A stretch of 64,000 bases of DNA, taken from positions 62,001 through 126,000 of the forward strand of contig CACDGO010000001.1 in the NCBI GenBank assembly GCA_902552345.1. The letters are read 5' to 3'. The position numbers and the translations under genes are program-made. The first letter of the stretch is position 1. The number at the start of each line of letters is the position of its first letter. Below the pieces are notes generated by a model. It was not told the origin of the DNA and did no database searches. It saw only the letters and a list, made by a program, of their open reading frames with translations. This DNA comes from an uncultured Pelagibacteraceae bacterium. Its GTDB lineage: Bacteria > Pseudomonadota > Alphaproteobacteria > Pelagibacterales > Pelagibacteraceae. Positions 1 through 64,000 of this stretch are shown in pieces.

Positions 1-2
1 TC

Positions 3-656
3 TCTGTAATCTTTGTAGTTTTTTTTAGTGATACTTTAATTAAAAAAACTTTTGAAAGTATTTTATCTAGTAATTTAAATAGAGAAGTTAAGATAGGTGA
101 TTTTGATGTAGGTTATTTAAGTGGAGAAGTTAATTTAAAAAAAATTGAGATTAAAAACAAAGATTTTCCAGGTAAACTTCTAGTGGTTGAACAAGCTTTT
201 GCTAAGCTTGATGCTTTATCCTTTTATGAGGATATAATAGTAATTGATAATATTGTTTTAGATGGCATAAGCGTCAATTATTTCTTTGATATAACTAATA
301 GAGCAAGAAGTAACTTTACTTCATTAAAAAGAACTCTTGAAAGTAAAACCAGATCACCTAGAAAACCAGATGATAAAAAGTTCTTGGTAAAACAACTAGA
401 TATTAAAGATATAAATGTTTCGGCATCTTCCGCTGAACTTAATTTAAACCAAACCGTAAAATTAAGTGATTTAAAATTTGAAAATCTAGGGAATTCAAAA
501 GAAAGTAAAAATTATAAAACAATAGCAAGAGAAACACTTGATAAAGCATATAATGAAATAAAAGATAAATTAGCCTCCGGAGCTATTGATCAAGATGTTA
601 TAAAAGATAAAATTAAAGACAAATTACAAAATAAATTTAAAAAGCTCTTAAAATGA
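3..656 (+). CDS. AsmA-like membrane-anchored protein, 5' truncated by the window edge
   Basis: The ORF track starts this at an internal GTG (183), but the frame is open back to base 3, so only the C-terminal ~217 codons are visible. The visible part begins in a hydrophobic stretch (VIFVVFF) followed by an LNREVKIGDFDVGYLSG-type segment. That is the usual arrangement of AsmA-family proteins: an N-terminal anchor, then a beta-rich periplasmic domain. The tail is Lys/Asp-rich and helical. Its TGA overlaps the ATG of the pilin-like gene (ATGA at 653-656), so the two are probably translationally coupled. Family assignment rests on a short region; role in envelope lipid traffic is inference. Confidence 0.5.
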   Translation, partial: SVIFVVFFSDTLIKKTFESILSSNLNREVKIGDFDVGYLSGEVNLKKIEIKNKDFPGKLLVVEQAFAKLDALSFYEDIIVIDNIVLDGISVNYFFDITNRARSNFTSLKRTLESKTRSPRKPDDKKFLVKQLDIKDINVSASSAELNLNQTVKLSDLKFENLGNSKESKNYKTIARETLDKAYNEIKDKLASGAIDQDVIKDKIKDKLQNKFKKLLK

Positions 657-1153
657 AAAAAGGGTTTACCTTAATCGAATTACTAGTTACCCTAGCCATT
701 GTAGGCACTTTAATTGGTGTAGGAATATTTATTTATAATGGGTATGTAAAGTCAGCAAAGGCATCTGCTACAATTACGCAATTTAAAATGGTGGAAAATC
801 ATATCAAAAATACTTTAGCGCTTTGTTTTACTAAAGGTGGAGGGAGTGTAAAATTAAATGATAGTAGATCCATTGATTGTGATGCAGCCAATAATAAGTC
901 GAATGTAATATCTATGCTTGATAGTTTTAAAAATTACTATTTGGATCAATCGATTAAAAATCCATATGATAATTCTCATGATGCCATAGTTAGAACAGGT
1001 TCTGGCGGTGATAAAGTCGATGGTCGATTGCGTTTGGATGAGACGGAGTGTCCAGGCGGGTATTCAAAAGGTACCATGATCTCTTTGAGGGCGAAAACAC
1101 ATAAAGAATTAAAACTTTCACTAATTGAGCCAGCAGGGTGGTGTCAGAAATAG
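653..1153 (+). CDS. Type IV pilin-like protein (prepilin N-methylation motif)
   Basis: The N-terminus MKKGFTLIELLVTLAIVGTL is a class IVa prepilin leader: short basic peptide, cleavage G|F, Glu at mature +5 and a hydrophobic helix. The globular part contains four Cys (LALCF, SIDCD, TECPG, GWCQK), and the last two are placed like the C-terminal disulfide loop of PilA-type pilins. Length (166 aa) is normal for a major or minor pilin. It overlaps the upstream AsmA-like gene by 4 bp. No other pilus assembly gene lies in the window, so a pilus, pseudopilus or competence role cannot be separated here. Confidence 0.85.
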   Translation: MKKGFTLIELLVTLAIVGTLIGVGIFIYNGYVKSAKASATITQFKMVENHIKNTLALCFTKGGGSVKLNDSRSIDCDAANNKSNVISMLDSFKNYYLDQSIKNPYDNSHDAIVRTGSGGDKVDGRLRLDETECPGGYSKGTMISLRAKTHKELKLSLIEPAGWCQK

Positions 1154-1182
1154 CGATAACTTGAATAAATTTCTTGAAAATT

Positions 1183-1246
1183 CTATAATAAATTGTAAAC
1201 AAAGGTGCAGTGACAGCATATGTTAAAAGCAATGTTCACTAAAATA
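1183..1246 (+). pseudogene. Relic 3' end of a second copy of the trypsin-like protease gene
   Basis: This 'intergenic' stretch aligns with the end of the intact protease gene (about 4525-4588). The protease ends NCKQRSSDSICQKQCSIK-stop, while the relic read from about 1191 gives NCKQRCSDSIC-stop-KQCSLK-stop. The Gln codon CAA has become TAA and the distal stop is kept; one extra A near 1190 breaks the frame upstream. In both places the stub is followed after about 15-20 bp by the ATG of an autotransporter gene. The rest of this protease copy has been lost between the pilin gene and the stub. Confidence 0.8.
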
Positions 1247-1261
1247 AACCTAAATTAATAA

Positions 1262-3508
1262 ATGATTAAGTTTTTATTAAATTTCATTCTAATTTTTTTT
1301 TATTTTTTAAACGTTCACGCTCAAAACGTTTATCCTGAATATGCTGATAAACTTACATTTCTTCGAGCTGATCAAGGCGTTAATTATCCAGATATTTCTG
1401 ATATAGCATTCAATGCTGATGGAACAAGAATTTTTGTTGGTCATCACCTAACACATAATACTACGCACATATTTCAGTATGATCTGGGAACTGCCTGGGA
1501 TATATCTACATTAGATATATCAAGTTTAGTCACAGCAAATCTTAAAGAAGATAATCATGCTGAAGTGAATCCTGTAAATAATACTAAATTAACTATAGAT
1601 TTTAATGATGATGGAACAAAAATATTTATTCTAGGAAGTTTTGCTGCAACGACGCATATTTATAATTTGACTACTGCTTACGATATCTCAAGTATCGGAG
1701 AAGCAACATATGTTGCTGACGATGGAATTGATTGGAGAAATTATTTAGTTCCTGGGGAAGCCGCAACACATCAAAATGATATAGAATTAAGCCACGATGG
1801 GACTAGAATGTTTTTACTTGATGGAGATGCAACTCCTAAAGTTGTTGAGTATCAATTAAGCACTCCTTTTGACCAAAGCACCGCATCATATAACGGTAAG
1901 TTAGATATTACAGATGCACTTACTTACCGAGCAATGACAGTTGAATTTGATGATGATGGAACAAGAATGTACGTCGGAGAAGCGAGTAACACATCACAAT
2001 TTAATAATATTTATGTATGGAAACTTTCTACTCCTTATTCAGTGACATCCGCTACCTATGCTGGAAAATGGCAAATTGATTTTAGAGGTGTATCAGACTC
2101 AAAAGGAGCCAATTACGCATTCCAATTTGGAAAGCAAGGTATGAAACTTTATGTTACATCCAACGAATATACTAAAGAAGATAATACAAACACAATTTAT
2201 GACGATGTTATATTTGAATATGATTTGATCTGTCCTTATGGAATAGTAGTTTGCGAATTAGATGAAACAAATGTTCAAACAGATACTGCGGTACAAATAG
2301 AATTTGCAAAAAATGTTATTAAACACAACACTTCTACAATTTTTAGAAGATTCGACTGGCTCAGAAGAAATGAAAATAATTTAAATTTATACACTCAAGA
2401 TATTAAATTTAACTTTAGCCCAATTATGGGATTTTTACCTGATGAAATTGAAAAACCCTTAACTAAAAATTTGATTACTAAAGTAAGCTCCATTAAAAAA
2501 GACCCCAATAAAAATAGCAAAAAGATTAAAAAATGGTCATTCTGGTCTCACGGAGATGTCACATTTGGAGAAAGAGATAATTTAAATTTAAATCCGAGGG
2601 AATTTCAAACAAGCGGTTTAACATTTGGTGGAGATCGAAAAATAAACGACCATTTCTTTGGCTTTGCTTTAAGATATGGTAACGAAGATATTGATATTTT
2701 AAAAACTAATTCAAACAAATTTGAAACTGAGTCTCTTTCATTAAATTTATATAATTCATTAAAGATTAACGATAATCTTAATTTAAATTCTCTTTTAGGG
2801 TCGAGTGTTTTAGATATTGATAAATTTGAATCAAACGCAATTACCGGACATAGAAACGGAAAACAAATTTATTCTGCAATAAGCCTCCAAGCAAGAAGCG
2901 GTTTTACAGATTTTAATTTTATGCCTACAGGTAAAATTGAATTTGGTATTACAGAGCTATCAGAGTATAATCAATTTAATACTTCAAATAATCTTTTAGC
3001 AAATCATGATCTTTTAACTTTTGAAACAGGGACATTAACAACAGGATTGAAATTTGATAATCTTAAAGACATTACCAACGGAAAAAGAAGTATTAATGGT
3101 AGTTTTGAATATGTTCAGGACTTTTCTTCTGATATAGATTATGAATTTTTAAACTCTGGTGACACTGTTTATCAAACTAAAACCTACGGTGGTAATTCAA
3201 TACATAATTTAAAAAGCAATATTGGTTTTGAGAGGATATTAAATAGTGGCTTTACTTTTGGGTTTAACTACGAAAATTTCCAAGGGTTTGATGAGAATAG
3301 TGTTAACGAAGATAGTCTTTACTTAAAACTAAGTCATGTTCGAGATGATTATAAGAAAACTAATTTAGATTTCGATCCTATCAATGACAATCTAGCTTTA
3401 AAATATAATCTTAATCTAAGTGGATTTAATTTTTCATTGAACTCTAATCATAGTCTAAAAAATCAAGAACTATTTGACGCTATGGTTAAATTTTCAAATA
3501 AACTTTAG
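1262..3508 (+). CDS. Autotransporter with beta-propeller-like passenger (copy A)
   Basis: 748 aa. Signal peptide of ~20 residues ending VHA|QN. The passenger (about residues 40-320) has five repeats with the core F..DGT+hF/Y (for example IAFNADGTRIF, IDFNDDGTKIF, VEFDDDGTRMY), a WD40/SMP-30-like propeller signature. A linker with paired Cys (CPYGIVVC) and an FRRFDWLRRN helix follows. The last ~320 residues have alternating amphipathic strands (SFWSHGDVTFGERD, LTFGGDRK, FFGFALRYGNEDIDI) typical of the autotransporter beta-barrel. It ends ...FSNKL rather than in the classic terminal Phe. It is a paralogue of 4602-6944 with the same domain order. Likely surface-displayed; ligand unknown. Confidence 0.75.
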   Translation: MIKFLLNFILIFFYFLNVHAQNVYPEYADKLTFLRADQGVNYPDISDIAFNADGTRIFVGHHLTHNTTHIFQYDLGTAWDISTLDISSLVTANLKEDNHAEVNPVNNTKLTIDFNDDGTKIFILGSFAATTHIYNLTTAYDISSIGEATYVADDGIDWRNYLVPGEAATHQNDIELSHDGTRMFLLDGDATPKVVEYQLSTPFDQSTASYNGKLDITDALTYRAMTVEFDDDGTRMYVGEASNTSQFNNIYVWKLSTPYSVTSATYAGKWQIDFRGVSDSKGANYAFQFGKQGMKLYVTSNEYTKEDNTNTIYDDVIFEYDLICPYGIVVCELDETNVQTDTAVQIEFAKNVIKHNTSTIFRRFDWLRRNENNLNLYTQDIKFNFSPIMGFLPDEIEKPLTKNLITKVSSIKKDPNKNSKKIKKWSFWSHGDVTFGERDNLNLNPREFQTSGLTFGGDRKINDHFFGFALRYGNEDIDILKTNSNKFETESLSLNLYNSLKINDNLNLNSLLGSSVLDIDKFESNAITGHRNGKQIYSAISLQARSGFTDFNFMPTGKIEFGITELSEYNQFNTSNNLLANHDLLTFETGTLTTGLKFDNLKDITNGKRSINGSFEYVQDFSSDIDYEFLNSGDTVYQTKTYGGNSIHNLKSNIGFERILNSGFTFGFNYENFQGFDENSVNEDSLYLKLSHVRDDYKKTNLDFDPINDNLALKYNLNLSGFNFSLNSNHSLKNQELFDAMVKFSNKL

Positions 3509-3607
3509 TAAAAAAAACTATAAAAATTAAGTCTTTCTACTTTATCGAAAAATATTGATAAGTGTCTAATTTATAGATAATATTTTGATAAATTTATTTC
3601 AGAAATT

Positions 3608-4588
3608 ATGGTTGAAACAGTAGTAGCCTTATTATTATTTCTAAATGGAAACATGGTTGAGCATGTTTATAAAGACAACCTTGCTCAATGTAATGAGTCT
3701 AAGAAAATTGCAGAAAGTGTAGTTAACACTAGAAACGTTACATTTGTTTGTAAAGAAGTTAAAGCTAAAACAATAATTGATGATACTAACAACCAGAAAA
3801 AAATCGTTAAAGTATTTGATAATAATATTTTCACCGGCTCTGGATCAGGATTTTTTATTTCAGATGAAGGTCACTTAGTAACTAATCACCACGTCGTAAA
3901 TTATTGTAATATCACTCAGGTAAATTATTTTGGTAAAACTGGAAAAGCTAAAGTATTGGCTTATGACAGAATGAATGATCTTGCTTTGTTAGAAACTGAT
4001 ATTAAACCAAAAGATAAATTTGATATTGCTCCTCAAGACGCTAAACTTTTAGATGATATTTATGTTGCTGGTTATCCTTTTGGGCAAGCAGTAAGCTCAT
4101 CTGTAAAAGTTACCAAAGGTGTTGTGAGTGCTTTAGCAGGTTTACAAGATAATTATGCTTTAGTTCAAATTGATGCAGCCATACAGCCAGGTAATAGCGG
4201 TGGTCCAATTGTAAATGCGAATGGTGATGTTGTTGGTGTGGCAGTTGCAAAATTAGATTATAAAGACGCGTTAGAGTCTTATGGAACAATTCCTGAGAAC
4301 ACTAATTTTGGAATTAAATCTTCTATATTAAAAAACTTTACCTCAGCAAATAGAATGAAAAACTCTAATAAAGAACCAAAAGAAATTCCAAAAGACCAAG
4401 TAGGTGAAAAAATTCAAAATGCAACAGCATATGTTGGATGTTATACAGCTGAGACCAAAATTGCTGCCATGAAAACAGTTGAAACTGCTTTTGGTCAGCC
4501 ACGACTAGCTTTTGACTTTATTTGCTATAATAATTGTAAGCAAAGAAGCAGTGATAGCATTTGTCAAAAGCAATGCTCTATAAAATAA
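3608..4588 (+). CDS. Trypsin-like (S1C/DegP-type) serine protease with Cys-rich tail, no PDZ domain
   Basis: 326 aa. The catalytic triad is visible: His in LVTNHHVV, Asp in MNDLALLETD, Ser in QPGNSGGPIV. The N-terminal ~60 residues (VVALLLFLNGN...C...C) form a small Cys-containing module after a weak hydrophobic stretch; a classical signal peptide is not obvious. No PDZ domain follows the protease domain. Instead there is a ~65-residue tail ending in a Cys cluster (CYTAE...CYNNC...CQKQC). The gene sits 14 bp upstream of autotransporter B, and its 3' stub also precedes autotransporter A, so the protease and autotransporter form a repeated unit. Processing of the passenger is a possible but unproven role. 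Confidence 0.85.
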   Translation: MVETVVALLLFLNGNMVEHVYKDNLAQCNESKKIAESVVNTRNVTFVCKEVKAKTIIDDTNNQKKIVKVFDNNIFTGSGSGFFISDEGHLVTNHHVVNYCNITQVNYFGKTGKAKVLAYDRMNDLALLETDIKPKDKFDIAPQDAKLLDDIYVAGYPFGQAVSSSVKVTKGVVSALAGLQDNYALVQIDAAIQPGNSGGPIVNANGDVVGVAVAKLDYKDALESYGTIPENTNFGIKSSILKNFTSANRMKNSNKEPKEIPKDQVGEKIQNATAYVGCYTAETKIAAMKTVETAFGQPRLAFDFICYNNCKQRSSDSICQKQCSIK

Positions 4589-4601
4589 TAATACAATAGA
4601 A

Positions 4602-6944
4602 ATGTTTAAGCGTTTTTTCATATTCATTTCCTTATATTTATTTTCGATCTCTAATTCGTTTGCTGCCATGGTTACTTTTAATCAATCGGTAACAGTCCCA
4701 GCATCAATTGATGCTCAAATATCTGGCATTCATTTTAATAAAGATGGTACTAAGATGTTCACAGCTTATATGAAACGAGTAGGTGGTGATGGTACTCGTT
4801 ATATAAGAGAATATAATTTATCTAAACCTTTTGATATTTCAACAAGAGTTTATGCAGGAGATAGTGAACGATGCAATTTAACTGGGACAATAAACAATTC
4901 TAACCATTTTATCCATGACCTAGAATTCAGTAAAGATGGAATGAAGTTAATTGTAGTACAAAGTAGAGACACTAATTTTAATGGTGCTGATGGAATCAAT
5001 GTATTTAATTTAACATCACCTTACGATATTTCAACTTGTACAGAATTTAAAAAACAAACCCATCTTGATTATTTTGTACTTACGCATGGAAGTAAGGCTG
5101 GAGATTATAGTAGAGGCACGGAACAAAAACGATACCACAGGGTTCATGGTGTAGAAGTTAATGACGATGGTACAAAAATATTTATGCTCTGGGCCGATTT
5201 TGGTAAATTTTCACAAGGTGATGATAGCGTGGGAGATATTACTGCTAGATTGTATGAGTTTGAGATTTCCACTCCTTATGATGTAAGTGAGCTCGATTTT
5301 TTGGGAGATAAAGAAATTGTGGAAGACGCAGGGATACCGCTACCTGACACATTGTTTGGAGCAAATAGCCCAAGAGGCATGAGATTTTCTCCAGATGGAA
5401 AAAAAATTTTTTTCATCGCTCACGATAATACCGGAAGTACAAATAGTGTGACAGGAATATCTCAAGTTTCACTAGACAAGCCTTTTGACACATCATCGTA
5501 CACTTTAGATGGTGGAATTGATCTTAGTGGATTAAGTACTCCTAATGATCAAGCTAATGGAATTGCATTTAGCGAAGATGGTTTGAAGCTTTATATTGGA
5601 GACGATAACGACACAGGTGTCGATCAAATTATGGAATATGACTTAGCTTGTCCTTTTAACATTATTGCTGGTAAATGTCCTCCGGTTACAAATAAAGATA
5701 GAATTGGTATAGCAGAAGCACAAATAACGGTTGCTAAAAGAACAATTGATCATGCAACAGACAGCGTTTTGAATAGATTACAATGGATTAGAAGAAATAA
5801 AGATAAACAAAATTTATCTAATCTTAATATAGATTATAATTTAAATACCCCTCAACTTGATAATCCATTATTGAATACTTTGGTTCAAAAAATTCCAGAA
5901 AAAATAAACGTACATCGAGCATCTATTAAAAATAAGATAGACAACAAAAAGCAAGATGTATTTTACTGGAGTGAAGGAAGTATTTCCATTGGAAGAGTAG
6001 GAGACACAGATGTTTCTTCTACAAAAATAATTGAAACAGATGCGATTTCTTTTGGTGCTGATAGATATACAGATAACAATGGAATACTTGGAACAGCATT
6101 TAGATTTGGTAAAAATGATATCGATGTCGGAAATTTAGGCAGCAATTTAGATACCGATACATATAACTTTTCAATTTATTCAACTTCACCAATTATGGAG
6201 GACGAAAAGTTTCTAGATACCGTTTTTGGTATAGGTAAATTGAGTTCAAACATATTGAGTGTTGTAGATGGTGAAAATTTGACTGCTGATCGTGACGGTC
6301 ATCAAATGTATGGAACTATTAAATTAAAAGAGGAGATAAAAAAAGATAATCTTATTTTAATCCCTTCTTGGAGACTAGATATTGGCCATACTATTTTAGG
6401 AAGTTATAAAGAGTCTGGACCTGGGGCAATCCATGTCCAAAAACAACATGTTGGATCCAAAAAAATAAGAGCCGGTTTAGCAGTTACAGAAGATTTGTCT
6501 AGTGATAATTATTTTTTTAAAAAACACGGCAAATTAGAGTACGTCGCTGATTTTGATCGCTCTTCTAATTTTAAATATAATTATGTAAGTGATCCAATCG
6601 ACACGTTTAGTGAAAAATTGCATTCAGAGTCTTTACATAATTTTAATGGTGAATTAGGTTTAGATTTAGTATTACCTAATGGTTTTAGTATCTTTATGAT
6701 CTATGAAAGAAATCAAGCTTTAGGGGACTCTCATACTGATAAAATACATTTAGCATTGGGATATCTACCAAACAAAAAAACTAACTATGCTTTTAACTTA
6801 GCAGGCTCAGAAAATCTAGGATCAGAGTATAAGATAAGTAAAATTATAAACGATTTTGAAATAGACTTTAAGCTAAATAATCAAGATGTGTTAAAACCGA
6901 ATAGCGTCGATGAGGCATCTGTAAACATTATACGTAAATTTTAG
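4602..6944 (+). CDS. Autotransporter with beta-propeller-like passenger (copy B)
   Basis: 780 aa with a signal peptide of about 21 residues (LFSISNSFA|A). The passenger has five propeller-like repeats (IHFNKDGTKMF, LEFSKDGMKL, VEVNDDGTKIF, MRFSPDGKKIF, IAFSEDGLKLY). The linker CPFNIIAGKC and the helix LNRLQWIRRN match copy A. The C-terminal ~320 residues form an autotransporter-type barrel (YWSEGSISIGRVGD, ISFGADRY, GTAFRFGKNDIDV), and the protein ends in Phe (IIRKF), as expected for BAM-dependent outer-membrane barrels. It is separated by 13 bp from the protease, so co-transcription is likely. Secreted or surface-exposed; substrate not predictable. Confidence 0.78.
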   Translation: MFKRFFIFISLYLFSISNSFAAMVTFNQSVTVPASIDAQISGIHFNKDGTKMFTAYMKRVGGDGTRYIREYNLSKPFDISTRVYAGDSERCNLTGTINNSNHFIHDLEFSKDGMKLIVVQSRDTNFNGADGINVFNLTSPYDISTCTEFKKQTHLDYFVLTHGSKAGDYSRGTEQKRYHRVHGVEVNDDGTKIFMLWADFGKFSQGDDSVGDITARLYEFEISTPYDVSELDFLGDKEIVEDAGIPLPDTLFGANSPRGMRFSPDGKKIFFIAHDNTGSTNSVTGISQVSLDKPFDTSSYTLDGGIDLSGLSTPNDQANGIAFSEDGLKLYIGDDNDTGVDQIMEYDLACPFNIIAGKCPPVTNKDRIGIAEAQITVAKRTIDHATDSVLNRLQWIRRNKDKQNLSNLNIDYNLNTPQLDNPLLNTLVQKIPEKINVHRASIKNKIDNKKQDVFYWSEGSISIGRVGDTDVSSTKIIETDAISFGADRYTDNNGILGTAFRFGKNDIDVGNLGSNLDTDTYNFSIYSTSPIMEDEKFLDTVFGIGKLSSNILSVVDGENLTADRDGHQMYGTIKLKEEIKKDNLILIPSWRLDIGHTILGSYKESGPGAIHVQKQHVGSKKIRAGLAVTEDLSSDNYFFKKHGKLEYVADFDRSSNFKYNYVSDPIDTFSEKLHSESLHNFNGELGLDLVLPNGFSIFMIYERNQALGDSHTDKIHLALGYLPNKKTNYAFNLAGSENLGSEYKISKIINDFEIDFKLNNQDVLKPNSVDEASVNIIRKF

Positions 6945-7033
6945 AAAAGAAACCTAAAAACTTAATTTTTACTTTATAAAAAAATATTTGTAAGAATAAA
7001 ATATTATAGTATTTTACTCTCAATATGAGATTT

Positions 7034-7753
7034 TTATTGATTAGAAATTATATTTTTAGCCCTGGAGTCATCTAAATAATAATATTTTTGAATTCTTAAT
7101 TGATTATCAAAATCAATTAGCAGCGGATTTCCTGTAGGGATTTCTAATTCATTTATTTTTGTATCTGAAATCTTAAATAAAAATTTACATAAAGCTCTTA
7201 ACGAATTTCCATGAGCTGATATTAAAATATTTTTCCCATTTTCTAAATTTTTTTTTATTTCAATATCATAATAAGGAACTACTCTTTCATATGTATTTTT
7301 CAAAGACTCAGTTAATGGAATTTTATTTTTAGGAATTCCACTGTTTAAAGGACTAAAATTTTCAAGGTAATTACTATCATCAGCTATGAGAGGCGGTGCC
7401 ACATCCCAAGATCTCCTGTATTTTTTAAATTGTTCTTCACCAATTTTTTTTTTTGTTTCTTCTTTATTTAAACCCGTTAATGACCCATAATGTCTCTCAT
7501 TTAGTTCCCAAGCTGTATTAAAATTCATGGGTAAACTAAGTGATTTTAAAATAATAGTTAGGGTCTCAATTGCTCTTTTAAGATATGAGGTATAACTAAT
7601 ATCTATTCTTATATTTAATTTATTAAGTAAATCTCCCGATTTTTTTGCCTCTTCCTTACCTTTTTCTGAAAGACCAACATCTACCCAACCAGTGAATTTA
7701 TTTTCAGCGTTCCAGATGCTCTGACCGTGTCTTGTTAAGATTAGTTTACTCAT
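7034..7753 (-). CDS. gpmA: 2,3-bisphosphoglycerate-dependent phosphoglycerate mutase
   Basis: 239 aa, normal for dPGM. It begins with the catalytic phosphohistidine motif LTRHGQSIWNAENKFTGW. The second active-site His lies in ISAHGNSLRAL, and the ELNERHYGSLTGLNK segment carries the Glu and Arg that bind the substrate. It interconverts 3- and 2-phosphoglycerate in glycolysis and gluconeogenesis. It is convergent with autotransporter B and diverges from the VanZ-like gene over a 40-bp gap, which must hold both promoters. Confidence 0.95.
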   Translation of the reverse strand: MSKLILTRHGQSIWNAENKFTGWVDVGLSEKGKEEAKKSGDLLNKLNIRIDISYTSYLKRAIETLTIILKSLSLPMNFNTAWELNERHYGSLTGLNKEETKKKIGEEQFKKYRRSWDVAPPLIADDSNYLENFSPLNSGIPKNKIPLTESLKNTYERVVPYYDIEIKKNLENGKNILISAHGNSLRALCKFLFKISDTKINELEIPTGNPLLIDFDNQLRIQKYYYLDDSRAKNIISNQ

Positions 7754-7793
7754 ATAAGTTAGCTAAGTTATTATGTACTATATAAAAAACTAA

Positions 7794-8186
7794 ATGAAAA
7801 ATACTATCTTCCTTGTTTTAGAATATTTATTCTATTTTTCATTTATTATTCTATTAATTCTTTATCTGTTTCCAGGAAGTTTAATTGGCTACTTTTTATA
7901 TGGTAATTTAGGAGAACAACCCAATTTTTTTCCAAATCCAATAGGAACATCTATTAATCATTTGTTATTCTTTTTTTATTTAGGTATCCTTGGTTTTGTG
8001 TTACGCAGCAATCAGAAAAAATTTATAAATAGCCTTTTTTTTTTATTATTAATTTCAATTATTTTAGAATTATTACATTATTTTATTCCAAATAGAGCCT
8101 TTGAACTTAATGATTTATTCGCAAATAGTTTGGGGATACTGATGGCCTATTTAACATATAAATTATTTAAAAAGACTCAATATTAA
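7794..8186 (+). CDS. VanZ-like family small membrane protein
   Basis: 130 aa with four hydrophobic segments. The C-terminal part ELLHYFIPNRAFELNDLFANSLG matches the VanZ-like signature E-x-x-Q/H-x(6)-R-x-x-(D/E)-x-x-D-x-x-x-N-x-x-G. Function in Gram-negative bacteria is not established. The stop is directly followed by the ATG of the secreted nuclease (8187), so they probably share a transcript. Confidence 0.7.
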   Translation: MKNTIFLVLEYLFYFSFIILLILYLFPGSLIGYFLYGNLGEQPNFFPNPIGTSINHLLFFFYLGILGFVLRSNQKKFINSLFFLLLISIILELLHYFIPNRAFELNDLFANSLGILMAYLTYKLFKKTQY

Positions 8187-8684
8187 ATGAATACACGTAT
8201 TTTAATTATATTTTTGATTTGGATTTCTAATGTTGTAGCAGAAGAAGTTTCTGGAATTCCAAAAATTATAGATGGAGACACAATTCATATCAACGATTAT
8301 AAATTTAGATTAGAAGGTATAGATGCTCCAGAAATGAGACAACAATGTAAAAAAGAGTTTTTAAAAATTTCATCTATAATTGGATTTTCATTTTACAAAG
8401 ATTATACCTGTGGAAAAGTTTCTAGAAAAAAGCTAATTACTAAAATTAATAAATCAGAAATTAAATGTATATCTACAACTAAAGATAGATACAAAAGATA
8501 TATTGCTACCTGCTTTAAAGGAAAAACTAATCTAAATCAGTGGATGGTAAGAAATGGATTTGCAATAGCATATAGAAAATATTCCAAAAAATATGTATCT
8601 GATGAAGAATTTGCAAAAGAAAATAAATTAGGAATATGGCAAGGAAAATTTATCGAACCAGAAAAATGGAGAAAGCTTAATTAA
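8187..8684 (+). CDS. Secreted thermonuclease (SNase-like) family protein
   Basis: 165 aa with a signal peptide (LIIFLIWISNVVA|EE). The SNase fold starts with IIDGDTI (calcium-ligand region) and FRLEGIDAPE, the family hallmark. A further motif is TKDRYKRYIATC, carrying the catalytic region Arg, followed by LNQWMVRNGFAIAYRKYSKKY and the terminal EFAKENKLGIWQGKF. Likely a periplasmic or secreted phosphodiesterase acting on nucleic acids. Four Cys could form disulfides. Confidence 0.88.
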   Translation: MNTRILIIFLIWISNVVAEEVSGIPKIIDGDTIHINDYKFRLEGIDAPEMRQQCKKEFLKISSIIGFSFYKDYTCGKVSRKKLITKINKSEIKCISTTKDRYKRYIATCFKGKTNLNQWMVRNGFAIAYRKYSKKYVSDEEFAKENKLGIWQGKFIEPEKWRKLN

Positions 8685-8704
8685 TTTTTAGTATAAATTA
8701 TAAA

Positions 8705-9304
8705 GTGATTCATTTTAAAAAATTAATATTTATTTCAATTTATTTTATTGTAATAGCCTGCTCTTCAATCCCAAAAAATACACAAAATAGTTGCGCTATC
8801 TTTGAAGAAAGATATCTATGGTACAAACACTCAAAGGCTTCTTATGAAAAATGGGGAGCACCAATCCATTTACAACTAGCATTTGTTAAAAAAGAAAGTG
8901 ACTTCAATTGGCTAGCGAAACCTCCAAGAACTAAATTATTTAAAGTAATACCATTTAAAAGACCTTCATCTTCATTTGGATATTCTCAAGCTGTGAAAGG
9001 AACATGGGAGCAATATAAAAGAGAAACAAATAATCCACTAGCTACAAGAGCGAGATTTAAAGATTCAGTAGATTTTATAGGGTGGTATATTTATAAAACA
9101 AATAAAATATTGAAAATTTCTAAAAAAGATCCTTATCGACAGTATTTAGCCTATTATAAGGGTTGGGGAGATTATAAAAATTACTCAAAAGATAAAAAAG
9201 CTATAATATATGCAAAGTCGGTTAAGGATATGGCAATTAAATATAGAAAACAATTAAAGTTATGTAAAAAAAATCTAGATAAAAATAAATATATTATTTT
9301 TTAA
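8705..9304 (+). CDS. Lytic transglycosylase-like lipoprotein
   Basis: 199 aa from a GTG start. The N-terminus is a lipoprotein signal (YFIVIAC|SS) with the lipobox Cys at about residue 19. The central part (LQLAFVKKESDFN, SSFGYSQAVKGTWEQY) matches the SLT/lysozyme-like pattern of a catalytic Glu followed by a G-Y-x-Q segment. Probably an outer-membrane anchored muramidase. The GTG is accepted because it starts a complete lipoprotein signal and no better ATG exists. Its 3' end overlaps the convergent RND gene by 11 bp. Confidence 0.72.
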   Translation: MIHFKKLIFISIYFIVIACSSIPKNTQNSCAIFEERYLWYKHSKASYEKWGAPIHLQLAFVKKESDFNWLAKPPRTKLFKVIPFKRPSSSFGYSQAVKGTWEQYKRETNNPLATRARFKDSVDFIGWYIYKTNKILKISKKDPYRQYLAYYKGWGDYKNYSKDKKAIIYAKSVKDMAIKYRKQLKLCKKNLDKNKYIIF

Positions 9305-12300
9305 GCTGTCTTTGTAATTCAATCTCAACAGCATCCATCCTCTTAGTTCCTCTTCCAACAATTGTGTAAACAGTCGGAATTACATAAAGAGTGAAAAAGG
9401 TAGAAAATAACATTCCACCAAAAATCGTTATACCAACAGTTAAGCGACTTGCTGCGCCGGGGCCAGTCCCAAGAATAAGTGGTAAAACACCAATTATTGT
9501 TGAGATACTTGTCATAAGAATGGGTCTTAATCTTATCGCCGCCGCTTCAAAAACTGCGACTTCTAAATTTTTTCCTTCCTTTCTTAACTGATTTGCAAAT
9601 TCTACAATTAGGATACCGTTTTTAGCTGAGAGACCGATCAAAATAATTAAGGCTATCTGACTATAAACATTTAATGAAGACCCAACTACTAGTAAACCAA
9701 TTAATCCACCAAGAATAGCCATAGGCACAGTTAACATAATTGTTAGTGGATGCCTCCAGCTTTCAAATTGAGCACTCATGGCTAGGTAAGCAGTAATTAA
9801 TGCTAAAGCAAATATTACATAAAGTTCAGTGTTGGTTTTTTTATACTCTTCACTTTCACCTTTATAAGCAATTTTTGCTTGAGGAGTATTTTGTTCTACA
9901 ACACTTACTAAAAACTTCAGAGCCTCATCAAGTGAATAGTCTCCCACAAGTCTTGCCGAGATAGTGACTGCTTTTTGTCTATTGTACCTAGCTAAGAACG
10001 GAGATTGTCCCTCTTCATCGTATGCAACTAAGTTTGACACAGAAACAAGCTTTCCATTATTTTTAGACCTTACGAAAACTTTACTTATACTATCTGGTTC
10101 TTGTCTATCTTTGATATCACCTTGCAAAATTATAGAATATTCTTTTCCATCTCTAGTAAAGTTTGTAACTCTTTTAGAACCAAAAATTGTTTCTATAGTT
10201 TTTCCAATATCTTCTGTCGAGACTCCTAGATCAGCAGCTTTTTTTTGATCTATCTTAACATTCAATTGAGGTTTGTTTAGATCGAAGTCATCTTGAATAG
10301 AAGTAAGGCTAGGATTTTTTCTTGCCTCTTTTTTAATTATCTCTTTCCACTCAATCAATTGTTCGTATGTATTACCTAAAATAACAAATTGGATTGGACT
10401 TTCTATTCCTCCAGTCCTTATCCCCTGAGGCATTATTGGAAAAGCCAAAACACCTGGTACTTTTGTAATTTTTCCAAAAGACTCTCTCATTATCTCAACT
10501 CCATGACGGTCTCTTTTAGCCCAAGGCTCTAAAAGAACAATTATAAAACCACTATTTACTTGTTTAGCTGACTTACCAAAACCTGGAACTCGCATAATTA
10601 ATTTTCTATATTCACCTTTACCTACACTTGGAAGTAACAATTCCTCAATCTCCTCTGCTCTATCTTTGGTAAAATTAAAGCCGGATCCTTGAGGAGCTTT
10701 TACAATTACAAAAAATGCCCCCCTATCTTCAGGTGCAATTAATTCTTTCTTAGCAAAATTAAAAAAGAATATTGTTAATGCAAGTGTTCCTAATAAAAAA
10801 ATAGTTATTGTTTTCCTTTTCTTTATCCAATTTAATAGTGAAACTTTATAAAGGTATGTGAGATCTTTTAAAAACTTTTCAAACTTTAAAACAATTTTTG
10901 ATTTTTGCATATTTTTTTGTAAAAATTTACTAGCCAACATTGGACTTAATGATAGTGCAACAAAACTAGAAATAATTACAGCCGATGCAAGAGTGATTGC
11001 TGTTTGAGTAAAAAGCACTCCCGTGATTCCTTTTATAAAAATAAGGGGAACAAATACTGCTACTAGCACAACAGTTGTAGCAATTATTGCAAATGATACC
11101 TGTTTAGCTCCTTTATAGGCTGCAACTAAAGGTGTATCTCCTAACTCTATTCTTCTCACTATATTTTCGAGCATCACAATGGCATCGTCAACTACAATAC
11201 CGATAGCTAAAACTAAGGCCATCAAAGTAAAAAGGTTTATTGAAAAATCAAAAATATAAATTGATAAAAATGTTGAGATTAATGAAACTGGTAACGCTAT
11301 TAAAGGTACAACCAAAGCTCTTAGGTTGCCTAGAAATAGATAAATAATAACAGTCACCAATATTAATGCAATGATCAGCGTCTTATAAACTTCTTTAATA
11401 GCAGATTTTATATAATTACTTCTATCAAATGAAACTTCCAAGGTAGTACCTGGCGGTAAGCTTGGCTTTAATTCTTTTATCTTTTTTTTGATCCCATTAG
11501 CTACTGCGATGGTGTTTGCATCAGATTGTTGATATATTCCTATTCCAACAACTTGCTTTCCATTACCTTTAAAAAGAGTTCTTGTTGACTCAGCTCCTAA
11601 TTCGATTTTTGAAACATCTGATAAGGTTATAATTGAACCGTCCTTAGCTCTTTTTAGAGGTAGATTTTTATAATTTTCAACTTCTTTATAAGCTTTGTCG
11701 AGTTTTATAGTGAGATCGATATCCTTTGACTCAATTCGCCCAGCTGGGAATTCTGTATTTTCACTTCTTAGCACTGCTTCTACTTCTTGAGTGGTTAGAT
11801 CTCTCGCAGCTAAAGCGATTGGATCTAGCCAAACTCTGAGCGAAAGTTCTCTTTGACCTCCAAGACGAACTCTCCCCACACCATCAACAGTCGAAAAAGT
11901 GTCAGTTAAATATCTATCAGCATAATCAGTCAACTCTAAATCAGTCATTGTTTCAGAATTAAAAGACAACCACATAGTAGTCCTCATCCCAGCACTTTGT
12001 TTGAAAATTTCAGGCTGTTCTGCTCCCTCCGGTAAATTATCTAAAACTCTTGACACTGAGCTCCTAACGTCGTTAGCAACATCATCTAAATTTAGACTAG
12101 TTTCAAACGTGAGTGTAATTCTTGAGCTTTCATCTTCACTAAAGGAGTCAATCGTTTCCAAACCTGGTGTTCCTCCAACAAAATCCTCGATTTTTTGAGT
12201 TATTTGAGTGTCAACTATCTCTGCGGAGGCTCCTCTATAATCAGTTTGAATAGTAACAACAGGAGGCTGGACATCCGGAAGCTCGTCAGTGGGAATTTCT

Positions 12301-12389
12301 TGAAAAGTAACAAGACCAAATATCACTAACACTAAACTCATTACTGATGCTACGACAGGTCTTTTTATAGATAAGTCTGTTAAAAACAT
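9294..12389 (-). CDS. RND family multidrug efflux permease (AcrB/MexB type)
   Basis: 1031 aa, full-length HAE1/RND inner-membrane pump. It begins MFLTDLSIKRPVVASVMSLV. The proton-relay Asp pair is in TM4 (IGIVVDDAIVMLENIV), and the TM10 Lys in LIGLSAKNGILIVEFANQ is present. Two large periplasmic porter domains follow TM1 and TM7, with the internal repeat expected of RND proteins. It exports amphiphilic compounds with an adaptor and an outer-membrane channel. The adaptor is the next gene upstream in the operon (start at 13262, zero gap); no TolC-like gene is in the window. Confidence 0.93.
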   Translation of the reverse strand: MFLTDLSIKRPVVASVMSLVLVIFGLVTFQEIPTDELPDVQPPVVTIQTDYRGASAEIVDTQITQKIEDFVGGTPGLETIDSFSEDESSRITLTFETSLNLDDVANDVRSSVSRVLDNLPEGAEQPEIFKQSAGMRTTMWLSFNSETMTDLELTDYADRYLTDTFSTVDGVGRVRLGGQRELSLRVWLDPIALAARDLTTQEVEAVLRSENTEFPAGRIESKDIDLTIKLDKAYKEVENYKNLPLKRAKDGSIITLSDVSKIELGAESTRTLFKGNGKQVVGIGIYQQSDANTIAVANGIKKKIKELKPSLPPGTTLEVSFDRSNYIKSAIKEVYKTLIIALILVTVIIYLFLGNLRALVVPLIALPVSLISTFLSIYIFDFSINLFTLMALVLAIGIVVDDAIVMLENIVRRIELGDTPLVAAYKGAKQVSFAIIATTVVLVAVFVPLIFIKGITGVLFTQTAITLASAVIISSFVALSLSPMLASKFLQKNMQKSKIVLKFEKFLKDLTYLYKVSLLNWIKKRKTITIFLLGTLALTIFFFNFAKKELIAPEDRGAFFVIVKAPQGSGFNFTKDRAEEIEELLLPSVGKGEYRKLIMRVPGFGKSAKQVNSGFIIVLLEPWAKRDRHGVEIMRESFGKITKVPGVLAFPIMPQGIRTGGIESPIQFVILGNTYEQLIEWKEIIKKEARKNPSLTSIQDDFDLNKPQLNVKIDQKKAADLGVSTEDIGKTIETIFGSKRVTNFTRDGKEYSIILQGDIKDRQEPDSISKVFVRSKNNGKLVSVSNLVAYDEEGQSPFLARYNRQKAVTISARLVGDYSLDEALKFLVSVVEQNTPQAKIAYKGESEEYKKTNTELYVIFALALITAYLAMSAQFESWRHPLTIMLTVPMAILGGLIGLLVVGSSLNVYSQIALIILIGLSAKNGILIVEFANQLRKEGKNLEVAVFEAAAIRLRPILMTSISTIIGVLPLILGTGPGAASRLTVGITIFGGMLFSTFFTLYVIPTVYTIVGRGTKRMDAVEIELQRQLKK

Positions 12390-13262
12390 TTAATTTCTAG
12401 GATTAATTTTTCTTATTTTGACATTATTTCTTACTTTTGAGACACCTTCTGTAATAACAAAGTCACCTTCATTTATTCCAGAGACAACAGAAACTTTACC
12501 AAAATTTCTCTTACCTATTTGAATATCTTTTTTTTTAGCAGTATCATCTTTGACTGTATAAACAAAAGCTGTGCTACCTTGGATTGTCACAGCACTTTCA
12601 GGAACACCAATTTGACTCGTTTCATCATATATGACTTTTACGGTCATTAATTGCCCTGGGATGATCTCAAAACTTGAATTATCTACTAAAACTCTAGATA
12701 AAATTGACCTTGTGGAAGGATCTATCCTCGAGCTGATTGTCTCAATTTTCCCTTGAAAAATTTTATTAAATGCTGAATTCGTAATATCTGCCCTTAGTCC
12801 TTTTTTTAGTATATTTACATAATTTTCTGGAACTTTGATATCTATAACTATCTTTTTTAAATCATCTAAAGTCACTATTAAACTTTCTGAGCCTAAAACG
12901 CCTTGCGCAATTTCTCGTTTACCTAATTTTCCTTCAAAGTCAGCAATTATTTCTTCACCGCTTTTAAGCTTTAAAATTACTTCACCTTTTTTTACAAATC
13001 TATTTTCAATATTTAATTTTCCAGATACTTCAGTTGTTTTAATTCGATAAGTCTTTGAATTTTGCGCAATAGCAGTTCCAAATGTTTCAATACTTTTATA
13101 AAATAAAGATTTCTCAACTTGTTCAACAATTACTCCTGGAGCAGGTCTTACACTAAATTTTTTTTTAAAGTGTAATCCTATAAAATGTCTTGCAGCTATA
13201 ATCGCAAAAATACCTATAAAAAAGATGATTAAAAAAATTTTTAATTTTGAAAATGTTTTCAT
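12390..13262 (-). CDS. RND efflux periplasmic adaptor (MFP) lacking the alpha-helical hairpin
   Basis: The start is set at MKTFSKLKIF (13262), because that ATG overlaps the sseA stop (ATGA) and begins the membrane anchor; the ORF track start 27 bp upstream lies inside sseA. 290 aa: N-terminal TM, then the first half of the lipoyl domain (VKKGEVILKLKSGEE) runs directly into the second half (IIADFEGKLGKREIAQG). The usual ~60-150 residue coiled-coil hairpin is therefore missing. The beta-barrel (IDIKVPENYV) and membrane-proximal domain (GVPESAVTIQG) follow normally. Pairs with the RND permease. Confidence 0.88.
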   Translation of the reverse strand: MKTFSKLKIFLIIFFIGIFAIIAARHFIGLHFKKKFSVRPAPGVIVEQVEKSLFYKSIETFGTAIAQNSKTYRIKTTEVSGKLNIENRFVKKGEVILKLKSGEEIIADFEGKLGKREIAQGVLGSESLIVTLDDLKKIVIDIKVPENYVNILKKGLRADITNSAFNKIFQGKIETISSRIDPSTRSILSRVLVDNSSFEIIPGQLMTVKVIYDETSQIGVPESAVTIQGSTAFVYTVKDDTAKKKDIQIGKRNFGKVSVVSGINEGDFVITEGVSKVRNNVKIRKINPRN

Positions 13263-14077
13263 TTTTTTTCTAGTCCGTACTCTGACCATGAGCCGTCATA
13301 GATAGTTGGCTTTTTACCACTTATGATAGAATTAGCTAGTCCTAAAATACATGCAGTAACACCAGATCCACATGTAAAAGCTATATCTTTGTTATTGTCT
13401 ATTTGATTTTGATTAAAAATATTGATCAATTCATCTCTTTTTTTAAAAGTACGATCTTCGTTTAAAAGTAATTGAAAAGGTAAATTTTTAGAGCCCTCAA
13501 CATGACCACTTTTCAAACCCTGTCTTGGTTCCGGTTGTATACCTAAAAATCTTTGTTTGCTTCTAGCATCTATAAGCTGAAATTTTTTACTTGATATATT
13601 ATCTTCGACTTGTTTTTTATTTATAAGAATTGATTTATTCTCTCTAGCTTTATAATTTGTTTTAAAAATTTTTATTGACTCTTTTGAGGTCGGTCTTTTT
13701 TCTCTTAACCACTTTTTAAAATCTCCATCTAACACTGAAACAAGATTAGTATCGTGATCGAAATAAATAAAAGTGTACCAAACTCTACAAGCACTGTAGA
13801 CATCAGAATTGTCATAGATAACTATATGGTCAGAGTTTTTTAAACCTAGATTGGAAATGATTTCTTCCCATTTTTGCATTGACGGTAGCATATGTGGTAA
13901 TGAAGTGTTCTGATTTGAATTCTTATCAATATCAAAAAAAATTGAATTTTTTATATGATTCAACTTAAATTCTTCCTCAGCATTTCTATTTGAATTAGGT
14001 AAGCACCACGTAGCGTCTAAAATCTTAACATAGTCAATATTTTTTTCCAGCCATTCCGTAGTAACAAGTTGTTTCAT
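13259..14077 (-). CDS. sseA: 3-mercaptopyruvate/thiosulfate sulfurtransferase (tandem rhodanese)
   Basis: 272 aa with two rhodanese domains: N-terminal inactive (LDATWCLP, HIKNSIFFDID) and C-terminal active (LIDARSKQRF, GHVEGSKNLPF). The catalytic loop FTCGSGVTACI carries the nucleophilic Cys in the CGSGVT form typical of mercaptopyruvate sulfurtransferases. It transfers sulfane sulfur to thiols or cyanide. It overlaps msrA by 1 bp upstream and the MFP gene by 4 bp downstream, so msrA-sseA-MFP-RND looks like one transcript. Confidence 0.92.
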   Translation of the reverse strand: MKQLVTTEWLEKNIDYVKILDATWCLPNSNRNAEEEFKLNHIKNSIFFDIDKNSNQNTSLPHMLPSMQKWEEIISNLGLKNSDHIVIYDNSDVYSACRVWYTFIYFDHDTNLVSVLDGDFKKWLREKRPTSKESIKIFKTNYKARENKSILINKKQVEDNISSKKFQLIDARSKQRFLGIQPEPRQGLKSGHVEGSKNLPFQLLLNEDRTFKKRDELINIFNQNQIDNNKDIAFTCGSGVTACILGLANSIISGKKPTIYDGSWSEYGLEKK

Positions 14078-14523
14078 TATCTATTCTTTTCGAAGTATCT
14101 TTGATGATATTCCTCTGCTTTACAATAATTTTTAAGTGGAGAAATATTGGTTTGAATTTTTCCATTAAGCTCTTTATTAAAAATTTCCATAACTTCTTTT
14201 GCTTCTTTTTTTTGATCTTCATCTTCATAGAAGATTTCACTTCGATATTGAGTTCCAATATCTGGAAATTGCATATCTTTTTGAGTGGGATCGTGCATCT
14301 TAAAAAATAAATCTAAAATTTTTTTGAATGAAATAATTTTCTCGTCAAAAGTTAATCTTACAACCTCAGCATGACCAGTATTACCCTTGCAAACTTCTTT
14401 GTAGGATACTATAGGATTATATCCGCCAGCATAACCTACCTCGGTACCAATAATACCTGGTTTGCTTTTAAAGTTTTCCTCAGGGCCCCAGAAGCACCCT
14501 AGTCCGAGTGTACATTTCTTCAT
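14077..14523 (-). CDS. msrA: Peptide-methionine (S)-S-oxide reductase MsrA
   Basis: 148 aa. The catalytic GCFWGPEE motif is near the N-terminus, followed by GTEVGYAGG and GHAEVVRLTFDE, which form the MsrA active site. The distal YCKAEEYHQRYF holds a Cys that could act in resolving. It repairs methionine sulfoxide in proteins, with reducing power from thioredoxin. First gene of the minus-strand msrA-sseA-efflux run. The stop overlaps the sseA ATG by one base. Confidence 0.96.
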   Translation of the reverse strand: MKKCTLGLGCFWGPEENFKSKPGIIGTEVGYAGGYNPIVSYKEVCKGNTGHAEVVRLTFDEKIISFKKILDLFFKMHDPTQKDMQFPDIGTQYRSEIFYEDEDQKKEAKEVMEIFNKELNGKIQTNISPLKNYCKAEEYHQRYFEKNR

Positions 14524-14555
14524 AAGTTAATTATACAGATATTGAGGATATTAAA

Positions 14556-15434
14556 TTGTTAACACGAAATCAATTAGGCGTATTGTACGGTATTGCATCA
14601 GTTGCATGTTTTGCGATGATGGATGCAAGTGTTAAATGGCTTGATATGTTTCCTGTAGGTCAAGTATTGTTTTCAAGGTTCTTTTTTGGCTTGATACCAA
14701 TTTTGATGCTTGTTCCTCGAAGCGAATTTAAAACTTTTTATAAAACAAGAAGACCTAAGTTACATGCATTTAGAGCAATTACAGGCACGCTAGCAATAAT
14801 TGCTTTATTTATAGCATTGAGAGAAATACCTTTGGCAGATGTAGTAAGCTTAACTTTTGGAGGCCCTATTTTCGTTACGTTAGGTTCAATATTTTTTTTA
14901 TCAGAAAAAGTTGGAGTTAAAAGATGGCTCGCTGTTTTAATTGGGTTTATTGGAATGTTGTTGATTGTAAAACCTGCTTATGAGGAATTAAATATATATT
15001 ATATTTTTCCAATAATTTTTTGTATTTTTTTTGCTTGCGTTGCTTTAAGTATAAGAAGCTTATCTTCAACAGAACCTAATTATAGAATAGCGCTTTATTT
15101 CTCACTTTTAAGTATGGTGGTAGGATTATTTACTTTACCGTTTGGATGGGTAATGCCGAATACATTTGAATTATTTCTTTTAATTTTTACAGGAATTATT
15201 GGCTCAGTTGCTAATATACTTTTAACTGTTTCATTAAGATTTGCTGAAGCTTCGCTAGTTACTCCAACTAAATATTTAAATTTAGTTTTTGCAATTTTAT
15301 TAGGTTATTTTATATGGAGTGAAATACCGAAACTTTTAACACTTGTGGGAGCTGGATTGATAATTGTAAGCTCTATAATTATTTTCATGAGGGAATCTGA
15401 ACTAAAAAAAAAAGTGGTAAGTTCTAGGCCGTGA
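14556..15434 (+). CDS. DMT superfamily (EamA) transporter
   Basis: 292 aa with about ten hydrophobic segments and two EamA repeats (MMDASVKWLDMFPVGQVLF; NYRIALYFSLLSMVVG). The ALREIPLADVVSLTFGGPIF stretch at the end of repeat 1 is characteristic of RhaT/YdcZ-like exporters. Start is TTG (14556) with GAGG about 8 bp upstream; the next ATG lies inside TM1 and would delete half of it. Likely a metabolite or amino-acid exporter; substrate unknown. The stop overlaps the GTG of the glycosylase gene (GTGA). Confidence 0.85.
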   Translation: MLTRNQLGVLYGIASVACFAMMDASVKWLDMFPVGQVLFSRFFFGLIPILMLVPRSEFKTFYKTRRPKLHAFRAITGTLAIIALFIALREIPLADVVSLTFGGPIFVTLGSIFFLSEKVGVKRWLAVLIGFIGMLLIVKPAYEELNIYYIFPIIFCIFFACVALSIRSLSSTEPNYRIALYFSLLSMVVGLFTLPFGWVMPNTFELFLLIFTGIIGSVANILLTVSLRFAEASLVTPTKYLNLVFAILLGYFIWSEIPKLLTLVGAGLIIVSSIIIFMRESELKKKVVSSRP

Positions 15435-16054
15435 GAAAGTACCCAAGTTATTGGTTAAAAGCTATTAAGATTTTATCTAAAAAAGATAAGGTTTTAAAGA
15501 AGCTCATACTAAAATATGATGACAAATTCTTAACAACTAAAAAAGATATCTTTTACTCTCTTTGCAAAAGTATAGTTGGTCAACAAATAAGTGTTTCAGC
15601 AGCAAATTCAGTATTTAAAAAGTTTCAGGTAAAATCTAAAAAAATTAATCCTGTTAATGTATCCAAATTGTCTTTAGTTCAATTAAAATCTTGTGGTTTA
15701 AGTAGACAAAAAGCTTTAGGTATAAAAGAATTGTCAATTAAATTTTTAAAAAAAGAATTTAATCCAAAACTTATTAATAAAATGAGTGATGAAGATGCTA
15801 TAATATATTTATCTAATCTTAGACAGATTGGAAGGTGGAGTGCTGAAATGATACTATTATTTACTTATAATCGATCAAATATATGGCCGTTACAGGATAT
15901 CGGTCTACTTAGAGCAATCTCCAATAACTATAAAAAGAAATATTATCCCCCAAAAAGTTTTTTGAAAAAACTTTATAAAAAGTTTACCCCTTATTGTTCA
16001 GTTGCCACTTGGTACCTTTGGCGTAGTATTGATGATGAACCAATTCAGTATTGA
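15431..16054 (+). CDS. DNA-3-methyladenine glycosylase II-like (HhH-GPD, AlkA family)
   Basis: 207 aa, GTG start coupled to the upstream DMT gene by a 4-bp overlap. The HhH-GPD fold is visible: FYSLCKSIVGQQIS at the front, the hairpin LSNLRQIGRWSAEMILLF, and the catalytic Asp in IWPLQDIGLLRAI. This is the short AlkA form without the N-terminal TBP-like domain. It excises alkylated purines in base excision repair. The last 10 bp overlap the convergent DUF1330 gene. Confidence 0.9.
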   Translation: MRKYPSYWLKAIKILSKKDKVLKKLILKYDDKFLTTKKDIFYSLCKSIVGQQISVSAANSVFKKFQVKSKKINPVNVSKLSLVQLKSCGLSRQKALGIKELSIKFLKKEFNPKLINKMSDEDAIIYLSNLRQIGRWSAEMILLFTYNRSNIWPLQDIGLLRAISNNYKKKYYPPKSFLKKLYKKFTPYCSVATWYLWRSIDDEPIQY

Positions 16055-16338
16055 GCACCCTCAACAGTTTGGTGTTGTCGGTCTGCAAAACCTTTAAGAA
16101 TCGAATGCGCAGCCTGATATTCTTTTGAATTATAAAAGTTATTTGCCTCATCATAAGACGGGAATTCAATTACAACTGTTCTTGGAGATTTATTGCCTTC
16201 ATTTGATGTTGATCTCCCACCCCTAATTAAAAATTTACCTTTATATTTTTCAACTGCTGCTCTAGCTTTGACTGCATATTCTTTCAACTTTTCCTCATTA
16301 TTTATACTTTTATAAACACACACTACATATCCTTTCAT
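16045..16338 (-). CDS. DUF1330 family protein
   Basis: 97 aa, a dimeric alpha-beta barrel-type fold by family knowledge. The diagnostic parts are YAVKARAAVEKYKGKFLIRGG and VVIEFPSYDEANNFYNSKEYQ. The second is nearly invariant in DUF1330. Biochemical role is not established. Preceded by a good SD on the minus strand (AAGGAG). Divergent from the phosphoribosyltransferase gene over 33 bp. Confidence 0.9.
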   Translation of the reverse strand: MKGYVVCVYKSINNEEKLKEYAVKARAAVEKYKGKFLIRGGRSTSNEGNKSPRTVVIEFPSYDEANNFYNSKEYQAAHSILKGFADRQHQTVEGAQY

Positions 16339-16371
16339 TTACAACTCCTTTAAAATAAATTAGCTTTCTTC

Positions 16372-16899
16372 ATGGCAGATAAACTTATCATTGATTGGAA
16401 AGAGTACAATCAAATCGTAGAAAAACTAGCCATACAGATCCATAAAAGTGGCTTTAAGCCTAATTTACTCATTGGAATAATGAGGGGCGGTGCTCCAATC
16501 ATAGATGTTTTGAGCCGTGTGTTTAAACTAAAATGTGCTTATTTAGCTGTAGAGTCCTATTCTGGTGATGGTGTTGAAGATCAACAAGGCGATTTAATTT
16601 TTTCAAGGGAAATGAGTTCAACTGTCCAAGAAATGAGCGGAAATATTCTATTATGTGATGATTTATCTGATACTGGAATCACATTAAACAAAAGTATCGA
16701 TTGGCTAAAAAAATACCCACCCTTGAAAGAAAATATAAAAGAAATTAGAACAGCTGTCTTATGGAAGAAAAAAGACTCTACTTTTGAACCTGATTTTTGT
16801 GCGCAAAAATTAGATAGCAATCCGTGGATTGTCCAGCCGTTTGAGCATTATGAAGAGATAAAAGTTGAGGACTTAATAGAGAAACATGAGAAGAATTAA
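16372..16899 (+). CDS. Purine phosphoribosyltransferase (Gpt/Hpt-like)
   Basis: 175 aa, type I PRTase. The PRPP-binding motif ILLCDDLSDTGITL is present, preceded by the LLIGIMRGGAPI loop and followed by RTAVLWKK. The C-terminal NPWIVQPFEHYEE matches Gpt-like xanthine-guanine enzymes, where a Trp/Phe stacks on the base. It converts a free purine base plus PRPP to the nucleotide. The convergent neighbour is a purine permease, which supports purine salvage. The exact base preference cannot be read from the sequence. Confidence 0.82.
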   Translation: MADKLIIDWKEYNQIVEKLAIQIHKSGFKPNLLIGIMRGGAPIIDVLSRVFKLKCAYLAVESYSGDGVEDQQGDLIFSREMSSTVQEMSGNILLCDDLSDTGITLNKSIDWLKKYPPLKENIKEIRTAVLWKKKDSTFEPDFCAQKLDSNPWIVQPFEHYEEIKVEDLIEKHEKN

Positions 16900-16926
16900 G
16901 GGCCAGAGTTACCCGGCCCTAAATTT
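16896..16926. terminator. Bidirectional rho-independent terminator
   Basis: The inverted repeat AGGGCC / GGCCCT (16899-16904 and 16915-16920) has a 10-nt loop. It is extended by A/T pairs and followed by AAATTTTT. It lies exactly between the convergent phosphoribosyltransferase and permease genes and has T-runs in both directions. Confidence 0.8.
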
Positions 16927-18237
16927 TTAAGCTACGTAGAAACTTACTACGCTAAATACTGCAATTACCCAAATTGCTGGTGAGGTTTTTCCAAATTTAC
17001 CAGTAAAGATTTGAATTAATGCGTAAGAGATGAATGCAAGAGCAATTCCATTACTTATACTGTAAGTTAATGGCATGGTTATCATAGCTACAACTGCCGG
17101 CCCAGACTCAGCTATATCATTCCACTCAATATCTGTAATGTTCCTAACAAACAAAATCGCTACATATAATAATGCTGCTCCATCTATTTCCTTTGGAAGA
17201 CTTGTAGCTAAAGGTGAAAAGAACAAACACGCTAAAAACAGAACTCCAATAACTAACGAAGTCATTCCTGTTCTTCCACCTGCTTTTACACCAGCACCTG
17301 ACTCTACATAACTTGTAACTGTTGTTGTGCCCATCACAGCACCTGCAACTGTTCCAACACTATCAGATAGCATAGCTTTGTTTATATCTTGCACTTTACC
17401 TTTTTTATCTACTTTGCCTGCTACGTTAGCAACAGATGTTAACGTTCCTGCTGTATCAAAAAAGTCAATAAACAATAAAGTAAAAACTATTGAAGCCATA
17501 CCTGCCGTGAGGGCAGCTTTGAGATCAAACTCAAATAGATAAGTCATTGGGGGAATTGATCCAACCACTCCATTAAACTTTGCTAAACCTGTTGCCCAAG
17601 CAATTATACTAAATAGCAGAATACCTATTATAATATTTCCCCTTATTTTCATTTTTTCTAACACAATCATAAAGACAAAAGCCAAACATCCTAAAAGGAC
17701 TAGAGGATTTTTAATATCACCGAGAGTTACAAGCGTAACAGGATGATCTCCAACAACTCCCATTATCTCAAGACCGATAATTGCTAAAAATAGTCCAATT
17801 CCGGCTCCTATTCCAAGTTTTAAACTTTTTGGTATCGAGTTGATTAACCAAGCTCGTAATGGAGTTAATGAAATTGCTAAGAAGATTACACCAGCAACTA
17901 AAACTGCACCCAATGCTGCTTGAGGAGTATAACCCATTCCTGCGACTACACCATAAGCAACAAAAGCGTTTATACCCATACCAGGAGCTAGTCCTATTGG
18001 CCATGTACGTCCATGGAACGCCATTATAAAACAAGCAACTGCTGTAGCTAAAATTGTTGCAGTGAAAACCGCACCAAAATCAAAAAAACCTTTTTCTGTT
18101 CCAGCAAATTCACCAGATAAGATAAAAGGATTTAAAAACATTATGTAAGCCATTGTAAGAAAGGTCGTTACCCCGGCTATTACCTCTGTTTTAAAATTTG
18201 TTTTATGTTTTCTATATTCAAAATATTTTTCCATCAT
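16927..18237 (-). CDS. NCS2 family purine permease (AzgA-like)
   Basis: 436 aa, 12-14 hydrophobic segments. The N-terminal KTNFKTEVIAGVTTFLTMAY and the TM3 region PIGLAPGMGINAF are hallmarks of the AzgA branch that transports hypoxanthine, adenine and guanine. A second signature is LFIDFFDTAGTLTSVAN, carrying the conserved Asp in TM8, followed by the TM10 region TTTVTSYVESGAGVKAGGRTG. Imports purine bases by proton symport. Start at 18237 has GGAGG 9 bp upstream. Convergent with the purine phosphoribosyltransferase gene. Confidence 0.92.
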   Translation of the reverse strand: MMEKYFEYRKHKTNFKTEVIAGVTTFLTMAYIMFLNPFILSGEFAGTEKGFFDFGAVFTATILATAVACFIMAFHGRTWPIGLAPGMGINAFVAYGVVAGMGYTPQAALGAVLVAGVIFLAISLTPLRAWLINSIPKSLKLGIGAGIGLFLAIIGLEIMGVVGDHPVTLVTLGDIKNPLVLLGCLAFVFMIVLEKMKIRGNIIIGILLFSIIAWATGLAKFNGVVGSIPPMTYLFEFDLKAALTAGMASIVFTLLFIDFFDTAGTLTSVANVAGKVDKKGKVQDINKAMLSDSVGTVAGAVMGTTTVTSYVESGAGVKAGGRTGMTSLVIGVLFLACLFFSPLATSLPKEIDGAALLYVAILFVRNITDIEWNDIAESGPAVVAMITMPLTYSISNGIALAFISYALIQIFTGKFGKTSPAIWVIAVFSVVSFYVA

Positions 18238-18294
18238 AAAATTAAACCTCCGTTTAAAGTTTATTACTCTATATATGTATCAAAATCTTAACTA

Positions 18295-18317
18295 AATCAG
18301 GCATAGCTGCCGAGATT
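18295..18317 (-). other. Hairpin in the 5' leader of the purine permease gene
   Basis: On the minus strand AATC-tc-GGCA-gcta-TGCC-t-GATT forms a two-part stem with an asymmetric internal loop. It lies ~58-80 nt upstream of the permease ATG and is the most G+C-rich part of an otherwise AT-rich leader. It could be part of a cis-regulatory RNA, but I do not recognise a named riboswitch class. Confidence 0.35.
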
Positions 18318-18339
18318 CAACCAATAGTAAATATATCTG

Positions 18340-18360
18340 TTTATAACTTTTCGTTATAAA
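18340..18360. promoter_or_regulatory. 8-bp inverted repeat upstream of the small lipoprotein gene
   Basis: TTTATAAC-ttttc-GTTATAAA is a perfect 8-bp inverted repeat, 12 bp upstream of the lipoprotein ATG and in the divergent permease promoter region. It could be an operator or contain a -10 element (TATAAA/TATAAC). Confidence 0.4.
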
Positions 18361-18372
18361 ATAAGGGTTAAC

Positions 18373-18678
18373 ATGAAAAAATTATTTTTTGCAATTTTAT
18401 ACACATTATTAATAATTTCTTTGGGTGGTTGTAAAGCAGTATCAAATAAAATTGAGGATACGACAGAAAAAGAGAACCAAAAATTAAGTAAATGGTTGAA
18501 TAAACCAGAGGAAGATCTCAAAAGTTTTTATGGTCAACCAGATAAAGTTGAGTTTTTAAAAACTAGAAATAGGAATTACGTTTATATAAATGAAAAATAC
18601 AAGATTAAGTGTGAGCGTAAGTTTGAGGTAAATCCAAGGAATATTGTGGTTGGTTTTAGTAGTAAAAATTGCTTTTAA
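18373..18678 (+). CDS. Small lipoprotein of unknown function
   Basis: 101 aa. The lipoprotein signal MKKLFFAILYTLLIISLGGC has a lipobox LGGC. The mature part begins with a charged helix (NKIEDTTEKENQKLSKWLNK) and continues with LKSFYGQPDKVEF and a Tyr-rich strand region with two Cys (IKCERKF, SKNCF). The FYGQPD segment resembles small outer-membrane lipoproteins of the SmpA/BamE type, but this is only suggestive. Good SD and its own terminator downstream. Confidence 0.75.
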   Translation: MKKLFFAILYTLLIISLGGCKAVSNKIEDTTEKENQKLSKWLNKPEEDLKSFYGQPDKVEFLKTRNRNYVYINEKYKIKCERKFEVNPRNIVVGFSSKNCF

Positions 18679-18680
18679 TT

Positions 18681-18708
18681 ACCTGCGGAGTAAAACTCCG
18701 CAAGTAAG
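18681..18708. terminator. Bidirectional terminator between the lipoprotein and hsp20 genes
   Basis: TGCGGAGT-AAA-ACTCCGCA is a perfect 8-bp G+C-rich stem with a 3-nt loop (18684-18702), in the short gap between convergent genes. Confidence 0.8.
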
Positions 18709-18714
18709 GTAAAC

Positions 18715-19155
18715 TTATTTAATATCAATAAGTCTTTTTTTCTTTATTTCTGGGATTATTTTTTCACAAGAAATGGTCAGCAAACCATCTTTTAGCTCAG
18801 CACCGTTCACTTTTACATCATCTGCAATTGTGAAAGATCTAGCAAAAGATCTTTGAGATATTCCTCGATGAATAACTTCATCGCCATCTTTTTCTTCAGT
18901 TCTTTTAACGTCTTTCGTTTTTACAGTTAAAAGATTATCTTCATATTCAACTTCAACATCATTTTTATTAAAGCCAGCAACTGCTACCTCAATAGCATAC
19001 TTGTCTTTGCCTGCTTTACGTATGTTGTATGGCGGGTAATTGCTTTGAACTACGCCACCATTCCCTAACATAGACTCGAACTGATCAAACATGTCATCGA
19101 AGCCTACGCTAAAAGGTCTAAGTGAATTAAAGATCGATAGATCCTTACTTGTCAT
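18715..19155 (-). CDS. ibpA: Small heat-shock protein, Hsp20/IbpA family
   Basis: 146 aa. The N-terminus is FNSLRPFSVGFDDMFDQFE, as in proteobacterial class A sHSPs. The alpha-crystallin domain spans about residues 40-135 (YNIRKAGKDKYAIEVAVAGF, LLTVKTKD, HRGISQRSFARSFTIADDV). The C-terminal LIDIK provides the I-x-I motif used for oligomer assembly. ATP-independent holdase for unfolding proteins. Expression appears heat-controlled at two levels: a sigma-32-type promoter and a ROSE-like leader directly upstream. Confidence 0.95.
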   Translation of the reverse strand: MTSKDLSIFNSLRPFSVGFDDMFDQFESMLGNGGVVQSNYPPYNIRKAGKDKYAIEVAVAGFNKNDVEVEYEDNLLTVKTKDVKRTEEKDGDEVIHRGISQRSFARSFTIADDVKVNGAELKDGLLTISCEKIIPEIKKKRLIDIK

Positions 19156-19210
19156 TTATCCTCCTTTGTTAGCAAGGTTTTATGTCAGTCCCATTTGGCA
19201 ACTAACAAAG
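19156..19210 (-). promoter_or_regulatory. Putative ROSE-type RNA thermometer in the hsp20 5' UTR
   Basis: On the minus strand the leader ends CCTTGCT-AACAA-AGGAGG-ataa-ATG. TTGCT opposite AGGA with one unpaired G is the conserved ROSE anti-Shine-Dalgarno arrangement (U-U/C-G-C-U), here closed by two C-G pairs (19160-19177). An alternative 9-bp perfect pairing CTTTGTTAG/CTAACAAAG (19202-19210 with 19164-19172) also reaches the SD. Either structure would hide the SD at low temperature. Confidence 0.65.
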
Positions 19211-19213
19211 TAG

Positions 19214-19241
19214 ATATGGTTATTATTTTTATTTTTTCAAG
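19214..19241 (-). promoter_or_regulatory. Sigma-32 (RpoH) type heat-shock promoter for hsp20
   Basis: The minus strand reads CTTGAAA (19241-19235), a 13-bp spacer, then AACCATAT (19221-19214). This matches the RpoH consensus CTTGAAA-N(11-16)-CCCCATNT closely. The predicted start site near 19207 leaves a ~50-nt leader carrying the ROSE-like hairpin. Confidence 0.75.
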
Positions 19242-19245
19242 ATTG

Positions 19246-21330
19246 TTATTTTAAAATCTTTGCAGTTTTTAAAATAAAAGAATATTCTTCAGCTAGTTCA
19301 GTGATAGCGTTGTCGCGGCCTGACATTCCACCATGACCGGCTGCCTCCATTTTACACTTAAGCAACTGAGTATTATTATCACTTTTCAAATCTCTAAGTT
19401 TTGCAACATACTTTACAGGCTCAGAGTAAAGGACACGATTATCGAACAAAGATGTTGTTATAAGCATAGGAGGGTAATCTTTTTTTTCAATATTATTATA
19501 GGGTGAGTAAGATAAAATATATTCAAAATATTCTTTACTCTTAATTGGGTTTCCCCACATCTCCCATTCTCCTGGAGTTAATGGTAATTTTTCATTTAGC
19601 ATTGTAGTCATAGTGTCTACGAAAGGCACTAATAAAAGCATTCCAAAAAATAAATCTGGAGATAAGTTAGCTACCGCTCCACCTGTAAGACCTCCAGCTG
19701 ATCCACCGTAAAAACAAATTCCACCCTTATAAGTATATCTTTGTTCTATTAAATGATTTGCACATGCCACATAATCTAGAAAAGTATTTTTCTTTAATTT
19801 TTTTTTGCCCTCCGTGTGCCAGCTATCACCAAGGTCGCCTCCGCCTCTAATATGCGCTATTGCGAAAATAATTCCTCTATCTACAAGACAAAATCTTGAA
19901 GCGCTAAATGAACAATTAACCGAATGTTTATAAGCTCCGTAACTGTAGAGTAAGACTTTTGATTTTCCATCTTGTTTTGAGTCTTTTAATCTTACTAAAC
20001 TAACTGGTATCATACGACCATCGTGTGATCGAGCTTTAATTCTTTCCACCACATATTTGCTAGGATCGTGACCAGATGGAATTTCTGTTTCTTTAACTAA
20101 TTTTTTTTCTTTAGTGACAATATTATACTCATAAACTCTTCCTGGGGTTGCCATGCTCTCCCAACCAACTCTTATCATTGTAGTATTTGTATCTCTTTGC
20201 ATTAAAGAAATACTAGGAACGCCTATCGGTTCATCTGAAATTTTAATTTCCTCTTCTTTGTTAGTTTTAATATTTCTTACAAAAAGTTTTGGTATTGCAT
20301 CAGACTTTTCTGATCTAAGGATATAATCATCTAAAAATTCAAATCCACCGATAACAGTTTCTTTTTTAGCGGGGATAAAAACTTCTAATTTATCTATCTG
20401 ATTAGTCTTACATCTGAGCACCTTATAATCTCTAGCCCCTTCATTGGTATGAACATAAAAATAACCTTGCCAAGAGTCTATAGAATAACGAACATCATTT
20501 ATTCTTTCTTTAAAAAGGGTGGGATTAATTTCTTTAGTATCAGTAGGAAAAAAATATTCCTCAGATGTGATATGATCAGAAGTACTAATTATGAAATATT
20601 TTTCATCAGAAGTAATACCTATGCCACACGTAAAAGTTTCATCTTTTTCCTCAAAAATTAGCTGATCTTGATCGGAGCAAGTTCCAATTACATGTTTAAA
20701 TATTTGTCTTGGTCTATGATATTTATCCAATTTTGAATAAAAAAAACTTTTATTATCCAAGGCCCAGGTGACACTTCCGCTTGTATTTTCAATTACATCT
20801 TTTTCATTTTTTCCTGTTCTAAGATCTCTCAAATAAATTGTGTAATATTCCGATCCTTTTAAATCTAGAGAATAAGAAATAAAATTATCACAATAAGAAG
20901 CACTTACAGTTCCAACCCCAAAATATTCAGAACCAGTTTTCTTTTTCTCCAAATCACCATCAAAAAATATTTCTTCAGGTTTAGATCCATCAATGAGTTG
21001 CCTCATTCTCTTACCGTAATTACCTTTGGCTTCTGTTTTAGACCAATAATAGTATCTTTTATCTTTATATTTTAATCCAGTATCATCTAATTTAATTTTT
21101 CCTTTGATTTCGTTAAATAAATTTTTCTGTAATTCCTTAACGTCTGTAAAGTAGTCTTCAGTTATTTTGTTGTTAGCTTCTATGTAATTTTTGACCTCAG
21201 CATTCAACTTTTTTGGATCCTTTAAAACTTCAAGTATATTTGGCTGATCAACCCACGAATAATCATCTTCTAGTGGAATCCCGTGATAATTTTTCGTAGT
21301 CTTTATTTTCTTAAGTTTTGGTATATTCAT
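19246..21330 (-). CDS. ptrB: Oligopeptidase B (S9A prolyl-oligopeptidase family)
   Basis: 694 aa. N-terminal cap/propeller domain (YHGIPLEDDYSWVDQPN) and C-terminal alpha/beta hydrolase. The nucleophile is the Ser in FYGGSAGGLTGGAV, the Asp is in LITTSLFDNRV, and the His is in AAGHGGMSGR. The segment PGEWEMWGNP is typical of oligopeptidase B, which cleaves small peptides after Lys/Arg. No signal peptide is seen, so it is probably cytoplasmic or periplasm-adjacent peptide turnover. Confidence 0.92.
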   Translation of the reverse strand: MNIPKLKKIKTTKNYHGIPLEDDYSWVDQPNILEVLKDPKKLNAEVKNYIEANNKITEDYFTDVKELQKNLFNEIKGKIKLDDTGLKYKDKRYYYWSKTEAKGNYGKRMRQLIDGSKPEEIFFDGDLEKKKTGSEYFGVGTVSASYCDNFISYSLDLKGSEYYTIYLRDLRTGKNEKDVIENTSGSVTWALDNKSFFYSKLDKYHRPRQIFKHVIGTCSDQDQLIFEEKDETFTCGIGITSDEKYFIISTSDHITSEEYFFPTDTKEINPTLFKERINDVRYSIDSWQGYFYVHTNEGARDYKVLRCKTNQIDKLEVFIPAKKETVIGGFEFLDDYILRSEKSDAIPKLFVRNIKTNKEEEIKISDEPIGVPSISLMQRDTNTTMIRVGWESMATPGRVYEYNIVTKEKKLVKETEIPSGHDPSKYVVERIKARSHDGRMIPVSLVRLKDSKQDGKSKVLLYSYGAYKHSVNCSFSASRFCLVDRGIIFAIAHIRGGGDLGDSWHTEGKKKLKKNTFLDYVACANHLIEQRYTYKGGICFYGGSAGGLTGGAVANLSPDLFFGMLLLVPFVDTMTTMLNEKLPLTPGEWEMWGNPIKSKEYFEYILSYSPYNNIEKKDYPPMLITTSLFDNRVLYSEPVKYVAKLRDLKSDNNTQLLKCKMEAAGHGGMSGRDNAITELAEEYSFILKTAKILK

Positions 21331-21343
21331 ACTTAGAAATTAT

Positions 21344-21856
21344 ATGAATTTGTTTTTGTTGGGAATTATCATTTTCGTCGTAATCTACCTTTTTCTAAAT
21401 TGGTTCGCTAGAGCTAGTTCAAAAAAGATAGCTACTAATATAAAAAAAATTGCAGTTTATATATCACTAATTCTAGCTGTTTTATTTACGATCGGTGGTA
21501 AATTCATCTTTAGTCTTCCAATGTGGTTGATCTTGCTTTCTGGGCTAAAGATAAAGGGATTTACGGCATTACAATTTTACCAATTGTATCGATTAATACA
21601 GTTTATGAGAAATAATTCTGGGAGGTTTTCTCAAGGAAAGTTCGGTCAAACTCAAGGTTCATCAAGTCTTACATCAGAAGAAGCCTATAAATTATTGGGT
21701 CTTAAAAGAGGAGCAAGCAAAGAAGAAGTGTTAAAAGCTGCTAATCAATTACAAAAAAAAATTCATCCTGACATGAACCGCAATGTGGACAGTTCTAGAT
21801 TGAGTCAGTTAGTCAATGAAGCTAAAGAAAAAATAATCAAAACTGATTTTAGTTAG
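21344..21856 (+). CDS. Membrane-anchored J-domain (DnaJ-like) protein
   Basis: 170 aa. Two N-terminal hydrophobic segments (about residues 1-20 and 35-65) precede a C-terminal J-like domain: EEAYKLLGLKRGASKEEVLKAAN with the HPD tripeptide in KIHPDMN. The layout (TM then C-terminal J domain) resembles Tim14/Pam18-like bacterial J proteins more than DjlA. It would recruit DnaK to the inner membrane. The 3' end overlaps the convergent glycosyltransferase gene by 8 bp. Confidence 0.85.
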   Translation: MNLFLLGIIIFVVIYLFLNWFARASSKKIATNIKKIAVYISLILAVLFTIGGKFIFSLPMWLILLSGLKIKGFTALQFYQLYRLIQFMRNNSGRFSQGKFGQTQGSSSLTSEEAYKLLGLKRGASKEEVLKAANQLQKKIHPDMNRNVDSSRLSQLVNEAKEKIIKTDFS

Positions 21857-22811
21857 ATAAAAGCTTAATACATTTATTATAAATTTTATCAAAAGAAATC
21901 TTATTTGCACCTAGAGTATCGTGGGTGGTTGTTTCCTCAGTTTCTCCCTCTGGAATTATTACATTAATATTTTCTGAATACTTTCCGTAAGCAAGAACCG
22001 GGCTATCCATAAACAAAGCCACAGTTTTTAAATTTAAAGCAGCACTAATATGCATAAATCCAGTATCATTTCCACAATACAAATTACAATTAGCTATTAT
22101 AGGCAACATCTCGTTTATCTTGTAATTATTTAAAGAAATACAATTCGATCCAATATTTGAGTTTAATATCTCATCTATTAATCGTTGATCATTTTTTCCA
22201 GCGGCTAAATAAAATTTCGAGGGGTATTTTTCATTTATTTTTTCGATTAATTTTATAAAATTTTTAATGCCCCAGCGCTTTGTCGGTCCAGATGCACTTA
22301 TTCCTAAAACAATATTTTTATGACTTTGAGACATATCTTTTTTAGCTTTAAGAATTTTTTTTTCGCTGATTAAAAGATTTGGTTGAGTTGATACGATTTT
22401 GTTTAGTTCATTTTCAGTAAAAATTTTTGCAGTATTAACTACGTGTTGTCCTTTTTTTCTAAATAATGGATATTGAGCTATTTTTTTAATACCTGCGAAT
22501 TTACAAATTAAAAAATATCTTATTGAACTATTAAAGATGAATACTTTATCAAATTTTTTTTCTTTTATATCTTTTGCTAATTTAAAAAATCCACTCAGTC
22601 CATCATGGCAACCGTTATTATCATTTAATCGATCTAATGTTATTACTTCACTAATGTGAGGGTCATCCAGAAAAAGATCTTTTGCTCTTGTATTTTCTTT
22701 AGCTAATATTGAAACAGGTTTTCCATATTTTTTTGAGATTTCATGCATATAATTTATGTGAATTATACAGTCACCCAGGCCTACTTTATTTATGAGAATC
22801 AGAACTTTCAT
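21849..22811 (-). CDS. Glycosyltransferase family 9 (heptosyltransferase-like)
   Basis: 320 aa, GT-B fold. N-terminal ILINKVGLGDCIIHINYMHE is the acceptor-domain glycine loop. The C-terminal donor domain contains LGISASGPTKRWGIKNFIKL and the GT9 signature YCGNDTGFMHISAALNLKTVALF. Probably adds a heptose or similar sugar in LPS core assembly. It faces the DapA-like gene back to back with a very short spacer. Confidence 0.85.
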   Translation of the reverse strand: MKVLILINKVGLGDCIIHINYMHEISKKYGKPVSILAKENTRAKDLFLDDPHISEVITLDRLNDNNGCHDGLSGFFKLAKDIKEKKFDKVFIFNSSIRYFLICKFAGIKKIAQYPLFRKKGQHVVNTAKIFTENELNKIVSTQPNLLISEKKILKAKKDMSQSHKNIVLGISASGPTKRWGIKNFIKLIEKINEKYPSKFYLAAGKNDQRLIDEILNSNIGSNCISLNNYKINEMLPIIANCNLYCGNDTGFMHISAALNLKTVALFMDSPVLAYGKYSENINVIIPEGETEETTTHDTLGANKISFDKIYNKCIKLLSN

Positions 22812-22858
22812 TTTTGAAACTTATACTATATTTTATCTCAATAAATTGGGACAATAAG

Positions 22859-23743
22859 ATGATAAAACGAGGTGTATACGCAGCTAGTTTGAGTGTATTA
22901 AACAAAGACTTAACGTTAAATGTTGAGGCCACCATTTTTCATGGTGAGCATTTAATCAAAAAAGGTTGCACAGGTGTTTTTTTCTTTGGTTCAACGGGAG
23001 CAAGTCAGCTGCTTACTTTGCAAGAAAAAAAAGAATTTATCTCAAAAATTGCTATCCATAAATTGAGAAAACAGTTCTTTTTAGGAACCGGATGTAATTC
23101 TTTAAATGATAATATTGATTTAATAAAATATGCAATGGAGTTTGAATTTAGGGATTTTTTAATTATGCCTCCTGCATACTATAAAGGAAATACTGATGAG
23201 GGAGTTTTTGAATTTTATAAGAAAATAATAACTGCAACGCCTAAAGCAAAAATAATTTTATATAATTTTGAAAAATTAAGTGGCTACAAGTTTTCAGTTG
23301 AAGCAGTAACAAAGCTTATTAAAGCATTTCCAGAAAACATAATTGGTTGCAAAGACTCTAGTTATAACTTATTTGAAACTTTAAAAATCTCAAACTTTTT
23401 GATGTTTCCAGGATCAGAAGCAAAACTGCTTAAGGGATTAAAACTTGGATGTTCTGGATGTATTTCTGCAGTAACAAATGTAACTCACTCCATAGCTAGA
23501 AAAGTGTTTGATGATTTTGAAAATAAAAATCTACAGACTAAAAATGATCAATTGATAGCTGTAAGAGAGACATTCGATCAATATAATCTGATATCAGCTT
23601 TGCATAGTTTTCATTCGATAAAAGATGAGAATTATAAGAATATATTACCTCCGCTAACTTTATTAAGTGAGGAAAAACAGAGAGAACTTATTGAAAAACT
23701 AAATAAACTTAAATTTACTAGTGAAAATAACTTAGCGGCTTAA
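22859..23743 (+). CDS. Dihydrodipicolinate synthase / N-acetylneuraminate lyase family aldolase
   Basis: 294 aa from the ATG of MIKRGVYAASLS; the ORF-track TTG start 45 bp upstream would add an unrelated peptide. Class I aldolase TIM barrel. The pyruvate-binding loop GSTGAS replaces the more usual GTTGE, Tyr is in KIILYNFEKLSGYKF, and the Schiff-base Lys is in IIGCKDSSYN. The changed loop argues against true DapA and for another 2-oxo acid lyase. A cfa gene follows after 2 bp. Confidence 0.82.
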   Translation: MIKRGVYAASLSVLNKDLTLNVEATIFHGEHLIKKGCTGVFFFGSTGASQLLTLQEKKEFISKIAIHKLRKQFFLGTGCNSLNDNIDLIKYAMEFEFRDFLIMPPAYYKGNTDEGVFEFYKKIITATPKAKIILYNFEKLSGYKFSVEAVTKLIKAFPENIIGCKDSSYNLFETLKISNFLMFPGSEAKLLKGLKLGCSGCISAVTNVTHSIARKVFDDFENKNLQTKNDQLIAVRETFDQYNLISALHSFHSIKDENYKNILPPLTLLSEEKQRELIEKLNKLKFTSENNLAA

Positions 23744-23745
23744 TT

Positions 23746-24951
23746 ATGATATTAGCAAGAGTCTTATCTAAAATATATAAAGAAGACGGAATAATACTGG
23801 TTGATCCAAAGGGCCAAAAATATATTTGTGGCAACCCAAGATCAGAAAAACCAATTACCTTAAAAATTTTACAGGAGAGACTTTCGACTAAATTAATATT
23901 ATTTCCTGAAATAGCCTTCCCAGAAGCTTACATGAACGAAGAACTTATAATTGAGAATGCCTCTTTAAGGGAATTTATTTTAGGCTTTGTAAAAAATCTT
24001 GGAAGAACTGAAGTTACTTTACCAAGTTTAATTTCTAAAAAAATATATGGTATTTGGAGAACTTTAACAAATTTTAATCTTCCAGGAAAATCAAAAAAAA
24101 ATGTTGAACATCACTACGATGTAGGTGGCCCTAAAGGAGAAAAGCTCTATGATTTATTTTTAGATAAAAGTTTACGTCAATATTCAATGGCTATGTGGTT
24201 TGATGATACTAAAACACTTGAAGAGGCCCAACAAAATAAAGTAGATCATATAATTAAAAAATTAGATATTAAACCTGGCATGAAAGTTTTAGATGTTGGA
24301 TGTGGCTGGGGTGGACTTGCTTTTGAAATGGCTAAACAAAAGGGATGTGAAGTCCTAGGAATTACTTTAAGTCATAATCAATTAGATTACTGCAAAAAGA
24401 AAGCAAAAGAGCTAAATTTAGATAATCAAGTTAGGTTTGAGATTATGGATTATAGAAACGTTACAGGTTTATTTGATAGGAGTGTTTCGGTTGGCGCTTT
24501 TGAACATTTTGGACGTAAATTCTATAATATTTTTTTTAAAAAAATGAATGAGGTTTTGAAAGATGACGGAATATTCTTACTTCATACGATTGGTGTAGTA
24601 GATAAACCCTCACCGGCTAATCTTTTCATTCAAAAGTATATTTTTCCAGGAGGGGTATGTCCTTCATTGAGTCAAATTATCAATCCAATAGAAAAGACCG
24701 GATTAATTGTGAACGATATAGAGACTTTAATTAGGCACTATGATAAAACTCTTGAGAGCTGGTTGAAACGTTTTTTGGCTAATAAAAATAAAGTAAAAGA
24801 TTTATTCGATGAAAAATTTGTTAAATGCTACGAATATTATATGGCATCTTGTGAAGCGGCTTTCAAATATAGAGACCTAGTGGTTTTTCAATTACAAATT
24901 GTGAAAAACTTTAATAACGCCAAAAGAACAAGAAACTACCTTTATTCCTGA
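23746..24951 (+). CDS. cfa: Cyclopropane-fatty-acyl-phospholipid synthase
   Basis: 401 aa. N-terminal lipid-binding domain, then a class I SAM methyltransferase. HHYDVGGPKGEKLYDLFLD matches the CFA substrate-binding motif, VLDVGCGWGGLAF is the SAM-binding glycine loop, and GAFEHFGRKFY contains the active-site Glu region. HTIGVVDKP and the Tyr/Arg-rich C-terminus also fit. Methylenates unsaturated acyl chains of membrane phospholipids. Confidence 0.92.
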   Translation: MILARVLSKIYKEDGIILVDPKGQKYICGNPRSEKPITLKILQERLSTKLILFPEIAFPEAYMNEELIIENASLREFILGFVKNLGRTEVTLPSLISKKIYGIWRTLTNFNLPGKSKKNVEHHYDVGGPKGEKLYDLFLDKSLRQYSMAMWFDDTKTLEEAQQNKVDHIIKKLDIKPGMKVLDVGCGWGGLAFEMAKQKGCEVLGITLSHNQLDYCKKKAKELNLDNQVRFEIMDYRNVTGLFDRSVSVGAFEHFGRKFYNIFFKKMNEVLKDDGIFLLHTIGVVDKPSPANLFIQKYIFPGGVCPSLSQIINPIEKTGLIVNDIETLIRHYDKTLESWLKRFLANKNKVKDLFDEKFVKCYEYYMASCEAAFKYRDLVVFQLQIVKNFNNAKRTRNYLYS

Positions 24952-24976
24952 AAACTGTTATTAAATAAGTAACAGC

Positions 24977-26188
24977 ATGAAAAGAAAAAAAAAAAAACTT
25001 AAGAAAATTAAGTCAATAAAATCAAAAAGAACAAAACTTAAAAAAAGCAATAAAAAGCCCAAAGTAATTGCAAAAAGAAAATCAAAAACAAAAAAATCAA
25101 TAAAAAGTAAAATTAGAAAAACAAAATTTAAAAAAAATAAAATTAAATTTCGAAGATCGAAAAGAAAAAAAACACAAAAAACAAGAGTAGTTATTTCAAG
25201 CCTTTTAAGTTTAAGTGATAAAATTAAATCAATGTTTAGGTTCAATTTAAATCTTGACCAATCGTTGCAGAATTTTTTTCAAGGCATTTCTAATCGAGTT
25301 TTAAATATTAAAAAAGTTATTCAAGAAGAAAGGGCAAAACAAAAAGAGAAAAAAATAAAAGAAATGGAAAGAGAAAAAATAGAAGCAAAAAAACGGTTTA
25401 TGCAACAAGAGGAAATAGCACTTAAAGCTAAAGCATTAGAACTTAAAGAGGAAAAAGAATTAAGCCGTCAATTATCAATTGATATAAAAAGATTTTTAAG
25501 AGAGGATCAAGCTGAACTTAGAAGAGAGCGAGCAGAAAAACAAAAGAAATTTTTAGAACAAATTAGACTTGAAAAGAAAATTGAGAGTTTTGTTCGTAGA
25601 GAGGAAAAAGAAGTTCAAGCTCTTTCAAAATATGTTCTAAGCCAACAAAGAGAGTCCTACGAAGAAGTTAAACTGCGTATAGATAAAATTAAAGAGAAAT
25701 ATAAAGCTTTAAGACAACAAAAAGTTGAAGAAGCAATTAGAGAACGACTGAATCAATTTGGTGTTGAAGTTAAAGATAGTGATACTAAAGAAATATTATT
25801 AGAGAAAGAGAGAATTTACAACGAGGAAAGAGAGAAGGTAGAGTATGCACTTGAATCTTTCTATAGAGCTTCCCATTCACTTTGTTTCATGATTTCAAAA
25901 AGGTATTTGAGTAAACATCTTCCAATTATGAGGTGTATTGATAAAAGAATAGAAGAGAGTTCAATATATATTAAATGGGATGATACACCTGAAAATGAAT
26001 GGCTAATTTGTATTTATTTAAAGAACGATTCTCCTACTCAAGGAATAGTTATTGAAGATAAAACTGACCCAGAAAATAATATATCTAAAGAATTTAATAG
26101 AGATCAGATCTTTGATGCCTCAGATTTTATGGTAGATTCACTGACGGCTTTACTAGACAGAGAGAGAAATAAAAGAAAAGCTAGTTGA
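24977..26188 (+). CDS. Lysine-rich coiled-coil protein with conserved C-terminal domain, unknown function
   Basis: 403 aa. The first ~70 residues are almost entirely Lys/Arg/Ser/Thr (MKRKKKKLKKIKSIKSKRTK), like a nucleic-acid or membrane-surface binding tail. Residues ~100-290 are a long charged coiled coil (EREKIEAKKRFMQQEE, LRRERAEKQKKFLEQIRLEK). The last ~110 residues look folded (HSLCFMISKRYLSKHLPIMR, SSIYIKWDDTPENEWLICIYL, ASDFMVDSLTALLDRE). A run of 13 A (24985-24997) lies at codons 3-7. It starts 25 bp after cfa. I do not recognise the family. Confidence 0.75.
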   Translation: MKRKKKKLKKIKSIKSKRTKLKKSNKKPKVIAKRKSKTKKSIKSKIRKTKFKKNKIKFRRSKRKKTQKTRVVISSLLSLSDKIKSMFRFNLNLDQSLQNFFQGISNRVLNIKKVIQEERAKQKEKKIKEMEREKIEAKKRFMQQEEIALKAKALELKEEKELSRQLSIDIKRFLREDQAELRRERAEKQKKFLEQIRLEKKIESFVRREEKEVQALSKYVLSQQRESYEEVKLRIDKIKEKYKALRQQKVEEAIRERLNQFGVEVKDSDTKEILLEKERIYNEEREKVEYALESFYRASHSLCFMISKRYLSKHLPIMRCIDKRIEESSIYIKWDDTPENEWLICIYLKNDSPTQGIVIEDKTDPENNISKEFNRDQIFDASDFMVDSLTALLDRERNKRKAS

Positions 26189-27260
26189 TAAGATCTTTTA
26201 ATTTTTTAATCTCACCGATTTTAAATATAATTGCCTCCTCTTTTTTGTAGCCAAACTTTTCAGCATTTTCTTTAAACCTTACAGGAGGTTCCCAGATTGG
26301 CTCTAAACTTAATATTGCTGTTCCCCAATGCATTCCTATAACTTTTTTTACTTCTAGGTCTTTCATTAAAGATAAAAGTTCTTCAGGATTTGCGTGAGCT
26401 GTAGATTTGTCTTTGACTGGAATAATCGGATAGAAATTGTAAGCACCCAAATTCCCAAAACCCAAATCAATAGGGCCAAATTTTTTTCCTAATTCCTTGT
26501 AAAATGGCGCTGGTCCAGTATCACAAGCAAAAAAGATTTTTTTACCTTTGTATTCAATTAAAAAGCTCCCCCAAAGTGATCTATTCGTATTTCCATCTCC
26601 CCAAATCCATCGTTTAGACCAATGTTGACTTGGAAGCATTGTAACTGTGATTTCATCATTAATTTTAATTTTGTCAAACCAATCCATTTCTTTAACAGTA
26701 CTTTTTCTATATCCATTTTTAGTGAAATATTTCCCAAGCTTAAGAGGCACAAGAACTTTAGTATTCTTATAAGGAAAGTTTTTTATTGTACGAATACTCA
26801 TGTGATCATAATGATTGTGTGTCAGCAAAAATAAATCTATCTTAGGAAGTTCTTTAAGAGTTAAAGGGGACTTTATGTATTTCTTTGGACCAAATATCAT
26901 AGGTCCATAATTTTTTTCGAAAACTGGATCAGTAATAATTGTAGTATCTCCAAGTTTAATTATAAAGCTCGCGTGATCAAGCCACATCACGTATGAGTCA
27001 GATTTATGTTTTTCAAGATTTTTTAAAACTATTTGTTTATCTATTACATGTTCAGGTGGATAATCAATCTTAAGTTTCTTTTTTTCCTCCCTAAAAACTT
27101 TCCAATCCCATTTAAAATTTGGATCTCTTTTTGGACCCCCCTCAAGGTTTCTAAAAGCATATAATTTTCCGTCTTTATAAATATGATGATAAGGTTTTTC
27201 CATAGCATTTAAACTAATACTTAATGAAAATAATATACACAGAATAAGGGGTATTCGCAT
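26181..27260 (-). CDS. MBL-fold metallo-hydrolase (NAPE-PLD / UlaG-like), secreted
   Basis: 359 aa from MRIPLILC; the ORF-track start seven codons upstream is TTG. Signal peptide IPLILCILFSLSISLNA. The zinc ligands are in LLTHNHYDHMS, with further ligands in SQHWSKRW, FFACDTGP and IGMHWGTA. WLDHASFIIKLGDTTIITDP is the UlaG/NAPE-PLD-type core. Probably a periplasmic phosphodiesterase or lactonase; substrate unknown. The start codon lies inside a perfect 12-bp hairpin (27243-27270). The 3' end overlaps the convergent coiled-coil gene by 8 bp. Confidence 0.85.
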   Translation of the reverse strand: MRIPLILCILFSLSISLNAMEKPYHHIYKDGKLYAFRNLEGGPKRDPNFKWDWKVFREEKKKLKIDYPPEHVIDKQIVLKNLEKHKSDSYVMWLDHASFIIKLGDTTIITDPVFEKNYGPMIFGPKKYIKSPLTLKELPKIDLFLLTHNHYDHMSIRTIKNFPYKNTKVLVPLKLGKYFTKNGYRKSTVKEMDWFDKIKINDEITVTMLPSQHWSKRWIWGDGNTNRSLWGSFLIEYKGKKIFFACDTGPAPFYKELGKKFGPIDLGFGNLGAYNFYPIIPVKDKSTAHANPEELLSLMKDLEVKKVIGMHWGTAILSLEPIWEPPVRFKENAEKFGYKKEEAIIFKIGEIKKLKDLIN

Positions 27261-27270
27261 ACCCCTTATT
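27243..27270 (-). promoter_or_regulatory. Perfect 12-bp hairpin enclosing the start codon of the MBL hydrolase gene
   Basis: AATAAGGGGTAT-GCGA-ATACCCCTTATT on the minus strand is a perfect 12-bp stem with a GNRA-type tetraloop. The ATG straddles the stem-loop boundary and the only SD-like sequence (AAGGGG) is in the 5' arm. No T-run follows, so it is more likely a translational control element than a terminator. Confidence 0.55.
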
Positions 27271-27298
27271 AGCACAGACAATTGAATTTGAAAGGAAA

Positions 27299-27502
27299 TT
27301 AAATATCTGAACAGTTAGATTTATTTATTCTTTTATCAAATGATTTAATCGCTTCTTCTGAGATAACCCAAACATACGAGCTTTCTTTTAAACCATTCTC
27401 GTCAGCCGCAGTACATCTTTTACCAAATTTTACTTTGGCTATGTTGCCTCCAGCACAATTAGTTAACATTAACAACAAAATTAAAGTAGATAATATTTTC
27501 AT
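27299..27502 (-). CDS. Small lipoprotein, unknown function
   Basis: 67 aa. MKILSTLILLLMLTNC is a lipoprotein signal with lipobox LTNC. The mature peptide has two more Cys (KRCTAADENG, KSNCSDI) and the short conserved-looking phrase SSYVWVISEE. It lies upstream of the MBL hydrolase on the same strand (38-bp gap) and probably shares its promoter. Confidence 0.7.
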   Translation of the reverse strand: MKILSTLILLLMLTNCAGGNIAKVKFGKRCTAADENGLKESSYVWVISEEAIKSFDKRINKSNCSDI

Positions 27503-27610
27503 AATTAAAATTTACGCTCAGAGTCTGTGCTTTGCTTGGCATAATTTGGACCAAAAAAAGAAATTGAAACTTTATTGAATAAGATAAACTTTAGCCTTAT
27601 GATTGAAATT

Positions 27611-28003
27611 ATGTCCAAAAGCCACATTTATAAATTAAAAGTTTTTGTTGAGGACGTTGACTTTGGTCGGGTATTTTATTCTAGATATCTTCAGTATATC
27701 GAGAGAGCTAGAACAGAGCTCATTTACGAAAAATTTGGTCTAACTTTAACTCAACTTATGAACGAGCATGATATAATGTTTGTCGTTAGGACGTGCAACA
27801 TAAAATATCTAAAATCTGCTGTTTTTGAGGACAATTTAAGTGTTGAAACAACAGTTTTAAAAAAAACTAACGTTAGACTAAACTTGCTTCAAGAGGTAAA
27901 AAGAGATGCAGAAATTCTTGTCAGTGCAGAAGTGGAACTAGCAGTTATAGATCGAAGTGGGTCGATTAAAAAACTTACTGAAGATTTATTCGCAAAAATT
28001 TAA
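27611..28003 (+). CDS. YbgC/FadM-type acyl-CoA thioesterase
   Basis: 130 aa from MSKSHIYK; an ATG at 27599 is also possible, while the ORF-track start (27575) is TTG. Hot-dog fold. The catalytic Asp lies in VEDVDFGRVFYSRYLQYIERAR, the 4-hydroxybenzoyl-CoA thioesterase signature with the usual D-T-D-x-x-G-x-V changed slightly. FVVRTCNIKYLKSAVFED and LLQEVKRD follow. Hydrolyses short or medium acyl-CoA. It is not next to tol-pal genes here. Confidence 0.85.
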   Translation: MSKSHIYKLKVFVEDVDFGRVFYSRYLQYIERARTELIYEKFGLTLTQLMNEHDIMFVVRTCNIKYLKSAVFEDNLSVETTVLKKTNVRLNLLQEVKRDAEILVSAEVELAVIDRSGSIKKLTEDLFAKI

Positions 28004-28115
28004 ATTTGGCCAAGAAACGCCTAATATCTGCCTAAATTTTCGCTATAAACTATATTCAACTCAAGTTTGCAAAATCAGCAATACTGGTAGGGTTAAAAAT
28101 AAATTAAAAGGAATT

Positions 28116-28238
28116 ATGAAATCTAGATTAATAAAAAAAAACAAATTAAAAACAAATATTAATAAGAAATTCAAAAAAATCTCTCTATTCGAACTTCAAA
28201 ATAGTCCAAAATTTCTAAATTTTAGAGTTCGAGCATAA
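28116..28238 (+). CDS. Small basic protein (40 aa), unknown
   Basis: The ORF track gives a 93-aa frame from 27957, but that start lies inside the thioesterase gene. The ATG at 28116 has AAAGGAATT in front of it and gives a 40-aa protein rich in Lys/Arg (MKSRLIKKNKLKTNINKKFK) ending FLNFRVRA. A clear terminator follows at 28261. The gap before it (28004-28115) holds A/T-rich promoter-like sequence and nothing else I can name. Confidence 0.5.
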   Translation: MKSRLIKKNKLKTNINKKFKKISLFELQNSPKFLNFRVRA

Positions 28239-28260
28239 TCTTTCCTCCTAAATAAATCAG

Positions 28261-28290
28261 TGGCTTAATTCAATTAGGCCATTGTTTTTA
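28261..28290 (+). terminator. Rho-independent terminator
   Basis: TGGCTTAAT-tca-ATTAGGCCA forms a 9-bp stem (one T-G pair) with a 3-nt loop, followed by TTGTTTTTA. It closes the small basic protein transcript before purE. Confidence 0.75.
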
Positions 28291-28314
28291 TGTCAATAAT
28301 TGTTAAATTAATCT

Positions 28315-28800
28315 GTGAAGCGTAATAAACCGAATAATAAAGTGGCAATCATTATGGGTTCCAAATCCGATTATCCCGTAATGAAAGAATGCGAGAAAAT
28401 TTTAAAGACTCTTAAAATCAAATTTCAATTATCAATTGTTAGTGCGCATAGAACACCCAAAAGAATGTTTGAATTTGCTGAGTCAGCTTCAAAAAACGGT
28501 TTTGGTGTAATCGTTGCTGGAGCAGGAGGTTCAGCTCATTTGCCTGGTATGGTGGCATCCTTATCTAGTTTACCAGTTATAGGAGTTCCGATTGAATCAA
28601 AAAAATTAAAGGGTTTAGATAGCTTATTATCAATAGTGCAAATGCCACAAGGTTGTCCCGTAGCTACAATGGCTATAAATGGATCAATGAATGCAGGTTT
28701 ACTCGCAGCTTCAATTATTGGAAATTTTGATGAAAAAATTAGATCAAATTTAGAAAAGTGGAAACGTTTACAAACTAAATCTATTAAAAAAAAACCTTGA
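28315..28800 (+). CDS. purE: N5-carboxyaminoimidazole ribonucleotide mutase (PurE)
   Basis: 161 aa from a GTG start, giving the usual ~8-residue lead before VAIIMGSKSDYPVM. Further class I PurE motifs: SAHRTPKRMFEFAESA (catalytic His) and VIVAGAGGSAHLPGM, and IVQMPQGCPVATMAI. Converts N5-CAIR to CAIR in purine synthesis, and is followed by purK after 4 bp, the normal partner. Confidence 0.96.
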   Translation: MKRNKPNNKVAIIMGSKSDYPVMKECEKILKTLKIKFQLSIVSAHRTPKRMFEFAESASKNGFGVIVAGAGGSAHLPGMVASLSSLPVIGVPIESKKLKGLDSLLSIVQMPQGCPVATMAINGSMNAGLLAASIIGNFDEKIRSNLEKWKRLQTKSIKKKP

Positions 28801-28804
28801 TAAT

Positions 28805-29848
28805 ATGTCAATAAGCGTCCTAGGTATCATTGGTTCAGGTCAACTTGGTTCATTGCTATGTCAGGCTGCAAAAAAACTTAACATAAAGACTATAGTAATA
28901 TCTGACGATGAAATTGGTCCAGCACAAAACTATTCAGATAAATTTATTTTTTCAAAATATGATGATAAAAACAAGATTAGAGAATTCATAAATGAAGTAG
29001 ATATCATAACTTATGAATTTGAAAATATTCCAATAAATATCTTAAAAGAAATAGATAAAGAAAAAAAGGTTTTACCCAAACCTGAAATTAATAAGATTTT
29101 TCGAAATAGAAAATTAGAAAAAAAGTTCGTAAATGATCTTGGTATTCAAACTACAAAGTGGGCATTTATAAAGTCAGCTAAAGATGTCCAACAAAACAAA
29201 AATTTATTACCCGGGATTTTAAAGACAAACACGTTAGGTTATGATGGCCATGGTCAGTATGTTTTAAATACTTTAGATGATGTTAAAAAAGATTGGTGTT
29301 TTACAGCAGATTACATATTAGAAAAGAGAGTAAATTTAAAAAAAGAAATTTCCATAGTTGTCACAAGATTTGAAAATAAAGAAATTTATATTTATGAACC
29401 AATAGAAAATATTCATAAAGACCAAATTTTAAAATACTCAAAAATTCCAGCTGATATAAAACCTGATATTTTCAAAAAAGCTCAAGATAATGCCGAGTTA
29501 ATTGCAAATGAATTAGATTACATTGGAACAATGTGTGTTGAATATTTTATAGATCAAGAAGACAACCTATTAGTTAATGAAATTGCGCCTCGAGTTCATA
29601 ACTCAGGTCATTTAACAATTAATGCATTTAATATCAGTCAATTTGAAAATCACATAAGAGCTGTTTGTGGATTGAAGAAAGAAAATGTACATAAAATAGC
29701 AAACGCTGAGATGGAAAATATATTAGGTAGCGAAATACAGGACTACAGAAAGCGATCTTTTAAAACGGACGAATACTTCTTTGATTATGGAAAAAAAATA
29801 ATTAAAGAAAAAAGAAAAATGGGCCACTTGACAATTTTAAAAAAGTAA
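28805..29848 (+). CDS. purK: N5-carboxyaminoimidazole ribonucleotide synthetase (PurK)
   Basis: 347 aa ATP-grasp enzyme. N-terminal LGIIGSGQLGSLLCQAAKKL, then ITYEFENIP, the ATP-binding GILKTNTLGYDGHGQYVL, the Mg ligands in VNEIAPRVHNSGHLTINA and the QFENHIRAVCG C-terminal segment. Makes N5-CAIR from AIR, bicarbonate and ATP. Downstream convergent gap to the dioxygenase is only 2 bp. Confidence 0.96.
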   Translation: MSISVLGIIGSGQLGSLLCQAAKKLNIKTIVISDDEIGPAQNYSDKFIFSKYDDKNKIREFINEVDIITYEFENIPINILKEIDKEKKVLPKPEINKIFRNRKLEKKFVNDLGIQTTKWAFIKSAKDVQQNKNLLPGILKTNTLGYDGHGQYVLNTLDDVKKDWCFTADYILEKRVNLKKEISIVVTRFENKEIYIYEPIENIHKDQILKYSKIPADIKPDIFKKAQDNAELIANELDYIGTMCVEYFIDQEDNLLVNEIAPRVHNSGHLTINAFNISQFENHIRAVCGLKKENVHKIANAEMENILGSEIQDYRKRSFKTDEYFFDYGKKIIKEKRKMGHLTILKK

Positions 29849-29850
29849 AA

Positions 29851-30654
29851 TTATTTTATGGTAATTCGATGCATTATGCGGCTACAATTTTTTATTTCGC
29901 TTGCTTTATGCATCACGCTGAGATTATCCCATAGAACTAAGTCTCCTTTTGACCACTCATAAGAAAATATGAATTCTTCTTTATTTACATGATCAATAAG
30001 AAAATTTTTAATTTTTTCACTTTCATCGATATTTTTAATTTTTATTAGATGACCCGGAGACACATATAAAGATTTTTGTCCATTAACCTCTTGAACGATT
30101 GGATGTTCAGCTTCCAAAACTTTTGAAGATTTAATTCCAGCTCTTTTTTCCAATTCAAGTCTAGTTTTACTAATCGGTCCAGCAGATGAAAAAACACCCA
30201 TAGCATTTTTAATTTTTTGTTTAATTTCATCTGGAAGATTTTTGTAAGCATTAAACCCAGAGGAAAAAATAGTATTGCCTTGTCCTACAGGAATTTCTAT
30301 GCCCATAAGCATAGTATATCTAGGTCTTTCTTTTTCTAAATAAGATGTATCCTGATGTAGCCAAGATCCTCCGAAAGCCAAACTTTTGTCACTAGGTTTT
30401 CTCTCTAAAACATTTATGTAAGGAAAATTTTCTAATCCTTTTAATCTTGGATACTTTACTAATTGCCCAATAGATTTAGCAAAATCCTGGTATTCACTTG
30501 AGTCCAAATTTTGGTTTTTTATAAAAATTACTCCGTATTTATTAAGTATATCTTTAATTTGACCCGTTAAGTCGTTATTTAACTTATTTAAATTTACATC
30601 GTTGATGTAGGCACCAACGTTATTTTTACCTGGAGTTATAGAAACAGCTTTCAT
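29851..30654 (-). CDS. TauD/TfdA family Fe(II)/2-oxoglutarate dioxygenase
   Basis: 267 aa. The HxD iron site is in GSWLHQDTSYLEKERP. The distal His is in DLVLWDNLSVMHKASE and the 2-oxoglutarate Arg in RIMHRITIK. The N-terminal GAYINDVNLNKL is also family-typical. Oxidises an unknown small molecule, such as taurine-like or other organosulfur or amine compounds. Its start overlaps the end region of the SRAP gene (1-bp junction at 30654/30655), so the two are probably cotranscribed. Confidence 0.9.
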   Translation of the reverse strand: MKAVSITPGKNNVGAYINDVNLNKLNNDLTGQIKDILNKYGVIFIKNQNLDSSEYQDFAKSIGQLVKYPRLKGLENFPYINVLERKPSDKSLAFGGSWLHQDTSYLEKERPRYTMLMGIEIPVGQGNTIFSSGFNAYKNLPDEIKQKIKNAMGVFSSAGPISKTRLELEKRAGIKSSKVLEAEHPIVQEVNGQKSLYVSPGHLIKIKNIDESEKIKNFLIDHVNKEEFIFSYEWSKGDLVLWDNLSVMHKASEIKNCSRIMHRITIK

Positions 30655-31281
30655 TTAGTTTACCGAATTAATTATTGATGGATCATTATTAATTGGATTA
30701 TTAACATCTTTTGAAATTTCATGAAACTTTAAATTGGGTGGTTTAATAGAGTTTAATATTTCCATAGCATCTTTTTTAATATTTAAATAATTATTAATTT
30801 GGCTTTTATTAATTATCATAGGCTCTCTGTGATGGATGGTGCTAATTTTTTCAGTAGCTTCTCTTGTGATAATACAGAACTGGTCATTTTGATATATACC
30901 TGCAAAGTACATCAATTCATTATCTTCCCTTGAAAAATAAAATGGAGTTTTTGTTTTATCATCTCTCTTCCATTCATAGTATCCATCAGCTGGAATAATA
31001 CATCTTGATGACTGGATAAGATTCTTAAAAGTAACTTTTTCCATAAGGGTTTCTCTTCTTGCATTAATAAGAGGAGAAAACTTATCTAATTTTTTAGACC
31101 AACTCGGAACTAATCCCCACTCATATAGCTCAAGAGCCTTGCCATTTGAATAGGATTTTATTACAGGTAACTTTTGAGTAGGGTGCGCATTATAATTATC
31201 TGTATCCTCAACCTTAATGTTTTTTTTTACCAAATCAGCGGTTTTAGTAACTGGTTTTCGAATGCTGTATCTTCCACACAT
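30655..31281 (-). CDS. SOS-response-associated peptidase (SRAP/HMCES/YedK family)
   Basis: 208 aa. It starts MCGRYSIR, in which Cys2 becomes the N-terminal nucleophile that cross-links abasic sites in single-stranded DNA. NARRETLMEKVTFKNLI and RCIIPADGYYEWKRD hold the conserved Asn and Glu, and STIHHREPMII the conserved His. Protects abasic sites in replication forks. Its ATG overlaps the stop of a 36-aa small ORF (TAATG). Confidence 0.93.
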   Translation of the reverse strand: MCGRYSIRKPVTKTADLVKKNIKVEDTDNYNAHPTQKLPVIKSYSNGKALELYEWGLVPSWSKKLDKFSPLINARRETLMEKVTFKNLIQSSRCIIPADGYYEWKRDDKTKTPFYFSREDNELMYFAGIYQNDQFCIITREATEKISTIHHREPMIINKSQINNYLNIKKDAMEILNSIKPPNLKFHEISKDVNNPINNDPSIINSVN

Positions 31282-31391
31282 TATTTGTTTTTTCTCTCTC
31301 TTTTAAGCTTTCTCTTTTCTTTTAAAGATAACTTTGCTTTTTTCATAAAGCTTCTATCCTTTTGGCTTTTACCCGAATATCTTTTTGACAT
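31281..31391 (-). CDS. Small basic protein (36 aa), absent from the ORF track
   Basis: ATG at 31391 to TAA at 31281 gives MSKRYSGKSQKDRSFMKKAK...KRERKNK, 36 aa with roughly half Lys/Arg. It fills exactly the space between the fumarylacetoacetase-like gene (stop 2 bp upstream) and the SRAP gene (1-bp TAATG overlap). That fit argues for a real, translationally coupled gene. SD is weak. Possibly nucleic-acid binding; not recognised. Confidence 0.55.
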   Translation of the reverse strand: MSKRYSGKSQKDRSFMKKAKLSLKEKRKLKRERKNK

Positions 31392-31393
31392 AA

Positions 31394-32230
31394 TTATTCA
31401 TCTATTATTTCATGAAATTGCTCACCTAGTCCATCTACTTTTAAGTGAAGTTTATCACCTGATTTTAAAAATTCAGGTTTTTCCATTTCCATTGCCGTAC
31501 CCGCAGGTGTCCCGGTAGTGATAATTGTACCAGGATATAAAGTCATAAATTGACTTAAGTGAGAAATTAAAAAATTGAAATTAAAAATCATTCTTTCTGT
31601 ATTTCCAATTTGTCTTCTGTTGCCATTTACATCTAAAGTTAAATTAATATTATTTAAGTTTTTTATTTCATCTTTGGTCACAAGGTAAGGCCCTGTTGGT
31701 CCTGCTATAGATTTACCTTTGATCCATTGACCACCTCTTTCTTTTTGCCAAGATCTCTCAGATATGTCATTGACTATACAATAGCCAAATACGTAATCTT
31801 GAGCATTTTCCTCCTTAATATATTTTCCTTTCCGACCAATAATCATGCCAACTTCAACCTCATAATCCATTTTGCTAGCAGATTTAGGTTTTACTATTAG
31901 ATCGTTAGGACCCTGAATACATCCAGAGCTTTTATTAAAAACAATTGGTTCAGTTGGTAATTTTGATTTAGTGCCTTCAGCATGTGCTTTGTAATTCAAA
32001 CCTATTGCTAAAAAATCTACGGGATTTGAGATGCAAGCTCCAATTCTAATATTTGAGTTGATTTCTTTAAGTTCAGATAATTTTAATTTTTGTAATTTAT
32101 TTAACGTTTCTTCATTAATTGTCTGAGGATTTAAATCTTTAATGTGATCTGATAAATCCCTAATTACATTACTACCGTCTATGGTAGCAACAATTTCACT
32201 TCCTAACTCACCAACTCTTAATAATTTCAT
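31394..32230 (-). CDS. Fumarylacetoacetate hydrolase family protein
   Basis: 278 aa. The FAH core begins FLAIGLNYKAHAEGT. The metal-binding MDYEVEVGMIIGRKGKYI and VFGYCIVNDISERSWQ follow, then GKSIAGPTGPYLVTKDEI and the terminal PGTIITTGTPAGTAM. Acts as hydrolase, decarboxylase or isomerase on 2-oxo acids; the catechol meta-cleavage or ureidoglycolate-like branch cannot be told apart. Downstream genes (36-aa ORF, SRAP) are tightly coupled. Confidence 0.9.
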   Translation of the reverse strand: MKLLRVGELGSEIVATIDGSNVIRDLSDHIKDLNPQTINEETLNKLQKLKLSELKEINSNIRIGACISNPVDFLAIGLNYKAHAEGTKSKLPTEPIVFNKSSGCIQGPNDLIVKPKSASKMDYEVEVGMIIGRKGKYIKEENAQDYVFGYCIVNDISERSWQKERGGQWIKGKSIAGPTGPYLVTKDEIKNLNNINLTLDVNGNRRQIGNTERMIFNFNFLISHLSQFMTLYPGTIITTGTPAGTAMEMEKPEFLKSGDKLHLKVDGLGEQFHEIIDE

Positions 32231-32254
32231 TAATTAATTTTAGTCTTGGAATCT

Positions 32255-32701
32255 CTATTTTACAAATCTTTTGATTCTTTCCTCAGTGGTTGTTTCAGGT
32301 CCGGAGTAAGGCGTTTCGTAGCTATTAGTTCTTGTTAGAACGTCAATCCCTTTTGTAAAAATAAAAATAAAAAAAACAATAAAAAAAATTGCAAATATCT
32401 TTGCAGGATTATAATTTCCAGATTGAAAAACACTAACGGGTTGCTCTTGTTTTTTATGAAAAAACTTAAATGTTAAGTAAACTGCAATTATTAGGCCAAT
32501 ATGTGCCATAACTACCCCGGCCCAACCAAAAATAAAAGAGGTCACACTAAATACATAGAGACTGAACACAGTGGACCAAACAAACGACAAAACAATTAAT
32601 ATTTGAAGCCTTACAGACTTTGGTAAGCTTCTTAAGTCGTTTTTACTATCATCAAACATGATGTTAGCAGCTTCAGTCATCCAATTTTTAAAACTTTCCA
32701 T
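32255..32701 (-). CDS. Three-TM membrane protein, unknown function
   Basis: 148 aa. A soluble N-terminus (SFKNWMTEAANIMFDDSKNDLRS) is followed by hydrophobic segments at about residues 33-54, 58-78 and 100-117, and a charged tail. No motif I recognise. It lies 24 bp upstream of the FAH gene on the same strand. Confidence 0.65.
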   Translation of the reverse strand: MESFKNWMTEAANIMFDDSKNDLRSLPKSVRLQILIVLSFVWSTVFSLYVFSVTSFIFGWAGVVMAHIGLIIAVYLTFKFFHKKQEQPVSVFQSGNYNPAKIFAIFFIVFFIFIFTKGIDVLTRTNSYETPYSGPETTTEERIKRFVK

Positions 32702-32738
32702 TATTTCTTATATACTTTTTAAATTAAAATTTAAATTA

Positions 32739-33317
32739 TTATAAATTTCGCACCAATTTTCTTACTTTTTGCATATGTGAATTAAATTTCTCTTGTGTCA
32801 TACCTGGCAAAACCTCATAAAATCTTATGTAAGTTGTTTCCATTCCACCAAGCTTTAAAACTCCTGCTTTAATTCTTCTAAATGGAATATTTTGAAACCA
32901 AGTTTGAATTGAAAACCAATTTCCACCGTAAGACATCGACATTATAGCTTTTTTACCTTTCATCGCGCCTGCAACAGGATAACCCCAATTACCAACAAGT
33001 CTTTTAAATGAGAAAAACCATTTAGGAGCTAAAGTTAAATCAATCCAATTTTCTAAAATTGCTGTTGCTCTAAGATTGTAACATGGTGAAATCATAAATA
33101 ATACATCACTTGCTTCTAATCTTTTTCTATAATCTAAAATTTGATCATTAGGTCCAGAACCGTCAAAAAAAGGAATTTGTTTTTCCTTATGTAAATTAAT
33201 TAAATCAATTTGATGACCTAATTTTTTTGCTTCTTCGATAAAAGTATCTCTTACTGAAGCATTAAATGATTTTTTTACATCATGATGGCCGTAAACAATA
33301 AAAATTTTTTTAGACAT
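32739..33317 (-). CDS. NAD(P)H quinone oxidoreductase-like flavodoxin-fold protein
   Basis: 192 aa, KefF/MdaB/NQO-like. N-terminal IFIVYGHHDVKKSFNASVRD is the flavin phosphate loop. DVLFMISPCYNLRATAILENWIDLTL and KGKKAIMSMSYGGNWFSIQ match the family's W-x-P and GG motifs in shifted form. Cytoplasmic FMN/FAD-dependent two-electron reductase. A 51-aa membrane ORF ends 2 bp before its ATG. Confidence 0.8.
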   Translation of the reverse strand: MSKKIFIVYGHHDVKKSFNASVRDTFIEEAKKLGHQIDLINLHKEKQIPFFDGSGPNDQILDYRKRLEASDVLFMISPCYNLRATAILENWIDLTLAPKWFFSFKRLVGNWGYPVAGAMKGKKAIMSMSYGGNWFSIQTWFQNIPFRRIKAGVLKLGGMETTYIRFYEVLPGMTQEKFNSHMQKVRKLVRNL

Positions 33318-33319
33318 CT

Positions 33320-33475
33320 TTATTTGTCTATATCATTTTTTTCATTTTTTCGTATTAGAAATCCCGAACCTATCCCCACTGCAATGGCTGATATAACCCA
33401 CGAGTACTCTTGTTCGCTGAAAAGAACTAGTAGACCAAAACCTATAATGATTACTCCTAAAAGCTTATTATCCAT
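33320..33475 (-). CDS. Small two-TM membrane protein (51 aa), absent from the ORF track
   Basis: ATG at 33475 to TAA at 33320: starts MDNKLLGVIIIGFGLLVLFS, then a second hydrophobic stretch WVISAIAVGIGSGFLI and a charged end NEKNDIDK. Stop lies 2 bp before the oxidoreductase ATG, so it looks like the first gene of that operon. Function unknown. Confidence 0.55.
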   Translation of the reverse strand: MDNKLLGVIIIGFGLLVLFSEQEYSWVISAIAVGIGSGFLIRKNEKNDIDK

Positions 33476-33596
33476 TGACAAATATAAACCTTATATTAAA
33501 GTTTACTTACCCATCTGTCATGGGAAAAAAGACGAGGCATTCGACATGCCTGACCTATAAAGGGTTGCAAAGTCGGTAGAAATGAAAGGAGTTGCT

Positions 33597-33788
33597 ATGA
33601 ATAGATTTAGCAAACTGTATGGAAATTCTGCCGTTAAAAAAGCTGAGCAGAAACTCTCAATGCAGTTAAGTAAAAACCAAAAAGCCCCCGAGGCTAACGC
33701 CAATGGGACGGCTGGTTATTTGGTTAAAAACGGAAAAAATTCCGGAAAAATTTTGAAGCATTTAAAAACTGATAAAAACCAGCTTTAA
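33597..33788 (+). CDS. Small basic protein (63 aa), unknown
   Basis: Start chosen at the second ATG (33597), because AAAGGAG lies 5 bp in front of it; the ORF track uses the ATG inside that SD. The sequence MNRFSKLYGNSAVKKAEQKL...GTAGYLVKNGKNSGKILKHL is basic with a glycine-containing middle. Its own promoter region (TATAAA near 33556) and a G+C-rich terminator downstream support expression. Its base composition is noticeably less AT-rich than its neighbours. Not recognised. Confidence 0.6.
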   Translation: MNRFSKLYGNSAVKKAEQKLSMQLSKNQKAPEANANGTAGYLVKNGKNSGKILKHLKTDKNQL

Positions 33789-33799
33789 ACTTTTATAGG

Positions 33800-33832
33800 G
33801 TGGGGACTTTAAAATCCCCACTCAAGTCTTTA
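33800..33832 (+). terminator. Rho-independent terminator
   Basis: GTGGGGA-ctttaaaa-TCCCCAC (33800-33821) is a 7-bp stem with an 8-nt loop, followed by a T-containing stretch. It separates the small basic protein gene from rlmN. Confidence 0.7.
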
Positions 33833-33843
33833 ATATCCTCCAA

Positions 33844-34935
33844 ATGGAAAAACAAAATTTTTATGATCTCAATTTTGATCAACTAAAAGCTTTTTTAATT
33901 GAAAAAGCAGAAGTTGAGCCAAAAAAAGCAAAGATGAGGTCTCAACAACTTTTTAACGCAGTTTATAAAAAAAATATTAAAAGTTTTGATGAACTTACAA
34001 CATTTGGATCTGAGCTAAGAAATAAGATCAAAGATTTAATTAGTTTAGACAAACCAAAAATTATAGATGTTCAAAAAAGTAAGGACGGGACTATAAAATT
34101 TCTTTTAGAGCTCAAAGACAAACGAAATGTTGAGACAGTTCTTATTCCTGATAAATCACAAAGCAGATATACAATATGTTTATCTGTATCTGTAGGTTGC
34201 TATCTTTCTTGTGAATTTTGCGCAACAGCTCAAATTTCTAAAAAATTGGTAAGGAATCTATCACCAGGAGAAATAATTTCGCAAATCATTTTAAGTAAAG
34301 ATTTTATTAATGATTGGTCAACACAGAAAAAAATAACCAATCAAGTATTGATGGGTGAAGGCTCGCCTTTTTTTAATTTAGATAATGTTAAAGTTGCAAT
34401 TGATAACTCAAAAAATAAAGATGGCTTAGAATACGGAAGAACCAGGATCACTGTCAGTACTGTGGGAGTTGGAATTAAAAAAGATAATGTAGATGCAATA
34501 GAGTGGGCTGCAAATGAGTTAGATGTTTATCTTGCATGGAGCCTACATAGTTCAATTCCAAAACACAGATCAGAATTAATGCCAATAAATGATAAATATT
34601 CAATTAATTCATTATTACCAAAACTGAAAAAATATTACGATAAAACAAAATTACCTATTTTTATTGAGTGGATATGTTTAGATGAGAATTTGACAGACGA
34701 ACACGCTAAAGAACTGATAAAGATTATGAAAAAAGTTCCTTCAAAATTAAATTTAATTGAGTTTAATCCATTATCAAACAAAGATTTTAAACCAGCAACT
34801 CAAAAAAATATTGATAAATTCTCCAAAACAATTCAAGAGGCGGGATTTCTTTCTTTATTCAGAAGAAGCAGAGGTAGAGACATTAATGCATCTTGTGGAT
34901 CGTTAGCGAATAGTAAAGCTATGCTTAATGGATAA
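33844..34935 (+). CDS. rlmN: 23S rRNA (adenine-C2)-methyltransferase RlmN family (radical SAM)
   Basis: 363 aa. The [4Fe-4S] motif is GCYLSCEFCATA (CxxxCxxC). The C-terminal methyl-carrying Cys is in RGRDINASCGSLA, and VSTVGVG and LAWSLHSSIPKHRSELMPIN also match. The loop that normally reads GMGEPLLN is here GEGSPFFNL, which shifts the Glu. It methylates A2503 of 23S rRNA and A37 of some tRNAs. Overlaps the following gene by 8 bp. Confidence 0.9.
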   Translation: MEKQNFYDLNFDQLKAFLIEKAEVEPKKAKMRSQQLFNAVYKKNIKSFDELTTFGSELRNKIKDLISLDKPKIIDVQKSKDGTIKFLLELKDKRNVETVLIPDKSQSRYTICLSVSVGCYLSCEFCATAQISKKLVRNLSPGEIISQIILSKDFINDWSTQKKITNQVLMGEGSPFFNLDNVKVAIDNSKNKDGLEYGRTRITVSTVGVGIKKDNVDAIEWAANELDVYLAWSLHSSIPKHRSELMPINDKYSINSLLPKLKKYYDKTKLPIFIEWICLDENLTDEHAKELIKIMKKVPSKLNLIEFNPLSNKDFKPATQKNIDKFSKTIQEAGFLSLFRRSRGRDINASCGSLANSKAMLNG

Positions 34936-35878
34936 TTTACATATTTTTTTAGGTGCAACAGTTGCGGACGCAGCAACTAGACCTCTACATTGGGTATATG
35001 ATCCCAAAAAGTTAAAAAAATATATTAAAGGAAAAAAAGAAATAGCTTTTTTGAAAAAAAACAGGAGTCCTTTCTATAACATAAAAACCGGAGAGGTTTC
35101 AGGGTATAATGATATTGGACAAGTAATGTTTCAAACTTTGATTTCTTCAAAAAAAAAATCAGAAATTTTAAAGAATTTTAAAAAAAATATCATTAAACAC
35201 TTTGGGCCAGGGTCAAATTATTGGAAAAATCTAAAACTAAGAAAAAAATATAAAAAAGTAAAATGGAAAAAGCCTATGAATGGCCCATGGATTCATCAGA
35301 ATATCTTAGAGACTATACAAAATATCAAAACTAAGAAAATTATTACTGGTGGTACAAAAGTAAATGAGTCAGATGGTTATTGCGCTGCTCTTCCTTATTT
35401 TCTTTTCAATAATAAAGAAAAAGAACTTAAAAAGGTTATTAAATCTGTAGCTAATTCAAGAATAAATGAAAAATACGCTTTATCTAAATTAAAGATTATA
35501 GAATTAGTTAACAAAAAAAATAGAAATCCTATTCAGTCTTTTGTCAAAAAATACAAAAAGAATAGATATTTTAAAGATGTCATTATCAATATTAAAAAAG
35601 TTTTAAGACTAAAAAAACAAAATCATATTAAGACTGTAAGAAAATTTGGGAAAGCTTGTAGTTATCCCGGCACATTTATGGGATCAATTCATGCGATTAT
35701 ATCATCCAACAGCTATAAATCTGCTATTACAAAAACGATTAAAGCTGGTGGTTGCAATTGTTCAAGAGCAAATTTTGTTGGAGCATATTTCGCAGCATTA
35801 AAACCGAAAAGTATTCCAACTAACTGGGTTAGCAGAACTTTGCCAGCAAAAAAAATTTTGAAATATATTAATTCTTAA
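34928..35878 (+). CDS. ADP-ribosylglycohydrolase-fold protein with altered metal motif
   Basis: 316 aa. N-terminal GATVADAATRPLHWVYDP corresponds to the family's G-x-x-x-G-D-A-x-x-x-P start. The C-terminal KAGGCNCSRANFVGAYFAAL occupies the place of the GGDTDT-x-A metal site, but the Asp residues are Cys and Ser. FGKACSYPGTFMGSIHAI lies before it. Very Lys-rich. Catalysis of ADP-ribose hydrolysis is doubtful; a crystallin-J1-like branch is possible. Coupled to rlmN by an 8-bp overlap. Confidence 0.72.
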   Translation: MDNLHIFLGATVADAATRPLHWVYDPKKLKKYIKGKKEIAFLKKNRSPFYNIKTGEVSGYNDIGQVMFQTLISSKKKSEILKNFKKNIIKHFGPGSNYWKNLKLRKKYKKVKWKKPMNGPWIHQNILETIQNIKTKKIITGGTKVNESDGYCAALPYFLFNNKEKELKKVIKSVANSRINEKYALSKLKIIELVNKKNRNPIQSFVKKYKKNRYFKDVIINIKKVLRLKKQNHIKTVRKFGKACSYPGTFMGSIHAIISSNSYKSAITKTIKAGGCNCSRANFVGAYFAALKPKSIPTNWVSRTLPAKKILKYINS

Positions 35879-35894
35879 TGTGGTATATTAATTT

Positions 35895-36923
35895 ATGGAT
35901 TCGTTAATTATAGTTTTAGTAGCACTATTAGTCATTATTAATCTGGGAGTCATCTTCTTTTTAATTAGAAATAAGCTTGAAAAACAAATGAATTCAGAAC
36001 AGGCCTTTAAAGATGAATTTAATTCATTTAAAGAAACTTTCAGTCAATCCTTTGGTTCTATGAGCAAAGAAATTGCTAAAGATATGACAGGAGCTTTAAC
36101 TAAAGTTGATGAAAAAGTTTCAGTTTTTAACCAGCAAGTTGGTGAGCTTAATAAAAGCCAAGATAATTTTAGTAGAATTTTAAGCGGAGTAAAAACATAT
36201 GGAACACTTGCAGAATTTGGATTAGGTGCTCTTCTAAAAGATCTATTACCTGCTTCTCAATTTATTGCAAATGCAAAAATGAAAGATGATACGTCTGAGA
36301 CAGTTGAATTTGCTATAAAGCTTCAAGATGTTTTACTGCCTATCGATAGTCATTGGCCAGTTGAGAAATATAAAGCAATTGATGACGCGTACAATGCTAA
36401 TAATAAAGAGGCTCAAGCTGAGGCAAGAAAAGACTTAGCTGCTGCATTTAGATTAAAAGCTAAAACAGTAAATTTAAAATATATAGCTCCACCTAAAAGC
36501 ACAGATTTTGCAATAGTTTACGTTCCAACTGAGGGATTGTTCTCAGAACTTTCAAGTTATAGAGATCCAAAGACAAAAGAATTATTATTGCAAGAACTTA
36601 GAACAAAATACAAAGTAACAGTGTCTGGTCCTAATACTTTATCTGCTTTGTTACAATCTTATCATTTAGGATTTCAAACATTAAAAGTTCAACAACATGC
36701 TACTCAAATCTATAGTGATCTAAGAAATATAAGCTCTAGGTTTGAAAAACATTTTGACGGGATTAAAGACTTAAGAAAGAAATTAGAGCAGGCCATGGCT
36801 GCAACCGACGGTTTTGGTAGGGACGCTAGATCCATAATGAATACGCTTGGGAATATCAAAGATCCAGAGCAAGTAATAGACTCCTTGAAAGAAAATCCGG
36901 AAAAGATAAAAGTTTTAAAGTGA
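35895..36923 (+). CDS. rmuC: RmuC family protein
   Basis: 342 aa. N-terminal TM (IIVLVALLVIINLGVIFFLI) and a short coiled region precede the RmuC nuclease-like domain. Recognisable parts are LLPASQFIANAKMKDD, VEFAIKLQDVLLPIDSHWPVE and FAIVYVPTEGLFSEL, then VSGPNTLSALLQSYHLGFQTL. By family knowledge it limits recombination at inverted repeats or acts as a membrane-tethered nuclease. It lies 17 bp after the ARH-like gene and 9 bp before sbcB. Confidence 0.9.
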   Translation: MDSLIIVLVALLVIINLGVIFFLIRNKLEKQMNSEQAFKDEFNSFKETFSQSFGSMSKEIAKDMTGALTKVDEKVSVFNQQVGELNKSQDNFSRILSGVKTYGTLAEFGLGALLKDLLPASQFIANAKMKDDTSETVEFAIKLQDVLLPIDSHWPVEKYKAIDDAYNANNKEAQAEARKDLAAAFRLKAKTVNLKYIAPPKSTDFAIVYVPTEGLFSELSSYRDPKTKELLLQELRTKYKVTVSGPNTLSALLQSYHLGFQTLKVQQHATQIYSDLRNISSRFEKHFDGIKDLRKKLEQAMAATDGFGRDARSIMNTLGNIKDPEQVIDSLKENPEKIKVLK

Positions 36924-36932
36924 ACATAAATT

Positions 36933-38354
36933 ATGTCTAACTTTGTCTTTTATGATTTTGAGACTAGTTCATCTAATAAATATTGGGGTCAAATAATTCA
37001 AATTGGTGCTGTATTAACTAATGACAATTTAGATGAACTAGATCGTTTTGATGCTAGGTGTAGATTAAGTCCTGGAATAATCCCAGAAGCTATGGCGCTG
37101 ATCGTGAACAAGACCTCACCCTCAATGCTAAAAAAGTCTAACCTCTCCCATTATGAAATGATTAGGCAGTTTGTTGAAACGCTTAAAAGATGGGGCAAGG
37201 CTACTTATATTGGGTTCAATAGTATTGAGTTTGATGAGGAATTCTTAAGGTGCACTTTGTTTCAAACATTAGAATATCCTTACATTACTAGTACAAACGG
37301 GAACACTAGAGGTGATATCTTAAGTTTGGCAAGAGCCGCTAACTTGTATTACCCAAATACACTTAAAAATTCTGTAAACGAAAAAGGGAACGATGTTTAC
37401 AAATTAGATCAAATGGCACCTTTAAACGGAATTGAACATGGAGATGCACATAGTGCAATTGGTGATGTGATAGCAACTATTGGCATAGCGAAATTAATTT
37501 CTAAAAAAGCCCCAAATGTTTGGAAAGCAAGCATGTTAACTATGGATAAAAACCAGTCTTTAGAATTAATAAAAAAAGAATTACTTTTTTGCACGAATGA
37601 ATATTTTTATGGAAAAAGCAGACCATATATTCAAACATTTATTTGCCAGCATCCTCAATATCAATGGCCACTATGTTTTGATTTGAGACATGATCCTTCT
37701 CAATATTTGGAAATGCCAGTTAAAGAATTGACTGTAGCAATGAAAAAACAACCAAAATTCATTAGAACTGTTAGACATAATAAACATCCAGTTATTATGA
37801 ATCCTTCTTATGGAAATCAATTTGAAGAGTACAAACTTATTGGTACAAAAAAATTAGAGGAAAGAGCAAAAATGATAAAAAATAATGAAGCTTTTGCGGC
37901 AAAGGTTACTTCAGTAAAACGATCTGAAATTGATGAAAAAGAGCAAACAAAGTCACAAGAAGATTTATATAATGAGGAAAGTATTTATGCTAAATTTACT
38001 TCAACAGAAGATAATAAAATAATGCCGGAGTTTCATAGTGCTGATTGGAGCAACAAACTTCAAGTTATCACTAAATTTAAAGATGAGAGATTACAATACT
38101 TTGGTAAAAAACTTCTTTACATGGAAAAACCTGAGATTTTAACTAAATCTGATTTTAATTTAATTCATAAAGATATTTCAAAAAAACTTTTAAGCACTAA
38201 TAATGAAAACTGGAATACAATTCCAAGAACTTATTCAGAAATAGATACTTTAAGAGCTAAATTTGAAAAAGAAAACCAACTAGAAAAACTGAAAATTTTA
38301 GATGATATTAACGCATACGTTGAAGATTTAGAAAAATATTATTCATCTGCATAG
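36933..38354 (+). CDS. sbcB: Exodeoxyribonuclease I
   Basis: 473 aa, DEDDh exonuclease. Exo I motif FVFYDFETSSSNKYWGQIIQIG, Exo II in YIGFNSIEFDEEFLRCTLFQ, Exo III in GIEHGDAHSAIGDVIATI. The NGNTRGDILSLARAANLYYP segment and the C-terminal SH3-like and helical extension fit ExoI rather than DnaQ. Degrades single-stranded DNA 3'-5' in recombination and mismatch repair. Confidence 0.93.
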   Translation: MSNFVFYDFETSSSNKYWGQIIQIGAVLTNDNLDELDRFDARCRLSPGIIPEAMALIVNKTSPSMLKKSNLSHYEMIRQFVETLKRWGKATYIGFNSIEFDEEFLRCTLFQTLEYPYITSTNGNTRGDILSLARAANLYYPNTLKNSVNEKGNDVYKLDQMAPLNGIEHGDAHSAIGDVIATIGIAKLISKKAPNVWKASMLTMDKNQSLELIKKELLFCTNEYFYGKSRPYIQTFICQHPQYQWPLCFDLRHDPSQYLEMPVKELTVAMKKQPKFIRTVRHNKHPVIMNPSYGNQFEEYKLIGTKKLEERAKMIKNNEAFAAKVTSVKRSEIDEKEQTKSQEDLYNEESIYAKFTSTEDNKIMPEFHSADWSNKLQVITKFKDERLQYFGKKLLYMEKPEILTKSDFNLIHKDISKKLLSTNNENWNTIPRTYSEIDTLRAKFEKENQLEKLKILDDINAYVEDLEKYYSSA

Positions 38355-38388
38355 TTGACAAAAAATGAAAAATACTTAATTAAAGGCT

Positions 38389-38706
38389 ATGGCATTCAAA
38401 GATTCTACAGATGAAAATTTTAGCAACCAAATAGGTGGAAATAAACTTTCCTTAATTCAATTTTCAGCCGCATGGTGTGGACCCTGTCAGCAGCTTAAAC
38501 CGATAGTAGAGAAAATTTCAAATGATATGTCGGATAAAATAGATTGCTATTATCATGACATTGAAAGTCAACCTAATGAGCCAACTAAGTATTCAGTGAG
38601 AGGTGTGCCAACCATTCTTTTATTTAAAGAGGGCAAACTTTTAGGAACTAAAGTTGGTGCTTCAAGCGAAAAAGATATGCTTGAATTTATTAAACCTCAT
38701 ATTTAA
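38389..38706 (+). CDS. Thioredoxin family protein
   Basis: 105 aa. The redox motif is SAAWCGPCQQLKP and the cis-Pro is in YSVRGVPTILLFKEGK. Length is that of classical thioredoxin. Reduces cytoplasmic disulfides, for example in MsrA. Its last 4 bp overlap the end of convergent folC. Confidence 0.92.
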   Translation: MAFKDSTDENFSNQIGGNKLSLIQFSAAWCGPCQQLKPIVEKISNDMSDKIDCYYHDIESQPNEPTKYSVRGVPTILLFKEGKLLGTKVGASSEKDMLEFIKPHI

Positions 38707-39965
38707 TTTTTATTTAAAATATTCCCACAGTTATAAAGACTACCAAAACAAACAATTAATTTTTTTTCTTTACTACTTATTTTTTTTAATGCTTCCGCGA
38801 AATTATTACTTTTTTCTACTTTAAATTTATTTTTGACTGCGACTTTATAAAGTTCATTACTTGAGACTGAGTTGAGCTCATTTTCAATGGGCATCGTAAC
38901 AACTTTTTTAAACACCCCTTTAAGCTGTTTAATAAATAAATCTGGTTCTTTATTTTTAGTCATAGCCCAAATTCCATATATAGGAATTTTTATATTTTTT
39001 AAATATGATGCTAAATTTTGTGCATCAGCAGTAGCATGTGCGCCATCAATCATGATGATTTCATTTTTGTGAAGCTTATTTTTAATTTTCCCTTTATTAA
39101 GGTATTGAAATCGACCCTCAAAAGAGAGTAAAGGCAAAGTCTTTTGGATAGTTTTTTTATTTATTTTGAGATCAAGAGCTACTTTTATAGCTAAGCAAAC
39201 ATTTTCAAACATTCCTTTAGAATAAACATTTTTGGTATTAAGTTTTATTTTATATTTTCTATCTTGATAGTAATATCGGCCACCCTTTTTAAAAAGTTTC
39301 CAAGTATCAGGATATATAATTTTACTCTTATTGTTTTTTAATTTAGTCTTTATTTTTCTTAAAACATTTGGTGACTGTTTACCTACATAAATATTTGTAA
39401 AATCACTAAGAAACCCCACATCCTCTTTTATAACCTCATCCAAAGTTTTTCTTTTTAAAAAATTTAAATGTTGTTTATTTATATTTGTGCAAATTTGAAG
39501 TTTCGGGAAGTTATGGATATTGTTAGAGTCCAATCTCCAGAGCGCACCAGTTTCTTGAATATTATAATCAACATTTAATTCTGAAGCATTAATAATGTAA
39601 ACTAAAGTAAGACATTCAAAAATTGTTAAAGGAATATTTAATTTTTCAATCTGTTTTATAGTTTTTTTAATTTCTTTGAAACTCAAGTACTTATCACCCA
39701 TGTAAAATCTCTCTCTTATGTCTCTGAGCGAGGGTGAAATATGCGTCGTTACTTTTTGATTGTTTGCCTCGATAAACGATTTTAAAGAAAACAGTGTAGT
39801 AAACTTACCAGACTCCCCAACCACTGATATTACATTTTTAAGTTTTTTTTCAGGATTTTCTAACAAGTCTAAAGCTAGTTTGATCCTTTTTAGACCAAAG
39901 TTAACAGATTTATTGAAAAGTTTATGATTAGCTAGCTGTTTGTAAAGATTGATCGACTTTGACAT
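38703..39965 (-). CDS. folC: Folylpolyglutamate / dihydrofolate synthase (FolC family), divergent motifs
   Basis: 420 aa Mur ligase-like protein at the normal folC position after accD. The ATP loop is VGESGKFTT instead of GTNGKGS, and THISPSLRDIRERF replaces SPHL. YNIQETGALWRLDSNNI replaces the E-x-G-x-G-G-R-x-D-x-T-N motif. The C-terminal domain keeps IMIDGAHATADAQNLASYL and GSLYNCGNIL. Would add dihydropteroate to glutamate and extend folates. The start overlaps accD by 38 bp. The substitutions make full activity uncertain. Confidence 0.8.
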   Translation of the reverse strand: MSKSINLYKQLANHKLFNKSVNFGLKRIKLALDLLENPEKKLKNVISVVGESGKFTTLFSLKSFIEANNQKVTTHISPSLRDIRERFYMGDKYLSFKEIKKTIKQIEKLNIPLTIFECLTLVYIINASELNVDYNIQETGALWRLDSNNIHNFPKLQICTNINKQHLNFLKRKTLDEVIKEDVGFLSDFTNIYVGKQSPNVLRKIKTKLKNNKSKIIYPDTWKLFKKGGRYYYQDRKYKIKLNTKNVYSKGMFENVCLAIKVALDLKINKKTIQKTLPLLSFEGRFQYLNKGKIKNKLHKNEIIMIDGAHATADAQNLASYLKNIKIPIYGIWAMTKNKEPDLFIKQLKGVFKKVVTMPIENELNSVSSNELYKVAVKNKFKVEKSNNFAEALKKISSKEKKLIVCFGSLYNCGNILNKN

Positions 39966-40842
39966 TAGACTCTTGTTTAGCTTGAGCTTCTGCCTTTTTC
40001 AATAGAACATTTAATAATGTTCCAATAGTTGTATTTAAATATTGTCTTTCAACTATCAGATCTATTCCTCCATGATCCTTGACATATTCAGCCGTCTGAA
40101 AATCATCAGGTAGAGTTTCTCTAACTGTATCTTGAATAACCCTTCTTCCAGCAAAACCTATTACACTTTTAGGTTCGCTTATTAATATGTCACCTAACAT
40201 AGCCCAAGAGGCAGTTACGCCACCAGTTGTTGGATTAGTCAAAACAACAATAAATGGAATATTTTTTTTCTTTAATTCATTAACAGCTAAAGCAGTTCTA
40301 GACATTTGCATTAATGCAATAGAACTTTCATGCATACGTTGTCCACCAGAACAACTAAAAAATATATAGGGCATGTTATTTTCGATGGCGCGCTGAGCTC
40401 CAGCTATAAAAGCTTCACCAGAAGCTGCACCGAATGATCCACCAATAAATCTAAAATCTTGGGCTCCTGCAACTACATCAATACCTTGAACTTTTCCAGT
40501 TGAAATTAAAATTGCATCATCTTGTCCGGTAAGTTTTCTCGCTGCTTTTAAACGATCTGTATATTTTTTCTTATCTTCAAAACTTAACGGATCATCTTTT
40601 GGAAGAGGTGTCTCAATAATTTCAAATTCTTTATTATCAAAAAAAGTTTCAAATCTCTCTTTACAATTAAGCTTATGATGCTCTCCACACTTAGGGCAAA
40701 CTTTTTGGTTGGAATTCATATCCTCAGAATAAATTAGGTTTTTACAACTACATGTAGTCCAAAGATTTGCCTCTACTTTGGAAGATCTTTTTTCGAATAA
40801 TGATTTAATTTTAGGTTTGATAAATTTTGTTATCCAGTTCAT
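39928..40842 (-). CDS. accD: Acetyl-CoA carboxylase carboxyltransferase beta subunit
   Basis: 304 aa. N-terminal four-Cys zinc ribbon (WTTCSCKNL...VCPKCGEHHKL) in a CxC-CxxC form. Carboxyltransferase domain: FRFIGGSFGAASGE, SCSGGQRMHESSIALMQM (usual form SGGARMQE), PTTGGVTASWAMLGDI and GFAGRRVIQDTVRETLPDDF. Transfers CO2 from carboxybiotin to acetyl-CoA. Coupled to trpA by ATGA and followed by folC, the common proteobacterial order. Confidence 0.94.
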   Translation of the reverse strand: MNWITKFIKPKIKSLFEKRSSKVEANLWTTCSCKNLIYSEDMNSNQKVCPKCGEHHKLNCKERFETFFDNKEFEIIETPLPKDDPLSFEDKKKYTDRLKAARKLTGQDDAILISTGKVQGIDVVAGAQDFRFIGGSFGAASGEAFIAGAQRAIENNMPYIFFSCSGGQRMHESSIALMQMSRTALAVNELKKKNIPFIVVLTNPTTGGVTASWAMLGDILISEPKSVIGFAGRRVIQDTVRETLPDDFQTAEYVKDHGGIDLIVERQYLNTTIGTLLNVLLKKAEAQAKQESNVKVDQSLQTAS

Positions 40843-41639
40843 AAAATTTTTCTTTTAAGATTGTACACAACTTTATCTATATTTGTGACAGGATTTTGTC
40901 TCATTTTGAGTGAATTTGTTATTATTTTACACAACATACTGCCTATAACTAGCCCATTTGCTGATCTTAGGGAAGAAATAGTTTTATCTGTAATTCCAAA
41001 TCCAATTACAAGGTTTTTTTTTGGGTTGATTCTTTTTATCTTATTATAGTTCTCAAGAATTTTTCTTGCAGATACTTTTAATTTTCCACCCGTTGTAGAA
41101 AGCATAGATATATAATAAATCATTTCATGTGAGTCCCTTATAATTTTTTTCATCCTCTCTTTTGATGTAGTAGGCGACAAAAGTTGAATAAAAGTAATAC
41201 CTTTTATTTTACATTTATTTGCAAAATTTTTATTTTCAGGATATGGAAGATCCACTATTATAAGACCATCCACACCTGCTTTTTTACAATTATTTAAGAA
41301 ATTATTTTCTCCACTTTGATAAATAAGATTAAAATAACCCATGAGAATTAATGGTTTATTAGGATTGGCTTTTTTAAATTTTTTTACGATTTGAAAAACA
41401 TCTTTAAGTTTTATTCCATTTTTTAGAGCTCTGTGTGAGCTTCCTTGTATCTGACCTCCATCAGCAATTGGAGTATTGTGTGGAAATCCACACTCAAGGA
41501 TATCAGCGTATTTTGAAATTTTATTTAGAATTTTGAGTGAATTATTTTTAGTATTATCACCAGCAACAGTATAAGTAATTAAAGCAGGTCTATTTTCTTT
41601 TTTACAATTCTCAAAAGCTATAGAAATTTTCGACTTCAT
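40839..41639 (-). CDS. trpA: Tryptophan synthase alpha chain
   Basis: 266 aa TIM barrel. Catalytic Glu and Asp lie in DILECGFPHNTPIADGGQIQ; the usual PFSDP between them is PHNTP. LMGYFNLIYQSGENNFL, GLIIVDLPYPE, FIQLLSPTTSKERM, YYISMLSTTG and the phosphate site VIGFGITDK follow. Cleaves indole-glycerol phosphate to indole. 4-bp overlaps with trpB (upstream) and accD (downstream). Confidence 0.9.
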   Translation of the reverse strand: MKSKISIAFENCKKENRPALITYTVAGDNTKNNSLKILNKISKYADILECGFPHNTPIADGGQIQGSSHRALKNGIKLKDVFQIVKKFKKANPNKPLILMGYFNLIYQSGENNFLNNCKKAGVDGLIIVDLPYPENKNFANKCKIKGITFIQLLSPTTSKERMKKIIRDSHEMIYYISMLSTTGGKLKVSARKILENYNKIKRINPKKNLVIGFGITDKTISSLRSANGLVIGSMLCKIITNSLKMRQNPVTNIDKVVYNLKRKIL

Positions 41640-42868
41640 CTAATATATGATCCTAATTTTTGTTTAATAATATCTTTATCTTTCAGACTATCACCACAAG
41701 AGTTAACAATAATAATTTCGGAAGATTTTAATTTAGGCGCTAATTTAATTGCTTCAGCAAAAGCATGAGAAGGCTCAAGTGATGGAGAAATATTTTCTAA
41801 CTTTGAAACTAGCTGGTAAGCTTTAAGAGCTTCTTCATCACTTGCAGAAGTATATTTAGCTCTTTTTGTATCTTTAAGAAAACAGTGTAAACTTGAAATA
41901 CCTGGATAGTCTAGTCCGGCGGAAATAGACTCTGTTCTACCTATTTGTCCCTCACTATCCTGAATTACATACTGAGCTGATCCATGCAGTATACCAATCT
42001 TTGAGCCATTAGTTAATGGGGCAGCATGTAATTTGCCATTCTTCGGGCCTCCAGCTTCAACTCCAATAAACTCTACGTCAGTGTCCATAAATTCATTCCA
42101 AAATCCCATAGCAGAACTTCCTCCTCCAACACAATTTAGAAGTTTCATTTTTTTTGGAATTTTCCCAAATTCTTCTTTCACTTGTATCAATAACTCTCTA
42201 GAAATTTGAGCAGTACTCCACGCACAGATTTTTACAAAAATGTTTGGACCTACTGTAGATCCAACACACATGTGTGTTGTATCACAATTTGAAACCCAAT
42301 AACGCATACATTCACTAACGGCATCAACCAATGTTTGACTGCCTGTTGTAACAGGAATTATTTTAGCTCCATTTTTCTTCATAGCCAAAACGTTTGGTTT
42401 TTGTCTTTTTAAATCTTTAGCACCCATAAATATTTTACATTTTAATCCAAATTTTTTAGCTGCCATTGAAAGCATTTTTCCTGCATAGCCTGCACCTGTA
42501 TCTCCAACAATAAATTTTTTTCCTGCTTTTTTTGCAATTAAACAATGAACAGTAGCATTGTAAATTTTATGTGCCCCGCCATTAGCTTCAGAAACAACTT
42601 TTGCATATATTTGTGCTCCCCCAAGATAATCTGTCAAATTTTCTAATTTTATCAAAGGTGTAGGAGCACCGACATAGTTCTTGAAATAATAATCTCTTTC
42701 TTTGATAAAATTTTTATCTTTTCTTAATTTTGCGAATAATTTTGTGAGGTCATCTATAGGTTTTTTTAATGTTTCTGGTATAAAATTTCCACCAAATTTT
42801 CCACCATACATAAAATTCCTATCATGTTGATCTATGAGAGGTACACCTTTTTTAATTTTTAATTTCAT
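41636..42868 (-). CDS. trpB: Tryptophan synthase beta chain (TrpB), divergent active site
   Basis: 410 aa, normal TrpB length, and PLP fold II overall. The PLP Lys is in EANGGAHKIYNA, but the surrounding REDLNHTGAHK is lost. The substrate loop is VGDTGAGYAGKML instead of ETGAGQHG, so the catalytic Glu is Asp and Gln-His become Tyr-Ala. The phosphate loop is GGGSSAMG and the distal motif is VNSCGDSLKDKD instead of NLSGRGDKD. It sits in the canonical trpF-trpB-trpA order, so it is called TrpB, with doubtful kinetics or an altered substrate. Overlaps trpF by 17 bp. Confidence 0.82.
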   Translation of the reverse strand: MKLKIKKGVPLIDQHDRNFMYGGKFGGNFIPETLKKPIDDLTKLFAKLRKDKNFIKERDYYFKNYVGAPTPLIKLENLTDYLGGAQIYAKVVSEANGGAHKIYNATVHCLIAKKAGKKFIVGDTGAGYAGKMLSMAAKKFGLKCKIFMGAKDLKRQKPNVLAMKKNGAKIIPVTTGSQTLVDAVSECMRYWVSNCDTTHMCVGSTVGPNIFVKICAWSTAQISRELLIQVKEEFGKIPKKMKLLNCVGGGSSAMGFWNEFMDTDVEFIGVEAGGPKNGKLHAAPLTNGSKIGILHGSAQYVIQDSEGQIGRTESISAGLDYPGISSLHCFLKDTKRAKYTSASDEEALKAYQLVSKLENISPSLEPSHAFAEAIKLAPKLKSSEIIIVNSCGDSLKDKDIIKQKLGSYIR

Positions 42869-43466
42869 TTAAATTTTTGATAAATCTTTTTATTTTTTGA
42901 TGATCTTTGTATCCTATTTGTGTATCTAATTCCAAACTACTTGATAAATCACAAAATTTCACACCCAATTTAACGAAGTTTTTAATATTTTCATGAGAGA
43001 TAGACCCCGCGAGGGCATATCTTTCACCTTTAGGTAACTTTGAAATTAAATTTTCTGGAAATTTTATAGATTTCTCCATACCAGGTGTGTCGAATAGAAT
43101 TATATCAGCATCTTTATATTCCTCATATTTCGCAATATCTGTTTCATCTCTTACTTTTATTGCTTTAATTGTTTTCAGTCCCATAGATTTAATCTCTTTT
43201 ACTCTTTCGTTTTTTTCTGAACCGTGTAGTTGAATATATTCAAAATTATTTAAAATTATATTTTTAATAAAATCATTTTTTGGATTTACTGTAACGGCAA
43301 CAAATAAAGAGTCTTTTCTATTATAGTTTTTTAATTTTTGAATTTCATTTAAATTTAAATTTCTAGGAGATTTTTCATAAAATACAAATCCCAAAAAATT
43401 TACTTTTAAATCAATACAAAGTTGCACATCTCTGATTGGGTTTAGGCCACAAATCTTTACTTTCAT
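42852..43466 (-). CDS. trpF: Phosphoribosylanthranilate isomerase (TrpF)
   Basis: 204 aa TIM barrel. KICGLNPIRD holds the catalytic Cys, NFLGFVFYEKSPRNL and EYIQLHGSE are typical, and the general-acid Asp is in ADIILFDTPG. The phosphate-binding glycines are weakened: YALAGSISHENI for LAGGL-x-P-x-N, and CDLSSSLE for D-x-S-S-G-V-E. Catalyses PRA to CdRP. Lies 1 bp after pyrF and overlaps trpB. Confidence 0.88.
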   Translation of the reverse strand: MKVKICGLNPIRDVQLCIDLKVNFLGFVFYEKSPRNLNLNEIQKLKNYNRKDSLFVAVTVNPKNDFIKNIILNNFEYIQLHGSEKNERVKEIKSMGLKTIKAIKVRDETDIAKYEEYKDADIILFDTPGMEKSIKFPENLISKLPKGERYALAGSISHENIKNFVKLGVKFCDLSSSLELDTQIGYKDHQKIKRFIKNLNEIKN

Positions 43467-43467
43467 T

Positions 43468-44145
43468 TTACTTTATTTGTTCAGCAAGTTTAAAAATATT
43501 TCTTCTTAAGTTCCCTTTCAGCAAACTCCTTCCCATTACTAAAGAAGTTGCCCCATTTTCAAAAGCTTTTTTTGGAGTCATCACTCTTCTTTGATCTCCT
43601 TTGCTGTCGCCATGCAGTCTAATCCCCGGAGTAATTATCTCTTTTTTAAATACTTTCTTTATTGTTTTGATTTCTTGAGGGCTACAAACTATTGCGTCTA
43701 ATTTTGCTTTATTAGCAAGTCTTGCCTGTTGAAGAACTATTTTTTTTACATCTTTATTAAAACCTATTTCTTTTAAAGATTTATTATTTAAAGACGTAAG
43801 AATAGTAACACCAACTATTTTTGATTTTGAAACTTTTTTTACAGCCTTTAAAGCTTCTATACCTGAACTAATATGGATTGTAATATAATCAAAATTTAAA
43901 TCTTTTATAGATTTTACTGCAGATGCACATGTATTAGGTATATCAGCAAGTTTATAATCTCCAAAGGTAATTTCATTTTTGAATTTTGACAAAAAATTTC
44001 TGCCATTTTTAGAATTTAAAAATTCTAAGCCAAACTTGTACCCAAAACTAATACTTGATTTTTTTGTCTCTTTAATAATTTTGCTAACTTTTAAAATACT
44101 AGTTGTATCGCAAGCAATAAAAACTTTTGGTTTAATTTTTCTCAT
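43468..44145 (-). CDS. pyrF: Orotidine 5'-phosphate decarboxylase
   Basis: 225 aa. The catalytic charge network is intact: IACDTTS (Asp), SFGYKFGLEF (Lys), and the D-x-K-x-x-D motif in FGDYKLADIPNT. VTILTSLNN, AIVCSPQE, ITPGIRLHGDSKGDQRRVMTP and SLVMGRSLLK complete the family pattern. Last step of UMP synthesis. Overlaps ihfB by 14 bp. Confidence 0.93.
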   Translation of the reverse strand: MRKIKPKVFIACDTTSILKVSKIIKETKKSSISFGYKFGLEFLNSKNGRNFLSKFKNEITFGDYKLADIPNTCASAVKSIKDLNFDYITIHISSGIEALKAVKKVSKSKIVGVTILTSLNNKSLKEIGFNKDVKKIVLQQARLANKAKLDAIVCSPQEIKTIKKVFKKEIITPGIRLHGDSKGDQRRVMTPKKAFENGATSLVMGRSLLKGNLRRNIFKLAEQIK

Positions 44146-44419
44146 TTATTAATCTTTTAAGTTTTTTACTAGCTCTGAATCTTACTTTATTTTTTTCAGG
44201 TACATATATCAATTCTGAAGTTTTAGGATTACGGGCATTATATTTTTCCTTTATTTTTTTTATAAAAAACGTACCAAAACCTCTTATTTCAACACTTTGT
44301 TTTTTACTTAAAGCTTCATGAATACACTCAGTAAAAATGTCTATTATACTTTCAATTTCAGATTGATTGAGCTTTGTGTTGTTTTGTTTTAGTAGCTTAG
44401 TTATCTCTGGTCTTGACAA
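44132..44419 (-). CDS. ihfB: Integration host factor beta / HU-family DNA-binding protein
   Basis: 95 aa. It starts MSRPEITKLLKQ, contains VEIRGFGTFFIKKIKEKYNARNPKTSELI (beta-arm with NPKT, the Pro that intercalates in DNA), and ends KVRFRASKKLKRLIN. Follows rpsA directly, the classic place of ihfB. DNA bending and nucleoid organisation. Confidence 0.9.
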   Translation of the reverse strand: MSRPEITKLLKQNNTKLNQSEIESIIDIFTECIHEALSKKQSVEIRGFGTFFIKKIKEKYNARNPKTSELIYVPEKNKVRFRASKKLKRLINEKN

Positions 44420-46141
44420 TTATTTATCTTTTTTTCCTTTTTTTCCTATAGCTTTTTCAAAAATACCTTTTAAGGTAGCCCCTGATTTAGTTGCTCCTTC
44501 ACCAAATTTAGCAATTAATGATTTTTCTTCATCAATTTGAGCTGCTTTAACACTTAATTTTACTCTTCTATTTTTAAAATCAAGTTCTGTAATCTTTGCG
44601 TCGAGCGCATTTCCAGATGAGAATACCTCTGGGCGTGCGTCTGCGGCGTCTTTAGCTAAATCTGCTTTTCTAATTGTTACTATTAATTTTTTATCTTTAT
44701 CAATAGATACTTTTACACCTGTTTTTAGTACCTCGTGTATTCGAGTAGTAATGACGTCTCCTACTTTTTTATTATTGTCTTTAAAGAAATCTAAAGGATC
44801 TTTATCAAGTGACCTTTTTGAAAATTTGATTTTATCATCTTTTATTTCCAAAATTTTTACATCTAAAACATCATGTTTTTTAAATTTTTTTAAATCTTCA
44901 ATATTTTCATCATAAGAGATTTCCTTGTAGTGAAGCATTCCTGAAAGGCCAGAGTCAATTAAGTCTCCAAAAATAGCTTTATCGGTTATATTATTTATTT
45001 TGATTTTTACTACTTCACCTTTTTTTTCTCTAATTTTATCCCATGGATTTGGAAGTGTTGCCTTATATGACAATGAAATTCTTTTTGTATCTTTATCGAT
45101 ATTTACGATCTTAAATTTTATTTTTTGTGAAACTGACAAGACTTTGTTTGGTCTTATATTTTTATTTGTCCAGTCTAGTTCAGAATTATGAATTAATCCT
45201 TCAATTCCTTCATCTATTCTAACGAAACAACCATATTCCATTATTTTTGTTACCTCACCATCGTAGATTTCTCCAACTTTATATTTTTTTTCAATATTGT
45301 CATAAGGATCTTCTGTTAATGCTTTAATTGAAGCGGAAACACGATTTGTTTTTTCGTCAATTTTTGTAATTTTGACTTTTAATTTTTGCCCTATAGTTAC
45401 TAAATCTGAGGGTTTTTTTACTCTTCCATGGCTTAAGTCTGAAACATGAAGAAGTGCATCAATACCATTAATATCTAAGAATATTCCCCAATCTGTTGTT
45501 GCTTTAACAATTGCATTTTCAACTACATCTCCCTCTTTAATATTTTTTAAAGCTTCAGTGATCTCAGCGTTTTTACTTTTTTCAAGCACAGCTCTTCTTG
45601 AAACACATACATTTCCCCTATTCTTATCAATTCTAGTTGCAATAACTTTTACGGGAGTATTCATTAAATGATCAACTCTTTTAAGAGGTCTTACATCTAT
45701 TTGAGAAGACGGCATAAAACAAGGTAAACCGTCTACGGTTGCAATAAATCCACCTTTTACTTTTCCTGTTATGTAACCAGTCATCTCTTCTTGAGTTTCG
45801 AATATTTTTTCCATTTTTTTCCAGGCTTTCATCTTTTTAGCCTTGTCTCTAGAAATTACTATTTCTCCTTTGAAGCTCTCAATTCTCTCTAGATAAACAT
45901 CTATTTGAGATCCAACTTTTAATTTGGAAAGTTCATCGTCATTTTTAAACTCTTCTATTGGTATCATTCCTTCCATTTTAGCTTTACAGTCAACAATAAT
46001 ATAATTGGAAGTTATTTCGGTTACAGTTGCTTTTATTATCTCGTTTTCTTTAAGTTTTCTATTCTCGAAGTCTTTATCTAATAAATTTTGGAATTCTTTG
46101 TGTAGTGGATTAGGTTTTTTTAGTTCTTGCTCAGTTGCCAT
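44420..46141 (-). CDS. rpsA: 30S ribosomal protein S1
   Basis: 573 aa with six S1 repeats. Clear ones are IIKATVTEITSNYIIVDCKAK, EEMTGYITGKVKGGFIATVDG, ENAIVKATTDWGIFLDINGI, EIYDGEVTKIMEYGCFVRIDE and the later degenerate repeats. PSSQIDVRPL and HVSDLSHGRVKKPSD are S1 hallmarks. Binds mRNA leaders at the 30S platform. Start overlaps the end of cmk by 11 bp. Confidence 0.96.
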   Translation of the reverse strand: MATEQELKKPNPLHKEFQNLLDKDFENRKLKENEIIKATVTEITSNYIIVDCKAKMEGMIPIEEFKNDDELSKLKVGSQIDVYLERIESFKGEIVISRDKAKKMKAWKKMEKIFETQEEMTGYITGKVKGGFIATVDGLPCFMPSSQIDVRPLKRVDHLMNTPVKVIATRIDKNRGNVCVSRRAVLEKSKNAEITEALKNIKEGDVVENAIVKATTDWGIFLDINGIDALLHVSDLSHGRVKKPSDLVTIGQKLKVKITKIDEKTNRVSASIKALTEDPYDNIEKKYKVGEIYDGEVTKIMEYGCFVRIDEGIEGLIHNSELDWTNKNIRPNKVLSVSQKIKFKIVNIDKDTKRISLSYKATLPNPWDKIREKKGEVVKIKINNITDKAIFGDLIDSGLSGMLHYKEISYDENIEDLKKFKKHDVLDVKILEIKDDKIKFSKRSLDKDPLDFFKDNNKKVGDVITTRIHEVLKTGVKVSIDKDKKLIVTIRKADLAKDAADARPEVFSSGNALDAKITELDFKNRRVKLSVKAAQIDEEKSLIAKFGEGATKSGATLKGIFEKAIGKKGKKDK

Positions 46142-46793
46142 ATTTCTTTTTTTTTACTCTTTCTACGTATTTAGACATTTTTACCATCATAGCTTTTTTA
46201 TCAAGTTTACCGGTGTCGATTTCTATCGAATCTCTATGTTTAAGTAAAGGGGAGTTTTTTCTACTACTATCTAAAATATTTCTTATTCTAAGGGCTTTTT
46301 TTACATCTTTAAGCTTTAGGTGCATTTTTTTGTTTTTTAGTTGCTTGTACCTACGTAATGAAGCAATTTTTAAATTACACTTAAAAAAAAATTTTAGATC
46401 AGATGTTGGTAAAATATTAGTAGATATATCTCGACCTTCAATACAACAATTTTTGTATTTTTTAGAGAAGTTTATTTGAAATTTTTTCAAAATTTTTCTA
46501 ACTTCCTTTTTTTTGGCTATAATAGCACTATGCTCTGAGATAGATGGCGTATGGAGACTAATCTTTTCAAGTCTTTGATATCTTAAATTTTTAAATTTTT
46601 TTTTTAAAAATTTAATGTCATTTTTTGGCTTAAACTTTAGTATAAGATAGCTAGCGTACCTATACAATAAACCTGAGGATAGAAATTTCAAATTATATTT
46701 TTTTGCTATCATTTTTGCACCCGTAGATTTTCCAGTTGCAGCACCGCCATCGCATGAAATTTGGATTGAATTAATATTTTTCATAGTTACCAC
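46131..46793 (-). CDS. cmk: Cytidylate kinase
   Basis: 220 aa. P-loop SCDGGAATGKSTGAK, then LSSGLLYRYASY where DTGAMYR is usual. CCIEGRDISTNILPTSDLKFFF is the CMP-binding region, and the lid/core ends ALRIRNILDSSRKNSPLLK. Phosphorylates CMP and dCMP. Overlaps aroA by 23 bp and rpsA by 11 bp, matching the standard aroA-cmk-rpsA order. Confidence 0.92.
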   Translation of the reverse strand: MVTMKNINSIQISCDGGAATGKSTGAKMIAKKYNLKFLSSGLLYRYASYLILKFKPKNDIKFLKKKFKNLRYQRLEKISLHTPSISEHSAIIAKKKEVRKILKKFQINFSKKYKNCCIEGRDISTNILPTSDLKFFFKCNLKIASLRRYKQLKNKKMHLKLKDVKKALRIRNILDSSRKNSPLLKHRDSIEIDTGKLDKKAMMVKMSKYVERVKKKKYGN

Positions 46794-48114
46794 CTAAGAA
46801 TTTCATGTTTTTTAAAAAAGAAGGAGAAGAAGTATAAACAGTTTCAAAGTTCTTAATATTTGTTTTTGCTCCAGTCAAAATTCCTAAAATAAATGCGGAC
46901 ATACAAATTCTATGGTCACCTAGTTTTGGAACATTTATTTTCAAATTTTTAGCATCAATCATGCCTTTACCATAAATTTTAATATTATTACTTGAAGCTA
47001 TACTTTTCACACCAACTTGTTTTAGAATTTTTTGCATTTCTTTTATTCTATTACTCTCCTTGTTTGCCAAATCTTTAATACCTTTAAAATATGATACTCC
47101 TTTTGATAATGCCGCAATTACAAAAAGTATAGGGTATTCGTCCGTTGAATTTACATAATACTCTTTTGAAGACAGGATAGGCTTGATGTTGCTACTTTTA
47201 ATAATAATATCCCCCTGAATTTCAGAATTGTACTTTTTTATATTTTTAAAATAAATATGTGCTCCGTGCTTTTTAAGAAGTTTATAAAATCCAATTCTTG
47301 TTTGATTTAAGCCCACATTTTTTATTCTTAGAAAAGATTTCTCTTTCAGAAGGGTTAAAGCTGTAAAAAAAGCTGCAGAGGAAGGATCTCCAGGCACTAT
47401 AATCTTTATTGGCTTAAGTTGTTTTTTTCCATAAATTTTTATCAATTTTTTTTCGCCATTTTTAACTCGAATAATCTCTTTATTTTGAAGCAACATATTT
47501 TCAGTGTGATCTCTGCTCTTTTCCTTCTCTAAAATATTTGTTTCACCATAAGAATTTAATCCAGCTAAAATAACAGCACTCTTTAGTTGTGCCGAAACAC
47601 CAGCTTTGTAACTAATACCGACTGGCATATTTGAAGAAACTATCCTTAAAGGAAAAGTAAACTTTCCTTTAGGGTAAAAAAATGCACCAAACTCAGACAT
47701 CAATTCAATCAATTTTTTCATATTCCTTTTATTCAAAGATTCATCACCTTTGACTTTAATTTCAATGTTAGGGGTAGATGATATTAATCCTATTAATAAT
47801 CTAGACAAGGTTCCAGAGTTACCAAAATTAAGCTCATTGTTCTTTTTAATAATAAAACTTCCAAGACCTTTACCAAAAATTTGATAACTTCCAACATCTT
47901 GTTTTTTTATATGTACACCTAATTTTTTTAAACAAATAATTGTTGACTTTACATCGTCAGATTCTAGAACATTCTTTACTGACGAAATGCTTTGACTAAT
48001 TGATCCAATTAAAAAACTTCTGATAGAAATAGATTTGTCCGAGTCAACTTTGATAGTTTTGCTAAATGAGGAAATTTTTTCATTTAGACGTAAATTAAAA
48101 CTTTTAGTAGGCAT
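46771..48114 (-). CDS. aroA: 3-phosphoshikimate 1-carboxyvinyltransferase (EPSP synthase)
   Basis: 447 aa. DSDKSISIRSFLIGS is the N-terminal shikimate-phosphate site, ESDDVKSTIICLKKLGV and FGNSGTLSRLLIGL follow, SAQLKSAVILAGL and SRDHTENML are well kept. NSTDEYPILFVIAA carries the catalytic Asp-Glu. Makes EPSP for aromatic amino acids and folate. Ends in overlap with cmk and starts 5 bp after lptB. Confidence 0.93.
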   Translation of the reverse strand: MPTKSFNLRLNEKISSFSKTIKVDSDKSISIRSFLIGSISQSISSVKNVLESDDVKSTIICLKKLGVHIKKQDVGSYQIFGKGLGSFIIKKNNELNFGNSGTLSRLLIGLISSTPNIEIKVKGDESLNKRNMKKLIELMSEFGAFFYPKGKFTFPLRIVSSNMPVGISYKAGVSAQLKSAVILAGLNSYGETNILEKEKSRDHTENMLLQNKEIIRVKNGEKKLIKIYGKKQLKPIKIIVPGDPSSAAFFTALTLLKEKSFLRIKNVGLNQTRIGFYKLLKKHGAHIYFKNIKKYNSEIQGDIIIKSSNIKPILSSKEYYVNSTDEYPILFVIAALSKGVSYFKGIKDLANKESNRIKEMQKILKQVGVKSIASSNNIKIYGKGMIDAKNLKINVPKLGDHRICMSAFILGILTGAKTNIKNFETVYTSSPSFLKNMKFLGGNYEKY

Positions 48115-48119
48115 CTATA

Positions 48120-48875
48120 TTAAGAGAATTGTGAACCAAAGTATTGTTCGATGGCCTTTGAAGATCTTAATATTTCTCTTGAAGTACCTTCTGCTATTAC
48201 TGTGTGTTCGCCTAAAACATAGCTTCTATCAGTAATGTCAAATAAATTTTTCACGTTGTGATCTGTTACTAAGATTGCAGTGCCACTAGATTGTATCTTA
48301 AGTATATATTTTTGTATATCTTGTATAACTAAAGGATCTAATGCCGCTAAAGGTTCGTCTAACAAAACAATTTTAGGTTTATTAATCATAACTCTAGCCA
48401 TCATTAATCTTCTGATCTCCCCTCCAGATAAAACTGACGCGTTCAAAGTTCTCAAGTGCTGTAAATTAAATTCGTCAAGAAGTTTTTCAGTGATTGCTTT
48501 TTGATTATCTGGACCCTTTATTGAAACTTGAGCAATACCTAAAATATTATCGTAAACTGACATATCAAAAACACTTCTTTGTTGAGGCAAATAACCTAAA
48601 CCCTCTTTCGATCTTAAATGAATTGGAACTTGTTCAATTGACTTGTTATTAAGAAATATTTTTCCACCTTCAACATTTTGCTCACCTATGCACATTGAAA
48701 ATAGTGTGGTCTTTCCACATCCATTCGGGCCAAGAACGCCTACACATTCTCCAGGAAAAACTTTTAAAGAAAGTTTTTTTAAAATTGGTCTCCCATCAAA
48801 AGATTTACTAACATCTTTTATCTCAAATATTGGCTTATCCTTTTTAAATTTTAAAATTCGAAATCCTTTTTTCAT
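48120..48875 (-). CDS. lptB: LPS export ABC transporter ATPase LptB
   Basis: 251 aa. Walker A GPNGCGKTTLF, Q-loop YLPQQRSVFDMSVYDNI, signature LSGGEIRRLMMARVM, Walker B KIVLLDEPLAALDP and switch His in VTDHNVKN. The IEQYFGSQF end is typical of LptB rather than LivF. Energises LPS extraction with LptFG (not in this window). Overlaps lptC by 4 bp. Confidence 0.93.
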   Translation of the reverse strand: MKKGFRILKFKKDKPIFEIKDVSKSFDGRPILKKLSLKVFPGECVGVLGPNGCGKTTLFSMCIGEQNVEGGKIFLNNKSIEQVPIHLRSKEGLGYLPQQRSVFDMSVYDNILGIAQVSIKGPDNQKAITEKLLDEFNLQHLRTLNASVLSGGEIRRLMMARVMINKPKIVLLDEPLAALDPLVIQDIQKYILKIQSSGTAILVTDHNVKNLFDITDRSYVLGEHTVIAEGTSREILRSSKAIEQYFGSQFS

Positions 48876-49477
48876 TTCAATTTTATATTAGCATTTATTT
48901 TTTTATCATCAAATGATGCAATATTTAATGTCTGTTTTTTTATATCAAAATAAAGTTTATCTGCAACTATCGTACCTCTACTATCGGTTATTTTTACATT
49001 ATCAGAAATAGTTAAATAACCTTCCTTGTTAGAATAATTAGCTTTTTGGGCAAAAAGATTACTCCCCTCATATGTTGCTTTAACATTTTGTTTAAAGCTC
49101 ATATCTAATGTTTTATTGTTATAAGTACCAAAATCAGATCGGACTTTTAGGATAGTATCATCTTTAAAATAAAATAAAGCTTCTACCGATTTCATTTGAA
49201 CTATTTCTTGATTAGTTTTTTCACTAAAAGCTTCCTTTGATTTTAATATATATCTATTTCCAGCAAGATCTAAACCTGAATACTCAATATTGTAGAAAAC
49301 ATCACTGTCAATGGGTTTTTCTGAAATTTGTTTTTCTATCTTTTTTTGAATTTCTTCAGAAATAATATTTTCATCAGGAATTTTTGATTTATTCGAGTAC
49401 GTAAAATATAAAATTGATGTTCCAAGCAATAATAAAGTAATTTGAATTATTCTTAATTTTTTTTTTCTCTCAATCAT
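48872..49477 (-). CDS. lptC: LPS export system protein LptC
   Basis: 201 aa. Single N-terminal TM (IIQITLLLLGTSILYFTY) and a periplasmic beta-jellyroll region: FYNIEYSGLDLAGNRYILKS, YNNKTLDMSFKQNVKATYEG, GYLTISDNVKITDSRGTIVA. Links LptB2FG to LptA in LPS transport. In most proteobacteria lptA comes between lptC and lptB; here lptC overlaps lptB directly. Overlaps kdsD by 4 bp. Confidence 0.85.
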   Translation of the reverse strand: MIERKKKLRIIQITLLLLGTSILYFTYSNKSKIPDENIISEEIQKKIEKQISEKPIDSDVFYNIEYSGLDLAGNRYILKSKEAFSEKTNQEIVQMKSVEALFYFKDDTILKVRSDFGTYNNKTLDMSFKQNVKATYEGSNLFAQKANYSNKEGYLTISDNVKITDSRGTIVADKLYFDIKKQTLNIASFDDKKINANIKLK

Positions 49478-50451
49478 TGTGCACCATTTTGTAAAAGAAA
49501 ATGAATATGAATTATTCCTTTTAAAATCTTATCCTTTTTTTTATAATCTTTATCAGAAACGACTAACAGGCTGGTAATCTTTTTCTCATTCATGATAGCT
49601 AAAGCTTTCGAAGATGGCATGTTTTCATTTACCACTAAAGGACTCTTAGTCATAAATTTGTTTAAATTTGAGTTTTTAGTATAGCTTTTAAGTTCTCTTC
49701 TTAAATCACCATCTGTAACTAAACCTCTTATGTATCTATTTTTTAAAATTACAACTATTCCTAATTTTTTTTGATTCATAATTTTTAAAGCATCTTTAAA
49801 ATTTTTATTATAACCGATAACTGGCATTTTTTTTCCAACTACCATTATATCCTTTGCTAAAAGTAATGAAGTTCCGATATTCCCGCCAGGATGAAATACT
49901 TTAAATTTCTCTTTTGAAAATTTTTTTTGATACATTACTGTGGTAGCTAAGCAGTCACCTAAGAGTAAGGTTAAAGAAGTACTAGATGTAGGGACCATTC
50001 CAGTTAAATCAGACTCTTTGACTTTTGGTAGATTAATTTTTATGTCACTTGCTTTGAGCAAAATACTATTTGGTTTTGAGGCCACACCAATTACTTTGAT
50101 CCTATATCTATTGGCATATTTTAGCATATTTGTAAGCTCAGATGTATTACCTGAGTAGGAAAAAATAATTAAAATATCTTTTTTTTCAATTTGACCCATA
50201 TCTCCATGTAACGCTTGAGCGGGGTCACAAAAAAAACTTGGAATACCAACACTTGAAAAAGTAGCTGAAGTTTTTCTGGCAATTAATCCAGATTTTCCAA
50301 TACCAGCAAAAATTATTTTTCCCTTACAATTTAGAATGAGGTCAACAGCTTTGACAAATGATTTATTAAAAATTTTTTTTATTTTTTTTAGCTCATTTAT
50401 TTGAATATCTGCAGACTTTTTTGCAAGAGATATATAGTTTTTTGTTTCCAT
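49474..50451 (-). CDS. kdsD: Arabinose-5-phosphate isomerase KdsD/KpsF
   Basis: 325 aa. SIS domain (GKIIFAGIGKSGLIARKTSATFSS, FHPGGNIGTSLL) followed by two CBS domains (DALKIMNQKKLGIVVIL; SSKALAIMNEKKITSLLVV). Converts ribulose-5-phosphate to arabinose-5-phosphate for KDO synthesis, which fits its place before the lpt genes. Confidence 0.93.
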   Translation of the reverse strand: METKNYISLAKKSADIQINELKKIKKIFNKSFVKAVDLILNCKGKIIFAGIGKSGLIARKTSATFSSVGIPSFFCDPAQALHGDMGQIEKKDILIIFSYSGNTSELTNMLKYANRYRIKVIGVASKPNSILLKASDIKINLPKVKESDLTGMVPTSSTSLTLLLGDCLATTVMYQKKFSKEKFKVFHPGGNIGTSLLLAKDIMVVGKKMPVIGYNKNFKDALKIMNQKKLGIVVILKNRYIRGLVTDGDLRRELKSYTKNSNLNKFMTKSPLVVNENMPSSKALAIMNEKKITSLLVVSDKDYKKKDKILKGIIHIHFLLQNGAQ

Positions 50452-50454
50452 TTC

Positions 50455-51078
50455 TTAATGTTCAAAAATATCTTGTTTAAAACCCTTTTGATCTAATTCA
50501 ACTCTTGTATCAAGAAAAGCTAAACAATTCTGAAATAATTCCATTCTATTTTCTCTCAAAAGCATCTTTTCTAATTCTATTTTAATTTTATGCAAATAAA
50601 TAACATCGTTAGCTGCGTACTCTAGTTGTTTATCTGAAAGCTCATCAATATCTTTATTCCAATCACTGCTTCCAAACCGTTTATCGATAGACTTATTGCA
50701 AAATTCCTGCACTAAATTTTTTAAACCGTGCGAGTCTGTATAGGTTCTTACAATTTTTGAGGCAATTTTTGTATCAAATATATTTTGAATTTTGCATTTT
50801 AAAAAATATTCAAGTGCATTTTTATCAAATCTTAAAAAATGTCCAATTTTTAAGATATTTTTATTTTTTAAAACAGAAACTAAATTTGGCGCCTTATAGT
50901 TTTTTTTATTTGGTTGTATAATAAAAACGTTTTGTTTTTCATCGCATATTTGAATAAGACTTAACTTGTCTCTTTCAGGTATCTGCAATCCAGTTGCTTC
51001 TGTATCTATAGCAATACTATCTTTAAATGAACTGGCTATTTCTGATGTTATGTCCTCTTTAATCTTAGTTATTTTCAT
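50455..51078 (-). CDS. rnd: Ribonuclease D-like 3'-5' exonuclease
   Basis: 207 aa from MKITKIKEDI; the longer ORF-track start would overlap the divergent SDR gene. DEDD motifs: SIAIDTEATGLQIPERDKLSLIQI, LKIGHFLRFDKNALEYFL, FDTKIASKI and YAANDVIYLHKIKIEL (DEDDy). Only the exonuclease domain is present, without HRDC domains, as in the short alphaproteobacterial form. Processes RNA 3' ends. First gene of the long minus-strand run. Confidence 0.9.
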   Translation of the reverse strand: MKITKIKEDITSEIASSFKDSIAIDTEATGLQIPERDKLSLIQICDEKQNVFIIQPNKKNYKAPNLVSVLKNKNILKIGHFLRFDKNALEYFLKCKIQNIFDTKIASKIVRTYTDSHGLKNLVQEFCNKSIDKRFGSSDWNKDIDELSDKQLEYAANDVIYLHKIKIELEKMLLRENRMELFQNCLAFLDTRVELDQKGFKQDIFEH

Positions 51079-51095
51079 ATATAACTTTAAATACC

Positions 51096-52040
51096 ATGAA
51101 AAATCGAATTTGCACAATTTTAGGTGGTGGTGGATTTATAGGTCGATATCTTGTTCGAAATTTGACCAAGAAAAACTATAGAATTATCCTAACCACTAGA
51201 AAAGCCTTTCAAAAGGGGTATTTAAAGACTCAAGCAACACCTGGTGCAATAGAATTATTAGATTGGAATCCAAATAACTTTAAAGACTTAGAAGAGGCAA
51301 TTTATAATTCTGATGTTGTAATAAATCTAATCGGAATACTTTTTGAAACTAGAAAACAAAAATTTTACAACATCCATGGAAAAATACCCGAAGCTGTAGC
51401 AAAAATTTGCTCAAAATCAAATGTAAAAAAGTTTATTCATGTGAGTGCGATTGGCGCAAACGAAAATTCAAAATCTCTATATCAAAAATCAAAACGTCAA
51501 GGTGAAATCAATGCATTAAAGAATTTTGATAAAACAATCATAATAAGACCAAGTGTTGTTTGTGGGGCCGAAGATAATTTTACCAATTTATTTTCAAAAC
51601 TAAGTATGCTCCCAGTAATTCCAATCGTAGGGATTAATTATAAATTTCAACCAATTTTAGTATCAGATGTTGCTGATGCAATAGTAAAAGCAATTGAAAT
51701 TAAAAACAATGAAGGAAAAATTTATGAGTTAGGCGGGCCAAAACAAATAAGTTTTGGAGAAATGGTAAAATCTATTTTAAATAAAATTAATAAAAAACGT
51801 TTTGTAATTGAAATGCCTATGCCAATTGCTAAAATTCAAAGTTCTATAACTGATTTTCTTCCTTTTCCCCCAATATTAACAAGAGATCAGTGCGAAATCT
51901 TATCTGAGGCAGATAATATTGTTTCAGACGAGCACCTAAATATAAAAGATCTTAATATAAAACCCGCCGATGTAGAGGAAGAAATGAAAAAATGGTTATG
52001 GAGATATAAAGACGGCGGCCAGTTCGCTAAAGCACAATGA
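51096..52040 (+). CDS. Atypical SDR, complex I NDUFA9-subunit family
   Basis: 314 aa. NAD(P)-binding loop ILGGGGFIGRYLVRNLTK and then VVINLIGILFETRKQKFYNIH, KKFIHVSAIGAN, YQKSKRQGE and TIIIRPSVVCGAEDNFTNLF. This is the NDUFA9-like SDR pattern with the Tyr of YxxxK replaced in context by Y-Q-K-S-K. Possibly a complex I assembly or stabilisation factor. Overlaps the SMR-like gene by 4 bp. Confidence 0.85.
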   Translation: MKNRICTILGGGGFIGRYLVRNLTKKNYRIILTTRKAFQKGYLKTQATPGAIELLDWNPNNFKDLEEAIYNSDVVINLIGILFETRKQKFYNIHGKIPEAVAKICSKSNVKKFIHVSAIGANENSKSLYQKSKRQGEINALKNFDKTIIIRPSVVCGAEDNFTNLFSKLSMLPVIPIVGINYKFQPILVSDVADAIVKAIEIKNNEGKIYELGGPKQISFGEMVKSILNKINKKRFVIEMPMPIAKIQSSITDFLPFPPILTRDQCEILSEADNIVSDEHLNIKDLNIKPADVEEEMKKWLWRYKDGGQFAKAQ

Positions 52041-52381
52041 AAAGTATAAGTTTATTTAGTGGATATATTTATTTAATTTTAGCAATTATAACAGGTATTG
52101 CCACTAACGGTTTTCTTAAAACCACTGAAAGTTTTACTAAGCTCACACCTACAATTTTTTGCATTACAAGTATTGTTGTTTGTATTTTTTGTTTATCCAG
52201 AGCAATGACCATAATACCTGTTGGATTTACTTATGCGACTTACGGAGCATTAACGATAACTGCAGTTACATTATTTGGAATATTTAAATACAATCAAACT
52301 CCTGATCTTTATGCTACTGTTGGATTAATTTTAATTGTTTCAGGAGTAATACTTTTAAACCTTTTTGGTAAATTAAAGTAA
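52037..52381 (+). CDS. SMR-like four-TM protein lacking the conserved membrane glutamate
   Basis: 114 aa with four hydrophobic segments. YIYLILAIITGIATNGFLKTTESFT aligns with the EmrE-type TM1 YIYL...E...LMKxSEGFT, but the essential Glu position is Gly here. GFTYATYGALTIT replaces the Y-A-x-W-x-G-x-G segment of TM3. The fourth segment is well kept (DLYATVGLILIVSGVILLNL). Drug/proton antiport by the known mechanism seems unlikely; a lipid or structural role is possible. A strong terminator follows. Confidence 0.75.
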   Translation: MKSISLFSGYIYLILAIITGIATNGFLKTTESFTKLTPTIFCITSIVVCIFCLSRAMTIIPVGFTYATYGALTITAVTLFGIFKYNQTPDLYATVGLILIVSGVILLNLFGKLK

Positions 52382-52382
52382 A

Positions 52383-52406
52383 CCCCTGATATTTTTAAAT
52401 CAGGGG
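52383..52406. terminator. Bidirectional terminator
   Basis: CCCCTGAT-atttttaa-ATCAGGGG, an 8-bp perfect stem with an 8-nt loop, lies between the convergent SMR-like gene and the small coiled-coil gene. Confidence 0.8.
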
Positions 52407-52425
52407 CATTTAATTTCTTTATAAA

Positions 52426-52623
52426 CTAATTATTTAAAGATGCTGTGATAGGTTCTTTATTTTTGTTAGCTCTTTTTTCAGCGATTTTTTTCTCGATACT
52501 AGCTATCTTTAGATCAATCTTTGATAGTTTTTTTTGTTTAGTGCTTATCTTATTTTTAAGCTTATCGATTGATTTTAGTATTTTTTTCTTTTTCTTTTCG
52601 TTTTTTTTTAACTTTTTTTTCAT
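52426..52623 (-). CDS. Small lysine-rich coiled-coil protein (65 aa)
   Basis: MKKKLKKNEKKKKKILKSID... continues as one long charged helix with heptad-like spacing (KISTKQKKLSKIDLKIASIEK) and ends PITASLNN. A strong SD (TTGGAGGAACAAT-ATG) and flanking terminators support a real gene despite its low complexity. Function unknown; possibly nucleic-acid binding. Confidence 0.65.
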   Translation of the reverse strand: MKKKLKKNEKKKKKILKSIDKLKNKISTKQKKLSKIDLKIASIEKKIAEKRANKNKEPITASLNN

Positions 52624-52658
52624 ATTGTTCCTCCAAAAAAGAAAAATCTAAAATAATC

Positions 52659-52696
52659 TAAAAAATTTTTCAAATTAAATTAAGAAAAATTTTTTA
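52659..52696. repeat. Perfect 13-bp AT-rich inverted repeat
   Basis: TAAAAAATTTTTC and GAAAAATTTTTTA are separated by 12 nt, between the diacylglycerol kinase-like stop and the small coiled-coil gene start on the minus strand. It may act as a weak terminator for the kinase gene. AT-rich composition makes chance more likely than usual. Confidence 0.45.
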
Positions 52697-52725
52697 AACT
52701 AAAAGTTGAAAAAATTTAGAAAATC

Positions 52726-53622
52726 CTACGGAACTAATAAATTTATAAATCTGTCTGTTTTTTGGATTTCAAGACTGTTTACGTAACCACAATTTTCACC
52801 ATCAACCTGTGATAGAACTTTATTGTTTACACCATTTATTTTTAATCTGTTCAATTCTTTTTTAATTACACTTTTTGCAGTAGTTAAGTCACCTTTGGTT
52901 AAAATCAACCAAACATAATAAAGTAATTTTATTCTAGTCAGGTCTTTAAATATGTAAGCCACTATCCTGTTTTCAAATATATTGGTATCATTTGTTATAG
53001 AATGGGGACCAGCATAGTATTTTGAATTAGTACATAAAATCCAATCAGCCATAATTTTTTCATTATCTACCTCAACCTCCATTTTATTATTTTTTAAAAA
53101 TAAAAAATGCTGAAAACCTTTTAAAGCGAAAATTACTTTTCCAAGATACTTTTTAATATTAATATTTATGGACTCAACAATTCGAGAGTCAAAACCTACA
53201 CCAGCCATCAAGAAAAAGTACTTATCATTTATTTTTGCTAATGAAATTTTCTTATGATTATCTGATACGAGGACGTTGTAAATCTCCTCCGCCTTTTTCT
53301 TAATTTGAGTTTCTATTTGTAAAATATTTGCAGTGCCAGCAGGTATGTAACCTACTAATTTGTCTTTTAGATTATCACTTTTAAACATTTCATTAATACC
53401 AAAACATACGCTCCCGTCACCGCCAGCAAATACTAACCGATCAAATTTTTTATTAGATAATTCTTTAAAAACTTTTCTTGCATGATCTTCGCTTTCGGTT
53501 TTAAAAAGATCTACAAGGTGATTTTTTTCTAAAAGATAAATAACCTTATTAATTAATTTAAGTTTTCTACCACCTGCTGCATTAGCATTAAATATAACGG
53601 CAAAATTCAATTTTTTATCCAT
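52726..53622 (-). CDS. Diacylglycerol kinase-like lipid kinase (DgkB/YegS family)
   Basis: 298 aa. N-terminal FAVIFNANAAGGRKLKL and the ATP-binding LVFAGGDGSVCFGINEM are DAGK catalytic motifs. VGYIPAGTANILQIE and FFLMAGVGFDSRIVESIN follow. Phosphorylates diacylglycerol or a related lipid. It diverges from plcP, and its ATG lies 1 bp from a Pho-box-like repeat. DAG made by PlcP could be returned to phosphatidic acid by this enzyme; that link is inference. Confidence 0.85.
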   Translation of the reverse strand: MDKKLNFAVIFNANAAGGRKLKLINKVIYLLEKNHLVDLFKTESEDHARKVFKELSNKKFDRLVFAGGDGSVCFGINEMFKSDNLKDKLVGYIPAGTANILQIETQIKKKAEEIYNVLVSDNHKKISLAKINDKYFFLMAGVGFDSRIVESININIKKYLGKVIFALKGFQHFLFLKNNKMEVEVDNEKIMADWILCTNSKYYAGPHSITNDTNIFENRIVAYIFKDLTRIKLLYYVWLILTKGDLTTAKSVIKKELNRLKINGVNNKVLSQVDGENCGYVNSLEIQKTDRFINLLVP

Positions 53623-53623
53623 A

Positions 53624-53664
53624 TTTTAACAATTCTGTAACATATTTATGATTCTACTTATACT
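53624..53664 (+). promoter_or_regulatory. Pho-box-like repeats and -10 for plcP
   Basis: TTTTAAC-aatt-CTGTAAC (53624-53641) fits the PhoB two-repeat pattern of 7 bp, 4-bp spacer, 7 bp (CTGTCAT-like). TATACT (53659-53664) lies 17 bp downstream as a -10. The predicted start site near 53671 lies 16 bp before the ATG at 53687, which rules out the earlier ORF-track start at 53648. Confidence 0.7.
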
Positions 53665-53686
53665 AGAGATTCGTTTTATAAAAAAT

Positions 53687-54502
53687 ATGGAAACAATTCA
53701 AACTAAATCTAAAGGAAAGATTTTAAATTACAAAAGCATCTTTATTTCTGACTTGCACCTTGGGCATAGAAAAAGTGCAGCAAACAAATTATTAGAATTT
53801 TACAAACATTCAAGGTCAGAGAATTTATATCTTGTTGGTGATATCATTGATGTTTGGGCTTTAAAAACAAAATTTTACTGGCCTCAAGAACATAATGATG
53901 TGATTCAAAAAACATTAAGAAAAGCAAGACATGGAACAAAAGTAAAATATATTGTGGGAAATCATGATGATGTCTTCAGAAAATTTTTACCATTACATTT
54001 TGGCGATATTGAAGTGGTAAATAGAGCCATACATGTAAGTTCAGATAATAAAAAGTATATTGTTGTTCATGGTGATGCTTGGGATGGAGTGATGAAATAT
54101 GCTCCATGGTTATCAAAAGTAGGAGCTATCGCTTATAGTTTTTTACTTGAGTTTAATGTTGTTATCAATTTTTTTAGAAGATTATTTAAAAAGGGTAATT
54201 GGTCTTTAGCAAAATATTTAAAACACAAAGTAAAGAACGCTGTAAAATATATAGGCGATTATGAAAAAACTTTAGCAACTTATGCTAAAAGAAAAAATGT
54301 TGATGGCATAATTTGCGGCCATATTCATCATTCTGCCGATCAAGTCTTAGATGGTGTGAGATATTTAAATTGTGGTGATTGGGTAGAAGGTTCAACTTTC
54401 TTGGTAGAACATTTTGATGGTCGCATGGAAGTTATTGACTGGGATAAAATCAGAGGTGACGTTGTTGATTACGAGCCGTATTTAAAAGTAGTAAATAAAT
54501 AA
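53687..54502 (+). CDS. plcP: PlcP-type metallophosphoesterase (phospholipid headgroup phospholipase C)
   Basis: 271 aa from METIQTKS, the only start downstream of the predicted promoter. Calcineurin-like motifs: ISDLHLGHRKS, YLVGDIIDVWALK, YIVGNHDDVF, VVHGDAWDGVM and IICGHIHHSADQ. The sequence resembles LpxH-like UDP-diacylglucosamine hydrolases. In marine and rhizobial alphaproteobacteria this form next to a GT4 gene in a pho locus is PlcP, which removes phosphorylated headgroups from phospholipids during phosphate starvation. The stop abuts the agt ATG. Confidence 0.82.
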   Translation: METIQTKSKGKILNYKSIFISDLHLGHRKSAANKLLEFYKHSRSENLYLVGDIIDVWALKTKFYWPQEHNDVIQKTLRKARHGTKVKYIVGNHDDVFRKFLPLHFGDIEVVNRAIHVSSDNKKYIVVHGDAWDGVMKYAPWLSKVGAIAYSFLLEFNVVINFFRRLFKKGNWSLAKYLKHKVKNAVKYIGDYEKTLATYAKRKNVDGIICGHIHHSADQVLDGVRYLNCGDWVEGSTFLVEHFDGRMEVIDWDKIRGDVVDYEPYLKVVNK

Positions 54503-55510
54503 ATGAAAATTTTAATCGTTACTGATGCCTGGTATCCGCAAGTAAACGGTGTTTGTAGAACTTTAAAAAATCTTGGCGATGAATTAAAAAAAATTGGACA
54601 TCAGGTTGAATATATTGAACCTAATCAATTTTTTACTGTGCCAATGCCAAAATATAATGAAATAAAACTTTCTCTTAATGTTTGGCCTAGAGTAGGTAGA
54701 TTAATTTCTAAAGCCGATGCTGATATAATTCACATAGCTACAGAAGGCCCGATAGGAATATTTGCAAAAAGATATTGTGTAAAAAATAAGCTTAAGTTTA
54801 CTACGTCTTACCATACTCAATTTGATAAATATTTGAAGCTATACTATCCTTATTTGCCAATTAAGCTTGCTCAAAAGTTCCTTAAAGATTTTCACTCAAA
54901 GGCTGAAAAAATTTTAGTAACAACTCAGTCAATGAAAGATGAACTTCAAGATATTGGTTTTGATAAGGATAAGATGGTTGTTTGGACTAGAGGGGCAAAC
55001 CACGGGGCATTTCAAAAGCCTAAAAAGATTAATTTAGAGTATAAAAGACCAATTTATCTTTATGTGGGAAGGGTATCTATTGAGAAGAATATAAGAGCAT
55101 TTCTGGATTTAGAGTTAGAAGGCACGAAACTAGTTGTTGGTAAAGGACCTGATTTAGATAAACTTAAAAAAGAATACCCTGAAGCTATATTTAAAGGAGA
55201 GAGAACAAATGGTGAGCTTGCAAGTTACTTTGCTTCTTCTGATGTTTTTGTTTTCCCGAGCAAAACAGATACTTTTGGAATTGTAATTATAGAAGCTTTA
55301 AAATGTGGATTGCCAGTAGCTGCTTATCCAGTAGCAGGACCAAAAGATATTTTTAACGGAACAAACATTGGCTCGTTAAACAACGATCTTAAAAAAGCAG
55401 CACTTGAAGCTCTTAAGTCAGATAGAAGCGCTTGCATTGAGCATGCAAAAAAATATACCTGGGAAAATTGCGCAAAAATCTTTTTAAATAGTGCGGTATC
55501 AATTCGCTAA
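54503..55510 (+). CDS. agt: GT4 glycosyltransferase, Agt-like (glycolipid synthesis on diacylglycerol)
   Basis: 335 aa, GT-B fold. N-terminal VTDAWYPQVNGVCRTLKNLGDEL and HIATEGPIGIFAKRYC match the SqdX/MgtA-like alpha-mannosyl/glucosyl group. TTSYHTQFDKYLK holds the conserved His, LYVGRVSIEKNIRAFLD is the donor domain, and FVFPSKTDTFGIVIIEALKCGLPV is the GT4 E-x7-E motif. Immediately after plcP, it would glycosylate the diacylglycerol released there, making phosphorus-free membrane lipids. The sugar donor (UDP-glucose or glucuronate) cannot be read from the sequence. Confidence 0.82.
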   Translation: MKILIVTDAWYPQVNGVCRTLKNLGDELKKIGHQVEYIEPNQFFTVPMPKYNEIKLSLNVWPRVGRLISKADADIIHIATEGPIGIFAKRYCVKNKLKFTTSYHTQFDKYLKLYYPYLPIKLAQKFLKDFHSKAEKILVTTQSMKDELQDIGFDKDKMVVWTRGANHGAFQKPKKINLEYKRPIYLYVGRVSIEKNIRAFLDLELEGTKLVVGKGPDLDKLKKEYPEAIFKGERTNGELASYFASSDVFVFPSKTDTFGIVIIEALKCGLPVAAYPVAGPKDIFNGTNIGSLNNDLKKAALEALKSDRSACIEHAKKYTWENCAKIFLNSAVSIR

Positions 55511-55552
55511 AAAATATTTCTTTAGTCTATATCTTTAAAGTATAATCAAATC

Positions 55553-56749
55553 ATGGAATTATTATTTTATTCTCTTGCTGGGATAATTGTGATCGTAGTA
55601 ATTGCAGTATCCAGAAAATCCATTGTAGCAGGCATGGAGGCAAGATCCGATGTTAAGAGAGAGAACAAACCAAGTAATAATGAAGAGGGGATAGAAGACA
55701 TCACCAATGAAAATATTGAAAAAACTAATGAGCAAGTAAAGATTATTAATCAAATCGATGATCTAATTTTAATTGTAGATAAATTTAAAAATATCAAATT
55801 TTTTAATAATAGTGCAAAAAAAAAATTTGGAGAAAATAATTTAAATAAGCACGTGGCTACTTTATTGAGAGTTCCTGATTTACTCCAAAATATTGATTTA
55901 GTACTTTTAAAAAAAGAGACAATTACTATGGATTTAGAATTATCCTCTCCCTCATTTCAGTTCTTTAAAGTTCATCTATTCTCTGGACCGACCTCATATG
56001 TCGATGATCCTGATTCAGTTGTTTTATTTCTAAAAGATTTAACTGATATTATAAAAGCGCAAAGGTTTAAATCTGATTTTGTAGCTAATGTCAGCCATGA
56101 ACTTAAAACGCCTTTAGTTTCTATTAAAGGATTTTTAGAAACTATAAGCGGACATGCGAAAGATGATTTAGAAGCACAAAAAAAATTTATACCGATAATG
56201 CTTGAGCAAGCTGATAGGATGGAAAGCTTAATTAAAGATTTACTTTCATTAAGTAGAATTGAGTTAGAGGAACATATACAGCCTCAAGATAAAGTAAATT
56301 TAAAAGAAGTTTTAAGTAACGTTGAAGATATCCATCAAAAAAATTTAAAATCTTTTGAATTTAAAAATAATATAAAAGATGATTTCTTTATTAAAGGCGA
56401 TCATGAAAAATTAATAGAAGTTTTTTCAAATATTATTGATAACAGTATAAAATATTCAGAAAAAAATAAAAAGATTGAAATTAATTGTGGGCAAGGTAAC
56501 GGAAAAGTTATAGGAGACTCTTATACCGTGTCCATTAAAGATAATGGTATTGGAATTCCAACTGAACAACTTCCGAGAATTACTGAAAGATTTTTTAGAG
56601 TTGATGCTGCTAAAAGCAAAAAAGTTGGTGGCACTGGACTTGGAATGGCGATCGTGAAGCACATTGTTAATCAGCATAGAGGAGAACTAGAAATAAAAAG
56701 TGAAGCTCAAAGTGGCACCGAAATAAAGGTCCATTTTTCAAAATTTTAG
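55553..56749 (+). CDS. phoR: Phosphate regulon sensor histidine kinase PhoR
   Basis: 398 aa. One N-terminal TM (LLFYSLAGIIVIVVIAV), a charged linker and a PAS-like region (IIVDKFKNIKFFNNSAKKKF). H-box VANVSHELKTPLVSIKGFLE follows, then N-box IDNSIKYSEKNKK, G1 IKDNGIGIPTEQLPRITERFF and G2 GGTGLGMAIVKHIV. Autophosphorylates and passes phosphate to PhoB (62672-63355) when Pi is low. It is 42 bp after agt, so PhoB may feed back on its own sensor. Confidence 0.92.
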   Translation: MELLFYSLAGIIVIVVIAVSRKSIVAGMEARSDVKRENKPSNNEEGIEDITNENIEKTNEQVKIINQIDDLILIVDKFKNIKFFNNSAKKKFGENNLNKHVATLLRVPDLLQNIDLVLLKKETITMDLELSSPSFQFFKVHLFSGPTSYVDDPDSVVLFLKDLTDIIKAQRFKSDFVANVSHELKTPLVSIKGFLETISGHAKDDLEAQKKFIPIMLEQADRMESLIKDLLSLSRIELEEHIQPQDKVNLKEVLSNVEDIHQKNLKSFEFKNNIKDDFFIKGDHEKLIEVFSNIIDNSIKYSEKNKKIEINCGQGNGKVIGDSYTVSIKDNGIGIPTEQLPRITERFFRVDAAKSKKVGGTGLGMAIVKHIVNQHRGELEIKSEAQSGTEIKVHFSKF

Positions 56750-56812
56750 CAAATATTACAGTTTTATTAAATTTTGTCTTGAGATAGACGGCAAAATAGT
56801 TAAAGTTTTAGT

Positions 56813-57424
56813 ATGACTAGATTAATGAATTATATAAGTCTGGTTTTATTAACTTTAATTTTTACAACTGTTAAAGCAGATGTAAATTTAATAGAGAAAA
56901 CTTTACGTTCTCAACCTCTTACAGTTTTTGATCTTGGGCTTCTAAGACTGAAAAACGATCTTAAGCAAGCTAAAAACGATTTAGTCTTTGAAGTAGATAG
57001 TAAAAATGTATCTACAATTTATACTGAAGCTTTATTTTCAAGACGATACGATGGAATTCAATTAATTGTGTCAGCACCGATGAGCACTCATTTAAATGCG
57101 AACTCGTACATGGCGGACTCATTCAAATGTAGAAAAATTTTTGAAAAAGTTAAAAATAATCTTTTAAAAGGACAAAACGAGAGCAATATGATTCACTCAC
57201 AAGCTGCATCTTATTTAAGCGAAGTATTTACCGCTCCCACACAATGGAATGCTTGGAGATATGACAAAGGATTTACTCAAAAGTTAGTTAACTTTGTACA
57301 ACTAGAAGTTACATTAAAGCCAACTCAATCCTACGCAGTTAAAAATAAAGTAAGACCTTTTAGTTGCGGAGGGTCTTTAGCCTCTGATTATCAACAAATC
57401 GAGATAACTAGAAAGTTCAACTAA
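56813..57424 (+). CDS. Secreted protein of unknown function inside the pho locus
   Basis: 203 aa. Signal peptide YISLVLLTLIFTTVKA|DV. The mature protein has two Cys (SFKCRKIF, RPFSCGGS) that could pair, and recognisable phrases VFDLGLLRLKNDLKQAK, ALFSRRYDGIQLIVSAPMS and SYLSEVFTAPTQWNAWRYDKGF. Mixed alpha/beta by hydrophobic pattern. It lies between phoR and pstS on the same strand, so a periplasmic role in phosphate acquisition is plausible but unproven. Family not recognised. Confidence 0.75.
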   Translation: MTRLMNYISLVLLTLIFTTVKADVNLIEKTLRSQPLTVFDLGLLRLKNDLKQAKNDLVFEVDSKNVSTIYTEALFSRRYDGIQLIVSAPMSTHLNANSYMADSFKCRKIFEKVKNNLLKGQNESNMIHSQAASYLSEVFTAPTQWNAWRYDKGFTQKLVNFVQLEVTLKPTQSYAVKNKVRPFSCGGSLASDYQQIEITRKFN

Positions 57425-57434
57425 AAAGTTATCA

Positions 57435-57490
57435 TTTTAATAAATTTGTAACATATCTGTAATAATTAAGAATCCTCTTAATTTTATGTA
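57435..57490 (+). promoter_or_regulatory. Pho box array and promoter of the pst operon
   Basis: Three 7-bp units at 11-bp spacing: TTTTAAT-aaat-TTGTAAC-atat-CTGTAAT (57435-57463). The last two match the PhoB CTGTCAT-like pattern best. TATGTA at 57485-57490 is a possible -10. Leader of ~40 nt follows with AAAGGA before the pstS ATG. Confidence 0.75.
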
Positions 57491-57531
57491 TCCAATGTTT
57501 GTTAATTAATTAATAAATGAAAGGATAAACA

Positions 57532-58536
57532 ATGAAAAAACTATCAATCGCTTTAGCTTCATTAGTTGCAATGTTAGTTGTAACTTCTGCTCAAGCTAGA
57601 GATCAGATTAAAATCGTAGGTTCTTCAACTGTATTCCCTTATGCAACAATCGTTGCTGAAAGATTTGGTTCGTCTGGTAAATTTAAAACACCAGTAATCG
57701 AGTCAACAGGAACAGGTGGTGGAGCTAAATTATTCTGTGCTGGAGTTGGTACAGAGCACCCAGATATAACAAATGCATCTAGAGCTATGAAGGCTAAAGA
57801 GTATGCGCTATGTCAAAAAAATGGTGTTGAAGAAATCGTAGAGATTACAGTTGGTAACGACGGAATAACGTTAGCTTATTCTAAAGATGCTAAACCAGTA
57901 AACTTTACAAAAAAACAATTATGGGCAGCATTAGCAAAAGAAGTTGCTAAAGATGGTGCGTTAGTACCAAATCCATATAAAAATTGGAGTGATATCGACC
58001 CATCATTACCAAACTACCCTATCAAAGTTATGGTGCCTCCAGGAACATCAGGAACAAGAGATGCTTGGAATTCATTAGTAATGAAAAAAGGTATCGATGA
58101 TGCTTCTAAAAAAGCTGGCGCTAAATATAAAGCGTTAAGAGAAGATGGTGCGGTAATTGAAGTTGGTGAGAACGACTCACTTATTATTCAAAAATTAGCT
58201 GCGGACAAAGAAATGTTCGGTTTCTTTGGTTTCAGTTATTTCTTAGCTGCAAAAGATAAATTGCAAGCTGCAAGCATTGAAGGTGGTCAACCAAGTCTAT
58301 CTTCGATTCAAGATTACAGTTACGCAGTTGCAAGACCTTTATTCTTCTATGTGAAAAAAGCTCACGTGGGCGTTGTACCTGGCTTACATGAATTCGTAAA
58401 AGAGTTCACAAGTAAAAAAGCTATGGGTAATAAAGGTTATTTAACTGATATCGGGCTAGTACCTCTAGATGGCAAGTTATACAAAACATCTAGAACTAAC
58501 GCTACGAAGTTAGTTAACATGCCTGCTAAGAAGTAG
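57532..58536 (+). CDS. pstS: Phosphate ABC transporter substrate-binding protein PstS
   Basis: 334 aa. Signal peptide ALASLVAMLVVTSAQA|RD. Phosphate-binding loops IKIVGSSTVFPYATIVAE, ESTGTGGGAKLFCAGVG, TNASRAMKAKEYALC and PPGTSGTRDAWNSLV are those of the PstS family. Binds Pi in the periplasm. A strong hairpin follows and probably lowers transcription of pstC relative to pstS. Confidence 0.96.
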   Translation: MKKLSIALASLVAMLVVTSAQARDQIKIVGSSTVFPYATIVAERFGSSGKFKTPVIESTGTGGGAKLFCAGVGTEHPDITNASRAMKAKEYALCQKNGVEEIVEITVGNDGITLAYSKDAKPVNFTKKQLWAALAKEVAKDGALVPNPYKNWSDIDPSLPNYPIKVMVPPGTSGTRDAWNSLVMKKGIDDASKKAGAKYKALREDGAVIEVGENDSLIIQKLAADKEMFGFFGFSYFLAAKDKLQAASIEGGQPSLSSIQDYSYAVARPLFFYVKKAHVGVVPGLHEFVKEFTSKKAMGNKGYLTDIGLVPLDGKLYKTSRTNATKLVNMPAKK

Positions 58537-58551
58537 TAGTATCAATTAAAC

Positions 58552-58580
58552 AAAAAGGGGGTATTTTACCCCCTTTTTAT
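58552..58580 (+). terminator. Attenuator-type terminator between pstS and pstC
   Basis: AAAAAGGGGGTA-tttt... pairs with TACCCCCTTTTT: five G-C pairs and flanking A-T pairs, with a T-run at the end. It lies inside the pst operon, 15 bp before pstC. Confidence 0.8.
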
Positions 58581-58595
58581 CTCTGGAAGCTCAAT

Positions 58596-59972
58596 ATGAA
58601 TTTAATACTTGTAACTTTTATTATTCTCTTAGCTTTCACAAGTTATTATTTCGGTAGAAAAAAAGCTCTAGTTATTCAATCATCACAAAGACTTACGGCA
58701 TTACCAAAATTTTATGGATATTATTTAGCTGCTTGGTGTGCTGCACCAGCATTAATAATTTTTGCTCTTTGGTCAGTTTTTGAACCATCAATAGTTAAAA
58801 CATTTATTTTACAAGATTACACTGATCAGAACTTAACTAAAAATGAGCTTCAGCTTATTTACACAAAGGTTAAAGCATTAGCCGCAGGAACTTACACGGG
58901 AAATATTACTAATTTTCTAGATGAGTCTGCTAATAAGTACATTCAATTAAAAGGAATAGCTAACAGCGCTAAAGTAGCAATTATTTTAGCAATTTTAATT
59001 TTCTCTCTGAGTTTTGCGTATAGATCTGTTCAGAAAAATGATCGAATGAGAGAACCAGTAGAAATTTTTCTTAAATGGGTGTTATTTGTTGCATCATTAG
59101 GCGCAGTTTTAGTTACAATCGGAATAGTTTTTTCACTTTTATTCGAAGCGATTAGGTTTTTTCAAGCAGTAAAAATCTTTGACTTTATATTCGGAACTCA
59201 TTGGTATCCTGCTAAAACTTTTGTAAGAGATGGCCAACCAGATCCTGAATTAATGAAGGATGCTTTCGGAGCTGTGCCTTTATTTGCTGGAACTTTTTTT
59301 ATTGCTTTTATTGCAATGTGTGTTGCCATCCCCATAGGTTTGCTGAGTGGGATATATCTATCTGAGTATGCTGGAAGAGGCGTAAGAAAATATGCGAAAC
59401 CTATTATTGAGATTTTAGCTGGTATTCCAACAGTGGTATATGGTTTTTTTGCAGCTTTAACCGTCGGTCCTTTTGTTAAAGAAATTGGTAACGCTATGGG
59501 TTTAGAAGTTTCAGCGGAGAGCGCTTTAGCTGCAGGAGCAGTTATGGGAGTAATGATAATTCCTTTTATTTCAAGTCTAAGCGATGACGTTATGACGGCA
59601 GTACCTCAAAATTTAAGAGATGGGAGTTACGCAATGGGCGCAACAAAATCTGAAACTGTAAAAAAAGTAATTTTTCCAGCAGCCCTACCTGGTATCGTAG
59701 GTTCGATACTTTTAGCAGTATCGAGAGCGGTAGGAGAAACAATGATTGTTGTAATGGCCTCAGGACTAGCGGCTAATCTTACAATGAATCCCCTTGAATC
59801 AACTTCAACCATTACAGCGCAAATTGTAGTAATTTTAATTGGAGACCAACAATTTGGAGATCCAAAAACTCAATCAGCTTTTGCATTAGGAATATCTTTA
59901 TTTATAGTAACTTTACTCTTAAATGTAATCGCTCTTTCAGTTGTTAAAAAATATAGGGAAAAATATGAATAG
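58596..59972 (+). CDS. pstC: Phosphate ABC transporter permease PstC
   Basis: 458 aa. Long N-terminal extension with two TMs and a periplasmic stretch, common in alphaproteobacterial PstC, then the permease core: LFAGTFFIAFIAMCVAIPIG, LSGIYLSEYAGRGVRKYAKP, LAGIPTVVYGFFAALTVGP, and the EAA-type loop GSYAMGATKSETVKKVIFPAALPG. Forms the Pi channel with PstA. Overlaps pstA by 8 bp. Confidence 0.95.
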   Translation: MNLILVTFIILLAFTSYYFGRKKALVIQSSQRLTALPKFYGYYLAAWCAAPALIIFALWSVFEPSIVKTFILQDYTDQNLTKNELQLIYTKVKALAAGTYTGNITNFLDESANKYIQLKGIANSAKVAIILAILIFSLSFAYRSVQKNDRMREPVEIFLKWVLFVASLGAVLVTIGIVFSLLFEAIRFFQAVKIFDFIFGTHWYPAKTFVRDGQPDPELMKDAFGAVPLFAGTFFIAFIAMCVAIPIGLLSGIYLSEYAGRGVRKYAKPIIEILAGIPTVVYGFFAALTVGPFVKEIGNAMGLEVSAESALAAGAVMGVMIIPFISSLSDDVMTAVPQNLRDGSYAMGATKSETVKKVIFPAALPGIVGSILLAVSRAVGETMIVVMASGLAANLTMNPLESTSTITAQIVVILIGDQQFGDPKTQSAFALGISLFIVTLLLNVIALSVVKKYREKYE

Positions 59973-61236
59973 TTTTAAGAAAAATTTATTAAAAAAAAGA
60001 TATAACGCTGAAAGAAGATTTCAATGGTATGGCAAAATAGCTATAGGATTAGCTTTAAGCTTTTTAGCAGTTTTTATGTTTCAGATATTTTCAAAAGGTT
60101 ACTCAGCTTTCCAAAAAACTTGGATAGTAACAGAAGTTCATTATGATAAAGAATTACTTTTAATCGATGCAGAAAGCCCATCAAAAGATGATTTAGAAAA
60201 TGCAGACTATTATGATGTTGCTTACAAAGCTATGACCTCATTAGATCCTGGACTTCCTGAAGAAGAGGATCGTCAATTGATACAAATGGTTTCGTATAAA
60301 TATGAGGCAGAGGTTAAAGATCTACTTTTAAAAAATCCAGACTATCTAGGTAAAATAGTGCCCATAAAATTAACAGCTTCTGATGATGTTGATCAAGTTC
60401 ATAAGGGAAATTATCCAAGAGATATTCCTGAGGAGAATAGAAGAGTAAATGATTACCAGTTGCAGATTTACGATATGCTTAATGAAAGAGGAGATATTTT
60501 ATTAGAGTTTAACATTAGTTTTTTTACAAGTCCTGATTCAAGAGAGGCAGAACTAGCAGGTATAGCTAGCTCGTTTATGGGAACAGTTTTTAGTATACTA
60601 GTATGTTTAGCGTTTTCATTTCCTGTTGCAGTGCTAGCAGCAATTTATCTCGAGGAGTTTGCACCAAAAAATAAATTTACAGATTTTATAGAAGTAAACA
60701 TTAACAATTTGGCAGCTGTTCCATCGATAGTCTTTGGTTTGCTAGGTCTTGGTGTTTTATTAGCAGTTTTTAATTTACCAAGATCGACACCACTTGTTGG
60801 AGGAATTACTTTGTCTCTTATGACATTACCAACAATAATTATTGCTGCAAGAGCTTCTTTAAAAGCTGTTCCCCCAAGTATAAGAGAAGCTGCTTTAGCG
60901 ATGGGTGCAAGTAATATGCAAACAACCATGCATCATACTGTGCCACTATCAATGCCTGGAACTTTATCTGGAACGATAATTGGCTTGGCTCAAGCTTTAG
61001 GGGAAACAGCCCCTTTAATTTTAATAGGAATGGTTGCTTTTGTGAATACAATACCTGGTACGCCAGTTGATCCTGCTGCAAGTTTACCAGTTCAGATATA
61101 TATATGGTCAGAAAGTGCTGAGAGGGGTTTTGTTGAAAAAGTATCTGCATGTATTATGGTGCTTCTAGCTTTTTTAATTTTAATGAACTTGGCAGCTCAA
61201 ATCGTTAGACACAAATTTGAAAAGAAATGGAGTTAA
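59965..61236 (+). CDS. pstA: Phosphate ABC transporter permease PstA
   Basis: 423 aa from MNSFKKNLLKK; the earlier ORF-track start is inside pstC. N-terminal TM and a ~170-residue periplasmic insert (LDPGLPEEEDRQLIQMVSYK, YDMLNERGDILLEF) typical of alphaproteobacterial PstA (DUF3333). The core follows: IYLEEFAPKNKFTDFIEVNI, NLAAVPSIVFGLLGLGV and the loop REAALAMGASNMQTTMHHTVPLS. Confidence 0.95.
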   Translation: MNSFKKNLLKKRYNAERRFQWYGKIAIGLALSFLAVFMFQIFSKGYSAFQKTWIVTEVHYDKELLLIDAESPSKDDLENADYYDVAYKAMTSLDPGLPEEEDRQLIQMVSYKYEAEVKDLLLKNPDYLGKIVPIKLTASDDVDQVHKGNYPRDIPEENRRVNDYQLQIYDMLNERGDILLEFNISFFTSPDSREAELAGIASSFMGTVFSILVCLAFSFPVAVLAAIYLEEFAPKNKFTDFIEVNINNLAAVPSIVFGLLGLGVLLAVFNLPRSTPLVGGITLSLMTLPTIIIAARASLKAVPPSIREAALAMGASNMQTTMHHTVPLSMPGTLSGTIIGLAQALGETAPLILIGMVAFVNTIPGTPVDPAASLPVQIYIWSESAERGFVEKVSACIMVLLAFLILMNLAAQIVRHKFEKKWS

Positions 61237-61992
61237 ATGAGTAAAATAAAAGCGGAAAATGTAAATGTTTATTACGGATCCAAACAGGCATTATTTGACG
61301 TCTCTATAGATATAGCAGAAAAAGAAGTTACAGCTTTAATTGGACCATCTGGGTGTGGAAAGTCTACTTTCTTAAGATGCTTGAACAGGATGAACGACGT
61401 CATAGAAATTTGTAGAGTTGAAGGCAGTATTAAAATGGACAACCTAGAACTGAATTCAAGAAAGTTAGATGTTGTGAGACTTAGGGAGAACGTTGGTATG
61501 GTTTTTCAAAAACCCAATCCATTCCCTAAAACAATTTATGAAAATGTAGCTTATGGTCCTACTATTCACGGTATTGCACAGAGCAAAGAAGAAATGGATC
61601 AAATAGTTGAAACAAGTTTGAAAAAAGCTGCCTTGTGGAACGAAGTTAAAGATAGACTTGATGAAATCGGAACTGGTTTATCAGGAGGTCAACAGCAACG
61701 ACTATGTATTGCTAGAGCTATATCTGTAAGTCCAGAAGTGATTCTTATGGACGAACCATGTTCAGCGCTTGACCCAATAGCAACAGCTCAAATTGAAGAA
61801 CTTATAGATGATCTTAAAAAAGAGGTCACAATTGTGATAGTTACCCACTCAATGTCACAAGCAGCTAGGGTATCTCAAAAAACAGGTTTCTTTCATTTGG
61901 GAAAACTTATAGAATTTGGACCAACAGATAAAATATTTAAAAATCCTGATAATCAGCAAACTCAGGATTATATTACAGGAAGGTTTGGTTAA
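61237..61992 (+). CDS. pstB: Phosphate ABC transporter ATPase PstB
   Basis: 251 aa. Walker [21 protein letters not shown]-loop [20 protein letters not shown], signature [15 protein letters not shown], Walker [17 protein letters not shown], His switch [10 protein letters not shown]. The ...RCLNRMND and QDYITGRFG ends are PstB-specific. Its stop overlaps the phoU ATG by 1 bp (TAATG). Confidence 0.97.
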
Positions 61993-62672
61993 TGAGTGAA
62001 AAACCGCACATTGTAAAATCTTACGAAGAGCAACTTCAGTTATTAAAAGATACAATAGTGAAAATGGGAACTGGAGTTGAGAAACAGCTTGAAAACACTA
62101 TTCAATCTTTAGTTAAAAAAGACATTAGTTTAGCAGAAAAATCTATCAAAGATGACGAATTGACTGATAAGTATGAAATAAATATAGAAGAGCAAGTTGT
62201 AAATTTGATTGCCTTAAGGCAACCTATGGCAATAGATTTAAGAGAAACAGTTGTTGCCTTAAAAGTTTCTTCAGACTTAGAGAGAATTGGTGATTTAGCA
62301 AAAAACATCTCAAAACGATTAACTAAAATTGGAACTGATTTACCTAATGATATTACTAAAAATTTCGAAATAGCTGGTTTAAAAGCATCAAAACAAGTCA
62401 ATGCAGTTTTAAATTCGTATTTACATAGAGCTAAAGATACAGCAGAAAATGTTTGGAATTCTGATGAAGAAATAGATCAAATGACTAATTCTAATATGGA
62501 AGCTGCAGTAAAGCATTTAGAAAAAAATAAAAACGATATACAAAAAGTAACCCAACTACTTTTCATGCTTAAAAATATTGAGAGGATTGGAGATCATGCA
62601 ACCAATATTGCAGAGCAAGTTTATTTTCTGATTACAGGAGATTATTTAGAGGGAGACCGACCAAAAGGATAA
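61992..62672 (+). CDS. phoU: Phosphate transport regulator PhoU
   Basis: 226 aa, two three-helix repeats. Repeat motifs DDELTDKYEINIEEQVVNLIALRQPMAIDLRETV and ERIGDLAKNISKR, again NIERIGDHATNIAEQVYFL (the E-R-x-x-D-x-x-x-N metal-binding motif twice). Links Pst transport state to PhoR. Overlaps phoB by 1 bp. Confidence 0.95.
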   Translation: MSEKPHIVKSYEEQLQLLKDTIVKMGTGVEKQLENTIQSLVKKDISLAEKSIKDDELTDKYEINIEEQVVNLIALRQPMAIDLRETVVALKVSSDLERIGDLAKNISKRLTKIGTDLPNDITKNFEIAGLKASKQVNAVLNSYLHRAKDTAENVWNSDEEIDQMTNSNMEAAVKHLEKNKNDIQKVTQLLFMLKNIERIGDHATNIAEQVYFLITGDYLEGDRPKG

Positions 62673-63355
62673 TGAGGGCAAATTTATTCATTGTTGAAGA
62701 TGAAATGCCCATCGTAACTTTACTTAAATACAATTTAGAAAAAGAGGGTCACAAAGTTGATTATGCAGTCAATGGAGAAGACGCTATTAGAAATATAAAG
62801 GAAAAAAATCCTGATTTAATTTTATTAGATTGGATGTTGCCAGATATTTCAGGTGTTGAAGTCTGTAAAAATTTGAAAAGAAGCAATCTTCACAAAAATA
62901 TCCCAATCATTATGTTAACAGCCAAAGGTGAGGAAGAAGACAAACTTAAAGGATTTGAAACAGGAGCTGATGACTATGTAACTAAGCCATTCAGCCAAAA
63001 AGAACTTATTGCAAGAATTAACGCTTTATTAAAGAGATCTAAACCAAGTGTTGCCGCTGATGTTGTACTATTTGAGGATCTTAAAGTAGATAGAGTTCAA
63101 CGAAGAGTTTATAGAGCAGATAAACAAGTTATAGTCGGCCCAACCGAATTTAAACTAATTGATTTTTTAATAAAGAATCCAAAAAGAGTATATTCGCGTG
63201 AGCAACTTCTAAATTCTGTATGGGGAGATGATATTTATGTTGAGGCCAGAACTATAGATGTTCATATCAGAAGACTAAGAAAAGCAATAAATATTGATGG
63301 CAAGAAAGATCTTATCAGAACAGTAAGATCTGCTGGCTATTCCTTAGATGTTTGA
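62672..63355 (+). CDS. phoB: Phosphate regulon response regulator PhoB
   Basis: 227 aa. Receiver domain: IVEDEMPIVTLLKY, phospho-Asp in LILLDWMLPDISG, Thr in IIMLTAKGEEED, Lys in DDYVTKPFSQKEL. OmpR/PhoB winged helix: VGPTEFKLIDFLIKNPKRVYSREQLLNSVWG and RTIDVHIRRLRKAI. Activates the Pho-box promoters at 53624 and 57435. 3' end overlaps the convergent sixA-like gene by 19 bp. Confidence 0.97.
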   Translation: MRANLFIVEDEMPIVTLLKYNLEKEGHKVDYAVNGEDAIRNIKEKNPDLILLDWMLPDISGVEVCKNLKRSNLHKNIPIIMLTAKGEEEDKLKGFETGADDYVTKPFSQKELIARINALLKRSKPSVAADVVLFEDLKVDRVQRRVYRADKQVIVGPTEFKLIDFLIKNPKRVYSREQLLNSVWGDDIYVEARTIDVHIRRLRKAINIDGKKDLIRTVRSAGYSLDV

Positions 63356-63861
63356 AGATCTTTTGGCTTTATAAATGATATTAATTTTCCTTTAACTTTT
63401 GATAACTTTTCCCAATCATTGAAATTAAAACTTATTTCAGCAACGGCTGCAGTAGGAAATTTTCTTTTTAAATTTTCAAATTGTTCAGAGTTTTCTTTAA
63501 GACAGATTCGATTTATGAGTTCACTCATTGAAGGTTCATGATTGATTAAAAGTAAAGTTTTATAATTATCAACTGTTTGTTTTAAGATATGAATAATTTC
63601 ATCCTCACTAGCATGATAAAGCGCTTTTTTTTTAATAATTTTCTTAAAACTGATTTTTTCTGACAATATATTTAATGTTTGTATTGTCCTTTTAGAGGAT
63701 GAGCAATAAACTAAATCAAATTTTAATTTCTTTTTAATAAAAAATTCACAAATTAATTTTGCTGAATTTACCCCTCTTTTATTCAATGGCCTGTCATGAT
63801 CATCTAAATTTGGAAAATCCCAACTAGATTTAGCATGTCTCATCGCATATAATTTAAACAT
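63337..63861 (-). CDS. SixA-like histidine phosphatase
   Basis: 174 aa. MRHAKSSWDFPNLDDHDRPLNKRG is the short RHA-type catalytic motif of SixA-like phosphohistidine phosphatases, with DLVYCSSSKRTIQTLNIL and the second His in LLINHEPSMSELI. It may dephosphorylate phospho-His of signalling proteins; the place between phoB and ppk1 is noted but does not prove a role in the Pho system. Confidence 0.85.
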   Translation of the reverse strand: MFKLYAMRHAKSSWDFPNLDDHDRPLNKRGVNSAKLICEFFIKKKLKFDLVYCSSSKRTIQTLNILSEKISFKKIIKKKALYHASEDEIIHILKQTVDNYKTLLLINHEPSMSELINRICLKENSEQFENLKRKFPTAAVAEISFNFNDWEKLSKVKGKLISFIKPKDLQTSKE

Positions 63862-63883
63862 ATTTTTAATTTAACATTTAAAT

Positions 63884-64000
63884 ATGTCGAAAGCATCATT
63901 TTCAGAAAACGCTAATATTAGCAATCAACTCATAAACAGAGAATTATCTTGGCTTCAGTTTAATGATCGTGTTTTAGAAGAATCAAAAGATAAAACAAAT
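63884..64000 (+). CDS. ppk1: Polyphosphate kinase (Ppk1), 5' end only, cut by window edge
   Basis: The first 39 codons are in the window: a short tail, then LINRELSWLQFNDRVLEES, the nearly invariant N-terminal signature of Ppk1. It makes polyphosphate from ATP. The 22-bp gap to the divergent sixA-like gene holds no clear Pho box. Not in the ORF track because it is cut. Confidence 0.9.
   Translation, partial: MSKASFSENANISNQLINRELSWLQFNDRVLEESKDKTN

Follow-up and report, generated by a model that had tools for sequence, protein, structure and literature searches.

How is the synthesis of the small heat-shock protein controlled in SAR11, one of the most abundant groups of marine bacteria and one with few regulators? 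The hsp20 gene examined here lies on the minus strand at positions 18715..19155 of the window (the whole stretch of 64,000 nucleotides analyzed), with its AUG at 19155-19153, and encodes an IbpA-like protein of 146 amino acids. It scores above the Pfam HSP20 cut-off, bearing out its original identification, and is the only Pfam HSP20 match in this genome of ~1.0 Mb. The top NCBIfam match is IbpA, with a score under the family cut-off, and the protein is up to 99% identical to copies in named Pelagibacteraceae (SAR11) single-cell genomes. Upstream, 90 bp of non-coding DNA separates hsp20 from the stop codon of a 694-codon open reading frame on the same strand, which we take to resemble an S9-type peptidase. 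Eight genomes of the same genus that are 87-90% complete (G189, G191, G198, G211, G219, G226, G238 and G286) have no hsp20 match; either the gene has been lost or contigs are missing.

Our comparison covered seven Pelagibacteraceae genera and 82 hsp20 leaders. These leaders share a common plan, comprising a sigma-32-type promoter, hairpin I, hairpin II and then the AUG, which is 50-59 nt past the base of hairpin I. In the present sequence the promoter and the hairpin formed by the anti-Shine-Dalgarno (anti-SD) and Shine-Dalgarno (SD) sequences occupy 86 bp of the minus strand (19241-19156), where the original prediction had placed them. The −35 box CTTGAA is at 19236..19241 and the −10 box CCATAT at 19214..19219, with a spacer of 16 nt between NTTGAA and CCATAT; the original parsing as CTTGAAA (19241-19235), 13 nt and AACCATAT (19221-19214) reads as stated on this strand. 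A promoter is clear in 80 of the 82 leaders, and our promoter counts use those 80. NTTGAA is found in all of them, CTTGAAA in 56 and CCATAT in 46; the 16-nt spacer to a CCATAT-like box is kept in 76, and in 68 the −10 box and hairpin I are 7 nt apart. RpoH is encoded in the genome, with a score above the curated cut-off, and the sole other match to its family is within a 630-codon frame that is presumably RpoD. The boxes, their conserved spacing and the presence of a sigma-32 gene therefore argue for the sigma-32-type promoter that had been proposed. Given that the spacing between promoter and hairpin is conserved, the transcript should start near the foot of hairpin I, likely around 19206-19208, so that little or no RNA is likely to precede hairpin I in the mRNA.

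Hairpin I (19184..19206, minus strand) has 7 bp, a bulged G at 19199, a CC/GG element and a 4-nt loop (19196-19193). Six of its nine pairs exhibit compensatory changes on both sides among the 82 leaders. The covariation score of the whole structure is 0.327 vs 0.181, with none of 500 shuffles as high, and the covariation is destroyed when the partner strand is slid. RNAalifold recovers hairpin I unaided. This hairpin, with a bulged G of its own, was overlooked in the original prediction, and it is the best evidence for kinship with ROSE elements.

Hairpin II (19160..19177, minus strand) comprises the anti-SD CCUUGCU (19171..19177), the loop AACAA (19170-19166) and the SD AGGAGG (19165-19160). 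When the anti-SD is paired with the SD its G at 19173 is bulged. All 82 leaders have CU(U/C)GCU, and thus the ROSE motif U(U/C)GCU; AGGAG follows 5-9 nt after the anti-SD in 81, and the pairing is kept in nearly all. Hairpin II is conserved by sequence and its letters vary too little for covariation, so that the pairing is deduced from complementarity; it is absent from the RNAalifold consensus of the family leaders. The universal presence of the motif nevertheless favors an anti-SD hairpin of the ROSE type, bulged G included, as originally suggested. The leader stands above chance because it is conserved across the family. Taken singly the sequence is weak evidence, folding mildly better than chance (z ~ −1.8), and the promoter pattern by itself shows no genome-wide enrichment, with 9 matches against 6 for the reversed control. 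Ten further sites in SAR11 genomes were examined and none is a second copy of the element. One is an hsp20 leader of the sister family, and the other nine, which overlap coding sequence or gene starts, look like chance. A search with one exact pattern gave no viral copy.

It had also been suggested that a 9-bp stem forms in competition with the anti-SD hairpin, giving a two-state switch. The complementarity does exist, between CTTTGTTAG (19210-19202) and CTAACAAAG (19172-19164), and the minimum free energy structure of an 86-nt segment (19215-19130) contains the stem. It is not formed when the fold begins nearer to the expected transcript start. With a start near 19206-19208 the 5′ half of the stem would probably be mostly untranscribed, and the stem would in any case consume the 5′ arm of the covarying hairpin I. 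Exact CTTTGTTAG occurs in just one of the 82 leaders, that of this genome, and the covariation of the pairing is not above that of shuffles. The complementarity therefore stands as described, and the switch, private to one genome, lacking covariation and absent from the shorter fold, is rejected as highly improbable.

Is the leader a ROSE element? It is the 5′ leader of a small heat-shock gene, has U(U/C)GCU facing the SD, and carries a conserved hairpin upstream. The Rfam search that had been proposed was run, and no ROSE model (RF00435, RF01832 or RF02523) attains its gathering cut-off on the element of this genome. In two relatives the element does draw matches to RF02523 (ROSE_3), with scores of 26.8 and 19.5 bits that fall short of the cut-off of 43. 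The Rfam ROSE consensus, viewed aligned to six plasmid-borne alphaproteobacterial hsp20 loci (63-72 bits), opens with a hairpin of the same layout, having six pairs, a bulged G, CC/GG and a four-base loop. We ran a covariance model of the SAR11 leaders over 385 alphaproteobacterial genomes. The model selects ROSE hairpin I in two of those six loci with E ~0.01. There were 12 matches outside the order at E <= 0.01, of which nine are directly before hsp20, two are before rpoH and one is likely chance. With a broadened model the 15 best out-of-order matches in the alphaproteobacterial set are all before hsp20 or rpoH; since the model was trained on eleven of the 15, only the remaining matches are independent, and its alignment (A3) is fitted to the model and so leans towards it. 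Weak matches before other genes (L129, L272, L273, L275-L277 and L283) were taken as chance; that at L129 resembles a terminator hairpin.

The closest known element is the short ROSE-like thermometer of Pseudomonas ibpA (PMC3669281), which presumably underlies RF02523. The two-hairpin layout is common to both, and in Pseudomonas it has been probed, tested in reporters and found to be heat-responsive (PMC3669281). The SAR11 leader differs in being very A+T-rich and in not reaching the RF02523 cut-off. In the core SAR11 genera the anti-SD is in addition complementary to codons 3-5, a complementarity examined on the SAR11 side of the comparison only. The original prediction regarded layered heat control as notable where the regulatory set is so streamlined. 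The layering is not special, because the combination of sigma-32 and ROSE has already been reported for Pseudomonas ibpA (PMC3669281). The leader shares with the RF00435 ROSE element the plan of hairpin I (a stem, a single bulged G, CC/GG and a short loop) and UUGCU facing GGAGG. However, RF00435 is 94 nt in length, and its long SD stem includes the start codon; the SAR11 leader has a much shorter SD stem and lacks the middle hairpin of RF00435. That model has no match anywhere in this genome. The ROSE_2 element of Escherichia coli ibpA (RF01832) likewise has a hairpin with a single bulged G in the 5′ arm followed by a UCGCU/SD hairpin, but its stem sequences are different and the Rfam model has a long-range closing pair. 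It too has no match in this genome.

We conclude, with a probability of roughly 0.8, that the hsp20 leader of this SAR11 genome is a short two-hairpin element of the ROSE type behind a sigma-32 promoter. Heat or misfolded protein would raise the activity of RpoH, and transcription of hsp20 would start some 7 nt beyond the −10 box. The stable hairpin I would head the transcript, and hairpin II would come next, its CUUGCU paired imperfectly with the SD around the bulged G. By analogy with ROSE elements elsewhere, hairpin II would hinder the ribosome at the growth temperature, and on warming it would loosen, exposing the SD so that Hsp20 is made. The comparison with Pseudomonas ibpA suggests that heat would open hairpin II, with hairpin I serving as a stable platform. 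Melting calculated with ViennaRNA gave little response to temperature here, and was nearly flat also for ROSE loci of known type. Hairpin II is predicted to contribute about −5.5 kcal/mol at 15 °C and −2.7 kcal/mol at 35 °C; this may be set against quoted values of −4.1 to −7.6 for Pseudomonas (PMC3669281), although the temperatures may not compare. Even at 45 °C the model leaves hairpin I ~97% paired. That would also suit a structured RNA that is not a thermometer, in which hairpin I guards the 5′ end, a stabilizing role having been suggested for the Pseudomonas hairpin I (PMC3669281), or in which the leader responds to a protein or small RNA. Such a role is unlikely, given that the anti-SD bears the ROSE motif beside the SD of a small heat-shock gene, in a leader akin to ROSE elements.

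The thermometer may have a second state that involves the coding sequence. The anti-SD (19177-19171) can form 7 bp with AGU AAG G of codons 3-5 (19143..19149, minus strand), with a predicted pairing probability of ~0.99. For a transcript truncated at the AUG, the energy model gives ~80% pairing of the SD at low temperature; with 12 nt of coding sequence the model moves the anti-SD from the SD to codons 3-5 in most core leaders. Over 5-25 °C the median predicted pairing of the anti-SD is ~0.99 with codons 2-5 and ~0 with the SD. It is therefore possible, and we advance this tentatively, that codons 3-5 (AGUAAGG), rather than the SD, are the main partner of the anti-SD, a 7-bp stem then enclosing the SD and AUG in a loop of 21 nt. 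The codon stem would then be either a lock opened by heat or a means of diverting the anti-SD from the SD that tunes the ROSE hairpin, and it may coexist with the ROSE explanation.

Conservation of the codons bears on this. Across 76 core loci, synonymous variation is lacking at codons 2-4 and present at codons 5-18. Because the loci share ancestry they do not count as independent observations, and it is the variable codons alongside that serve as the control. The invariance holds although AAG and AGU are minor codons: in the long open reading frames of the window AAG accounts for ~15% of lysine codons and AGU for roughly one serine codon in four, and within hsp20 genes the shares are ~18% and ~11%, respectively. 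Just 6% of 300 synonymous recodings attained the native level of pairing, and in genus g5, where the start is one codon shorter, AGUAAG is nevertheless retained. Yet three family loci from two other genera (L041-L043) lack the codon pairing, as do 11 outgroup leaders; in the latter, pairing with the SD is preferred. The anti-SD and codon strands are both nearly invariant, so covariation between them cannot be assessed. The early codons may have been selected for another reason, and nearest-neighbor energies leave out the non-canonical contacts of ROSE. For the core Pelagibacteraceae we thus regard as plausible, at somewhat less than even odds, that selection maintains pairing of the anti-SD both with the SD and with codons 3-5, making the thermometer a switch coupled to the coding sequence with its first codons fixed at the nucleotide level.

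Related leaders occur in other settings. The rpoH thermometer of E. coli is of a different kind. In other Alphaproteobacteria a ROSE-like two-hairpin leader with U(U/C)GCU facing the SD is found directly before rpoH, the gene for sigma-32 (L127, L128, L269, L270, L278 and L280, in genomes of 1.2-1.6 Mb from families f23, f40, f92 and f96). A 2014 review states that ROSE is always associated with small heat-shock genes (PMC4166951), and we found no report of a ROSE-like leader before rpoH in the literature searched. The element was looked for before rpoH of SAR11, including L229, and was not found. In several of the SAR11 loci, L229 being among those inspected, TTGAAA-like and TATATAA-like boxes are present shortly upstream of the rpoH start, and these could be a heat-shock promoter on rpoH itself. 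Within the order, sister family f2 (L045-L059) has a longer hsp20 leader, with three hairpins by eye, that ends in AAUCGCUUAAGGAGGAUU. The order therefore holds both a long and a short form of the leader.

This type of control is ordinary in kind, and the SAR11 case is apparently unreported in the literature searched. A 2009 study by Meyer of structured RNAs in Pelagibacter ubique (PMC2704228) contains no reference to heat, hsp or a ROSE element, and the open-access literature yielded nothing apparently relevant on Pelagibacter RNA thermometers or on the SAR11 small heat-shock protein. An earlier notice may exist elsewhere, for instance in a survey of 2005 whose tally exceeded 40 ROSE elements (cited in PMC4166951). 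If codons 3-5 do pair with the anti-SD, the ROSE element here would extend into the coding sequence by way of its own anti-SD. A conserved thermometer on hsp20, if true, would provide a direct handle on how SAR11 bacteria sense warming, possibly tuned to the temperatures of the sea.
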